This document shows, piece by piece, positions 1-41,219 of a DNA stretch of 41,219 bases. Source of the stretch: Bacillota bacterium. GTDB lineage: Bacteria; Bacillota; SHA-98; UBA4971. The notes under the pieces were generated by a model. The model had not been told where the DNA came from. It was given only the letters and a program-made list of their open reading frames with translations, and made no database searches. Positions within the stretch are counted from its first letter, which is position 1, and each line of letters starts with the position of its first letter. The DNA is taken from assembly GCA_012516125.1 (NCBI GenBank), contig JAAYXB010000008.1:1-41219 (forward strand). The letters are read 5' to 3'. The position numbers and the translations under genes are program-made.

Positions 1-138
1 CTCGGGGACGGCGCCCCAAGCGGGGCGCGCTTCGCCAAAATCCGGCCCGTCCGGCTAGGCAGCCGGATTTTGACACCCCTCGTGCAATCACCGGCAACCC
101 CTCCCAAAAGTCGGGAGCATTTTTGCACCCCCACTTAG
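1..138 (-). repeat. Interspersed repeat, partial copy cut by window edge
   Basis: This is the reverse-orientation counterpart of the full element at 31102-31293. It contains the GC-rich hairpin GCGCCCC..GGGGCGC, the inverted pair around AAAATCCGG/CCGGATTTT, the arm CACCGGCAACCCCTCCC, and the terminal CACTTAG at 132-138. The other end lies outside the window. Repeats of this kind often break assemblies, which may be why the window starts here. Confidence 0.85.
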
Positions 139-175
139 GGCCTGTGACCCAGATCGGAGCAGACTGACAACGAAT

Positions 176-613
176 TGACCACGGGCAGGCGTGAAAGTGG
201 CCGAATTGCTACCACTTCTGGCGCCCACTGGGGAAGAGTGGTGGAAAAACCATCATGACAAGCGGGGAAGTGGTCATCAGATAGCCACCTGAGCGCGGGG
301 GACTGACCAAATGCTTACCACCTCCAGCCGGGTGCGCGGCAGACTGGCTGCGGAGTTACCACGGTAGCTGCACGAGGTGGTAACCAGATCGCCATTCTTG
401 CCGCAAGATTGGCTGAATCCTGACCACTTCCGGCCACGGGCCCGGCAGACCGGTAAGGGAGTCGCCACCTCGGCCGCGCGTGGTGGCAAGAAGATGGCCA
501 CCTTTTTGGTGCGCCTGGCGAGAAAGTCGCTACCTTTGAGCGGGAGCTCGCCGAAGTGGTGAAGAAACGGCCGGCATGAGCGCGCAAGGTGGTAAGAAAA
601 CTACCGCCTTGGC
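176..613. repeat. 106-bp-period tandem array with palindromic cores
   Basis: This stretch of about 440 bp upstream of the adenylate cyclase holds no convincing gene. Matching motifs recur exactly 106 bp apart. CTACCACTTC (209), TTACCACCTC (315) and TGACCACTTC (421) form one series. GGCAGAC occurs at 338 and 444, and GTGGTAA/GTGGCAA/GTGGTAA at 377, 483 and 589. A hand comparison of 315-394 with 421-500 gives about 55 of 80 identical positions. Each central unit carries an inverted repeat, TTACCAC-N14-GTGGTAA at 356-383 and its counterpart at 462-489, in which an A-T pair has become G-C on both sides. A related inverted repeat, AAGGTGGTA/TACCGCCTT, ends the array at 586-610. The period is not a multiple of three, so the repetition is not coding. 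Confidence 0.75.
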
Positions 614-699
614 GGCGATTGAGACAATGATATGGTGATGGTCACGCGCAAGAGCCAGCAAGGCAGGAGTGCAGCATAGCGCTGTAGAAGATTCCTTTC

Positions 700-2550
700 A
701 TGAAGCGCACATCCGCGGCGGGGCGCAGCGAGCCCCGGCAGTTTAGAACGATAGCTGCAGGCATCCTCATAGCGATGGTGGTCACCTGCCTCTACGGTAC
801 AGGCGCAGGCGAGCGCGTGGGGCTTGCCGCGTATGACCTGTGCCACAGGGTGGCGCCCGTCCCGCGTCCGACGCCGCGCATCGTCATTGTGGCCATCGAC
901 GACCAGTCCCTTGCAAACCTCGGGCGATGGCCGTGGCCGAGGTCATACCATGCCAGGCTCGTCGAGATTCTCACCCGCGAGAAGGCGAAAGCCATAGGGT
1001 TCGATATCATGATGCCTGATGAGTCCGGCGACCCCGCGGCCGACGACGCTCTGGCGAGGGCTGCTGCGGCTTCGGGCCTCGTCGTGTTTCCATTCCATGC
1101 CGAAAACAAGGTGCTTCCGCGCGGGGCCCGCGTGTTCTATGCCGCCGGGGCGCGAAAGCCGCCGTATCCGGCACTTGAGCGCGCGGCCGCTACCGGCAGT
1201 GTGATCGCGGTGCCGGACGTGGACGGCATCCTGCGCCGCCATGTTCCCGTTGTCATGGACGGAGGAAGGCCGCGCTACTCGCTTGACGTGGAGATCGTCA
1301 GGGTCTTTCTGGGGCTTTCGCCCTCTGAGGTCTCCCTTGCCAGAGGTGAACTCCGGGTAGGCCCTGTGAGTATTCCGATGGACCCGACGGGGCGCGTCCT
1401 CATTCGGTATTTGTCCGGTTTGCCTGATGGCCTGCGCTACAAGACTTTGCCCTACTACAGGGTTCTTCGCGGCGAGTTCGCGCCTGGCGAGTTCGAGGGA
1501 AAGATCGTTCTTGTGGGCGTAACCGCGCAGGGGCTCCACGACTTCTACTTCACGCCTCTTGCGACGGCGGGGAACCCGATTCCGGGCGTGGAGATACACG
1601 CCAATACCGTGCAAGCGCTCCTCGACGGCCTCCTTGTGCGCGAGCCTCTTAAGCCGTATGCAGGGGTGCTTTTCGTTGCGCTTTCGGTGGTGCTCGTGGT
1701 GGCATTCCAGAGACTCCGGCCGCAAGTCGCATCCGGGGCGGCGCTCGCCATGGCCATTTGCGTCGCCTGGCTCAGCGTCCTCTTGTTTGCCCGGGTGAAC
1801 GTCTGGGTCGACCCTATGCCCGTCATGGCGATCCTCGCCCTGGTGCTGGGGCATCACCTCGTAGTTGCGTATGCGCGCACCGAAGCCGAGAGGGCGAGGA
1901 TCAGGGCGACGCTCGGCCGATATCTCTCGCCCGCGGTGGTGGACGAAATCCTTAGAGACCGCAGCGAGGTAGCCCTCGGGGGAAGGCGGCTCGAAGTAAC
2001 CGTCGTGTTCGCCGACATCCGTGGCTTCACGTCGTTTGCGGAGAAAGAGGATCCCGAGCGTGTGGTGGACGTTCTCAACGCCCACCTTTCCATGATGGTG
2101 GAGGCCATCTTCAGGGAAGGCGGCATGCTCGATAAGTTCACCGGAGACGGCGTCATGGCCGTTTTCGGGGCCCCGGTGCTCCAGGAGGACCACGCCCTTC
2201 GGGCGGCCAGGGCTGCAATTGCTATCAGCAAAGCCTGCTCGCGGGCGGCCGAAGCGGCCGGGCCCGCCGGCGCGGCCCGTGGCGGTGACGTCAGGCTCAG
2301 CGTGGGCGTGGGAGTGGCCTCGGGCGAGGCGGTGGTGGGCAATATCGGCACCCTTGCCCGGATGGACTACACCGCCGTCGGCGACACCGCGAACCTTGCT
2401 GCGAGGCTCGAGGGCATGGCACAGCCGGGCCAGGTCCTTGTGTGTGGACGGACGTACCAGGCCATACACGGGGCAGTGGATGCGCGCCGGGTCGGGTCCG
2501 TTGAGATAAGAGGCAGGTCGGCGCCTGTGGACGTTTACGAACTCCTGTGA
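700..2550 (+). CDS. CHASE2-domain class III adenylate cyclase
   Basis: This 616-residue membrane protein is predicted to make cAMP from ATP in response to an extracytoplasmic signal. It starts with a transmembrane segment (about residues 17-36), then a CHASE2 sensor domain (about 40-310), three closely spaced membrane segments (about 318-400) and a C-terminal class III nucleotidyl cyclase domain (about 430-616). Metal-binding aspartates are visible in FADIRGFT (D439) and KFTGDG (D483). K479 and T558 (YTAVGDTAN) match the Lys/Thr pair of bacterial class IIIb adenylate cyclases. N565 and R569 are the transition-state residues, so the enzyme looks intact. The ATG at 700 has only a weak ribosome-binding site, and no better start is seen. 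The gene is followed by a perfect CRP-type box, a FecR gene and a Crp-family regulator, which supports cAMP over cGMP. The sensed signal is unknown. Confidence 0.93.
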   Translation: MKRTSAAGRSEPRQFRTIAAGILIAMVVTCLYGTGAGERVGLAAYDLCHRVAPVPRPTPRIVIVAIDDQSLANLGRWPWPRSYHARLVEILTREKAKAIGFDIMMPDESGDPAADDALARAAAASGLVVFPFHAENKVLPRGARVFYAAGARKPPYPALERAAATGSVIAVPDVDGILRRHVPVVMDGGRPRYSLDVEIVRVFLGLSPSEVSLARGELRVGPVSIPMDPTGRVLIRYLSGLPDGLRYKTLPYYRVLRGEFAPGEFEGKIVLVGVTAQGLHDFYFTPLATAGNPIPGVEIHANTVQALLDGLLVREPLKPYAGVLFVALSVVLVVAFQRLRPQVASGAALAMAICVAWLSVLLFARVNVWVDPMPVMAILALVLGHHLVVAYARTEAERARIRATLGRYLSPAVVDEILRDRSEVALGGRRLEVTVVFADIRGFTSFAEKEDPERVVDVLNAHLSMMVEAIFREGGMLDKFTGDGVMAVFGAPVLQEDHALRAARAAIAISKACSRAAEAAGPAGAARGGDVRLSVGVGVASGEAVVGNIGTLARMDYTAVGDTANLAARLEGMAQPGQVLVCGRTYQAIHGAVDARRVGSVEIRGRSAPVDVYELL

Positions 2551-2579
2551 TGGCCGGTGGGGCGATCTGGAGCGGGTTC

Positions 2580-2595
2580 TGTGATAGTGATCACA
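2580..2595. promoter_or_regulatory. Perfect CRP-type operator palindrome
   Basis: TGTGATAGTGATCACA is an exact TGTGA-N6-TCACA match to the CRP consensus, 30 bp after the cyclase stop codon. A TAGAAA-like -10 at 2622-2627 would put the operator centre near -46, a usual position for CRP activation, but no -35 is obvious. The Crp-family protein at 4006-4695 keeps the Arg/Glu/Arg recognition-helix residues that read this half site. Control of the downstream FecR gene is inferred. Confidence 0.7.
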
Positions 2596-2797
2596 GAAAG
2601 CGTACGCCGACGGCGTCAATCTAGAAATGGGGGCCCCTTGCCCGTCCGCCACCCGCTCCCGATGCTCATGCACAGGCTGTGGCGGACTCCAGGAGTGGTT
2701 CGGCCTCAGCGGCGGCAACGTGGCGGCGTCGGCGAGTGGGACTCTTCCAGCCTTCGCGCTGCTAGGTGCGGGATCAGAAGTCTAGGCCGGTTTTCGA

Positions 2798-2950
2798 GGG
2801 GGTGCAGATTGCCAGGGCTTGCGCGACGAGGTGACGAAGTTTCGTCCGGAGGCAGATGGCGGAATCCTGTCAAGATGCCCCGCTTGGGGCGGCGTCCCCG
2901 CAGCCGAGCCCTGGCAACCGTGAGTGGCCCAGACTCTGGAAAAGTTGTGG
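2798..2950 (+). repeat. Degenerate interspersed repeat in the 524-bp cyclase-FecR gap
   Basis: The gap 2551-3074 has no convincing gene. Besides the CRP box it contains a decayed repeat copy: GGGGGTGCAG, a variant of the TTGCCGGTGCTTGCACGAGG arm, the hairpin GCCCCGCTTGGGGCGGCG followed by TCCCCG at about 2878-2900, and CCTGGCAACCG. Open frames here on both strands lack family similarity and ribosome-binding sites. Confidence 0.55.
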
Positions 2951-3074
2951 TCAGGAGCCCGGAGGGCTTCGGGGCCCCCGACCGTCGTGGGGTTGCCAGT
3001 GTTTGTGCGCGGGCGTGGGCGGTCTGGCAAGTCTGCAAGGCCTGTGATTTCTCGCCTGGAGGTGAGGAAGGGGC

Positions 3075-3944
3075 ATGGTGCAACCCGGTGGAGGTCTGCA
3101 TGCGGGACGACGAACAAGGGCGTTTCTCCTCTTCCTCGTGCTCGCGACGCTTTGCGTGTGGCCGGGACGCGGGCTGTGGGGTGGGGCCCGTGCCCAGGCT
3201 GTCGCCACGGAGGCGGTTGCCACAGTCGTGAGAGCCGAGGGAAGATGCACGCGTCTTCCTGCAAAGTCCGAAGAGTGGGTCGAGGTCGGGGTGGGCTGTT
3301 TCATATACCATGGAGACCGGGTAAGGTGCGGCCCCGACTCCTGGGCGGTCCTCGGTCTTGCCGATGGTGGCTCCGTTACGCTCGGACCAGGGTGCGAGGT
3401 CCGGTTCGACTCCCTTCTGTACTTGCGGCTGTTCATCGGGAGGCTATGGGCAAAGGTGAAGCCTGCCGCGCCGGGTGCTGATGGCTTCAGCGTCGAGACC
3501 CCCAGTGCGGTGGTGGGCGTGCGCGGGACGCACTTCAGTGTACATGTGAGCGACGAGCTTGTAACCACTGTTTCGGTCGCATCAGGGGTCGTCAGGGTCT
3601 TCGGGGCCGGGAAGGCTGTGCTCGTGTCTCAAGGGTGCGCTACACGTGTGAAACGAGGCCACGCTCCTGCGAAGCCAGAACCCATGGACGACGACGAGAA
3701 GCGGGCATGGGCGGAGAGGCGGGGCCGGTTCAAGGATGACGATGAGGGTAATGATGAGAATGACGGGGGTGACGGCGGCGACAAAAAGGCCGGCAAACAG
3801 GGCCCAGACGGCGGAAAGCCTCCCGGCCCTGACGGTCACCCCGGCGGTGAACCTCCCGGTGATGATGACCCCGGCGGTGACGCCGAGGACGGTCTGGCAA
3901 GCGATGGCGGCGACGCCGGTCGCTATGACGGTGACGACGGCTGA
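3075..3944 (+). CDS. Secreted FecR-domain protein with acidic tail
   Basis: This 289-residue protein has an N-terminal signal peptide (hydrophobic stretch about residues 15-30, likely cleavage after ARAQA). A FecR-like domain follows at about 45-200, with the diagnostic run TPSAVVGVRGTHFSV. The tail of about 90 residues is disordered and rich in Asp, Gly and Pro. Outside TonB systems, FecR domains occur in exported proteins of signalling loci; a sensory or wall-associated role is inferred. The ATG at 3075 sits behind GGAGGTGAGGAAGGGG, a strong ribosome-binding site. The gene lies between the cyclase with its CRP box and the Crp-family gene, all in one direction. The acidic tail resembles in composition the linker of the protein at 5113-6006, suggesting a shared environment or partner. 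A classical iron-signalling role is unlikely because no TonB receptor or FecI-type sigma factor adjoins it. Confidence 0.85.
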   Translation: MVQPGGGLHAGRRTRAFLLFLVLATLCVWPGRGLWGGARAQAVATEAVATVVRAEGRCTRLPAKSEEWVEVGVGCFIYHGDRVRCGPDSWAVLGLADGGSVTLGPGCEVRFDSLLYLRLFIGRLWAKVKPAAPGADGFSVETPSAVVGVRGTHFSVHVSDELVTTVSVASGVVRVFGAGKAVLVSQGCATRVKRGHAPAKPEPMDDDEKRAWAERRGRFKDDDEGNDENDGGDGGDKKAGKQGPDGGKPPGPDGHPGGEPPGDDDPGGDAEDGLASDGGDAGRYDGDDG

Positions 3945-4005
3945 TGACGACACCCGCGGCGGGCTACACATGGCCGTGGCCCGCAGGTAATGGAGGTGGC
4001 ATAAG

Positions 4006-4695
4006 TTGAGGCAACAACCTGTGGAGATTCTCGGAGCCGTGCCCCTCTTCAGCCGTCTGGACCAGGCGAGCCTTGCAAAGCTTTCGGGGATCGCGCGCGG
4101 GCGCCGTTATGAACGCGGCAGCCCCATATTCTTCGAGGGTGACCCCGGTGGTTCTCTCCTGGTAATCGCCGCAGGTGCAGTCAAGATCCACAAGGTCTCT
4201 GAGGACGGGCGCGAGAAGACCCTTGCCATCCTGGAGGCCGGGGACTTTTTCGGCGAGATGAGCATCTTCGATGGAGCACCCAGGTCTGCCGCCGCACAAG
4301 CTCTGTCTGACTGCGAGGTGCTCATCATCGATCGCGACCCATTCCTCGCTCTAATGAAAAGCACACCGGGGCTTGCCACTGACATCGCGCTTGCCCTCGC
4401 CGAGCGCTTGCGCAGGACCAACGAGGACCTGGAGCGCCTTGCGTTTCGCGACGCGCGCGGCAGGATCATCGAGGCCTTGCTACAGCTTGCGCGCGCGCAT
4501 GGCGAGAGGGTGGCCCAGGGCGTGCGCCTCAAGGTCAGGCTGACCCACCAGGAGCTTGCAAACTACGCTGGCGTGACCCGGGAGACCGTCACAAGGGTGC
4601 TCGCTGAGCTTCACGACAGCCGGCTTGTCGCGGTCGAGGACGACAGGCGCCTCGTCATCCAGAACGAGGACGCCCTGCGCGAGCTCGTGACCTGA
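4006..4695 (+). CDS. Crp/Fnr-family regulator, probably cAMP-responsive
   Basis: This is a 229-residue transcription factor. The cyclic-nucleotide-binding beta-roll (about 12-125) carries a phosphate-binding cassette with GE at 83-84 and RS at 93-94, equivalent to the residues that hold cAMP in E. coli CRP. A dimerisation helix and a winged HTH (about 155-220) follow. The recognition helix reads TRETVTRVLAEL. R192, E193 and R197 are spaced like R180, E181 and R185 of E. coli CRP, which contact TGTGA. No FNR-type cysteine cluster is present. The start is the TTG at 4006, behind GGAGGTGG; no ATG fits. With a class IIIb adenylate cyclase and a perfect TGTGA-N6-TCACA box just upstream, it is probably the effector of a local cAMP circuit. 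Effector and target are inferred from residues and context. Confidence 0.9.
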   Translation: MRQQPVEILGAVPLFSRLDQASLAKLSGIARGRRYERGSPIFFEGDPGGSLLVIAAGAVKIHKVSEDGREKTLAILEAGDFFGEMSIFDGAPRSAAAQALSDCEVLIIDRDPFLALMKSTPGLATDIALALAERLRRTNEDLERLAFRDARGRIIEALLQLARAHGERVAQGVRLKVRLTHQELANYAGVTRETVTRVLAELHDSRLVAVEDDRRLVIQNEDALRELVT

Positions 4696-4782
4696 GATGC
4701 TTTCGCTTTCGGCCGCCGTCCGCGTTTTCCGCTCCGTTCTCCGTGTCCTGTGCTCCGTGCGGGCCTTCACTCCTTGTGGGAA

Positions 4783-4798
4783 CGTGATGAAAAACACA
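4783..4798. promoter_or_regulatory. Weak CRP-like site
   Basis: CGTGA-TGAAAA-ACACA matches TGTGA-N6-TCACA at eight of ten positions. It lies downstream of the Crp-family gene and upstream of the acidic secreted protein at 5113. One site with two mismatches could be chance. It matters only because a perfect site and a plausible binder are close by. Confidence 0.25.
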
Positions 4799-4891
4799 CC
4801 TCTCCCGTGACCGCCGCAACGTGCGCTCGTTTGCTGTGCCCTGATAATGAGAGCAGAAAACGCGCGGGACTCTACAGACCAAACCGCGCGA

Positions 4892-5089
4892 CTAAGCGGG
4901 GGTGCAGAAATGCTCCCGACTTTTGGGAGGGGTTGCCGGTGCTTGCACGAGGCTGTCAAAATCCAGCCACTTGCCCGGCGGGCCGGATTTTGGCGAAGCG
5001 CGCCCCGCTTGGGGCGGCGTCCCCGAGTGCAACACCGCCAACCCGCCAACTGCTGGCAAAGGGACAAGGACTAACGCACCCTCACTTAG
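4892..5089 (+). repeat. Full-length interspersed repeat, type B right end
   Basis: The copy runs from CTAAGCGGGGGTGCAGAAATG to CCCTCACTTAG. Its left arm GACTTTTGGGAGGGGTTGCC, the AAAATCC..GGATTTT inner stem and the GCGCCCCGCTTGGGGC hairpin match the element at 31102-31293. The last 50 bp differ: they carry ACTGCTGGCAAAGGGACAAG and CTAACGCACC, as in the copy at 18956-19083. It fills most of the 417-bp gap 4696-5112 and stops 23 bp before the next start codon. Confidence 0.85.
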
Positions 5090-5112
5090 GACAGAAGGGG
5101 GATAGGTGCACC

Positions 5113-6006
5113 ATGAAGCGGCGGGTCTGGAAATGGTGGAAGGTCGTGATGGTAGGGGTCTTCGTTCTCATGCTTGCCTTCGTGCTTCCTGCATGGGCGA
5201 GCAGCCCTGTCGGGACCCCAGGGGCGGGCAGCCCGGCGCTCAGGGCCGACGGCGGTTCCACGGGCCCAGGCGAGCCTGGCGACGAGGATGACGACCAGGG
5301 CGGCGGGGACGGCGCGGGCAACGGCGGTCAGGACGGCGATGACGGCGGCGGCCATGATGACGATGGTCGCGATGATGGCAACGGCGCCGGGAACGGGCAT
5401 GATGACGGCCAGGACAATCCCGGGGATGGCGCGGGCGGCGACGACGGCAATGGGAACGACGATGGCGATGATACAACCGGCGGGGCGGATAGTGGCGGCG
5501 GCCAGGCTGGCGCGGGTAGCGGCTCCGGCTACGACGATTCTAACGTGGACGACAACGATGGCAACAACAATGACAATAACAACGACAACAACAATGACAA
5601 TGATAATAATGACGAGCATGAGGATTCTTTTGACGGGGAAGACATGGCAGAGTACGCGCAGTCCCTCGGACTGGGCGAGGAGTTCGTTGCTCGCGTGGCG
5701 CGCCAAGCGAGCAGGGCAGGGGTCGATAAGGAGAAGCTGGCGGCTACGCTCCGCCTCATGGCCGAGCTTGTGCAGCAGGGTTACTTCCTGGACCTCGCTC
5801 AGGGAGCGGATGGATCGGTCGACCACGATGCGAGCGGCGCGCCGTCTTTCGACGAGCTCGACGAAAGCACCCAGGCTCGTCTGGGCGAGACTCTTGCAGA
5901 GGTCGTGCGCACCCGCGACCACGAGTGGATTCGCGAGAAGCTCATGGCCTGTGCCAGGGCGGGCATGACCGCGATCGAAGCTATAGAAGCCCTTGCAAGC
6001 GAGTGA
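5113..6006 (+). CDS. Secreted Asp/Gly/Asn-rich protein with helical C-terminal domain
   Basis: I do not recognise a family. The 297-residue product has a classical signal peptide (hydrophobic core VVMVGVFVLMLAFVLP, cleavage near AWA). A very acidic, low-complexity Asp/Gly/Asn segment of about 125 residues follows. The C-terminal part, about 120 residues, is predicted helical (from DMAEYAQSLGLG to the end). Near 5545-5620 the linker DNA becomes a GAC/AAC/AAT-type microsatellite, clearly AT-richer than its surroundings and probably length-variable. The ATG at 5113, behind AGAAGGGGG, opens directly into the signal peptide; longer readings of the frame would translate the repeat. The acidic segment could bind divalent cations or act as a flexible spacer on the cell surface (inference). 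The neighbouring FecR protein carries a similar acidic tail. Expression is probably separate from the crp gene because a repeat intervenes. Confidence 0.8.
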   Translation: MKRRVWKWWKVVMVGVFVLMLAFVLPAWASSPVGTPGAGSPALRADGGSTGPGEPGDEDDDQGGGDGAGNGGQDGDDGGGHDDDGRDDGNGAGNGHDDGQDNPGDGAGGDDGNGNDDGDDTTGGADSGGGQAGAGSGSGYDDSNVDDNDGNNNDNNNDNNNDNDNNDEHEDSFDGEDMAEYAQSLGLGEEFVARVARQASRAGVDKEKLAATLRLMAELVQQGYFLDLAQGADGSVDHDASGAPSFDELDESTQARLGETLAEVVRTRDHEWIREKLMACARAGMTAIEAIEALASE

Positions 6007-6108
6007 GGCTTCCAGACGCGAGCCGAGCAACGCCTCCCACTTTGTCAGGAGCGCGAGGGACCTTCAGCGCTCCAGTGGAGGCGAGATCACACATTGCCAC
6101 AGCTACGT

Positions 6109-6142
6109 CCCGGGTCCCGCTGCAGGTCAGCGGGGGCCCGGG
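6109..6142 (+). terminator. Strong GC hairpin, possible terminator
   Basis: CCCGGG-t-CCCGCTG, a 5-nt loop and CAGCGGG-gg-CCCGGG form a long stem in the gap after the acidic protein. No U-run follows, so it may be a weak terminator or another RNA structure. Confidence 0.4.
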
Positions 6143-6278
6143 CGTTGCTGTTGCAGGGATGATACTGCCGTAACGCAGCGATCCTGTTGCTCCCACGCAA
6201 GCCCGCAGGCGGTAGAAGGGAGAAAAACCCTCGAGTCGAATAATAAACGGGCGAGAACGCACGAACGAGAGTCGAAGC

Positions 6279-6899
6279 ATGGACGCGCGGCTGAGCAGTC
6301 GCACGCTCAGGGCTTTGATGGAGGTTCTGACTGTGGCTATCGCATCGCAGGGCTGTGGGCGGGTCGAGCGGGTTTTCCATTCCACTCTGGACTCACCTCT
6401 AGGGAGGCTGCGGCTTGCCTCGACAGCCGAAGGCCTTGTGAGGGTGGTCCTCCCCGGCGAGAGCGAGGACAGAATCCTGGTTTGGCTGGCGGTGAAGTTC
6501 CCGCGAGCTGTCCTGGTCCCCGCTTCGGGTGAGAACGCGGAGTTCCACGCGCAGCTCGATGAATACTTCAGGGGCACTCGAAGCGCCTTCGATTGCCGGA
6601 TTCACCTTACTGTCAGCGCATTCGTCCGACGGGTCCTGGAAGAGACCCGCCGGATTCCCTATGGTGCGACAGCCTCTTATGGCGAGGTTGCCGCCGCCAT
6701 AGGCAGGCCCCTCGCGGCTAGGGCGGTAGGAAAGGCGCTTGCGACAAACCCGCTTCCCATCATCATCCCATGTCACCGCGTGGTCGGAAAAAACGGGTCG
6801 CTCGTGGGGTTCGGGGGCGGCCTCGCGCTCAAGGAATGGCTCCTCGCCCATGAGCGGCGCGTGTCCTGCGCATCGCGGACACAGCCCGCCCTCGCTTGA
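6279..6899 (+). CDS. ogt: Methylated-DNA--[protein]-cysteine S-methyltransferase
   Basis: This suicide repair protein transfers an alkyl group from O6-alkylguanine in DNA to its own cysteine. The C-terminal domain has the signature IPCHRVV with acceptor Cys165, the RIPYGATASYGEVAAAIGRP helix-turn-helix region before it, and the conserved run VGKNGSLVGFGGGLALKEWLLAHE after it. An N-terminal ribonuclease-H-like domain (FHSTLDSPLGRLRLAST) is present. At 206 residues it is longer than the usual 160-180. The excess is at the N-terminus, where the ATG at 6279 has a poor ribosome-binding site; the ATG at 6318 is an alternative. It stands alone between a hairpin and the ctsR promoter region. A role in alkylation resistance follows from the family. 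Confidence 0.93.
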   Translation: MDARLSSRTLRALMEVLTVAIASQGCGRVERVFHSTLDSPLGRLRLASTAEGLVRVVLPGESEDRILVWLAVKFPRAVLVPASGENAEFHAQLDEYFRGTRSAFDCRIHLTVSAFVRRVLEETRRIPYGATASYGEVAAAIGRPLAARAVGKALATNPLPIIIPCHRVVGKNGSLVGFGGGLALKEWLLAHERRVSCASRTQPALA

Positions 6900-7123
6900 G
6901 GACGCTCCGTGCCTTGCCTGATGACGCTCCATAGTAGCCCTTGACGAGGTGACTTCCGGGGTGCCGGGAGATCACTCCGGAGCTGTCATGCGAGCGCACG
7001 CGCCCGCGCGCGGACGCGATATACAATGGCACAGCGATCTGATGCTGGATAGCCCACAATCGCGGCTGCATATGGCGCTTGGTGGTGGCTATTCGGGGGT
7101 GCACGCCTCGGGAAGGGAAGTGT
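6900..7123. other. Intergenic stretch between ogt and the ctsR promoter
   Basis: No gene is seen. An inverted repeat CCGGGGTG (6956-6963) / CACTCCGG (6973-6980), with one mismatch, could end ogt transcription. TATACAAT near 7019-7026 resembles a -10 element but lacks a matching -35. Confidence 0.4.
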
Positions 7124-7129
7124 TATAAT
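7124..7129 (+). promoter_or_regulatory. -10 element of the ctsR operon promoter
   Basis: TATAAT is an exact sigma-A type -10. No recognisable -35 lies 16-18 bp upstream. The CtsR operator begins 10 bp downstream, covering the expected transcription start, so a bound repressor would block initiation. Confidence 0.65.
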
Positions 7130-7139
7130 ATGCTCGAAA

Positions 7140-7156
7140 GGTCAGGAAAGGTCAAA
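7140..7156 (+). promoter_or_regulatory. CtsR operator
   Basis: GGTCAGG-AAA-GGTCAAA matches the CtsR heptad direct repeat RGTCAAA-NAN-RGTCAAA with two changes in the left half. It lies just after the -10 and ahead of ctsR, as in autoregulated ctsR operons. Confidence 0.8.
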
Positions 7157-7220
7157 GTCGTTCCTGGCAATACCACATTGTAGATCCAGCAACGTCACGG
7201 GATATCGGGAAGGGAAGACC

Positions 7221-7682
7221 GTGGGCAACCTTGCAGACTACATTGAAAGCTACCTCAAGCGGCTTCTCGAAAACGCCGAGCAGGGCATGATAGAGCTGCA
7301 AAGGCGCGAGCTTGCGGAGATGTTCAGGTGCGTGCCTTCGCAGATCAACTACGTGCTCACCACGAGATTTACCCCTGACAGGGGTTACGTCGTGGAGACC
7401 CGCAGGGGGGGCGGAGGCTACATCCGGATAGTCCGGCTGTCCTTTCGGCCGAGCCAGGACCGGGCGTCCCTCATCGAAACGGAGATCGGCGACGAGATCA
7501 CCGAAAGGCGAGCCGATTCCCTGCTTCTGAGGCTCGAAGACGAGGGCCTGCTCGACGAGGGTGACCGTGCGTTTGTGAAGGCCGTTCTCGAGCGCGAGAC
7601 GGAAAGGCTCCACCCGAGCTACCGTGGGACGGTGCGGGCGAGCCTTCTGAAGGCCATGGTGATGCTGTTGCTGCGGGAGTAG
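7221..7682 (+). CDS. ctsR: Transcriptional repressor of class III stress genes
   Basis: CtsR (153 residues) represses clp genes and is inactivated or degraded on heat and protein stress through the McsA/McsB/ClpC system. The N-terminal winged HTH (about 1-75) includes the glycine loop RRGGGGYIRI, the thermosensing and DNA-contacting wing that is phosphorylated by McsB in Bacillus-type systems. The C-terminal helical domain (about 80-153) includes LLDEGDRAFVKAVLERE. The start is GTG at 7221 behind GGGAAGGGAAG. It is the first gene of ctsR-mcsA-mcsB-clpC and follows a CtsR operator, so autoregulation is expected. A 169-bp gap separates it from mcsA. That gap contains a duplicated GAAACGGCGCG motif near 7699-7725 but no other signal I can name. 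Confidence 0.95.
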   Translation: MGNLADYIESYLKRLLENAEQGMIELQRRELAEMFRCVPSQINYVLTTRFTPDRGYVVETRRGGGGYIRIVRLSFRPSQDRASLIETEIGDEITERRADSLLLRLEDEGLLDEGDRAFVKAVLERETERLHPSYRGTVRASLLKAMVMLLLRE

Positions 7683-7851
7683 GGTGTGGGCACATCTTTG
7701 AAACGGCGCGGCGCCGAAACGGCGCGACGGCCGGGTGGAACCCGGGCATCCCTCGGAGAGGTTGGCCCCGGAGGCGGAGGTCCTGCCGGATGGTCTCGTG
7801 GACCGGTCCAGTGGGGTCCGGGCATCATAATGTGATGTGGGGGTGTGAGCG

Positions 7852-8376
7852 ATGGTGTGCGACGAGTGTGGAAAGAGGCCTGCAAACGTCCATCTCACCA
7901 AGATAATAAACGGAGTGAAGACCGAATCGCACCTCTGTGAGCAGTGCGCGCGTGAGAAGGGCGAGCTTGACTTCTTCTCGGAGCCGAAGTTCTCGTTCCC
8001 GAGCCTTCTTGCGGGACTGTTGCAGCACGACCCGGGCTTTGCGGAGCCGATGACCCTTCCGGGCAGCGTCACCAGCCGCTGCCGGAGCTGCGGCCTGGAT
8101 TTCTCGGAGTTTCGGAACACCGGGTTCCTGGGGTGCCCCGATTGTTACGACGAGTTTCGCCCGAGGCTCGAGCCGCTTCTCAGGCGTATCCACGGGAGCG
8201 TCCGCCACACCGGGAAGGTTCCCGGGAGGACGGGCGCTGCGGCAGGCAAGAGGCGGGAGATCGAGAACCTGCGCGCCGAGCTTGCAAGACTGGTGGCTAA
8301 GGAGCAATATGAGGAGGCCGCGAAGGTCCGGGACAGGATCCGCGCTCTTGAGAAGGACCTCGCGGGCGAGTCTTAG
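7852..8376 (+). CDS. mcsA: McsA zinc-binding activator of the McsB kinase
   Basis: McsA activates the protein-arginine kinase McsB and helps deliver substrates to ClpC. The 174-residue protein has an N-terminal zinc finger (CDEC at residues 3-6, then CEQC), a second zinc site (CRSC..CPDC in the middle), and a C-terminal UVR motif (about 135-170, ENLRAELARLVAKEQYEEAA) like those in UvrB and ClpC. Every Cys pair expected for the family is visible. The start is ATG at 7852, preceded by a GGGGG-containing leader. The stop is followed within 16 bp by mcsB, so the two are co-transcribed and probably translationally coupled. Confidence 0.95.
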   Translation: MVCDECGKRPANVHLTKIINGVKTESHLCEQCAREKGELDFFSEPKFSFPSLLAGLLQHDPGFAEPMTLPGSVTSRCRSCGLDFSEFRNTGFLGCPDCYDEFRPRLEPLLRRIHGSVRHTGKVPGRTGAAAGKRREIENLRAELARLVAKEQYEEAAKVRDRIRALEKDLAGES

Positions 8377-8391
8377 GAGGAGGGTGTGGAC

Positions 8392-9459
8392 ATGTCTCTC
8401 GGGGACATAATAGACAGGACGTCCAGCGCATGGATGCGGGCCGACGCTCCGTCCGCTGACGTGGTGTTGAGCTCTCGCGTGAGGCTCGCCCGGAACATCG
8501 CCGGCATTCCCTTCCCGCACCAGGCGTCCGAGGCAGACCTTGCGAAAGTTGCAGACCAGGTTCAGAGGGCCATCCGGACGGCGAAAGGCCTTGCGGACCT
8601 TGCAGTGATCCGCCTGTCCGAAACGCCGGCCCTCGACAGGCAGATTCTCGTCGAGAAACACCTCATCAGCCCACAGCATGCGCAAGGGGCGAAGCACCGC
8701 CTCGTGGCGATACGCCCTGACGAGACCATAAGCGTGATGGTGAACGAGGAGGACCACCTCCGCATCCAGGCCCTCCTGCCGGGCCTGCAGCTTGAGGACG
8801 CCCTAAAGCTGGCGAGCCAGGTGGACGACATGTTCGAGAGCAGGCTGGACTATGCATTCGACGAGAAGCTGGGGTACATCACCGCGTGCCCAACCAACGT
8901 GGGCACGGGGCTGCGCGCCTCGGTCATGGTGCACCTGCCTGCTCTCGCGACCACAGGCCAGGTCGGCCGGGTGTTGGCCGCCGTCTCCAACGTGGGAATC
9001 GCGGTCAGGGGGCTGTACGGAGAAGGGTCCGAGGCCACGGGGAACGTGTTCCAGCTTTCCAACCAGGTGACCCTCGGCCGGTCGGAGAGCGAGCTTGTGG
9101 ATAACCTTGTGGGCGTCACAAAGCAGGTTATCGACCAGGAGCGCAGCGTCCGCGAGAGACTGGTGCGCGAGAGGAAAGATCAGCTTGAAGACAAAGTGAA
9201 CAGGGCTTACGGGCTGCTGTCCCATGCGCGGCTCATAACATCCCAGGAGGCCCTCGGGCTTCTGTCAGACGTCAGGCTCGGTGTCGAGGCCGGGCTGCTT
9301 CCCGGCGTCGACGCGAAGACCCTGAACGAGCTGATGGTCATCACCCAGCCCGCTTACCTGCAAAGGATAATGGGGAAGGAGCTTGGGCCCCACGAAAGGG
9401 ACGTACGACGGGCCGCGCTGATAAGGGAGAAGATCAGGGCCAGGAAGGAAGGGAGATAG
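8392..9459 (+). CDS. mcsB: Protein-arginine kinase
   Basis: McsB is related to phosphagen kinases and phosphorylates arginines, marking proteins for ClpCP and inactivating CtsR. The product has about 355 residues, the normal family length. The phosphagen-kinase signature [10 protein letters not shown] lies near the N-terminus. [23 protein letters not shown] contains the conserved Cys and nucleotide-site residues. The [18 protein letters not shown] region and the C-terminal phosphoarginine-recognition part are also present. TAGGAGGAGGG lies upstream. The ATG at 8392 has better spacing than the in-frame GTG at 8386. It lies between mcsA and clpC, only 2 bp from the clpC start. Confidence 0.95.
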
Positions 9460-9461
9460 CC

Positions 9462-11909
9462 ATGATGATGTTTGGAGGACTTACCGAGAGGGCGCAGCGG
9501 GTCCTGCAGCTCTCGCAGGAAGAGGCGAGAAGGCTCGGCCACGATGTCGTCGGCACCGAGCACCTTCTGCTTGGCCTCGTCGGCGAGGGGCAGGGCATTG
9601 CCGCCCGTGCTCTTCAGAATCTGGGCATAAACCTGGACAACGTCCGGCAGGCCGTGGAGAGCATGGTCGGTCGGGGCGACCCGGAACGGGTACGCATGCT
9701 GACCCTCACGCCACGTGCCAAGAAAGTGCTCGAGCTTGCCATGGCGGAGGCGAGGCAACTCGGCCAGGGTTACATCGGCACGGAACACATCCTCCTCGGG
9801 CTTATCCGGGAGGGTGAGGGCGTGGCCGCGCAGGTGCTCACGAGTCTCGGGGCGGACCTTGAGAAGGTGCGCAAGGAGGTTGTGAGCCTGCTCGGAGAGG
9901 CCTCGGGCGCGACGGCGAAGGGGAAAAAGACGCACAAGACGCCCACCCTCGACCAGTTCGGGCGCGATCTCACTGCCATGGCCGAGGAGGGCAAGCTGGA
10001 CCCGGTCATAGGCCGAACGAAGGAGATCGAGCGGGTCATCCAGGTCCTGAGCCGCAGGACCAAGAACAACCCCGTGCTCATAGGCGACCCGGGAGTGGGC
10101 AAAACCGCCATTGTTGAGGGCCTCGCTCAGAACGTCGCCAGGGGCGACGTGCCGGAGGTGCTGCGTGGGAAGCGCGTCATAGCCCTTGACATGGGGTCGA
10201 TCGTGGCCGGGACGAAGTTCAGGGGCGAGTTCGAGGAGCGCCTCAAGCGCATCGTTGACGAGATCAGGGCCTCAGGAGACGTGGTGCTCTTCATAGATGA
10301 GATGCACACGATAGTGGGCGCGGGCGCCGCCGAGGGGGCCATCGACGCGGCGAACATCCTGAAGCCTGCGCTTGCCAGGGGCGAACTTCAGTGCATCGGT
10401 GCGACGACCATCGATGAGTATCGCAAGTACGTTGAGAAAGACGCCGCCCTCGAGCGGAGGTTCCAGCCGATCATGGTCGGCGAGCCGACCGTGGACGAGA
10501 CCATCGCCATTCTTGAGGGGCTGCGCGACAGGTACGAAGCTCACCACCGGGTGAAGATCACCGATGAGGCGCTCCGGGCCGCGGCGCGTCTCGCGGACCG
10601 GTACATCACCGACAGGTTCCTGCCGGACAAAGCCATCGACCTTGTGGACGAGGCGTCTTCGAAGGTGCGGCTTGCGACCACGATTGCGCCGCCGGATCTC
10701 AAGAAACTTGAGGACGAGTTCAACAGGATCAGAACGGAGAAGGAGGCCGCCATCAAGAACGAGGAGTTCGAGAAAGCGGCGGACCTCAGGGACAAGGAGC
10801 AAAAGATCAAGGAGGAAATCGACGCAAGGAAGAACGAGTGGCAGAGCAAGCGCGGCATGGCCGAGGCCACCGTCACGGCGGAACATATCGCCCAGGTTGT
10901 ATCGTCGTGGACGGGTATCCCCGTCGCGCAGCTTGCCGAGGAGGAGACCCAGCGCCTACTCAAGTTGGAGGAGATCCTTCACAAGCGAGTCATAGGCCAG
11001 GACGAGCCGGTCGAGGCCCTCGCGAGGGCCATCCGGAGGGCGCGGGCCGGGCTCAAGGACCCCAGGCGCCCCATCGGGTCGTTCATCTTCCTCGGTCCGA
11101 CGGGTGTCGGCAAGACCGAGCTTGCGAGGGCGCTTGCCGAGGCATTGTTCGGCGACGAGGACGCGATGATTGCCTTCGACATGTCCGAGTACATGGAGAG
11201 GCACACGGTGTCGAGGCTCATAGGCGCGCCTCCCGGCTACGTCGGCTACGAGGAGGCCGGCCAGCTCACCGAAAGGGTGAGGAGGCGGCCGTACTCTGTG
11301 GTGCTCTTCGATGAGATCGAGAAAGCGCACCCTGACGTGTTCAACGTCCTCCTCCAGGTGCTCGAGGACGGGAGGCTGACCGACGGCAAAGGGCGTACGG
11401 TGGACTTTCGTAACACGGTCATCATAATGACCTCGAACGTCGGCGCGAACCTCATCGACCGTGAGTCGAGACTCGGGTTTACGGCGCGCGAGGATGAGGA
11501 GTACAGTTACGAGCAGATGAAGGAGAAGATCACGTCGGAGCTCCGGCGGACCTTCAGACCTGAGTTCCTGAACAGAGTGGATGAGATCATCGTGTTCCGC
11601 GCTCTGACCCCGGAGCAGATCAGGCAGATCGTCGATCTGCAACTGAAGGATGTGGAGGCAAGGCTCAAGGATCACGACATCCACCTGGAGGTGACGGACG
11701 AAGCCAAGGACCTCCTTGCGAAGGAGGGCTTCAGCAAGGAGTTCGGAGCGCGCCCGCTCAGGAGGACCATCGAGCGCATGGTCGAGAACAGGCTCTCGGA
11801 GGAACTCCTTCAGGGCCGCATCAAGGACGGCGACACCGTGGCGGTGTCCGTCAAGGACGGCGCGATCATCGTGGAACGCAGGGAGAGGGTCGCTGCGCGC
11901 CAGGCATAA
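9462..11909 (+). CDS. clpC: AAA+ unfoldase ClpC
   Basis: ClpC is a HSP100 ATPase that unfolds substrates for ClpP. The 815-residue protein has two N-terminal Clp repeats (about 1-145), a first AAA+ module with Walker A GDPGVGKT at 208-215, a middle domain with a UVR-like stretch ([22 protein letters not shown]), a second AAA+ module with GPTGVGKT at 545-552, and a C-terminal D2-small domain. The family is known to need McsB or MecA-type adaptors; McsA and McsB are encoded directly upstream. Three consecutive ATGs (9462, 9465, 9468) follow GAAGGGAG; the first is used here. The operon probably ends at the hairpin after the stop. No clpP is in this window. Confidence 0.97.
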
Positions 11910-11954
11910 GAGGTCCTGTCGTGCGGGCACCGTCAATCCCCTGCACCTGAGAAG

Positions 11955-12006
11955 AACGGCCGGGCGGGGACCTCACCCGTAAAGGTGATCCCTGACCCGG
12001 CCGGTT
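11955..12006 (+). terminator. Long hairpin after clpC
   Basis: CGGCCGGGCGGGGA pairs imperfectly with TCCCTGACCCGGCCG around an inner CTCACC/GGTGA stem. The position suits the end of the ctsR operon. Only a mixed T-containing stretch follows, so intrinsic termination is probable but not certain. Confidence 0.5.
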
Positions 12007-12048
12007 CATACTTTCTGGTAACAGGGATCTTATCCTCCGCGGCGAACC

Positions 12049-12076
12049 TTGTGACAGGCGTGTTCGGTTGAATAAT
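12049..12076 (+). promoter_or_regulatory. Candidate promoter of the ECF sigma operon
   Basis: TTGTGA (12049-12054) and AATAAT (12071-12076) are 16 bp apart and lie 65 bp ahead of the sigma gene. GAACC at 12044-12048 resembles an ECF -35 element, but no fitting CGT-type -10 is seen at the proper distance, so autoregulation cannot be claimed. Confidence 0.35.
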
Positions 12077-12140
12077 CCCTGCGCTGTGGCGTCTAACTAC
12101 ACGGGTGCGGCGCGGGGCAGCGGTGAGGAGGGTCGCGGGG

Positions 12141-12746
12141 ATGGCGACGCCCGACGATGCCCTCATACAGCGATGTCGCGCCGGGGAGGAAGCGGCCTTT
12201 GAGGAGATGGTTGCGGCTTACCACCGGCGGGTCTGGAGCATCGCGTATCAGATGAGCGGGGACCCTGACGATGCCGACGATATCACACAAGAGGCGTTCG
12301 TTAGGGTTTACCGGTCCATCGGCAGGTTTCGGGAGGAGTCGTCGTTTTCCACGTGGCTTTACCGGATCACGATGAACCTGTGCACCGACTTCCTGCGACG
12401 GCGCCGCCGGCATGGCGATGCCCTTTCGCTGGACCTGGTGGAGGCGGAGGGCCATGGCGCGGCAAGGCAGGCCCCGGTTGCTGCGGGTAGCCCGGCAGGC
12501 ACCCACAACCCCTCCGGGAGTCCGCTGCGGGAGGCGGAGACCGCGGAACTCCGTGCCAGGCTGAAGGAGGCCATACTGTCTCTGCCCGAATACTACCGGT
12601 CGGTGGTGGTCCTCCGCGACATCGAGGGCCTGTCGTATCGCGAAATCGCGTCGGTGCTCGGGTGCCCGGAGGGCACGGTGATGTCGAGGTTGTTCTACGC
12701 CAAGAGGGCGTTGCGAGAGAAACTCCGCAGCTATGTCGAGGGATGA
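12141..12746 (+). CDS. ECF-type RNA polymerase sigma factor
   Basis: This 201-residue sigma-70-like factor has region 2 near the N-terminus (CRAGEEAAFEEMVAAYHRRV, then DDADDITQEAFVRVYRSI) and region 4 at the C-terminus (LSLPEYYRSVVVLRDIEGL, then YREIASVLGCPEGTVMSRL). A Pro/Gly/Ala-rich linker of about 40 residues joins them, longer than in many ECF factors. The ATG at 12141 follows GAGGAGGGTCGCGGGG; a longer in-frame GTG at 12105 has no good ribosome-binding site. The next gene encodes a zinc anti-sigma-like protein 6 bp away, and the third a Yip1/signal-peptidase-like membrane protein. The arrangement suggests control by a membrane anti-sigma factor that senses an envelope signal. The regulon is unknown. 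Confidence 0.93.
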   Translation: MATPDDALIQRCRAGEEAAFEEMVAAYHRRVWSIAYQMSGDPDDADDITQEAFVRVYRSIGRFREESSFSTWLYRITMNLCTDFLRRRRRHGDALSLDLVEAEGHGAARQAPVAAGSPAGTHNPSGSPLREAETAELRARLKEAILSLPEYYRSVVVLRDIEGLSYREIASVLGCPEGTVMSRLFYAKRALREKLRSYVEG

Positions 12747-12752
12747 TGCGGT

Positions 12753-13226
12753 ATGGGAAGACTTCGTCAACGGAAGGGTCGTCCGTTGAGGTGCCGCGAC
12801 CTTCGATCCAAGATCCTGATGTATGCCGAGGGCGGGCTCGATGGGCCGGGGCGCGAGGCGGTCGAGGCCCATCTCGAGACGTGCGGTGCCTGCAGGGAGA
12901 TGGCGGAGGACCTCAGGGACGTCACCCTTGCGGTGAGGACGCTGCGCGATGAGGCTGCCATGGCACCTGACGCCGCCTGGCTTACTCGCGTCGCGCGGCA
13001 GAAGGCCACCGAGAGACGAGGGCTCCGAAGCCTAGCTGCGAGGGCGAGTTCGTGGGTCGACGATGTGGTAGGCCCAGTGGTCGAGCGTCCGGCAGAAGCG
13101 CTCCTGCCCTCGGGGCTGGTGCTGTGGCTTGCAGTCTTGAACGTAGCAAGCACTTTCGGTCTCGAAAGGCTAGTGGCGAAGCTGGCGGCACTGGCGCTCG
13201 TTCGCGTGGGCCTGCTGGGGATCTGA
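12753..13226 (+). CDS. Zinc-finger anti-sigma-like membrane protein
   Basis: This 157-residue protein has an N-terminal ZAS-type motif, H40-x3-C44-x2-C47 (HLETCGAC), with a further Cys14. Such motifs bind zinc in anti-sigma factors that hold ECF sigmas. The middle is charged. The C-terminus has one or two hydrophobic stretches (LLPSGLVLWLAVLNVAS and the last 20 residues) that could anchor it in the membrane. It starts at ATG 12753, directly after the sigma gene, and its stop touches the GTG start of the next gene, so the three form one operon. Anti-sigma activity is inferred from motif and position. Confidence 0.85.
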   Translation: MGRLRQRKGRPLRCRDLRSKILMYAEGGLDGPGREAVEAHLETCGACREMAEDLRDVTLAVRTLRDEAAMAPDAAWLTRVARQKATERRGLRSLAARASSWVDDVVGPVVERPAEALLPSGLVLWLAVLNVASTFGLERLVAKLAALALVRVGLLGI

Positions 13227-14408
13227 GTGTTGGGGGAGGCGTATGGAAGAATGCGGGGTGTCTGGCTCTGGTTGACCAGGTTCATACTGCATCCCGGTGT
13301 CCTTCTCCGTGACCTGAAGGCGAGCGCGCCGGTCTGGCCCTCCCTCGCGATTGCAGGGTTTGTGTGCTGGGGGGCGGGCATTTACCTCTCGGAGGTCCTT
13401 CTGCCTGGCATCGGATGGTTGCCCGCGTATGTTCTCACCGGTGCGCTCGTGGGTCTTCTCATTCTCCTCGCGTTCCTTGCGGTGCTGCATGTTGTCGCCC
13501 GCGTACTTGGCGGACGCGGCGATATACGCGATCTTGCCAGGCTCTGGGGGTACACTCACCTGCCCGAGATAGTAATCGGCATCCTCCTGGCCATCGTCTT
13601 GAGGTGTACGGTGTTCAGAGGGTCTCCCCACGGTAACCTGGGCCTGGGATGGCTCATCGGGATCGCTATCATCGCCCTTATCACCGCGATATGGTCGCTT
13701 ATCCTGCGCATCCATGTGCTCAGAGTGACGTACGGGTACGGTGTGCTCATGTCCGTGCTCGTGCTGGTCCTTTCCGAAGCGGCGATAGACATCGCTTCCT
13801 GGGTCCCGCAGCTAGCCCTCCAAACAGTAGGTGCTCGGGGCGCTACTGCAGTCGGGTTGATGGACCCCATGGACCCGCGGGTGGCCCGCGACATCCGTGT
13901 GATTCTCGAGAAGGAAATGTCCCTCGTCGCTGAGTCGGACTTTCGCACCGGAGCCACATACGTCCCGGTCAACACGAGGGCATACCCGCCCAGGAGAGGA
14001 GACGCGGTCATGTTCTGCCGCGATGAACACACGCGCCGCGATCTCAGGCGGGCCATCGTCGGCATATCGATAAACCTTGGCCTTGGAGGAGACGGTCCAC
14101 GCTTTGCCGCACATGTCGCCGTTGCGCGGGTGGTGGGCCTGCCGGGTGAGACCGTCGAGGTGAGGGGCGGTAGGGTGCTCGTGAACGGCGGGGAGCTTGA
14201 CGAACCGTACGTGAAGGTCCCTGGCGACATTACCCTCGCGCCCGTGCAGGTGCCGGAGGGGTCATTCTTCCTGCTTGGGGACAACAGGTCGCTCGACCCG
14301 GGATCGTATGGTGCTGGAGTTGTCGCGGGAGACAAGATCCTCGGGAGGATGCTCCGCACCTGGACCGACATAACCGTCCCGGTTGTGCGGGCGCTTGTGT
14401 TCGGCTGA
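13227..14408 (+). CDS. Yip1-domain / inactive S26 signal-peptidase-like fusion
   Basis: This 393-residue protein joins two modules. Residues about 15-205 form a Yip1-like bundle of about five transmembrane segments. Residues about 225-390 resemble type I signal peptidase: RRGDAVMF, then ARVVGLPGETVEVRGGRVLVNG, and GDNRSLDPGSYG at 351-362. In active enzymes the catalytic lysine precedes the Arg of KRVVGLPGD; here that position is Ala300. The SMxP motif around the nucleophile is also absent, with only ESDF near the expected place. It is therefore predicted to be a pseudo-peptidase, possibly binding exported proteins or the anti-sigma factor (inference). The GTG at 13227 abuts the anti-sigma stop. 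The ATG at 13251, behind GGGGGAGG, is an alternative start. Confidence 0.82.
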   Translation: MLGEAYGRMRGVWLWLTRFILHPGVLLRDLKASAPVWPSLAIAGFVCWGAGIYLSEVLLPGIGWLPAYVLTGALVGLLILLAFLAVLHVVARVLGGRGDIRDLARLWGYTHLPEIVIGILLAIVLRCTVFRGSPHGNLGLGWLIGIAIIALITAIWSLILRIHVLRVTYGYGVLMSVLVLVLSEAAIDIASWVPQLALQTVGARGATAVGLMDPMDPRVARDIRVILEKEMSLVAESDFRTGATYVPVNTRAYPPRRGDAVMFCRDEHTRRDLRRAIVGISINLGLGGDGPRFAAHVAVARVVGLPGETVEVRGGRVLVNGGELDEPYVKVPGDITLAPVQVPEGSFFLLGDNRSLDPGSYGAGVVAGDKILGRMLRTWTDITVPVVRALVFG

Positions 14409-14419
14409 AGATCCACCGC

Positions 14420-14543
14420 CAACTGGGAGTGCAGGAGTTCTGTCGACTTCGGGAGAGGTTGCCGGTGACTCAAAGAGAGAGCTCAACACCGGCAACCTGA
14501 CACCTGCGGCGAAACCCGGAGGAATTAACAAACCCTCACTTAG
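14420..14543 (+). repeat. Shorter interspersed repeat copy
   Basis: The copy begins with CAACTGGGAGTGCAGGAG and contains the arm GAGAGGTTGCCGGTG and its partner CACCGGCAACC. It ends in ACAAACCCTCACTTAG at 14543. The middle GC hairpin and the AAAATCC stem are missing; GACTCAAAGAGAGAGCTCAA replaces them, as in the copy at 18956-19083. Confidence 0.75.
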
Positions 14544-14583
14544 GATATGCTCGAAGGCGCTGCATGTGTGGTAGAATTGGTTC

Positions 14584-15102
14584 GTGGGGAGACGGGAGTT
14601 GCGTGCCGCCGCCCTCGCGAACCTTCATTTTGGCAGGAGTGCTGACACGTTGGGTTGCACGGGTTGTCGTTCCAGGATTCAGTCGGACATCGAAACCGCA
14701 CGCGACATGCTCCTCAAGGGCAACCTTGGCCTCGTCGCAGTGAAGGACGGCAGGGTCGTCGTAAGCTCGCGCGAGCGCGGCGTGCGTCCCCTGGTGGATG
14801 CCGTGATCGGCGCCGGGGAGAGCCTGAAGGGCGCCGTTGTGGGAGATCGAGTCGTGGGACGCGCCTCCGCCATGCTGTGTATCTACTGTGGTGTGGGAGC
14901 AGTATACACGCCGCTTGCGTCGGAGGGCGCCCTTGCGGAACTTGCCTCGGCCGGTATCCCGGTTGTTGCCGAAAGGGCGACCCCCGCCATCCTGAATAGG
15001 GACGGCACCGACAGGTGCCCGTTCGAGAAGATGACAGACGGGTTGCGCTCGCCCGCCGAGGTTGTGGACACGCTGCGGGCGTTTTTCGAAACAAGAAGGT
15101 GA
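14584..15102 (+). CDS. DUF1893 family protein
   Basis: This 172-residue protein belongs to the DUF1893 family, whose function is not established. The family core spans about residues 35-130: ARDMLLKGNLGLVAVKDGRV, then LKGAVVGDRVVGRASAMLCIY and VGAVYTPLASEGALAELASAGI. Its conserved small residues and alternating strands recall the cytidine-deaminase-like fold, but no HAE..PCxxC zinc site is seen. Extra Cys residues lie near the N-terminus (CTGC) and C-terminus. The GTG at 14584 has a poor ribosome-binding site. An in-frame TTG at 14650, behind GGCAGGAG, would give a protein 22 residues shorter and may be the true start. It is followed 23 bp later by the lipoate-ligase-like gene, so the two are probably co-transcribed. 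Confidence 0.75.
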   Translation: MGRRELRAAALANLHFGRSADTLGCTGCRSRIQSDIETARDMLLKGNLGLVAVKDGRVVVSSRERGVRPLVDAVIGAGESLKGAVVGDRVVGRASAMLCIYCGVGAVYTPLASEGALAELASAGIPVVAERATPAILNRDGTDRCPFEKMTDGLRSPAEVVDTLRAFFETRR

Positions 15103-15125
15103 CTTCGAGGGAGGGGGATCGGGCG

Positions 15126-16172
15126 ATGCGCCTCTACCGGCTTGGGAAGCTTCCCGGACAGCAGTCGATGCTCATCTTTCACGCCCTTGCGAGGATGGGG
15201 CGCGAAGGACTCATACTTGTATCGCCGGCCGAGCCCATAGTCAGCATCGGTTACTTCCAGGACGCCCGAAAGGTGGCCGACCTCGAGTACTGCCGGGCAC
15301 GCGGCATTTCGGTGATGCGGCGGGAGATCGGCGGCGGCACGACGTTTCTTGACGAGAACCAGATCTTTTTCCAGCTCGTCATGAGGCGCGACAATCCCGC
15401 GTTTCCCAGGAAGATTGCCGCTCTCTACGAGCTTGTGGCCGGCCCTTGCGTGGACACCTACCGGGACCTCGGTGTCGATGCGGTTTTCCGCCCGGTGAAC
15501 GACGTGATCACGAGGGATGGCCGCAAAGTGTCGGGCCTCGGCGGGGCTGACATCGGAGAATGCATGGTATTTGTGGGAAACATAATCCTGGACTTCGATT
15601 ACAGGTCCATGGCGAGCATCCTCAAGGTCCCAAGCGAGAAATTCCGCGACAAGGTTTACAAGTCCCTGGAGGAGAACCTCACGACCCTGCTTCGGGAAAC
15701 CGGGAAAAGGCCGCCCCGCAGGGAGGTGGAGGACCTTCTCGCAAAGCGTTTTGCGGCGCGGGTCGGGCCGCTCGAGGAAGCGCCGCTTGAAGCCGAGGTC
15801 CTCAAAGCCGCTTGCGAGCTGGAGAAGGAGTTCATGTCAGACGAGTTTCTCTTCAAGAAAGGTAAAGTTCACGGGGACCACATCAAGATCGCAGAGGGCG
15901 CCTCGGTGCTGGAGCAGAACTATAAGGCTCTCGGGGGTCTCATCACCGTGACGTGCGCGGTTTCAAACGGGACCATACGGGACATATCCGTTTCCGGAGA
16001 TTTTACGTTCTACCCAAGAGAGAGGCTTGGCAACCTTGAGGAAGCGCTCGTTGGGGTGAAGCGCGAGGCTGCAGAGGTCGAGCAGGCTCTGCGCCGGTTC
16101 TATGAAGACTTTGGCATCGACTCGCCGGGCGTCACCCCGGCGGATTTCGCGAAGGCCGTCTGCGGCGGCTAA
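15126..16172 (+). CDS. Lipoate-protein ligase A family protein
   Basis: This 348-residue protein has the LplA/BirA-type catalytic fold: an N-terminal strand region (SIGYFQDARKV), the lipoyl-adenylate loop RREIGGGTTFLDENQIFFQLV, and the segment DGRKVSGLGGADIGECMVFVGNII with the expected catalytic Lys. A C-terminal accessory domain follows (about 250-348, KKGKVHGDHIKIAEGASVLEQNYKALGGLI). The family attaches lipoate or octanoate to E2 or GcvH proteins; the exact substrate cannot be told from sequence. The ATG at 15126 sits behind GAGGGAGGGGG, whereas longer readings of the frame overlap the DUF1893 gene. No lipoylated protein gene is close by, so the local context does not explain its role. Confidence 0.85.
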   Translation: MRLYRLGKLPGQQSMLIFHALARMGREGLILVSPAEPIVSIGYFQDARKVADLEYCRARGISVMRREIGGGTTFLDENQIFFQLVMRRDNPAFPRKIAALYELVAGPCVDTYRDLGVDAVFRPVNDVITRDGRKVSGLGGADIGECMVFVGNIILDFDYRSMASILKVPSEKFRDKVYKSLEENLTTLLRETGKRPPRREVEDLLAKRFAARVGPLEEAPLEAEVLKAACELEKEFMSDEFLFKKGKVHGDHIKIAEGASVLEQNYKALGGLITVTCAVSNGTIRDISVSGDFTFYPRERLGNLEEALVGVKREAAEVEQALRRFYEDFGIDSPGVTPADFAKAVCGG

Positions 16173-16254
16173 AAGGCCGTCGCCGTGCTCGGCCAAACTG
16201 GCAGCTGCTGGGGAAGTTCAGCAGCCTCATTCAGGAGTTCATATGAGTTTTCCG

Positions 16255-16410
16255 GTGAGTTCCGGGTTGCCGGTGCTTGCGCGAGCGGACGCTCGTGATT
16301 CGGCAAGCCCGAACGCCAGATGTAACCCCGAACACCAGATCTAACGAGGTGCTGCGCTGGGGTGCCGTCCCCCGGGCGGAACACCGGCAACCTCTGGAAA
16401 AGTGCCACAG
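16255..16410 (+). repeat. Degenerate interspersed repeat upstream of radA
   Basis: The copy keeps the arm TTCCGGGTTGCCGGTGCTTG (16260 on), the middle GCTGGGGTGCCGTCCCCCGG, and the closing arm ACACCGGCAACCTCTGGAAA. Both termini have lost the CACTTAG motif. It fills most of the gap between the lipoate-ligase-like gene and radA. Confidence 0.55.
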
Positions 16411-16454
16411 AACTTTGAACGTACGCTTAAGCGCATTGAGAAAGGGTGCGAGAC

Positions 16455-17816
16455 GTGGCGAAACCGAGGACGAAATACGTGTGCCACGAGTGCGGGTACG
16501 AGGCCCCTAGGTGGCTCGGGAAATGCCCGGGATGCGGGGCGTGGGGGTCCCTCACCGAGGAGGTCGCGACAAGACCGGCGGCCGCTTCGTCAGGAGGCGG
16601 GCTTGCCGCAAGCTCACCCGTGCCCATCACAGAGATCGAGTCCACATCAGAATACCGGTTCTCCAGCGGCTCCCTCGAGCTTGACAGGGTCCTCGGCGGC
16701 GGGATAGTGCCGGGTTCCGTGGTCCTGCTGGGCGGCGACCCGGGCATAGGCAAGTCCACCTTGCTCTTGCAGGTCTCAAACGCTGTGAGCGCCAGCTTCC
16801 CTGTGCTTTACGTGTCTGGCGAGGAGTCCGCAAGGCAGATAAAGCTCCGGGCGGAGAGGCTCCAGGTGCGCTCGCCGGGGCTTCTCGTCGTCGCTGAAGT
16901 AGACATGGAGAGGATAGAGCAGCACATCGACGACGTCCGTCCCGGCCTCGTGGTGGTGGATTCGATACAGACTGTGTACACCCGGGAGCTTGAGTCGGCG
17001 CCCGGGAGCGTGTCCCAGGTCAGAGAGTGCGCCGGGCGCCTCCTCAGGAAGGCGAAGGAGGCGCAGGTACCCATCTTCCTCGTTGGCCATGTCACCAAGA
17101 CAGGGGTGCTTGCGGGCCCCCGAGTGCTGGAGCACGTGGTTGATACTGTCCTGTACTTTGAGGGCGAGCGCCACCACAGCTTCAGGATCCTCAGAGCGGT
17201 GAAGAACAGGTTCGGCTCGACCAACGAGATTGGCGTGTTTGAGATGAGCGATTCGGGGCTCGTGGAGGTGAAGAACCCGTCAGAGCTCTTCCTCTCCGGC
17301 CGGGTGCGCGAGGTGAGCGGCCTTTGCGTCACGGCGAGCATGGAGGGGTCGAGGCCGATCCTTGCGGAAATCGAAGCTCTGGTGTGCTCCGCGCCGTTTG
17401 GAACCCCGAGGCGCACCACCACGGGAGTGGACGTAAGTCGCGTCGCCATCATCCTGGCAGTCCTCGAGAAGCGCGCCGGCCTTCTTCTTTCCTCGCACGA
17501 TGTTTACGTAAGCGTGGCGGGCGGGGCGAGGCTCGACGAGCGCGCCAGCGATCTCGCCATCGCGTGTGCCATTGCGTCCAGTTTTAAGAATGCCATCTGC
17601 GACCCGAAGACAGTGATCATCGGAGAGGTAGGGCTTTCAGGCGAGGTCCGCGCGGCAAGCCGCGTGGATGCGCGCGTGGCCGAGGCGGCGAAGCTGGGCT
17701 TCGAGCGCTGCATAGTGCCGCTTGCCAACGCCAGGGCTGCGAAGGGCCACGACAGCTTGCGCGTGGAGGGAGTTGCCACGGTCGGCGAGGCTCTGGAGAT
17801 CACGCTGGAGGGATAG
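16455..17816 (+). CDS. radA: DNA repair protein RadA
   Basis: RadA (Sms) is a RecA-like ATPase that promotes branch migration in recombinational repair. The roughly 453-residue protein has an N-terminal C4 zinc finger (CHECG..CPGCG), the RecA core with Walker A GGDPGIGKST, the RadA-specific KNRFG motif (AVKNRFGSTNEIG), and a C-terminal Lon-protease-like domain. All features of a functional RadA are seen. The GTG at 16455 gives the family-typical start MAKPRTKYVC behind GAGAAAGGG; the GTG at 16446 is an alternative. It is followed by disA with only 4 bp between, the standard Bacillota pairing. Confidence 0.96.
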   Translation: MAKPRTKYVCHECGYEAPRWLGKCPGCGAWGSLTEEVATRPAAASSGGGLAASSPVPITEIESTSEYRFSSGSLELDRVLGGGIVPGSVVLLGGDPGIGKSTLLLQVSNAVSASFPVLYVSGEESARQIKLRAERLQVRSPGLLVVAEVDMERIEQHIDDVRPGLVVVDSIQTVYTRELESAPGSVSQVRECAGRLLRKAKEAQVPIFLVGHVTKTGVLAGPRVLEHVVDTVLYFEGERHHSFRILRAVKNRFGSTNEIGVFEMSDSGLVEVKNPSELFLSGRVREVSGLCVTASMEGSRPILAEIEALVCSAPFGTPRRTTTGVDVSRVAIILAVLEKRAGLLLSSHDVYVSVAGGARLDERASDLAIACAIASSFKNAICDPKTVIIGEVGLSGEVRAASRVDARVAEAAKLGFERCIVPLANARAAKGHDSLRVEGVATVGEALEITLEG

Positions 17817-17820
17817 CCTG

Positions 17821-18915
17821 GTGCCTGTGACAGACGGAAAGCTTTCGGAAGACACGCTCCTCAGGATGCTCAGGACGGTCGCGCCTGGCACCGTCCTGCG
17901 CGAGGGGCTGGATAGCATAATCAGCGCAAGGACGGGCGCCCTCATAGTGGTAGGCGACTCTTCCGAGGTCATGGCCCTCGTGGACGGGGGGTTTCGCCTC
18001 GACTGCGAGCTTACGCCTGCGCGCCTGTATGAACTATCGAAGATGGACGGCGCAATCCTCCTGAGCGGGGACGCACGCAGGATCCTGATCGCCAACGCCC
18101 TGCTCGTCCCGGACCCCGCCATCCCGTCCGGCGAGACCGGCACGCGGCACAAGACCGCCGACAGGGTCGCGAAACAAACGGGAGAGCTCGTCATCGCCAT
18201 CTCGCAGAAGAGGAACGTCATCACGCTTTACAAGGGTGGCATCAGGTATGTGATTCCGGAGATCAGCGTGACCCTGGCCCGCGCCAACCAGGCGCTCCAG
18301 ACGCTCGAGAAATACCGCAGCGTGCGAGATCAGACCATGGCGAGCCTGAGCGTGCTGGAGTTCGAGAACATGGTGACCCTCGCAGATGTCGCAGTGGCTG
18401 TGCTCCGCACGGTGATGGTACGCCGCGTCGCGAGGGAGATCGAGAAGTACATCTGTGAGCTTGGAAGCGAGGGTCGTCTCGTCCGGATGCAGCTCGCGGA
18501 GCTTGTGGCGAACATCGAGGACGAGGGCGATTTGCTCATAGAGGACTACATCGCGAAGCCGGACGCACGCTCCATCGATGCCGCAAGACGTGAGCTTTAC
18601 ACAGCACCCCAGGACGAGATCCTCGACCCTGGTGCCGTCGCGAGGGTCCTCGGATACTCCGCAGGCGCAGCGGTCCTCGACAGCCCGGTCTCGCCCCGGG
18701 GCTACCGGACTCTCGCCAGGATCGGAAGGCTTCCAAAGTCAGTCTCGGAGAACCTGGTGGCCAGGTTCAAAAGCCTCCAGGGCATACTCGAGGCATCCAC
18801 TGACGACCTCGACCAGGTGGATGGGATCGGGGCGGCCCGGGCGCACGCGATAAAGCACGGCCTGCAGCGCTTGCGCGACCAGGCGCTTCCAGAAGATTTG
18901 CGGCGAGGAAGCTAA
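17821..18915 (+). CDS. disA: DNA-integrity scanning diadenylate cyclase
   Basis: DisA makes c-di-AMP while scanning DNA and stops when it meets branched structures. The 364-residue protein has the diadenylate cyclase domain (about 1-150), a helical linker, and a C-terminal HhH DNA-binding region (about 300-360, GILEASTDDLDQVDGIGAARAHAIKHGL). The DGA motif is intact at 76-78 (MDGAILLS). The second catalytic motif, normally RHR, reads R109-H110-K111 (GTRHKTADRVAKQTG). This conservative change might alter activity. The GTG at 17821 follows the radA stop by 4 bp, so translation is likely coupled. The gene ends before an interspersed repeat. Confidence 0.95.
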   Translation: MPVTDGKLSEDTLLRMLRTVAPGTVLREGLDSIISARTGALIVVGDSSEVMALVDGGFRLDCELTPARLYELSKMDGAILLSGDARRILIANALLVPDPAIPSGETGTRHKTADRVAKQTGELVIAISQKRNVITLYKGGIRYVIPEISVTLARANQALQTLEKYRSVRDQTMASLSVLEFENMVTLADVAVAVLRTVMVRRVAREIEKYICELGSEGRLVRMQLAELVANIEDEGDLLIEDYIAKPDARSIDAARRELYTAPQDEILDPGAVARVLGYSAGAAVLDSPVSPRGYRTLARIGRLPKSVSENLVARFKSLQGILEASTDDLDQVDGIGAARAHAIKHGLQRLRDQALPEDLRRGS

Positions 18916-18955
18916 AGTCCGTTTCACCGGCCGTTGCAACGGGTCACTCTCGGAT

Positions 18956-19083
18956 CACTGGGTGAGAATGCAGAAATGCTCTCGACCGTTGGGAGAGGGT
19001 TGCCGGTGACTCAAACAGAGAGTGCAACAGCGGCAACCCGGCAACTACTGGCAAAGGGATAGGAACTAACGCACTGTCACTAG
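18956..19083 (+). repeat. Shorter interspersed repeat copy, type B end
   Basis: From CACTGGGTGAGAATGCAGAAA through GAGAGGGTTGCCGGTG, ACTCAAACAGAGAGTGCAAC, CGGCAACCCGGCAACTACTG and CTAACGCACTGTCACTAG. It shares its right half with the copy at 4892-5089 and its short middle with 14420-14543. It lies between disA and a convergent small gene whose stop codon falls in a CTTAAGTGAGG motif. Confidence 0.75.
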
Positions 19084-19113
19084 GTGGGCGTGCTGCTGGC
19101 CATCTCTCGGAAC

Positions 19114-19509
19114 TTAAGTGAGGCTGAAGATCCCCAGGGTCGATAGTCTCCTGCGCTCTATCTCCATGATCTGTTCCATGTCGAGGTCCAGGAGGTCGCA
19201 CAGGGCTGCTATGTAGAACAGCGCCCTGCCAAACTCGCTCTCGACCACCTCACGGCACTCAGGGCACAGGGTGCCATCGAGGTGCGAAGCGGTGTACTTC
19301 TTGAGGTCGGCCAGGGAAGCATCTGGTGGGAATGTCTGGCGCGAGGCCGAGATCCTCACGCAGCCGCAACTTGTGACTGCCTTGATTATTGCGCGGTTGA
19401 CCCGCGCGGATGCCTCGTCGAACTTGGAAATGCAGTCGAGAATGCTCCTGTGCCTGATCAGGTATTCCGAGACTGCTTCCTGAAAAGACGGCACATCAAC
19501 GTGCTCCAC
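19114..19509 (-). CDS. Conserved Bacillota protein of unknown function (DUF1573-like label tentative)
   Basis: I recognise this as a small conserved protein found near disA/carD in related bacteria, possibly listed as DUF1573; the label is from memory. The 131-residue product has two CxC/CxxC-type cysteine sites (SCGC near the middle, CPEC after LDGTL). Its C-terminal helical stretch, REVVESEFGRALFYIAALCDLLDLDMEQI in outline, resembles MazG-like pyrophosphohydrolase helices, although the usual Asp after EFG is Arg. I would not assign enzyme activity. The GTG at 19509 (minus strand) follows GGCGAGGTG with good spacing; an in-frame TTG at 19542 lacks a ribosome-binding site. A consensus promoter lies directly upstream on the minus strand, divergent from carD. 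Confidence 0.78.
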   Translation of the reverse strand: MEHVDVPSFQEAVSEYLIRHRSILDCISKFDEASARVNRAIIKAVTSCGCVRISASRQTFPPDASLADLKKYTASHLDGTLCPECREVVESEFGRALFYIAALCDLLDLDMEQIMEIERRRLSTLGIFSLT

Positions 19510-19570
19510 GCGTGTCACCTCGCCTCGTAAAGTCTCATGCAAGGCGTCGCGGCCCGGCGGCCACGACTTA

Positions 19571-19600
19571 ATTATACCGACGCGTTTCGTGGGTTGTCAA
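19571..19600 (-). promoter_or_regulatory. Consensus promoter of the leftward small gene
   Basis: Read on the minus strand: TTGACA, 18 bp, TATAAT. Both hexamers match the vegetative consensus exactly. Transcription would start near 19563, about 55 nt ahead of the chosen start codon. Confidence 0.8.
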
Positions 19601-19631
19601 TGTTAGAGGAGGGTTGGAAAGGCGGGGTGCT

Positions 19632-19663
19632 CTAACAGCATGTGCCAGCACTGTTAGCACATG
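19632..19663. promoter_or_regulatory. Interleaved palindromes between divergent promoters
   Basis: CTAACAG (19632-19638) pairs with CTGTTAG (19651-19657), and CATGTGC (19639-19645) with GCACATG (19657-19663). The two overlapping inverted repeats sit between the leftward promoter and the carD promoter, directly upstream of the carD -35. A regulator binding site is likely; the regulator is unknown. Confidence 0.5.
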
Positions 19664-19671
19664 GCATTCAA

Positions 19672-19701
19672 TTGACACCCTGAAGGCGTCCGTGTTAGAA
19701 T
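19672..19701 (+). promoter_or_regulatory. Promoter of carD
   Basis: TTGACA (19672-19677), 18 bp, TAGAAT (19696-19701). This gives a 5' leader of about 190 nt before carD. The leader includes a GC-rich stretch rich in CCCGGGCC near 19849-19875 that could fold. Confidence 0.7.
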
Positions 19702-19899
19702 GAAAAAGTAAGAAGTGCTTATGATTCCGTTGTTGTCCTTTCTTGAGTCCCGCGCGGGCTTGCGGCAGGCGGCGTGCCTGGTGTGCATCATAGCAACACG
19801 CGGAAGACGGAAGCCGCCTTTCTTCTGAAAGGCCCGACGGGACGGATGCCCGGGCCGGGCTGGCCCGGGCCGGGGCGGCGACGTGTGATTGGGGGGAAC

Positions 19900-20382
19900 A
19901 TGGCCGTGTTCAATGTCGGCGACAAGGTGGTCTACCCAATGCACGGGGCTGGCGTCATCGAGGCCGTCGAAGAGAGGGAAGTCCTGGGCGAAAGACAGAA
20001 GTACTACATTCTCCGGATCCCGCTTGGTGATATGAGGGTCATGGTTCCGCTTAACAATGCGCGCGAGGTCGGCCTCCGGAGCGTGATAAGCGAGGAAGAC
20101 GTCAAGAAGGTGTACGAGATACTGGGCGGGGCGAAGACGAAGATGTCCTCCAACTGGAACCGCAGGTACCGCGCCAACCTTGAGAAGATAAAAAGCGGCG
20201 ACGTGTTCGCAGTGGCCGAGGTTGTGAGAAACCTTGCGTACCGTGACCGGGAGAAAGGCCTGTCCACCGGCGAGCGGCGCATGCTCGACAACGCAAAGCA
20301 GATCCTCATAAGTGAGCTGGTCGTCGCTCAGGAAGCTGAAGAGGCCGAGGTTCAGAAAGCCATCGAGGAAGTTCTGCAGTAG
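19900..20382 (+). CDS. carD: CarD-family transcription regulator
   Basis: CarD-type proteins bind RNA polymerase beta and stabilise open complexes at vegetative promoters. The 160-residue product has the N-terminal Tudor-like RNAP-interaction domain (about 1-60, FNVGDKVVYPMHGAGVIEAVEEREV) and a helical C-terminal DNA-contacting domain (WNRRYRANLEKIKSGDVFAVAEVVRNLAYRDREKGLSTGERRML). Length and motifs are typical. The ATG at 19900 follows GGGGGGAA. The divergent consensus promoters and palindromes upstream suggest control. It heads the carD-yacL-ispDF segment, but a hairpin after its stop may separate it from yacL. Confidence 0.95.
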   Translation: MAVFNVGDKVVYPMHGAGVIEAVEEREVLGERQKYYILRIPLGDMRVMVPLNNAREVGLRSVISEEDVKKVYEILGGAKTKMSSNWNRRYRANLEKIKSGDVFAVAEVVRNLAYRDREKGLSTGERRMLDNAKQILISELVVAQEAEEAEVQKAIEEVLQ

Positions 20383-20395
20383 CCAGGGGAGGCGT

Positions 20396-20419
20396 GCGGG
20401 GGAACCTGTCCCCACCCGC
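20396..20419 (+). terminator. Hairpin after carD
   Basis: GCGGGGG-N7-CCCC-a-CCCGC lies 14 bp after the carD stop. Only a short TTT follows (GCGCGTTTACA), so termination would be partial. Confidence 0.4.
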
Positions 20420-20595
20420 GCGCGTTTACAAGTTGAGACAGGTCAATTCGGAGTGAGGACGAGGCAGTCTCCGGCAAAGCCCAGGCGCGTCGTGGTTGCG
20501 ATGCCGGATGACTTGCGAGTGAGGTACGGATATCGATGGCGCGCAATTCCCATAATAACCCCGAAAACCAGCACGAGATGTCGCAAGACCGCTTG

Positions 20596-20618
20596 CGCCC
20601 CCGGAGCCCCAGGGGGCG
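20596..20618 (+). other. Hairpin in the carD-yacL gap
   Basis: CGCCCCC pairs with GGGGGCG across a 9-nt loop, 37 bp before the yacL start. It may act as an attenuator-like structure or be part of a translated leader in the longer reading of yacL. Otherwise I see no gene in 20383-20655. Confidence 0.35.
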
Positions 20619-20655
20619 ATCAACTGTTTCAAGCGGAATGGAGGTGAGAAACCTC

Positions 20656-21747
20656 GTGCTTGACAGGTTAATCCGCCTGATGCTCCTTGTCGGCGGATCG
20701 TTTCTTGGTATCCTTGTCTACAGGGTCATGGGGGGAGTGGCGCCTGCAGCCCTTGGAACCAGCAATGATACGGCAGTATTCGTTCTCATGGCGTCGGGGG
20801 GCGGGCTGGTCGGCCTCCTTGTTGCGCCCGTGGTCACCCAGGGGCTTCGTAGAGTCACCTCGAAGGTGGAATCGAACCTTCACAAGACCCCCACCCAGGA
20901 CCTTGTGGTCGGCGCGTTTGGCGCCATAGTCGGCCTTCTCATCGCCGTCCTGGTGACGCTGCCGTTTTCGCAGTTGCCATATATAGGGGTGTATCTTCCT
21001 ATAGGCTTCACGCTGTTCATGGGCTACCTCGGAATGCATGTCGCGGTGAAGAAGCGGGAAGACCTGCTTAACCTCTTCATGGCGGTCCCGCGCTCCGTTG
21101 AGCGGGCGGTGACCACCTCGCGGGAAAGATGCGTAAAGCACCAGGGCGCATCAAGTTGCAAGGTGCTCGACACGAGCGTCATCATCGACGGTCGGATCCT
21201 GGATATCTGCAAAAGCGGCTTCATAGAAGGGACTCTCATCGTCCCGACCTTTGTCCTGGAGGAGCTCCAGCGGATAGCGGACTCATCGGACCCGCTCAAG
21301 CGCAACAGGGGGCGCAGGGGGCTTGACGTCCTCAACAGCATGCAGAAGGAAGAGAACGTCCAGATCCAGATAGTTGACACGGATCCAGCCGATGGGCTCG
21401 ACGTTGACTCGAAGCTTTTGAGGCTCGCTGCGGACCTTGGTGCGAAGATCATCACCAACGACTTCAATCTCAACAAGGTCGCGGAGCTACGGGGTGTCAA
21501 GGTTCTGAACATCAACGAGCTTGCGAACGCCCTTAAGCCTGTGGTGCTGCCCGGAGAGGAGATGACCGTGCATGTCATTCGCGACGGGAAAGAAGTCGGC
21601 CAGGGTGTAGGGTACCTCGACGATGGTACCATGATCGTTGTTGACGGGGGCAGGCGCTACATCGGTGAGGAGGTTGGGGTCACGGTCACGAGCGTGCTCC
21701 AGACCGCCGCCGGCAGGATGATATTCGCGAAGCCGAAGACGATGTGA
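20656..21747 (+). CDS. yacL: YacL-type membrane PIN/TRAM-domain protein
   Basis: This 363-residue protein has four N-terminal transmembrane segments (about 8-125), a PIN nuclease domain (about 170-290) and a C-terminal TRAM domain (about 295-355). PIN acidic residues are visible in [30 protein letters not shown] and IITNDFNLN. The family is standard next to carD/disA and ispD in Bacillota; RNase activity is inferred from the fold. The GTG at 20656 lies 9 bp behind a perfect GGAGGTGA and gives [11 protein letters not shown], like other family members. An ATG at 20536 in the same frame would add 40 polar residues with no ribosome-binding site. Confidence 0.93.
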
Positions 21748-21748
21748 G

Positions 21749-21780
21749 CTGGCAAGAGGATTCTCGCCACTCTCACTTAG
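21749..21780 (+). repeat. Right-end remnant of the interspersed repeat
   Basis: GGCAAGAGGATTCTCGCCAC is followed by TCTCACTTAG. Only the terminal part of the family remains, squeezed between the yacL stop and ispDF. Confidence 0.5.
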
Positions 21781-21801
21781 AGTGATGAGGGGTGTGGGTG
21801 C

Positions 21802-23064
21802 GTGACCGTGTGCGCGTTGATAGCCGCGGCAGGGGCCGGGCGCAGGATGAGAGCGGACGTCAACAAAGTGTTTCTGCCCCTCCGCGGTGAGCCGGTGTTG
21901 CGCCACACCCTTCGTGCGTTCGAGCTGTGTGACTGCGTCGATGACGTGATCGTCATTGTAGCGCCTGGTGAAGTGGAGTCGGCCCGGAGCCTCGTCGGCA
22001 CCTGGGGAGAGATCTCCAGGGTAAGAGGGGTCGTGGCGGGAGGCGCCACGCGACAGGAGTCGGTCCTGCGTGGACTTGGTCATCTCGATGCCGCGTGCGA
22101 GATCGTGGTCGTCCACGACGGCGCGCGGCCTTTGATTCGCCCCTGTACGATCTCGCGGGTTGTGGAGGCGGCGCGCACGTTTGGGGCGGCGGTCGTCGCA
22201 GTCCCGGTCAGGGATACGACGAAAGTGGTGCGCGATGGCGAGGTGGTGACGACACTGGATCGCGACACCCTGTGGGCCGCGGCGACCCCTCAGGCCTTTC
22301 GCAGGGAGATCATCGAGGATGCACACAGGGCGGGGGCGTGCGAGGGCGTTCAGGCGACGGACGACTCCACGCTGGTGGAGAGGACAGGCGTGAGAGTCAA
22401 AGTGGTCCAAGGGGAATACGCTAATATCAAGATCACCACGCCGGAGGATCTCGTCGTCGCTGAAGCGCTTCTTGGGGCTATGGACGAGAAGACCATGCAC
22501 GATCCGGTGCCCGCCGCGACGGAGCCGAGCCTGGGGCCTTTGGTGGGGCAGGCACCGGGGCACGCGGTGGGACCGGCGCCCCCGATCAGGGTGGGGCTGG
22601 GGTTTGACGTGCACAGGCTTATCCCTGGGAGGCCCCTTGTCCTGGGCGGGGTCGCGGTGCCCTTCGAACTGGGTCTCGATGGGCACTCTGACGCCGACGT
22701 CATCCTCCACGCCATTGCCGATGCGGTCCTGGGCGCGTGCGGGCTCGGCGACATCGGGCATCTCTTCCCGGACACCGACCCCGCGTTCGCCGGCATATCC
22801 AGCACGGTCATTCTTGAAAAGGTCCGGGACCTTGCAAGCGAGGCTGGCTTTGTGGTCAACAACGTGGACGCGATGCTCCTTGCTGAGCGTCCCAGGATAG
22901 CGGCGCACGTGAGCGCGATGCGGGCGACGGTGGCGCGCATCCTTCGCGTGGCGGTGGAGCAGGTGAGCATAAAAGCTACCACCATGGAGGGAATGGGGTT
23001 CGTCGGGCGCGGCGAGGGCATGGCCTGTTACGCCACGTGCAGCGTTCGGCATACGCGGAAGTAG
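21802..23064 (+). CDS. ispDF: Bifunctional IspD/IspF of the MEP isoprenoid pathway
   Basis: This 420-residue fusion carries two pathway enzymes. Residues about 1-230 are IspD (MEP cytidylyltransferase), with AAAGAGRRMRADVNKVFLPL at the nucleotide site, VVHDGARPL, and DDSTLVERTG near the C-terminus. A Pro/Ala-rich linker follows at about 232-262. Residues about 263-418 are IspF (MECDP synthase), with the metal ligands D269 and H271 in FDVHRL, the GHSDADVILHAIADAVLGA core, and a DIGHLFPDTD loop. Both halves look complete. The start is GTG at 21802 behind GATGAGGGG. IspE is not in the window. Many Bacillota keep ispD and ispF as separate adjacent genes here, so the fusion is a lineage feature. 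Confidence 0.95.
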   Translation: MTVCALIAAAGAGRRMRADVNKVFLPLRGEPVLRHTLRAFELCDCVDDVIVIVAPGEVESARSLVGTWGEISRVRGVVAGGATRQESVLRGLGHLDAACEIVVVHDGARPLIRPCTISRVVEAARTFGAAVVAVPVRDTTKVVRDGEVVTTLDRDTLWAAATPQAFRREIIEDAHRAGACEGVQATDDSTLVERTGVRVKVVQGEYANIKITTPEDLVVAEALLGAMDEKTMHDPVPAATEPSLGPLVGQAPGHAVGPAPPIRVGLGFDVHRLIPGRPLVLGGVAVPFELGLDGHSDADVILHAIADAVLGACGLGDIGHLFPDTDPAFAGISSTVILEKVRDLASEAGFVVNNVDAMLLAERPRIAAHVSAMRATVARILRVAVEQVSIKATTMEGMGFVGRGEGMACYATCSVRHTRK

Positions 23065-23116
23065 CCAAGGTCAGAGGGCAAAAATGCTCGCGAGGAACTA
23101 ATAGACCCTCACTTGG
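23065..23116 (+). repeat. Short repeat remnant before the CBS-HutP gene
   Basis: GAGGGCAAAAATGCTCGCGA retains part of the left end, and GAGGAACTAATAGACCCTCACTTGG retains the type B right end. The middle is gone. The remnant ends 32 bp ahead of the next start codon, so the terminus may contribute to that gene's leader. Confidence 0.55.
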
Positions 23117-23148
23117 ACACGAAACGAGCGACCCGGGAGGTAGAGCAG

Positions 23149-23919
23149 GTGACAGTAAGACGGATAATGAACGCGAATCCGGTGACGGTCGGGCCTGATA
23201 CGCCCGTCGGAGAACTTCGGAGGGTGATGCTGAACAGTGGCACCAGCTTCCTTCTCGTAACCGAGCCCGGCCAGGTGATTGGCATCATATCGGACAGAGA
23301 TCTCCTTACTCCGGCCCGGGAGGGGCTGGTTGCCCGCGACGTGATGGACACAAGGCTCATCAAGGTGTCGGATGAGTGCACCGTGTCGGAGGCGTGTTCC
23401 CTTCTAAGCGACTCGAACGCCCCGGCCCTGGTGGTCTTGGACAGCGAAGGCGAGCTTGCGGGGGTCGTGTCTCCGAGAGATATCGTCAAGGGAATGGCGG
23501 GGGACGAGGACGTTACCAGGATCTCAGTGGAGGCGGCGTCCATATACCTCGTGATGACCCGTAGCCGGGAGTACGAGAAATACTGGCTTGAGAAGGTGCG
23601 CGGATACGGGTACAGGGGGGCGATCACACAGGTCGGCGCGAGCGCTGACCGCCTTGCGGCGAAGCTGCGCGAGAGCATGATTGCGGCCGCCGTTGCGCTT
23701 GGCGTGATCTCGGAGGATGCGCGGGAGAAGATCGCAGTCTCTAACGCCGTCAGGGATGCTTACATCCAGCTATCCATGATCAACCCCGGGCTCGGCGGTG
23801 GGTTCAAGATGGCTGTCGTGCGCGGTGATGGGAGAGTCTCTGTGGCCATCTTCGGACGCTTCGGCCATGCCCTCGTGGATGGCCCCGAGCAGCTTGCCGT
23901 CGGCTACAGCGTGATATGA
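23149..23919 (+). CDS. CBS-pair / HutP-like domain fusion protein
   Basis: This 256-residue protein has two CBS domains (about 1-58 and 60-118) that typically bind adenine nucleotides, then a C-terminal domain (about 160-256) that resembles the antiterminator HutP. The end matches best: FKMAVVRGDGRVSVAIFGRFG, then HALVDGPEQLAVGYSVI, aligning with the HutP run around LRFAVLRG, IAVSLYGTIGAPIKG and HE..GVGINHI. The HutP metal ligands in HALYH are not conserved; the corresponding stretch reads NAVRDAYIQL. It could couple nucleotide sensing to RNA binding (inference). The GTG at 23149, behind GGGAGGTAG, is preferred over a TTG at 23113 inside a repeat remnant. No histidine-utilisation genes are nearby. 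Confidence 0.8.
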   Translation: MTVRRIMNANPVTVGPDTPVGELRRVMLNSGTSFLLVTEPGQVIGIISDRDLLTPAREGLVARDVMDTRLIKVSDECTVSEACSLLSDSNAPALVVLDSEGELAGVVSPRDIVKGMAGDEDVTRISVEAASIYLVMTRSREYEKYWLEKVRGYGYRGAITQVGASADRLAAKLRESMIAAAVALGVISEDAREKIAVSNAVRDAYIQLSMINPGLGGGFKMAVVRGDGRVSVAIFGRFGHALVDGPEQLAVGYSVI

Positions 23920-24037
23920 CATGACGCGGGACATGGCACATGGCGGCGTCGCGCAGCATTGTCGGCGCGGTTGACTGGTTGTGACCAGCCGGGCGGTCGT
24001 GCCTGGGCGGGGGCAGCGGAGCTGTGGAGGGGTGGCC

Positions 24038-25309
24038 GTGGCAAAGCTGGTGGTAACCGGGGGAAGCAGGCTTTCAGGTTCGGTTCGACTGACCGGCTCG
24101 AAGAACAGCGCTCTCGCGATCCTCGCTGGAGCGGCGCTCGGGGTCGGGAAGACGGTTCTCGATAACGTCCCGGACTATACTGATACTCTGGTTCAATGCC
24201 AGATCCTGGAGGAACTCGGGGCTAAGATACGGTTCCTGGGGCCGGGCAGGGTAGAGGTGGACGGCTCCAGTATCACGAACCACCGTCCTTCATACGAGCT
24301 TGTGCGGCGGCTGCGGGCGTCGTTTTACGCTGCAGGGCTATTGCTGGCGCGCCTTGGTGCTGCGGAGGTGCCTTTTCCCGGCGGCGACGTGATAGGGGCG
24401 AGGGGGATCAACTTCCATCTCGACGGGTTCAGGGCCCTCGGCGCGGAGGTGGCAGTCGAGCACGGGTACGTAAAGCTTCAGGCAAAGAGGCTTCGCGGGA
24501 CCAGCTTCTACGTGGGCAAGGCGAGCCACGGCACAACCGTCAACATGATGCTTGCCGCAAGCCTTGCCGAAGGTACCACCATCCTCGAAAACGCCGCCCG
24601 CGACCCGGAAATCGTCGATCTTGCGATCCTCCTGAACTCGATGGGCGCACGCATACGAGGCGCAGGCACGAGCACCATAAGGATCGATGGCGTCGAACGC
24701 CTGTCTTCCGCAAGACACGAGATCATCCCCGACAGGCTGGAGGCCGGCACGTTCGCCATCGCGGCCGCTATGACCGCCGGCGATGTCACGATTGAGAACG
24801 CCGTGCCGGAACACCTGAGGACTGTGATCATCCAGCTCCAGGCGGCGGGAGCCGTGGTTGATGAGTACCAGTCCGTGCTGCGCGTGCGCGGGCCGGAGCG
24901 CTGCAGGGCCGTCAATGTTGAGACGCAGCCCTATCCCGGGTTTCCTACGGACCTCCAACCGCAGTTCGTTGCAATGATGACACGCGCCCTGGGCGTCAGT
25001 GCGATCACCGAGACCCGGTTCGAGAACAGGTTCGGCTACGCGGATGAGCTCCGCAGGATGGGTGCCGACCTGCAGGTGGACAGGGACACGATAATTGTGA
25101 GGGGCGTGGAGAAACTCACCGGTGCTCCGGTGGAGTGCCCGAGGGATATACGCGGAGGGGCTGCGCTGCTGCTCGCGGGCCTCGTTGCCGAGGGTGACAC
25201 GGAGATCCGCGAGGTCCAGCATATCGATAGGGGCTATGACCGAATAGAGGTCAAGCTGGCATCACTGGGGGCCCGCGTGAAAAGGGTCAGGGGCGGGGAT
25301 GATCCGTGA
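24038..25309 (+). CDS. murA: UDP-N-acetylglucosamine 1-carboxyvinyltransferase (Asp-type active site)
   Basis: MurA transfers enolpyruvate from PEP to UDP-GlcNAc, the first committed step of peptidoglycan synthesis. The 423-residue protein shows the LTGSKNSALAI substrate motif (Lys/Asn), RASFYAAGLLLARLG, LEAGTFAIAAAMTAGD, YPGFPTDLQPQF, ITETRFENRFGYADELRRMGA and HIDRGYDRIE, all in family order. In the catalytic loop PGGCxIGAR, the Cys that fosfomycin alkylates is replaced by Asp117 (PGGDVIGAR), as in naturally fosfomycin-insensitive MurA of mycobacteria and chlamydiae. The enzyme should still work. The GTG at 24038 follows GGAGGGG with 7-bp spacing. The stop overlaps the next gene as GTGA. Bacillota often have two MurA paralogues; the other is not in this window. 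Confidence 0.95.
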   Translation: MAKLVVTGGSRLSGSVRLTGSKNSALAILAGAALGVGKTVLDNVPDYTDTLVQCQILEELGAKIRFLGPGRVEVDGSSITNHRPSYELVRRLRASFYAAGLLLARLGAAEVPFPGGDVIGARGINFHLDGFRALGAEVAVEHGYVKLQAKRLRGTSFYVGKASHGTTVNMMLAASLAEGTTILENAARDPEIVDLAILLNSMGARIRGAGTSTIRIDGVERLSSARHEIIPDRLEAGTFAIAAAMTAGDVTIENAVPEHLRTVIIQLQAAGAVVDEYQSVLRVRGPERCRAVNVETQPYPGFPTDLQPQFVAMMTRALGVSAITETRFENRFGYADELRRMGADLQVDRDTIIVRGVEKLTGAPVECPRDIRGGAALLLAGLVAEGDTEIREVQHIDRGYDRIEVKLASLGARVKRVRGGDDP

Positions 25310-26184
25310 GTCTGGGTGCTGACACGGGCGATAGACGGGGCGGACGCCGCAAAGGCAGACGATCCCGATCCCGCCGCGAAGGGAAGCGAGCATTCGCCAG
25401 AAGCGCGCGGCTCGTGCCACTGCTGGTTGCCTTTGTGCTGACCATCGGCGGCGGGCTTGCGGCAAGGGGTGGGTCGGCGGCAGGGGCCGCAGGCCTGGAG
25501 GGCGTCGCCATCGAGGCTATGGAATCAGCGCTGCAAGCGGGAGTGTGGGAGGTGACCGTGAGCGGTCAGGCCGTGATACGCATCCGGGCCGAAGGTGGGG
25601 GCATGTCCACCAGGGAGCGGGCCTGCGTTGTGGCGGAGAGGCTTCGCAAGAGCCTGGAGGATGTGGGCGCAGAAGCTGTGATGCCCGCGGTCATGCGAGG
25701 CAGCTTCGCGGTGGCCGCCGGGGACCGGCTCATCGTCATGGTGGACCGGCGGCACGCGGCGGCGAACCGAAGCTCGTGCTATGAGCTGGCGCTGCGATGG
25801 GCGAACAACATCCGCGCGGCCCTCGGCGCCCCCGTGCTGCGTGGAAAGAGCGGTCATCTCGTATCTCTCGACGGCGAGAGGGGGCGGTCTGTGCGTGTGG
25901 GGCGGGCCTCGTGGTATGGGGGACGCTGGCACGGACGGCCGACGGCGACCGGCGAGATCTACGATCAGAACAGCCTGACCGCCGCCCACCGGACGCTGCC
26001 GTTCGGCACCCTCGTTCGAGTCACTAACCTCTCCAACGGCAAGCAGGTCACGGTCAGGATCAACAACAGGGGCCCGTATGTTGCCGGCCGTGACATCGAT
26101 CTCTCAAGGGCTGCCGCCGAGGCCATCGATCTCATCGGGCCGGGGGTCGCTCCGGTGGCCATCGAAGTGCTCAGCGAGAAATGA
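25306..26184 (+). CDS. Secreted RlpA-like double-psi beta-barrel protein
   Basis: This 292-residue exported protein has a very basic N-terminal cytoplasmic stretch, one hydrophobic segment (about 38-58, signal or anchor), a variable domain (about 60-190) and a C-terminal RlpA-like double-psi beta-barrel (about 198-292: ASWYGGRWHGRPTATGEIYD, LTAAHRTLPFGTLVRVTN, RINNRGPYVAGRDIDLS). RlpA proteins act on peptidoglycan, some as lytic transglycosylases. The Glu of TATGE and His of TAAH fit the active site, but the Asp of the usual NDRGP is Asn here (INNRGPY), so catalysis is uncertain. The GTG start at 25306 overlaps the murA stop by 4 nt, a sign of translational coupling with a cell-wall gene. Confidence 0.87.
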   Translation: MSLGADTGDRRGGRRKGRRSRSRREGKRAFARSARLVPLLVAFVLTIGGGLAARGGSAAGAAGLEGVAIEAMESALQAGVWEVTVSGQAVIRIRAEGGGMSTRERACVVAERLRKSLEDVGAEAVMPAVMRGSFAVAAGDRLIVMVDRRHAAANRSSCYELALRWANNIRAALGAPVLRGKSGHLVSLDGERGRSVRVGRASWYGGRWHGRPTATGEIYDQNSLTAAHRTLPFGTLVRVTNLSNGKQVTVRINNRGPYVAGRDIDLSRAAAEAIDLIGPGVAPVAIEVLSEK

Positions 26185-26191
26185 AGCTAAG

Positions 26192-26231
26192 ACGCCGGGC
26201 AGTGCGGGAGGAATTCCCGCCTCCCTGGCGT
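26192..26231 (+). terminator. Strong two-part hairpin after the RlpA-like gene
   Basis: ACGCCGGG pairs with CCTGGCGT outside, and GCGGGA with TTCCCGC inside, across a GGAA loop. It starts 7 bp after the stop codon. TATTGG follows instead of a U-run. A T-box was considered because cysS follows, but no T-box sequence was found. Confidence 0.5.
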
Positions 26232-26283
26232 ATTGGCCAGTTTATAGGTTGAAGACTGCAGGCCACGCGAGGGGGGTGCCAAG

Positions 26284-27765
26284 ATGGGGCTGCGCGTGTA
26301 CAACACGCTCACCAGGACAAAGCAGGATTTCGTCCCCCGCACTCCAGGGCGGGTGGACATCTACCAGTGCGGCATCACGCCATATGATTACACGCACATG
26401 GGCCACGCGCGCCAGTATGTGTTCTGGGACACGGTGCGGCGGTATCTCAGGTGGCGGGGCTTTGAGGTGTTCTGCGTCCAGAACGTCACGGACGTGGACG
26501 ATAAGATAATCGCCAAGGCGAACGAGCGGGGAACATCGCCGGCCGAGGTCGCAGCGGAATACCACGAGGACTTCCTCGATGTCATGGACAGGCTCGGCGT
26601 CGAAAGGCCTGACGTGTTCCCGAAGGTCACCGAGCACATACAGGATATCATCCGCGTCATCGAAGGCCTGGTGGAGAAGGGTTACGCGTACCAGGTGGAC
26701 GGTGACGTATTCTTTGACGTGACGCGCTTCCCCGGTTACGGCAAACTGTCGCGGAGGTCCCCGGACGAGATGATGGCCGGGGCCCGCGTGGAGGTGGACC
26801 CGAGGAAGCGGAACGCGATGGACTTTGCACTGTGGAAGGCTTCGAAGCCAGGGGAGCCTGCGTGGGACAGCCCCTGGGGTCCCGGGCGCCCCGGGTGGCA
26901 CATCGAGTGCTCGGCGCTGGCGCTGAAGTACCTGGGGAGCGGGTTCGACTTTCACGGCGGCGGTGATGAGCTCATATTTCCACACCATGAGAACGAGATA
27001 GCGCAATCCGAGGCCTACACGGGCCAGGAGCCTTTCGCGCGCTACTTCGTCCACCATGCCATGCTCAACGTGGGCGACGCCAAGATGTCGAAATCCCTCG
27101 GGAACTTCTTCGCCGTCCGGGACGTGCTGCGCCAGTACGAGCCGGGGGTCATCCGATACTACTTCGCGTCCAGGCACTACCGCAGCCCGGCGAGCTACAG
27201 CACCGACGAACTCGAGGCGGCCCGCAGGGCCTACGAACGGCTGCGGTCCACGCTGGACGCAGCCAGGCGACGTATCGCCGATACCGATACCGGGCGCACG
27301 GGAGCGTCCGGGAGAGCGTCGCAGGCTCCGGTGGCTGACGAGGCTTTGGAGACGTCAGGCGACGACGGGCTGTCAAAGGCGGCGAGCGAGGCGTGGGAGA
27401 AGTTCATCCAGGGGATGGACGACGACTTCAACACGGCGGTCGCCCTCGCGGCCGTCCACGATCTCGCGAGGTCCGTCAACGATGCTTTGCACTCGGGCAG
27501 CGAGGTGAGCCGTGGGGGGCTTCGCCGTGCGGTAGATACCATGGAGGAACTCGGCGGCATCCTGGGGCTGTTCGGCGAAAAGGAGGAGGGGGCCGCCGAC
27601 TCCGAGATGGTGGACGGCCTTGTGGAGCTTCTCGTGCAGGTGCGCGGGGAACTGCGGGCGAAGAAGGAATGGGCGCTCGCGGACAGGATACGGGACGGCC
27701 TGCGCGAGATGGGGATCGTTCTTGAAGACACGGCCTCGGGCACTGTCTGGAAGCGTGAGAAATGA
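26284..27765 (+). CDS. cysS: Cysteine--tRNA ligase
   Basis: This 493-residue class I synthetase charges tRNA-Cys. Zinc and cysteine ligands are visible as C28 in QCGITPYD and in HIECSALALKYLG. The HIGH motif is HMGH at 38-41 and KMSKS is intact at 267-271 (KMSKSLGNFF). FHGGGDELIFPHHENEIAQSEA is typical. The helical anticodon-binding C-terminus contains a low-complexity insert of about 30 residues (TDTGRTGASGRASQAPVADEAL). The N-terminal signature CGITPYDYTHMGHAR differs from the more common CGPTVYDYxHIGNAR type. The ATG at 26284 follows GAGGGGGGTGCCAAG. Its stop overlaps the mrnC start, opening a chain of four overlapping genes. Confidence 0.96.
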   Translation: MGLRVYNTLTRTKQDFVPRTPGRVDIYQCGITPYDYTHMGHARQYVFWDTVRRYLRWRGFEVFCVQNVTDVDDKIIAKANERGTSPAEVAAEYHEDFLDVMDRLGVERPDVFPKVTEHIQDIIRVIEGLVEKGYAYQVDGDVFFDVTRFPGYGKLSRRSPDEMMAGARVEVDPRKRNAMDFALWKASKPGEPAWDSPWGPGRPGWHIECSALALKYLGSGFDFHGGGDELIFPHHENEIAQSEAYTGQEPFARYFVHHAMLNVGDAKMSKSLGNFFAVRDVLRQYEPGVIRYYFASRHYRSPASYSTDELEAARRAYERLRSTLDAARRRIADTDTGRTGASGRASQAPVADEALETSGDDGLSKAASEAWEKFIQGMDDDFNTAVALAAVHDLARSVNDALHSGSEVSRGGLRRAVDTMEELGGILGLFGEKEEGAADSEMVDGLVELLVQVRGELRAKKEWALADRIRDGLREMGIVLEDTASGTVWKREK

Positions 27766-28178
27766 TGGCACCCGGCGCTGACGAAGTGGACAGGCTCCCT
27801 GCGGGCGTGCTGGCTTATATCGGCGACGCCGTGTACGAGCTTTACGTGCGGACGAGCCTCGTGCGGGGCGGGCGGCGCGACCTCGATGAACTGCATAGAG
27901 AGGCTACCATGCGGGTGAACGCGAAAGCCCAGGCCCGCACCCTGGCGCAGCTCGACACGTTTCTCCTTCCCGACGAGTTGGAGGTGGCCAGGCGGGCGCG
28001 GAACGTCCACACCGGGCGGGGCCCGAGGAGCGCGGCGGTCCTCGACTACAGGCATTCCACGGGGTTCGAGGCTGTGTTGGGGTACCTGTACCTGCTGGGC
28101 CGGGAGAAGCGGCTCCGCGAGGTGCTCGAAAAGGCGCTGACCGTGGCGGGCGTGCATCCAGGAGGCCCGGCATCATGA
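27762..28178 (+). CDS. mrnC: Mini-ribonuclease III
   Basis: Mini-III lacks the dsRNA-binding domain of RNase III and matures 23S rRNA ends in Bacillota. The 138-residue product is a single RNase III catalytic fold: [18 protein letters not shown] contains the Asp of the signature, MRVNAKAQA follows, and [16 protein letters not shown] carries the C-terminal acidic site. The gene overlaps cysS by 4 nt (ATGA; a second ATG lies at 27765) and overlaps thyX by 4 nt. The position after cysS is the classic one. Confidence 0.94.
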
Positions 28179-28909
28179 ATGTGAGTCTCATAAGTTACAC
28201 ACCAGATCCCGAGAGAGTGGTGGCGATCGCGGCCAGGCAGTGTTACTCGCCGCTTGGAGCCGCCGAGCTTGCGGAGGGATTGTCCGACGAGAAGGTGGGC
28301 GAGCTTATCAGGACCATCCTCGAGGCGGGGCACCTTTCCCCCACAGAGCATGTCTCGTTCACGTTCGCCATCGAGGGCGTAAGCCGGGTCCTCAGCCACC
28401 AGCTCGTAAGGCACCGCATCGCATCATATTCGCAGCAGTCACAGCGCTACGTGAACGAGCAGGGCTTCAGCTACGTGATCCCCCCGTCCATCGCGGCAAA
28501 CCCCAGGGCGCGAGCGCTTTTCGAAAGGCAGATGGAGCAGATCCGCGATGCGTATCGGGAGCTTGTGTCGCTCGTCCCCAGGGAGGATGCGAGGTTTGTC
28601 CTGCCGAACGCGTGCGAGACGAGGCTTGTCATGACCATGAACTGTCGCAGTCTTTACAACTTCTTCGAGCGCCGCCTTTGCGAGCGGGCGCAGTGGGAGA
28701 TACGGGGGCTCGCCAGGGCGATGCTGGAGCGCGTCCGCGAAGTGGCGCCGCGGCTCTTCTCCTGGGTCGGGGCGCCCTGCGAGATGCGGGGCTACTGTCC
28801 TGAGGGCAAGATGTCCTGCGGCAAGGTGGAGGCCACAAGCCGGCGTCTCATAGCAGCCGCGGATCTCGCAAAAGATAACGATGAGGCCGGTGCAGATGAA
28901 AGAAGGTAA
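28175..28909 (+). CDS. thyX: Flavin-dependent thymidylate synthase
   Basis: ThyX makes dTMP from dUMP using FAD and methylene-tetrahydrofolate. The 244-residue protein has the ThyX motif RHR-x7-S, seen as [14 protein letters not shown] at 79-92, together with [19 protein letters not shown] and the C-terminal [28 protein letters not shown] region. No canonical ThyA is in the window, but its absence elsewhere cannot be judged. The start overlaps mrnC by 4 nt and the end overlaps rlmB. A C-terminal Cys-rich stretch ([16 protein letters not shown]) is normal for the longer form of the family. Confidence 0.96.
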
Positions 28910-29756
28910 CAGCAAACCTTCTAAGCCGGTAGCTGAAAGGGACTGCGGTGGAACGGGAGCGGGAGCGGGAGCGGGAACGCGAGCGAGAGCGGGAAAGGCA
29001 AGGGAGGTGCCTACAGTTACGGGTCGCAACCCCGTCATCGAGGCGCTCCGCTCCGGCCGGCCGCTCACAAAGATCATGATCGCGAAGGGGGTCGAGCCCG
29101 GGTTCGCCGCGACGGTGAAGTCCCTCGCGCGCGAGGCAGGCGTTCCCGTGGTGGAGGTGGAGCGGGGCAAGCTGGACGCGTTTGCGGCCGGGCAGCGCCA
29201 CCAGGGCGTGGTGGCGGTTGGAGCGGCTGCCAGGTACTGCGAGGTGGACGACCTCCTGGAGCGAGCCGGAGAGAGCGCGCTCATTGTGGTGCTCGACGGC
29301 ATCGAGGACCCCCGGAACCTCGGGGCCATCATACGGACGTGCGACGCGGTTGGTGCGACGGGCGTGATCGTCCCGAAGCGCAGGGCGTGTGGTCTCACAA
29401 GCGTGGCGGCGCGGGCGTCGGCGGGGGCGGTGGAGTACGTGCCGTGCGCCAGGGCGGCGAACCTCCCGCGCGAGGTGGAGAAGCTGAAGGAGCGTGGCTT
29501 CTGGGTCTTTGGGGCTGACGCAGGCGCCGAGCGTACCATATATGAGGTGGACTTCACAGGCCCGGTTGCCCTGGTCATCGGGTCGGAGGGAAGGGGGATA
29601 TCACGCCTCCTGGCGGAGAGGTGCGATTTCCTCGTGAGGATCCCGACATTGGGCAGGGTGTCCTCGCTGAACGCGTCGGTTGCTGCCGCCGTGATCATGT
29701 TCGAGGTGCTGCGCCAGAGGGGGGCGCGTCGCGCCGGGAGTCGAGGCTCACCGTGA
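28896..29756 (+). CDS. rlmB: 23S rRNA (guanosine-2'-O-)-methyltransferase RlmB-type
   Basis: This SpoU/TrmH-family enzyme is predicted to 2'-O-methylate 23S rRNA (G2251 in E. coli). An N-terminal substrate-binding domain begins at [16 protein letters not shown], and the SPOUT domain carries the three motifs [33 protein letters not shown] and [17 protein letters not shown] low-complexity [13 protein letters not shown] stretch near the start is encoded by a GGGAGC hexamer repeat. ATG 28896 has GATGAGG 9 bp upstream; ATG 28881 is the alternative. The gene overlaps thyX and closes the cysS-mrnC-thyX-rlmB cluster. YacP, often next, is absent. Confidence 0.93.
28951..28996 (+). repeat. GGGAGC hexanucleotide microsatellite inside rlmB
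   Basis: About seven imperfect GGGAGC/GGGAAC/GCGAGC units encode alternating Gly-Ala then Arg-Ala residues in the poorly conserved N-terminus of RlmB. The six-base unit keeps frame, so copy-number changes would be tolerated. Confidence 0.75.
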
Positions 29757-29889
29757 GCGTCTTCGGCGACCGGCCGGAGGGCCGGGAAGTGCAGATCGGC
29801 ACGTCGCACACCTCGAGACCATTACGCCTGGCGTCCGTGAGGTCCCCGCACGGACCAGGGAGTCCTGAGGCCCGCTTCACGGCGATTTC

Positions 29890-29919
29890 TTGACTTGTCC
29901 ACGAACGCAAGTGTATAAT
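29890..29919 (+). promoter_or_regulatory. Promoter of sigH
   Basis: TTGACT (29890-29895), 18 bp, TATAAT (29914-29919). It is well placed 42 bp ahead of the chosen start and shows that sigH is transcribed separately from rlmB. A small hairpin (CCGGCC/GGCCGG at 29770-29785) lies between the two genes. Confidence 0.75.
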
Positions 29920-29961
29920 TTCTTCGTGGGTCGAGCGACATCACACCAGGGGGCGATGCCA

Positions 29962-30612
29962 GTGAGTGCTGAGCCGCAGCGCCAGCCATCTTCTGCGTAT
30001 GATGACATGCTCGACGAGGAAATTGTCGAGAGCGCGAGATGCGGGGAAAGATCCGCCGAGGAGTACCTGATCAACAAGTACAAAAACTTCGTCCGTGCCA
30101 AGGCGCGCTCGTATTTTCTCATCGGCGCTGACCGCGAAGACATCGTCCAGGAAGGCATGATAGGCCTTTTCAAGGCTATACGCGATTTCCGCAGCGACAA
30201 GCTGGCTTCGTTCCGCGCGTTTGCGGAGCTCTGCATAACCCGGCAGATCATCACGGCCATCAAGACGGCCACCAGACAAAAGCACATTCCGCTGAATTCG
30301 TACGTGTCGCTCAACAAGCCCATATACGACGAGGAGTCGGACCGCACCCTGCTCGATGTGCTCTCCGGCACCAAGGTCACTGACCCCGAGGAGCTTGTGA
30401 TAAGCAAGGAGGAGTTCATCGACATCGAGTCGAAAATGGGTGAGTTCCTGAGCGACCTCGAGTGGAAAGTGCTTTCGGCATACCTCGACGGCAAGTCCTA
30501 CCAGGAGATCGCGGGCGAGCTACATAGACACGTGAAGTCCATAGACAACGCGCTGCAGCGCGTGAAGCGTAAACTCGAGCGGTACATAGAAAAACGAAAC
30601 GAGACCATCTGA
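29962..30612 (+). CDS. sigH: RNA polymerase sigma-H factor
   Basis: SigH directs post-exponential and early sporulation transcription in Bacillus and relatives. The 216-residue protein (B. subtilis SigH is about 218) has region 2 (AEEYLINKYKNFVRAKARSYFLIGADREDIVQEGMIGLFKAI), the YVSLNKPIYDEESDRTLLDVLSG segment, and region 4 (LSDLEWKVLSAYLDGKSYQEIAGELHRHVKSIDNALQRVKRKL). The GTG at 29962 lies 8 bp behind AGGGGG; the ATG at 29956 is too close to it. The locus after rlmB is the standard one, but rpmG-secE-nusG do not follow. Whether this organism sporulates cannot be told from this window. Confidence 0.93.
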   Translation: MSAEPQRQPSSAYDDMLDEEIVESARCGERSAEEYLINKYKNFVRAKARSYFLIGADREDIVQEGMIGLFKAIRDFRSDKLASFRAFAELCITRQIITAIKTATRQKHIPLNSYVSLNKPIYDEESDRTLLDVLSGTKVTDPEELVISKEEFIDIESKMGEFLSDLEWKVLSAYLDGKSYQEIAGELHRHVKSIDNALQRVKRKLERYIEKRNETI

Positions 30613-30875
30613 TCCGCCAGTATTGCGCCCGGGGATCCGGAGCGTGTCGGAGAGTGGGCCGCGTTTCCACCCCGGACCGGTGCTGGAGGCGGCTTCGCAT
30701 AGGTAACCGTTCTTCAAGTCCATTGCGGCCTTCGCCAGGAGCGCGGTCCGTGGTAGGCTCGGCGAATCGTGGTCGACCGGTCGTTCTGTTGCCGGGCCGG
30801 CGCTCGGCCCCCGGGCTTGCCTGTGGCGAGTGGACGCGCAGGAGGCCCGGAATGCCAGATAGTGGCAGCGGCTAC
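30613..30875. other. Gap between sigH and the tRNA promoter
   Basis: No gene or clear repeat is seen. The sequence is GC-rich with scattered short inverted repeats. It lies where rpmG/secE/nusG would be expected in the conserved order. Confidence 0.4.
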
Positions 30876-30904
30876 TTGACAGCAGAGTGCCGAGGCGCTA
30901 CAAT
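30876..30904 (+). promoter_or_regulatory. Promoter of tRNA-Thr
   Basis: TTGACA (30876-30881), 17 bp, TACAAT (30899-30904), 37 bp ahead of the tRNA. Near-consensus and with ideal spacing. Confidence 0.8.
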
Positions 30905-30941
30905 TCCGTGTAGGCTGCTTCGAAGATATCGATCACGAGGT

Positions 30942-31016
30942 GCCGACGTAGCTCAACGGTAGAGCAGCTGATTTGTAATCAGCAGGTTGGGGGTTCGAGT
31001 CCGCCCGTCGGCTCCA
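30942..31016 (+). tRNA. tRNA-Thr (anticodon UGU)
   Basis: The acceptor stem GCCGACG pairs with CGTCGGC. The D arm is GCTC..GAGC. The anticodon stem GCTGA/TCAGC (30967-30971 and 30979-30983) holds loop TTTGTAA with anticodon TGT at 30974-30976. The T arm contains GGTTCGAGTCC. The discriminator T is followed by an encoded CCA. The tRNA reads ACA and, by wobble, ACG. Confidence 0.97.
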
Positions 31017-31036
31017 TTGTTTAGCTGGGGTTTTGC

Positions 31037-31085
31037 AGATTGGCAAGACCTTAGCTTTATTTGTTTGCCGATCCCTTGCCAATCT
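31037..31085 (+). terminator. Inverted repeat after tRNA-Thr
   Basis: AGATTGGCAAG (31037-31047) is perfectly complementary to CTTGCCAATCT (31075-31085) across a 27-nt AT-rich loop. It may terminate the tRNA transcript. The local base composition is AT-richer than its surroundings. Confidence 0.45.
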
Positions 31086-31101
31086 TCTTGGAGGATACCT
31101 G

Positions 31102-31293
31102 CTAAGTGAGGATCCAGAAGTGTTCCCGACTTTTAGGAGGGGTTGCCGGTGATTGCACGAGGGGTGTCAAAATCCGGCCACTGGCTAGACGGGCCGGATT
31201 TTGGCGAAGCGCGCCCCGCTTGGGGCGCCGTCCCCGAGTGCAACACCGGCAACCCCTCCCAAGAGTCGGGAGCGTTTTTGCACCCCCACTTAG
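31102..31293 (+). repeat. Best-preserved interspersed repeat (type A, palindromic ends)
   Basis: CTAAGTGAGG at the left and CCCACTTAG at the right are terminal inverted repeats. The next 35 bp on each side (GTTCCCGACTTTTAGGAGGG, then GTTGCCGGTG; and CACCGGCAAC with CCCTCCCAAGAGTCGGGAGC) pair almost throughout. Inside, AAAATCCGGCC/GGCCGGATTTT and GCGCCCC/GGGGCGC form two further stems, so a single strand would fold as a three-way junction. No open frame is carried. It sits between the tRNA terminator region and a truncated amidohydrolase. Confidence 0.88.
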
Positions 31294-31970
31294 ATGATGT
31301 GGTCATGCGGTACCACGAAGCCGGGATGCGCATCTGCGTCCACGTTGTGGGCGACATGTCCATGTCCATGTCCATGGCCATGGACATGGCGCTTGATGCC
31401 TTTCAAAAGGCTCTTGCCAGGTATCCGCGGGTAGATCACCGCCACCGTGTCGAGCACATGGGAAACTGGCTCTTCACGGAAGAGAGGAGAAACAAGACCG
31501 CGCGACTGGGGCTTCTGCCCGTTCCAAGCCCCGCGGTTATGTACTTCCTCGGGGACATGGCGTATGAAGCCATTGGCCCGAGCCGGATGGAGGGGGCATT
31601 TGCATTGAGGACCATGCTCGCCTCCGGCATTCCGGTATCCTTTGGCTCTGATGCTCCCGGTTACTGGCCGGTCGGCGTGCTCCGCGACATTGCCGCGTGT
31701 GTGGGCAGGAAAACCTTCCTTGGCACTGCCGTTGCGCCGGAGGAAGCCATAACTGTAGCTCAGGCTTTGTTGGCCCAGACTGCCACGGCAGCATGGGTTG
31801 GGTTTGATGAGCGATCGCTGGGCACCATCGAGCCAGGTAAACTCGCGGATCTCATCGTGCTCGAAGAAGACCCGCTTCGAGTGCCATGGACCGTCTTGAA
31901 AGACATCCCGGTGAACCTCACGATGGTGGGTGGCAAGATCATCCACGAGACTCCCGGCGCGCCGGGGTGA
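31294..31970 (+). pseudogene. 5'-truncated amidohydrolase (YtcJ-like)
   Basis: The reading frame carries the C-terminal half of a metal-dependent amidohydrolase: the aGxxICVHVVGD histidine motif near its start, HRHRVEHMG, then LASGIPVSFGSDAPGYWPVG with the catalytic Asp, and a terminal GTIEPGKLADLIVLEEDPL strand segment. The N-terminal metal-binding HxH part, normally 250-300 residues, is missing. Homology begins immediately after the repeat at 31293, so the repeat marks the truncation point. In place of the usual GDAA(I/V)D, a TCCATG hexamer expansion encodes MSMSMSMAMDM (31353-31390). The open frame continues upstream through the repeat, but without a ribosome-binding site. The 3' end overlaps the convergent tatC by 32 bp. 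Confidence 0.85.
31353..31390 (+). repeat. TCCATG hexanucleotide expansion
   Basis: Alternating TCCATG, GCCATG and GACATG units encode Met-Ser/Ala/Asp repeats inside the amidohydrolase remnant, where the family has no such insert. This suggests replication slippage after loss of selection. Confidence 0.75.
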
Positions 31971-32685
31971 GTGGTTTCCGACGGACCAGCCATGCGATTA
32001 TGGTACTTATTTCGAACAGAATGATGAGCGGGATGGCGAGTGCGATCTGAGAGAACACATCGGCCGGGGTCAGCACTGCGGCGAGGCAAAACGTTCCCAC
32101 GACCACATACCCACGGTTCCTTCGCATAGCCTGATATGTGATGACTCCGGCCCGCGCAAGCACCCCGACCACCACGGGAAGCTGGAACGCGAAACCGAAC
32201 GGGAGGGTGACGCCAGCCACGAATGAGACGTAGCCTGAAAACGTGATCATGGGCTGGAGGACGTCACTGGAGAAGCTGAGGAAGAACCTCAGGGCGTTGG
32301 GAAGGACATACCGGTACCCAAAAGCGACACCCAGGAGAAACAGCAGGTAGGAGCTCATCATGAGAAGGGCGATCCGGCGCGACACGGGTACGCGAAACGT
32401 TCTTCCGACAAGCCTCGATGCCTGCCAGAGCATGACCGGCATCGATGCCACAAGCCCAATAAGGAGTGAGATCTTGATGCGAACAGAGAAAGCTTCGGCC
32501 GGGACCAGGAAAACGACGCTGGGCAAACCATTGTCATGGAGGCGTGCGATCACCAGGTCCGCTTGAGAGTATGCGAGGGCGGAGGCAAAGAGCATGACTC
32601 CAGTCACGATGATCAGCGACCGTCGGAGGTCCCCCAAGATCCTCTGCAGCTGCGTCATCATCCTGATTGGTATTCCTCCAGTCAT
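31939..32685 (-). CDS. tatC: Sec-independent translocase subunit TatC (second copy)
   Basis: TatC recognises twin-arginine signal peptides. This 248-residue copy has six membrane segments and the family features LRRSLIIVTGVML at the start of TM1, FLVPAEAFSVRIKISLLIG, LPNALRFFLSF and PADVFSQIALAIPLIILFEISTIIA. The N-terminal amphipathic region lacks the canonical HL.ELR sequence; here it is LQRILGDLRRS. The ATG at 32685 on the minus strand follows GGGGAG. It is the third gene of tatA-tatC-tatC, 26 bp after the first tatC. The two TatC proteins are clearly different in sequence, so this is not a recent duplication. Specialised substrate recognition is possible but unproven. Confidence 0.9.
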   Translation of the reverse strand: MTGGIPIRMMTQLQRILGDLRRSLIIVTGVMLFASALAYSQADLVIARLHDNGLPSVVFLVPAEAFSVRIKISLLIGLVASMPVMLWQASRLVGRTFRVPVSRRIALLMMSSYLLFLLGVAFGYRYVLPNALRFFLSFSSDVLQPMITFSGYVSFVAGVTLPFGFAFQLPVVVGVLARAGVITYQAMRRNRGYVVVGTFCLAAVLTPADVFSQIALAIPLIILFEISTIIAWLVRRKPLTPARRESRG

Positions 32686-32686
32686 G

Positions 32687-32730
32687 AATCACGCTCCCCG
32701 CCTTCCGCAAATCATGCTTCCCGCCTCCCG
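32687..32730 (-). repeat. 22-bp tandem duplication at the tatC-tatC junction
   Basis: Positions 32687-32708 and 32709-32730 match at 19 of 22 positions. The duplication contains the stop codon of the first tatC and the ribosome-binding site of the second, so it created or preserved the coupling between the genes. Confidence 0.65.
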
Positions 32731-33569
32731 CGGTCGTGCTGTTCTGACGGAGACGTTGAACGGCGGGCGACCCGGCGGGTCAACCAGACGGTTCCTTCGA
32801 AGAGGACGAGCATAGGCAGGGCCATAAGCACCTGCGATACGATGTCCGGCGGGGTGAGAGTAGCGGCAACGATGAATACCAGGACGTACACGTACTTTCT
32901 GGTTCGGACCAGGATATCCCGCGAAAGCAAGTTCATCTGCACCAACACGTACACCACGAGAGGTACCTGAAAGGCCACACCGAACGGAAAGACGAATGCT
33001 GCGAGAAACCGCAGGAATCTCCCGACTGATATGGCAGGCACGAGATGGGTTCCTGCGAACCTCAAGAAGAACTGGAGCGCGACCGGGTACACAACGATGT
33101 AAGCGAACGCAACGCCTGCAGCGAAGAGCACAGCGACCGCCGGCACGAATCTGGATGCCAGCCGCTTTTCGTCTCGTCGAAGCCCGGGCGCGATGAAGAG
33201 CCATGACTCAATGGTGATGATAGGGGAAGCGATGACAATGCCTATCATCAGCGATATCCTAATGCGGGCGAGAAACGCCTCTGTTGGCGTCGTGAACACA
33301 AACCGACCCACGGGACGCGCGAGCACCTCGAGGGCTTGCGGCGAGGCGGTATATCCGAGAGCACAGCCCGCAATGATAGCCATCAGGCACACCAGGATCC
33401 TCTTGCGGAGCTCGGCAAGATGTTCCACCAAGTCCACAGCCCGGTCGTGCTCTTCGACATACCGGCGATCGCGTATGCGTCCGAGTACCTCTTGCAGCGT
33501 CTCGCGCACCCTTCGGAACGCGGAACCGGCGGCACACCTTGGTCCAGCTTTGCTCAAGGGCACGAGCAC
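32712..33569 (-). CDS. tatC: Sec-independent translocase subunit TatC (first copy)
   Basis: This 285-residue TatC has a cytoplasmic N-terminus of about 45 residues, then the canonical signal-peptide-binding motif VEHLAELRKRIL, six membrane segments, PTEAFLARIRISLMIGIVIASP with the conserved Glu region, FVFPFGVAFQVPLVVYVLVQM, and LTPPDIVSQVLMALPMLVLFE. It is the more typical of the two TatC proteins here. GTG starts at 33569 and 33563 are both possible; the first follows GGGGGCGG closely, and the second has better spacing. The gene lies 15 bp after tatA. A nearby substrate-binding protein (35811-37379) carries a twin-arginine signal peptide and is a likely client. Confidence 0.93.
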   Translation of the reverse strand: MLVPLSKAGPRCAAGSAFRRVRETLQEVLGRIRDRRYVEEHDRAVDLVEHLAELRKRILVCLMAIIAGCALGYTASPQALEVLARPVGRFVFTTPTEAFLARIRISLMIGIVIASPIITIESWLFIAPGLRRDEKRLASRFVPAVAVLFAAGVAFAYIVVYPVALQFFLRFAGTHLVPAISVGRFLRFLAAFVFPFGVAFQVPLVVYVLVQMNLLSRDILVRTRKYVYVLVFIVAATLTPPDIVSQVLMALPMLVLFEGTVWLTRRVARRSTSPSEQHDRGRREA

Positions 33570-33584
33570 ACCGCCCCCAGGCCG

Positions 33585-33776
33585 TTACGCGCTTTTCGAC
33601 TTATCCGGCTCACGATCTGCCTTTTCAAGATCATCCTGGATCTCTCGTGACGCCTTCTTGAACTCCCTGATGGTCTTGCCGAGAGCTCGGCCCACATCGG
33701 GAAGCTTACCTGGTCCGAATACGATAAGTGCTATGACGAGGATTAGTATGAGCTCTGTTACGCCGATGTTGAACAT
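33585..33776 (-). CDS. tatA: Sec-independent translocase subunit TatA
   Basis: TatA (63 residues) forms the Tat pore. It has one N-terminal membrane helix ([17 protein letters not shown]), the hinge [23 protein letters not shown] that marks the family, and a charged amphipathic C-terminus. The ATG at 33776 on the minus strand is behind GAGGAGG. It heads tatA-tatC-tatC. No separate TatB is seen, as is usual in Gram-positive bacteria where TatA serves both roles. A weak promoter may lie near 33880-33905 on the minus strand (TGGACA, 16 bp, TAATAA). Confidence 0.93.
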
Positions 33777-34341
33777 GTGGCAGCTTGCCTCCTCTGAGGG
33801 AATTGTTCACTGGAATTTCGACGAAGGAGTGTCGATTCCTTCTCTCCACAAACTGACACTGAAATTTTATTACGGGGGAAGGAGGAATTGTCCAGATGAT
33901 GTCGTATTTAACTAGCTTAAATATGCAGGTGCCCAGGTGCTGGTGTGCCTGGACACAAGTCTTTGGTGGCCATCGCCAGGCCAGCCATGCACGCTTACCC
34001 CTGTGACAGGGAAGCAGTCGAGCAACGAGAGGACAAGCGTGCGCCGCGATGCGCCACGTCGTAAACGATGGCGCGGTCCAAAGCAGGGTGTAGGTTAGGA
34101 GAGTGGGCCAGCCATGCTTCCAACTTCCGGCCTGGACCTTTCTATGCTCCTACCGCTCCTTCTGCCAGGAGTCTGACAAGGACATCCATGTATGCGTGGC
34201 TCTGAACTTGGTGGAACTTCGTGGGACTTTGAGGCGTTCGTAATCCTCATTGGGCCCATGCGCTGGTCCTTACCTGCAGGGGTGCTGCAGCCGTTTGGGT
34301 GAGTTTTCTTTCACATTGCAGCAAGTAGGAGGTGCCCACCC
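33777..34341. other. 565-bp intergenic region between divergent tat and peptidase genes
   Basis: No convincing gene is seen in any frame. The first 130 bp are AT-richer and probably hold the leftward tat promoter. GGCCAGCCATGC occurs twice (about 33978 and 34107), and a short GAACTT-type direct repeat lies near 34206-34230. It might contain eroded mobile-element sequence, but I cannot identify one. Confidence 0.45.
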
Positions 34342-35670
34342 GTGACAGCGTTCAACTTTCGATGCATGGAACTTGAAAGGCAGTGGGAAGCAACAAGGCC
34401 GTCACCCCCTCCGGTGGGGGAGACGCTCGCGCAGATTCAGCGAGCGATGGATGAAGCGGGCGATGCCAAGGAGCAGGTCTTTTCCGAGATTGACCGCATG
34501 CGCGATGACGCCGTCGAGTTTCTCCGCTCCCTGGTGAAGATCCCCAGCGTCAATCCGAGCGAGCAGTGGGAGAAACCTCTCGCTGACTACCTCGCACGGG
34601 AGTTCAGGACTATGGGAATGAGTGTTGACCAGATCGAGCCGCAACCCGGCAGAGTGAGCAACGTGGCGCGGTTGGAGGGAGCTGGTAGAGAGGGCCGGAC
34701 CCTGCTTTTCGACTCTCATCTTGACACGGTGCCGCCGGGGGACGAGGCAGCGTGGCGCTTTCCCCCGTTCTCTGCTACCGTTTGGGACGGCAAGGTATTC
34801 GGCCGCGGTGCCAAAGACTGCAAGCTCGGCATAGCGTCTTCCGTCATTGCCGTGCGTGCCCTTCAGAGCTGCGGCATTCGACTCAAGGGGACCGTCCTCA
34901 TTTCTACGACGGCCGACGAGGAAACCGGGGGACACCTCGGAATCCACAAGCTGATCGAGGAAGGCTTGATAAAGGCGGACTGGGCCGTGTACGGCGAAGG
35001 AATGCCTGATAAGGTTGTCATCGGTCACAAAGGTCTCCTTCAGATCCGCATTACGACGCGCGGCGTTACTGCTCACACCTCAAGGAAGTCCAGGGCGGTC
35101 AATGCAATCCTCAAGATGAGCCGCGTTATCCCGGCCATTGACTCGCTGGACGTCCCCGGAGTGGAACCGCATCCCATTGTACCAGGGCCGCCGGTTGCCA
35201 GCGTGAACATGATCTCCGGGGGTTTCAAGGAGAACGTCATTCCCGACAGGTGCTCCATTGTGGTGGATATCCGGTTTCCACCCACGTGTTCGGTCCAGCA
35301 GATCATGGGTGCCGTCAACCGCACCCTGGATGATCTCAAGCGAAGCGATGGCCACCTCGGTGGCATGGTGTTCGACCCTGTGGAGCCCCTTGTTGTGGCA
35401 AGAGCATCCAGCATATCGCCGGAGGAGCCTGTGGTGAAATACCTCCAGGCCTGTGTCCAGGACGTGCTCGGAGTATATCCCAAGGCAGAAGGAATGGAAG
35501 CCACCAGCGACTCGCGGTGGATCCTGCTTGATGCGGGGATCCCCATCGTGAACTATTCTCTCGGGAACGAATCAGGACATTCGCCCAATGAATACGTGGC
35601 GATCGAGGACTACATTCGCAACATCAAAGTTTATGCCCTGATGGCTCTCGTATCATGCAGACCAGCATAG
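34342..35670 (+). CDS. M20-family metallopeptidase (ArgE/DapE type)
   Basis: This 442-residue cytoplasmic zinc hydrolase belongs to the ArgE/DapE/carboxypeptidase group. Metal-site residues are visible in FDSHLDTVPPG (His, Asp), GRGAKDCKLG (bridging Asp), DEETGGHLG (catalytic and metal Glu), GEGMPDK and NESGHSPNEY (C-terminal His). The dimerisation domain is inserted at about residues 235-350. About 50 N-terminal residues precede the family core. The GTG at 34342 follows TAGGAGGTG. The substrate is not known; a peptide or acylated amino acid imported by the adjacent Dpp-type transporter would fit. A gap of 140 bp containing a GGCAT-type hexamer repeat separates it from the binding-protein gene. 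Confidence 0.92.
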   Translation: MTAFNFRCMELERQWEATRPSPPPVGETLAQIQRAMDEAGDAKEQVFSEIDRMRDDAVEFLRSLVKIPSVNPSEQWEKPLADYLAREFRTMGMSVDQIEPQPGRVSNVARLEGAGREGRTLLFDSHLDTVPPGDEAAWRFPPFSATVWDGKVFGRGAKDCKLGIASSVIAVRALQSCGIRLKGTVLISTTADEETGGHLGIHKLIEEGLIKADWAVYGEGMPDKVVIGHKGLLQIRITTRGVTAHTSRKSRAVNAILKMSRVIPAIDSLDVPGVEPHPIVPGPPVASVNMISGGFKENVIPDRCSIVVDIRFPPTCSVQQIMGAVNRTLDDLKRSDGHLGGMVFDPVEPLVVARASSISPEEPVVKYLQACVQDVLGVYPKAEGMEATSDSRWILLDAGIPIVNYSLGNESGHSPNEYVAIEDYIRNIKVYALMALVSCRPA

Positions 35671-35721
35671 TTCCGGGCGGCACGCGCCAGCAGCAACTGC
35701 CAGGGTACGTGGAGAAATCCG

Positions 35722-35770
35722 GTGCATGGGCATAGGCGCTGGCATTGGCATGGACACGGGCATGGTGCGG
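35722..35770 (+). repeat. GGCATN hexamer-like repeat before the binding-protein gene
   Basis: GCATGG, GCATAG, GCATTG and GCATGG follow each other at roughly six-base steps in the gap before 35811. It is similar in unit size to the hexamer tracts at 28951 and 31353. Confidence 0.55.
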
Positions 35771-35810
35771 CTACGCTGCAATACATAAAACCAGAGGAGG
35801 GAGTAGGTAA

Positions 35811-37379
35811 ATGAAGAAGGACTCTGAAAACCAGGCGCTGGAGAACTCACAAGTAAGGCTTACGAGGAGAGAGTTTTTGAAAGCCGCCGCCGCTGCCGGG
35901 CTCGCGTTGTCTTTGCCGCGGTTTCTGTTTGGCGGAACTTACAAGGTGGCTGCGGCAAGCGGGCCAACACGGCTTATAGTGGGACAAGGTGTGGACCTTG
36001 AGTCGTGGGACCCGTACGGTCACAGCTCAACGGTGGGTTACTGCATCTGGCAGCACTTCATGGAACCGCTCTTGCGGTTTGACTTCGAAACGAAGCGTTT
36101 TCGGCCTGTCCTTGCTGAGTCGTGGACGAACGAGAGCGGAACGGACTGGATTTTCAAGATAAGACGCGGGGTCCGCTTCACGGACGGTTCGGAGCTTACA
36201 GCTGCGGACGTGGTGTATTCGCTGGAGAGGGTGATGGACGGCTCACGACAGGCACCCACGTTGAGCGATGTTCGTGACGTGTCAGCCAGGGATGCCCGGA
36301 CCGTGGTCATCGCTACGAAGAAGCCGGTGGCTCCGTTCCTGCACCGCCTTGCGAACAAGGTGATCTTGAGCAGCGCAGCTGCGAAGAAGTTTGGTGCGGA
36401 AATGGACAAGCACCCAGTTGGCACCGGACCGTTCAGGTTCGTGGAATGGATTCGTGGGACGAGGCTCGTGGCGGCCAGAAACGAAGGCTACTGGGGACCT
36501 GCGCCCAAGATCGATGAGGCCATATGGCTCCCGATACCGGAGGATGCCGCGCGGATGACGGCCCTGGAGACAGGCGCGTGCGATCTCGTCACCAATGTGC
36601 CGCCACATGAGGCCGACAGGCTTTCCAGAGTGCGCGGAATCAATGTGGTCAGCACTGAGAGTCTCAGGCACATGTTCATTTGCCTCAACCACAAGTTCAA
36701 GCCGCTCGACAACAAGCTCGTTCGAAAGGCCATCTACCATGCCGTGGATGTCGATTCGATCATCAAGTATGTCTTGAACGGCCGTGCAACCAAGCTGGTA
36801 GGTCCCTTGGCGAAGCCTGTGTTCGGGTACGACCCTGGACTCAAGCCGTACGACTACAATCCGAAGAAGGCTCGAGAGCTTCTGGCTCAGGCAGGGTACC
36901 CCCGCGGGTTCGAGATCGACTTCTACACTCCAACGGGTCGCTATGCGAAGGATAGGGAGATAAGCCAGGCCATAGTGGCCCAGCTTGCAGACGTCGGCAT
37001 CAGGGCGCAGCTCAAGACGCCTGAGTGGGCTATGCTTTCGAACATGTTCATGGACGGAAAGCTTCCAATGGTATACATCGGGAGGGGCGGGATCTCCGAT
37101 CCCGACGATTACTTAACTCAGTACTTTCAAACGGGCGGGTCCGCACGGTGCAACTACAGCAATCCGCAGGTTGATCGGCTCATCAATCTGCAGCGGGAGA
37201 CCATGGACGAGGAGAAGAGGGAAGGGATCATCCGTGAGGCGGTCAGGATCATACATGATGACGCAGCAATGATCTTCCTGTTTACCTATGACGACATCTA
37301 CGCGCACAATGAGAGGGTTACTTGGAAACCCAGGCCAGACGAGTACGTATTCGTGTTTGAGGCCCAGTTGCGAGGTTGA
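35811..37379 (+). CDS. Peptide/opine ABC transporter substrate-binding protein with Tat signal
   Basis: This 522-residue family 5 extracellular binding protein (DppA/OppA-like) carries a twin-arginine signal peptide: T18-R19-R20-E21-F22-L23-K24 followed by AAAAAGLALSLP. Family hallmarks include VDLESWDPYGHSS, LAESWTNESGTDWIFKIRRGVRFTDGSELTAADVVYSLER, LDNKLVRKAIYHAVD and DYNPKKARELLAQAGYPRGF. No lipobox Cys is seen after the signal, so it may be released or N-terminally anchored. The ATG at 35811 follows AGAGGAGGGAG. It precedes two permease genes. The neighbouring tatA-tatC-tatC operon could export it folded. The ligand is not deducible; di- or oligopeptides fit the adjacent M20 peptidase. 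Confidence 0.93.
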   Translation: MKKDSENQALENSQVRLTRREFLKAAAAAGLALSLPRFLFGGTYKVAAASGPTRLIVGQGVDLESWDPYGHSSTVGYCIWQHFMEPLLRFDFETKRFRPVLAESWTNESGTDWIFKIRRGVRFTDGSELTAADVVYSLERVMDGSRQAPTLSDVRDVSARDARTVVIATKKPVAPFLHRLANKVILSSAAAKKFGAEMDKHPVGTGPFRFVEWIRGTRLVAARNEGYWGPAPKIDEAIWLPIPEDAARMTALETGACDLVTNVPPHEADRLSRVRGINVVSTESLRHMFICLNHKFKPLDNKLVRKAIYHAVDVDSIIKYVLNGRATKLVGPLAKPVFGYDPGLKPYDYNPKKARELLAQAGYPRGFEIDFYTPTGRYAKDREISQAIVAQLADVGIRAQLKTPEWAMLSNMFMDGKLPMVYIGRGGISDPDDYLTQYFQTGGSARCNYSNPQVDRLINLQRETMDEEKREGIIREAVRIIHDDAAMIFLFTYDDIYAHNERVTWKPRPDEYVFVFEAQLRG

Positions 37380-37397
37380 CGATAGAGGTGTCCGTTG

Positions 37398-38399
37398 ATG
37401 GCGGCGTATCTCGTCAGACGCTCACTGGGTGCTGTGCCGGTCCTTCTGGCTCTGTCGGTGTTCGTGTTCATACTCATGCACCTGGCTCCGGGGGACCCGG
37501 TGCAGCTCCTGCTGCCAGAGTCGGCAACCGACGAAGACATCGCTGCGGCCAGGGCAGCCTGGGGTCTCGACCGTCCCCTGACAATCCAGTATCTTGATTA
37601 TATCAGCGGGGTTCTCAGGGGCGACCTGGGGCGGTCTATGGTCTTCGGGGAGCCCGTTCTCGGGCTTATCCTTCAGCGGCTTCCCGCGACAGCGGAGCTG
37701 GCGTTTCTCGGGATTGCCCTGGCTGTCCTCGTTGCGATTCCGCTGGGTGTTGCGTCTGCTTCCCGTCACGACACGATCGTGGATCACCTGGGAACGACTG
37801 CAGCTCTTCTCGGCATTTCCGTACCCCACTTTTGGCTCGGGATCATGCTGATTTTGGTGTTTGGCGGGATGCTGCGCATGCTACCCGTCTCGGGTCGAAT
37901 AGACTTCGGCGTCCCGGTGACATCCGTTACCGGCTTCTACCTCCTGGATGGGCTCTTGACTCGGAATCTCCCAGCCTTCTGGAGCGCCCTGAAGCATGCC
38001 GTTCTTCCAGCGGTCACCCTCGGGACCTCAGCGGTGGGCTTACTGACCAGGATTACCCGTTCGAGTGTGCTGGAAGTGGCGGGGGAGGACTACGTGCTGG
38101 TGGCACGATCCAAGGGACTTTCGGGCCGCGCTGTCGTGTGGAAACATGCGGTGAGGAATGCGCTTATCCCGGTAATCACGGTCCTGGGGCTGCAGGTGGG
38201 CGCGTTGCTCAACGGCTCAATCATCGTGGAAACCGTGTTTGCCTGGCCTGGGATAGGAAGCTTTCTCGTTCAGGCCGTCGGCATGCGCGACTATAAGCTG
38301 GTGCAGGGCATAGTCTTTTTCTACGCCTCCGCATACGTGCTCATACACCTCGTGATAGATATACTCTACGCGGCAGTAGACCCAAGACTACGCACGTGA
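37398..38399 (+). CDS. Dpp/Opp-type ABC permease, DppB class
   Basis: This 333-residue inner-membrane permease has six membrane segments. The N-terminal signature is YLVRRSLGAVPVLLALSVFVFILMHLAPGDP, and the EAA loop is DYVLVARSKGLSGRAVVWKHAVRNALIPVITVLG, where the ATPase docks. The ATG at 37398 follows GAGGTG; the TTG directly before it is an alternative. It lies 18 bp after the binding-protein gene and 15 bp before the second permease. No ATPase gene is found in this operon. Confidence 0.94.
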   Translation: MAAYLVRRSLGAVPVLLALSVFVFILMHLAPGDPVQLLLPESATDEDIAAARAAWGLDRPLTIQYLDYISGVLRGDLGRSMVFGEPVLGLILQRLPATAELAFLGIALAVLVAIPLGVASASRHDTIVDHLGTTAALLGISVPHFWLGIMLILVFGGMLRMLPVSGRIDFGVPVTSVTGFYLLDGLLTRNLPAFWSALKHAVLPAVTLGTSAVGLLTRITRSSVLEVAGEDYVLVARSKGLSGRAVVWKHAVRNALIPVITVLGLQVGALLNGSIIVETVFAWPGIGSFLVQAVGMRDYKLVQGIVFFYASAYVLIHLVIDILYAAVDPRLRT

Positions 38400-38414
38400 G
38401 GAGGCCGGGGTGAG

Positions 38415-39275
38415 ATGGAAATACCAGTCATCACAAGAAAACGCCGGGCCCACATCAAAGTGGTTGTGGGTGGCAGTATTCTTGCCGCTGTTGTGGCGTG
38501 CGCTCTCCTGGCGCCTATCCTTGCTCCTCAAGATCCCCTGCGTCAGAGTTTGAGAGATTCACTCATGCCGCCGTTGTCGCGCCAGGCAGGTGGACACGTT
38601 TACATACTCGGCGCTGACAATCTTGGACGGGACGTTCTGAGCCGCGTCCTCTTTGGTTCCAGGATTTCCGTGGCCGTCGGACTTGTCACTGTGGCCGTGG
38701 CAGGGCTCATCGGATGCACGCTGGGCGCAATCGCGGGGTTCTATGGGGGGTATGTGGACTACGTGCTGTCAAAGATTGCGGAGATGTTTCTGGCCCTGCC
38801 TTTTCTGCTACTTGGGATCGCTGTCATGGCTTTCATGGGAGCCAGCTTGTTGAACTTGATCCTCGTTCTCGTCGTGCGTCAGTGGGTGCAGTATTTCCGC
38901 ATAGTGCGGGCTGAGGTGATGTCCCTGAAAGAGAGGGAATTCGTTACCGCTGCCCGCGCGATCGGTGCAAGGCCGGCCAGGATCATCTTTCGCCACATCC
39001 TGCCCAATTGCATGGCGTCTGTGATTGTCATCGGGACGTTCGCCATGGCAACGGTGATCTTGAGCGAAGCAAGCCTGAGCTTTCTTGGCCTGGGCGTGCC
39101 TCCGTCCATCCCTACCTGGGGTTCGATGCTTGCTGATGGACGGAGTTACATGTATCGGGCTTGGTGGCTCACGTTTTTCCCGGGAATGGCCATTTTCGTC
39201 ACGGTTCTCGGAATCAACCTGCTTGGTGATGGACTTCGCGACCGGTGGGATCCGAAGCTAAGGAACGGAGGCTGA
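38415..39275 (+). CDS. Dpp/Opp-type ABC permease, DppC class
   Basis: This 286-residue permease partners DppB. It shows the N-terminal membrane helix, the DPLRQSLRDSLMPP and HVYILGADNLGRDVLSRVLFGSRIS motifs of the class, and the EAA loop EFVTAARAIGARPARIIFRHILPN. The C-terminal LSFLGLGVPPSIPTWGSMLADGR is diagnostic. GAGGCCGGGGTGAG precedes the ATG. A typical operon would continue with dppD and dppF. Here a 76-bp gap leads to an MFS gene, so the ATPases must be encoded elsewhere or be shared. Confidence 0.95.
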   Translation: MEIPVITRKRRAHIKVVVGGSILAAVVACALLAPILAPQDPLRQSLRDSLMPPLSRQAGGHVYILGADNLGRDVLSRVLFGSRISVAVGLVTVAVAGLIGCTLGAIAGFYGGYVDYVLSKIAEMFLALPFLLLGIAVMAFMGASLLNLILVLVVRQWVQYFRIVRAEVMSLKEREFVTAARAIGARPARIIFRHILPNCMASVIVIGTFAMATVILSEASLSFLGLGVPPSIPTWGSMLADGRSYMYRAWWLTFFPGMAIFVTVLGINLLGDGLRDRWDPKLRNGG

Positions 39276-39351
39276 CACCGTGTAGAAAAGTGCTCGGACC
39301 GAAAGGATCGAAATCGTCGAGAAGAGAAAGGAGTTCAGCAGCCTTCGCTCC

Positions 39352-40533
39352 ATGATATCCGTCTCGCACCAGCTAAGATTGTTGTACATCGTGTCCGCGG
39401 GCTATTGGGCAGCCTCCCAGATGATCAGGCCGGTTGTGGCCATGTTCCTGGTCGCTCTCGGTGCGTCGCCTGCGGTTGTCGGTATCGTGGTGGGGATTCA
39501 GTCGTTCGTCCCGCTGTTTCTGGCGATTCCTGCTGGCAGCTTCGCCGATAGGTTTGGCTACCGGAGGTTTCTAACGCTCGGCTCGCTGGCGATGGCTGGA
39601 GCTGGTGTGCTGTACATATGTGCGGCCTTGTCGCACGCCTATGTAACCTTGGTTGTGGCGCAGGTGATCGAGGGGCTATTCGAGTTGTTCGTGTGGACCT
39701 CTGCCCAGGCGTACGTCACCCAACTCGGCAGGGACTACGATGCAGACCGCAACGTGGCGCATTTTTCGTTTTTCTCGGCACTCGGCCAAATGGCTGGGCC
39801 TGCTATAGGCGGCTTTGTTGCAGAGAAGTGGGGGTATACTGGGGCTTTCGGGGTTTTTGCCGCGATGTGCGCTGGCCTATTCGTGAGTGCATGTGCACTG
39901 CCCGAGCATAAGCCAGCCCCTGTGGCCGGCGGGCGGGTCAGCATGTGGTTAGCTTCGAGGAGGATCTGCGCGAACCCAGAGGTTCAAATAGGCATGATCG
40001 GGACGTTCGCGAACCTTTTCATCACGGGGATGTGGACATCGTTCTACCCAGTCTACCTGATATCAGCGGGTTTCACTCCTTCAATCTCGGGCTTTCTGAT
40101 ATCGCTAAAAGGGCTGGCCTCTCTTGCTGCGAGGCCGTTCGTCAGTCCGATCGTGCGATGCATGGGGCACTCAAGCGCACTCATCCTTGCGAGCGTCGTG
40201 GCGGTCGCGCCGGTCGCCGCAACGCCTCTCATCCGGAACGTTGCTCTTTTGGGGCTGGCCGCTCTAGCCTCCGGAATAGGCCTGGGGCTCAACCTGCCCC
40301 TGACTATCGCCATAATGGCGCGTAACACACGGCCCGAAGAGCGGGGGATTGGTATGGGCCTCCGTCTTGTCATGAACAGGGTGGCTCTTCTGACAAATCC
40401 CCTCATATTCGGGCTTGTGTCTGAATACGCGGGGTTCGGACAATCGTTCTACGTGTGCTCTGCGATTGTGGCAGTGCTCATGCTTCTTGCTGTCAGACGG
40501 TGGAGGTTCGCGGTCCAGAGACAACGCGGTTGA
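39352..40533 (+). CDS. MFS transporter
   Basis: This 393-residue protein has about twelve membrane segments. Motif A of the major facilitator family is visible between TM2 and TM3 (PAGSFADRFGYRRFLTLG). A second-half loop (SGFLISLKGLASLAARPFVSPIVR) follows, and RNTRPEERGIGMGLRL is typical of export-type members. The substrate is unknown; efflux is more likely than uptake by family trends. AAAGGAG lies about 20 bp upstream of the ATG at 39352, rather far, but no closer start codon exists in frame. It is separated from dppC by 76 bp and may be co-transcribed with the transporter genes. Confidence 0.9.
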   Translation: MISVSHQLRLLYIVSAGYWAASQMIRPVVAMFLVALGASPAVVGIVVGIQSFVPLFLAIPAGSFADRFGYRRFLTLGSLAMAGAGVLYICAALSHAYVTLVVAQVIEGLFELFVWTSAQAYVTQLGRDYDADRNVAHFSFFSALGQMAGPAIGGFVAEKWGYTGAFGVFAAMCAGLFVSACALPEHKPAPVAGGRVSMWLASRRICANPEVQIGMIGTFANLFITGMWTSFYPVYLISAGFTPSISGFLISLKGLASLAARPFVSPIVRCMGHSSALILASVVAVAPVAATPLIRNVALLGLAALASGIGLGLNLPLTIAIMARNTRPEERGIGMGLRLVMNRVALLTNPLIFGLVSEYAGFGQSFYVCSAIVAVLMLLAVRRWRFAVQRQRG

Positions 40534-40592
40534 AGCCTGTGCCTTCATGAACGTCCCGGTCACCCACGCATGACTTCGACCAAGCCGCGTAC

Positions 40593-40982
40593 TCAACCCC
40601 GACCACTCTGAACTCGGCAACTGGGTAGATCGCAGACAGCATCTGCTTGCGGAACGAGGTAGAATGTCCGGTCGCGGACGACGAGGGGTATGCCTCTCAA
40701 AGCTGCCCATGCCACCGATGTGTTCGCTTCGTTCAGGACGATGAGATCAACATGCTTGTGAAGAAGTGCCTCGAGTTCTCCTGCGACACCGTTGACTGGG
40801 GTCAAATCGTGTGCGCCGGCGAAGTATACTGCTACGTCCACGTCTGAGCGTCTGGTCGCCTTGCCCCTGGCATGCGATCCGAAAGGAGATCCTAGTCCCT
40901 TGTCCTCGCCAGACCCCGCGCATGTTGCCGTCGCGCGTGGCCGGAAACCTGCGCGTTTTCCCGTTGCGTGCCCTGGTGTCAC
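40593..40982 (-). CDS. Degenerate MNT-type nucleotidyltransferase
   Basis: The frame contains the minimal nucleotidyltransferase signature FGSHARGKATRRSDVDVAVYF, with GSxxRG and two Asp residues of the active site. It continues with LEALLHKHVDLIVLNEANTSVAWAALRGIPLVVRD, typical of MNT proteins such as MntA of HEPN/MNT pairs. The roughly 38 residues before the signature are unlike the family, and the usual C-terminal helix after the VVRD strand is replaced by an unrelated tail. Frameshifts at both ends are likely. If translated, a GTG at 40982 overlaps the DegV stop as GTGA. No HEPN partner follows: the next gene downstream is the convergent MFS gene 59 bp away. It is probably a remnant. Confidence 0.55.
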   Translation of the reverse strand: MTPGHATGKRAGFRPRATATCAGSGEDKGLGSPFGSHARGKATRRSDVDVAVYFAGAHDLTPVNGVAGELEALLHKHVDLIVLNEANTSVAWAALRGIPLVVRDRTFYLVPQADAVCDLPSCRVQSGRG

Positions 40983-41219
40983 ACCGGGTGGAACACGACT
41001 CCGATTATGCCCGGCCCGCCGTGGACCGCGAGGGAGGGACCGATGTCTGATAGGATGATCTCCCCGCAGTTGACGACCGTCTTGAGCCGTTCGCACAATC
41101 GCTTTGCCTCGGCAAGGGCGTTTCCATGGACGACCGAAACCTTCACCCTGGAGTCTCCGGCAGCGTCCCTGGTCAATTCGATCAGCCTGTCCAGGGCGGC
41201 CTGGTATGTCCTGACCCTA
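40979..41219 (-). CDS. DegV-family protein, C-terminal part
   Basis: The gene enters from the right edge on the minus strand, so only its last 79 residues are seen. They match the end of DegV proteins, fatty-acid-binding subunits of the FakB type: ELTRDAAGDSRVKVSVVHGNALAEA, then CGEIILSDIGPSLAVHGGPGIIGVVFHPV, with the conserved HxGPG region near the C-terminus. The frame stays open to 41219. Fatty-acid handling with FakA is inferred from the family; FakA is not in the window. Confidence 0.88.
   Translation of the reverse strand, partial: RVRTYQAALDRLIELTRDAAGDSRVKVSVVHGNALAEAKRLCERLKTVVNCGEIILSDIGPSLAVHGGPGIIGVVFHPV

Follow-up and report, generated by a model that had tools for sequence, protein, structure and literature searches.

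The window, by which we mean the whole 41,219-nucleotide stretch of Bacillota DNA that was analyzed, begins inside a MITE-like repeat, and this is followed by a row of palindromic sites that lies 94 bp upstream of a cyclase gene. Based on lag analysis, pattern scans and alignments, the following features were annotated at this end of the window.

1–138, minus strand: right part of the MITE-like repeat, adjoining the array; the contig begins inside it, and further copies occur in the genome
165–612, no strand assigned: array of about 12–13 palindromic sites (lag analysis with half-site and core pattern scans)
195–300, plus strand: first unit, diverged, in which two palindromes are shifted by 1 bp relative to each other (half-site scan and alignment)
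301–406, plus strand: 106-bp unit 1, with palindromes at +0, +41 and +74 (gap-free alignment)
375–397, no strand assigned: example of a 23-bp site, AGGTGGTAACCAGATCGCCATTC, with half-sites 14 bp apart (half-site scan)
407–512, plus strand: 106-bp unit 2, 63% identical to unit 1 (alignment)
513–618, plus strand: 106-bp unit 3, whose last palindrome, near 612, ends the array (alignment)
700–2550, plus strand: gene for a CHASE2 - adenylate/guanylate cyclase, the downstream neighbour of the array, with orthologues that lack an array

In an ungapped self-comparison of positions 140–700, lag 106 gave the highest match among lags 5–299 (0.464), with lag 212 as the runner-up. At the same lag, 500 dinucleotide shuffles of this region reached 0.262 ± 0.020 (maximum 0.338; 0/500 attained 0.464), and no shuffle matched the observed value at any lag below 220. 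Among 80-nt stretches, identity at lag 106 peaked at 68.75%, compared to a maximum of 55% over any lag in 200 shuffles. The 106-bp period proposed in the earlier note was thus recovered by self-comparison and was not reproduced by randomized sequences; the three motif series that it listed are present, and its hand count of about 69% identity over 80 positions agrees with the computed value. Tandem-repeat analysis succeeded through self-matching at lag 106 but not with Tandem Repeats Finder, which did not detect the array at 165–612 even at score 30, because the repeats are too diverged.

The true unit is shorter than this period: a 17-bp palindrome, TGGY-N9-RCCA, with inward-facing half-sites (17–23 bp including flanks). 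In a half-site scan, almost all copies in the window array had their half-sites at a distance of exactly 14 bp. The 17-bp cores start at 165 (degenerate), 198, 239, 271, 304, 345, 378, 410, 451, 484, 516, 557 and 590, with consecutive spacings of 33-41-32-33-41-33-32-41-33-32-41-33 bp, and the 106-bp period comprises three palindromes with spacings of 41, 33 and 32 bp in order. Seven units, drawn from the window and a second array in a sister genome, align without gaps, supporting this three-palindrome unit. The degenerate core at 165 carries the array further left than the earlier note had drawn it. The two motifs that it had combined into one palindrome of the type TTACCAC-N14-GTGGTAA do occur 21 bp apart (TTACCAC at 356, GTGGTAA at 377), but they are the right half of one palindrome and the left half of the next. 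The adjoining MITE-like repeat is about 197 bp long and has the terminal repeat CTAAGTGAGGGTGC; copies lie at L002 1291–1487 and L004 ~2110–2260, and there are many in the genus.

Distribution and turnover of the arrays

A profile search with the repeat unit found many further places in the window genome (G000) and in G004, some in G001 and G003, and no match in G002 and G005. The exact pattern GTGGTAA..TTACCAC had no match in the genome. When 398 genomes were scanned for three consecutive palindromes with spacings left free between 31 and 42 bp, there were 93 matches in G000 and 123 in G004, followed by G011 (29), G013 (28), G001 (19), G009 (15), G003 (13) and G389 (12), with single matches in four further genomes; the genomes are draft MAGs, in which the number of arrays counted near contig ends may be inaccurate. 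A reversed control pattern gave 0 matches in 398/398 genomes. Records that share the array geometry belong to Ca. Fermentithermobacillaceae DTU015 and AS08sgBPME_389 (array spacing 32-32-41 in this family), UBA4981, UBA6811 and other Bacillota MAGs, and rows contain about 10–30 sites. Matches in Pseudomonas, Falseniella, Niveispirillum, cyanobacteria and others whose period was uniformly 42 or 33/34 bp were set aside collectively, unchecked one by one, as probable coding repeats. Viral contigs were rejected as array carriers, their matches consisting of just a few 33-bp repeats that were almost identical and did not resemble the present arrays.

Two classes were distinguished. Class A has GTGG...CCAC sites with a spacing of 33-32-41, and class B has CTGGTCCC...GGGACCAG sites with a spacing of 32-32-52-32-32-41. 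Class B is present in G000 in >15 copies that share about 85% similarity and frequently lie at the ends of contigs. At seven loci (L043, L049, L050, L051, L054, L058 and L060), it is embedded in a longer dispersed repeat whose sequence is conserved to either side, and part of the pattern therefore reflects plain copying. The arrays occupy ordinary intergenic contexts (20 between tandem, 6 between divergent and 4 between convergent genes), and no shared neighbour gene was seen among the dozens of arrays per genome. At one locus of G001, a SAM riboswitch (L071 2587–2713) lies between two palindrome arrays.

Arrays are gained, lost and contracted between close relatives. For example, the array at 64.4–64.9 kb of contig C89 in G000 has about one palindrome left in G004 and is missing in G003. 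Likewise, the adh–feoA intergenic region contains a class A array in G004 (33-32-41) and a different array, of TGGTCG-type sites, in G000 (32-32-52), even though the flanks of the two genomes are about 91–92% identical (L218, reverse complement, 625–822; L068 3734–4248); the same region contains no array in G002 and G005.

Whole-turn spacing and independent half-sites

The array spacings equal three, four or five helical turns. With spacings of 31–34, 40–43 and 50–54 bp allowed when arrays were chained, nearest-neighbour distances numbered 311, 106 and 27 in these ranges, respectively, and 444 of the 446 spacings within 31–60 bp fell into one of them, with 2 elsewhere; a further 26 spacings at 20–30 bp were mostly partial or overlapping matches. 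A recount on sites from the free pattern (31–42 bp) gave 84 spacings at 31–34 bp, 41 at 41–42 bp and 16 at 35–36 bp, the 16 exceptions being near-exact tandem repeats or one parS-like array. The linkers between 17-bp sites are 15/16, 24 or 35 bp long. Their identity between families (0.28–0.31) is close to that of random sequence (0.25–0.29), whereas the TGG/CCA blocks are conserved at 0.90–0.95, a value that is partly ascertained because sites were accepted with no more than 2 of 8 positions missed. Neutral DNA would lose both the length and the sequence of a linker; the retention of length after sequence has been lost implies that length is selected, or is rebuilt by a process that depends on spacing.

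Pairing between the two halves of each site was analyzed in 35 arrays containing 369 palindromes, with class B kept apart and with halves shuffled within the same array as the control. Across these 35 non-B arrays, half-site complementarity was no greater than in the shuffled sets (|z| <2 at every position), and there was no G.U bias or strand bias of wobble pairs, with T–G and C–A mismatches about equally frequent. RNA or cruciform pairing was looked for in both possible pairings, and in both the pairs were no more complementary than shuffled ones; a compensatory A-T to G-C change that had been pointed out between units is consequently not part of any covariation trend. In class B, positions 4/14 and 5/13 covary to some extent (z 3–4), which is best explained by the relatedness of its copies. 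The half-sites vary independently around a symmetric consensus, which is the pattern expected from a homodimeric DNA-binding protein, and these sequence patterns favor DNA sites recognized by a symmetric dimer over RNA hairpins and cruciforms. Of the two kinds of selection that the earlier note had suggested, for protein binding or for structure, the former is supported by the kept TGG/CCA blocks and spacings, the near-random linkers, the whole-turn rule and the independent half-sites, and the latter is not supported, given the lack of covariation.

Possible origins and roles

We consider it fairly probable that the window array belongs to a set of dispersed, intergenic, helix-phased arrays of sites for a putative DNA-binding protein that acts as a symmetric dimer. 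The sites are inverted repeats of 17 bp, TGGYNR-N5-YNRCCA, that extend to about 23 bp with flanks; each would accommodate one putative dimer, and rows of up to about 30 sites at 32–33, 41–42 or 51–53 bp would place the dimers on one face of the DNA, where the aligned dimers could build a rod-like or looped nucleoprotein complex. We infer a dimeric protein that reads the sites and cooperative binding as the reason that the phase is kept. Our searches found neither an array-binding protein nor a co-distributed gene, which counts against this explanation. The arrays may serve the cell (chromosome organization) or may persist as non-autonomous mobile repeats. It is doubtful, albeit conceivable, that the arrays amount to a chromosome-organizing system of several Bacillota families, in which dozens of intergenic arrays with 10–30 dimer sites at three, four or five turns would be bound by a putative protein that assembles rods or clusters of nucleoprotein serving as boundaries, anchors or silencers; half-site specificity would have diversified between classes under a fixed geometry. 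Palindrome arrays as such are already known; here, the whole-turn rule outlasts linker similarity across uncultured Bacillota families, and the kept spacing suggests that a protein recognizes each array as a whole. Such a binder, if found, would be a new chromosome-organizing protein or would reveal a new route by which intergenic repeats spread, and the spacing rule provides a simple pattern to find arrays in any genome. A limited literature search (a few phrases in a partial library) returned no description of such arrays.

An unlikely account is that the arrays are non-autonomous mobile DNA, with sites bound by a transposase of the MuA, TnsB or IstA type, and that they spread or persist in this way. 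Presence/absence and swapping at orthologous sites, as well as the multi-copy state of class B, are consistent with it, and IS21/Mu/Tn7-type ends resemble the arrays in their repeated TGGTCA-like half-sites, which in IS21 lie 33–34 bp apart. Some IS21 ends carry two TTGACCAC motifs at this distance, like the half-site and pitch of the arrays; two TTGACCAC / TGGTCAA motifs 33–34 bp apart are found in the left ends of IS21-family elements at L276 1394–1434, L277 1394–1435 and L254 1873–1926. However, IS21 ends have about two direct repeats, whereas the arrays have 10–30 inverted-repeat sites without a transposase. Other intact istA/istB (IS21) elements of the clade have no arrays, no IS21 transposase was matched in the array-rich G009, G011 and G389, and G007 and G008 contain IS21 without arrays; neither clean ends nor target duplications were found. 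There is no C-terminal IstA domain in G000, and one IS21 remnant in G013 adjoins an array. IS21 was therefore rejected after profile searches and inspection of ends: certain IS21 ends do have a suggestive half-site and 33-bp pitch, but where the elements occur does not match where the arrays occur. IS110/Transposase_20 was also rejected, with no match in the array-rich G011 and G389.

Clearly less probable is that these are REP/BIME elements mobilized by a RAYT (Y1) transposase that reads folded palindromes in single-stranded DNA. The arrays are dispersed, intergenic and variable, as in the BIME/REP elements of E. coli, Stenotrophomonas and Xanthomonas, which also vary between close relatives; their palindromes fall within 20–40 bp and are clustered; and BIMEs are likewise rows of palindromes with conserved linker lengths (PMC2817692). 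On the other hand, Y1_Tnp had no match in the array-rich G000, G001, G004, G013 and G389, leaving them without a cognate RAYT, and G009 and G011 had only short fragments. Moreover, the arrays have no GTAG/CGTC-type tag pair, they are near-symmetric with whole-turn spacing across families, and the 35 non-B arrays show no complementary mutations that would keep a hairpin. The missing Y1 transposase in the main array-rich genomes, together with the lack of hairpin covariation, rules against membership in the RAYT/REP family. In behaviour, the arrays are best read, by analogy, as a BIME-type intergenic repeat. Neisserial intergenic mosaic elements (dRS3/RS arrays) are a second point of comparison: they are intergenic, multicopy rows of ~20-bp palindromes separated by repeat segments, as the present arrays are, but differ in sequence and phylum, and we know of no fixed short whole-turn spacing in them.

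It is very improbable that the arrays are partition sites, resembling centromeres, of plasmids that integrated or were lost. The precedent is F sopC, with ten functional 43-bp repeats (PMC7205306); like the present arrays, sopC/ParB centromere arrays consist of about 10 tandem palindromes with a pitch near four turns, and they are bound by a dimeric protein, as is predicted for the present arrays. On the plasmid-like contig L129, ParA and a ParB-like gene are followed by TGGTTCACCGTGAACCA sites 32–33 bp apart. In contrast, sopC is a single site per plasmid located next to sopAB, whereas the arrays number dozens per chromosome without adjoining par genes: a parAB operon lies beside neither the window array nor the other chromosomal arrays and was found only in the look-alike L129. 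In addition, the window sites lack a parS-like TTCAC/GTGAA core. In mode of action, the closest analogues would be BIME/NIME-type intergenic mosaics or sopC-type centromere arrays. The L129 array itself (Clostridia, 960–2268: ParA, a divergent ParB-like protein, and TTGGTTCACCGTGAACCAA sites 32–33 bp apart) is probably a plasmid centromere and exemplifies what such geometry serves elsewhere. At the end of a Lachnospiraceae contig (L150 21–321), TGGTTCAACGTGAACCA sites recur every 35–36 bp in a parS-like array.

Even lower is the probability of a transcribed RNA array, either a TIGR-type stem-loop array, a kind that is transcribed and processed to 36-nt RNAs, or another tandem hairpin RNA. The tandem repeats of TIGR arrays (TIGR-Tas) begin with UG, end with CCA and have regular spacers, as in the present arrays, and palindromic edges occur in some TIGR arrays (PMC12045711). 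Nevertheless, TIGR repeats are 8–12 nt long with 9-nt spacers (8–12 in stem-loop arrays) (PMC12045711), whereas the present sites measure 17 bp with linkers of 15/16, 24 or 35. The arrays also lack covariation of the RNA type and a strand bias of wobble pairs, occur dozens of times per genome without a common neighbour gene, and have no IS110/Transposase_20 match in the array-rich G011 and G389. Inspection of neighbours alone recognized no adjoining Tas/Nop gene, and Rfam matched none of the arrays, the only match being the SAM riboswitch between the two L071 arrays.

CHASE2-cyclase orthologues are present in 5/5 other genomes of the genus. In four of them (G001, G002, G003 and G005), the upstream neighbours of the gene are kept and there is no array, with an intergenic gap of only ~80 bp in G001. 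G004 keeps the array at this locus in a form ~245 bp shorter, and the spacing across the deletion is again 41 bp. Because the array is missing at orthologous cyclase loci, the window array and the MITE-like repeat were gained in the G000/G004 lineage or lost elsewhere. The earlier note had implied a link to the cyclase and proposed looking upstream of homologous genes; this link is not supported in the four same-genus genomes, and similar arrays lie beside many unrelated genes. The window array is not a cyclase operator, and the copy upstream of this gene probably inserted neutrally; at most, it would act locally as a silencer or insulator. That the sites control the adjacent cyclase, for instance via the Crp-like regulator at 4006–4695, is the least credible reading, with the position 94 bp 5' of the gene in its favor and against it the absence from four genomes with conserved gene order, the comparable arrays beside unrelated genes and the shortening in G004. 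Further downstream, the open frame at 4750–6006 has a long Asp/Asn/Gly-rich stretch, in which positions 5548–5607 repeat GACAACAACAAT.
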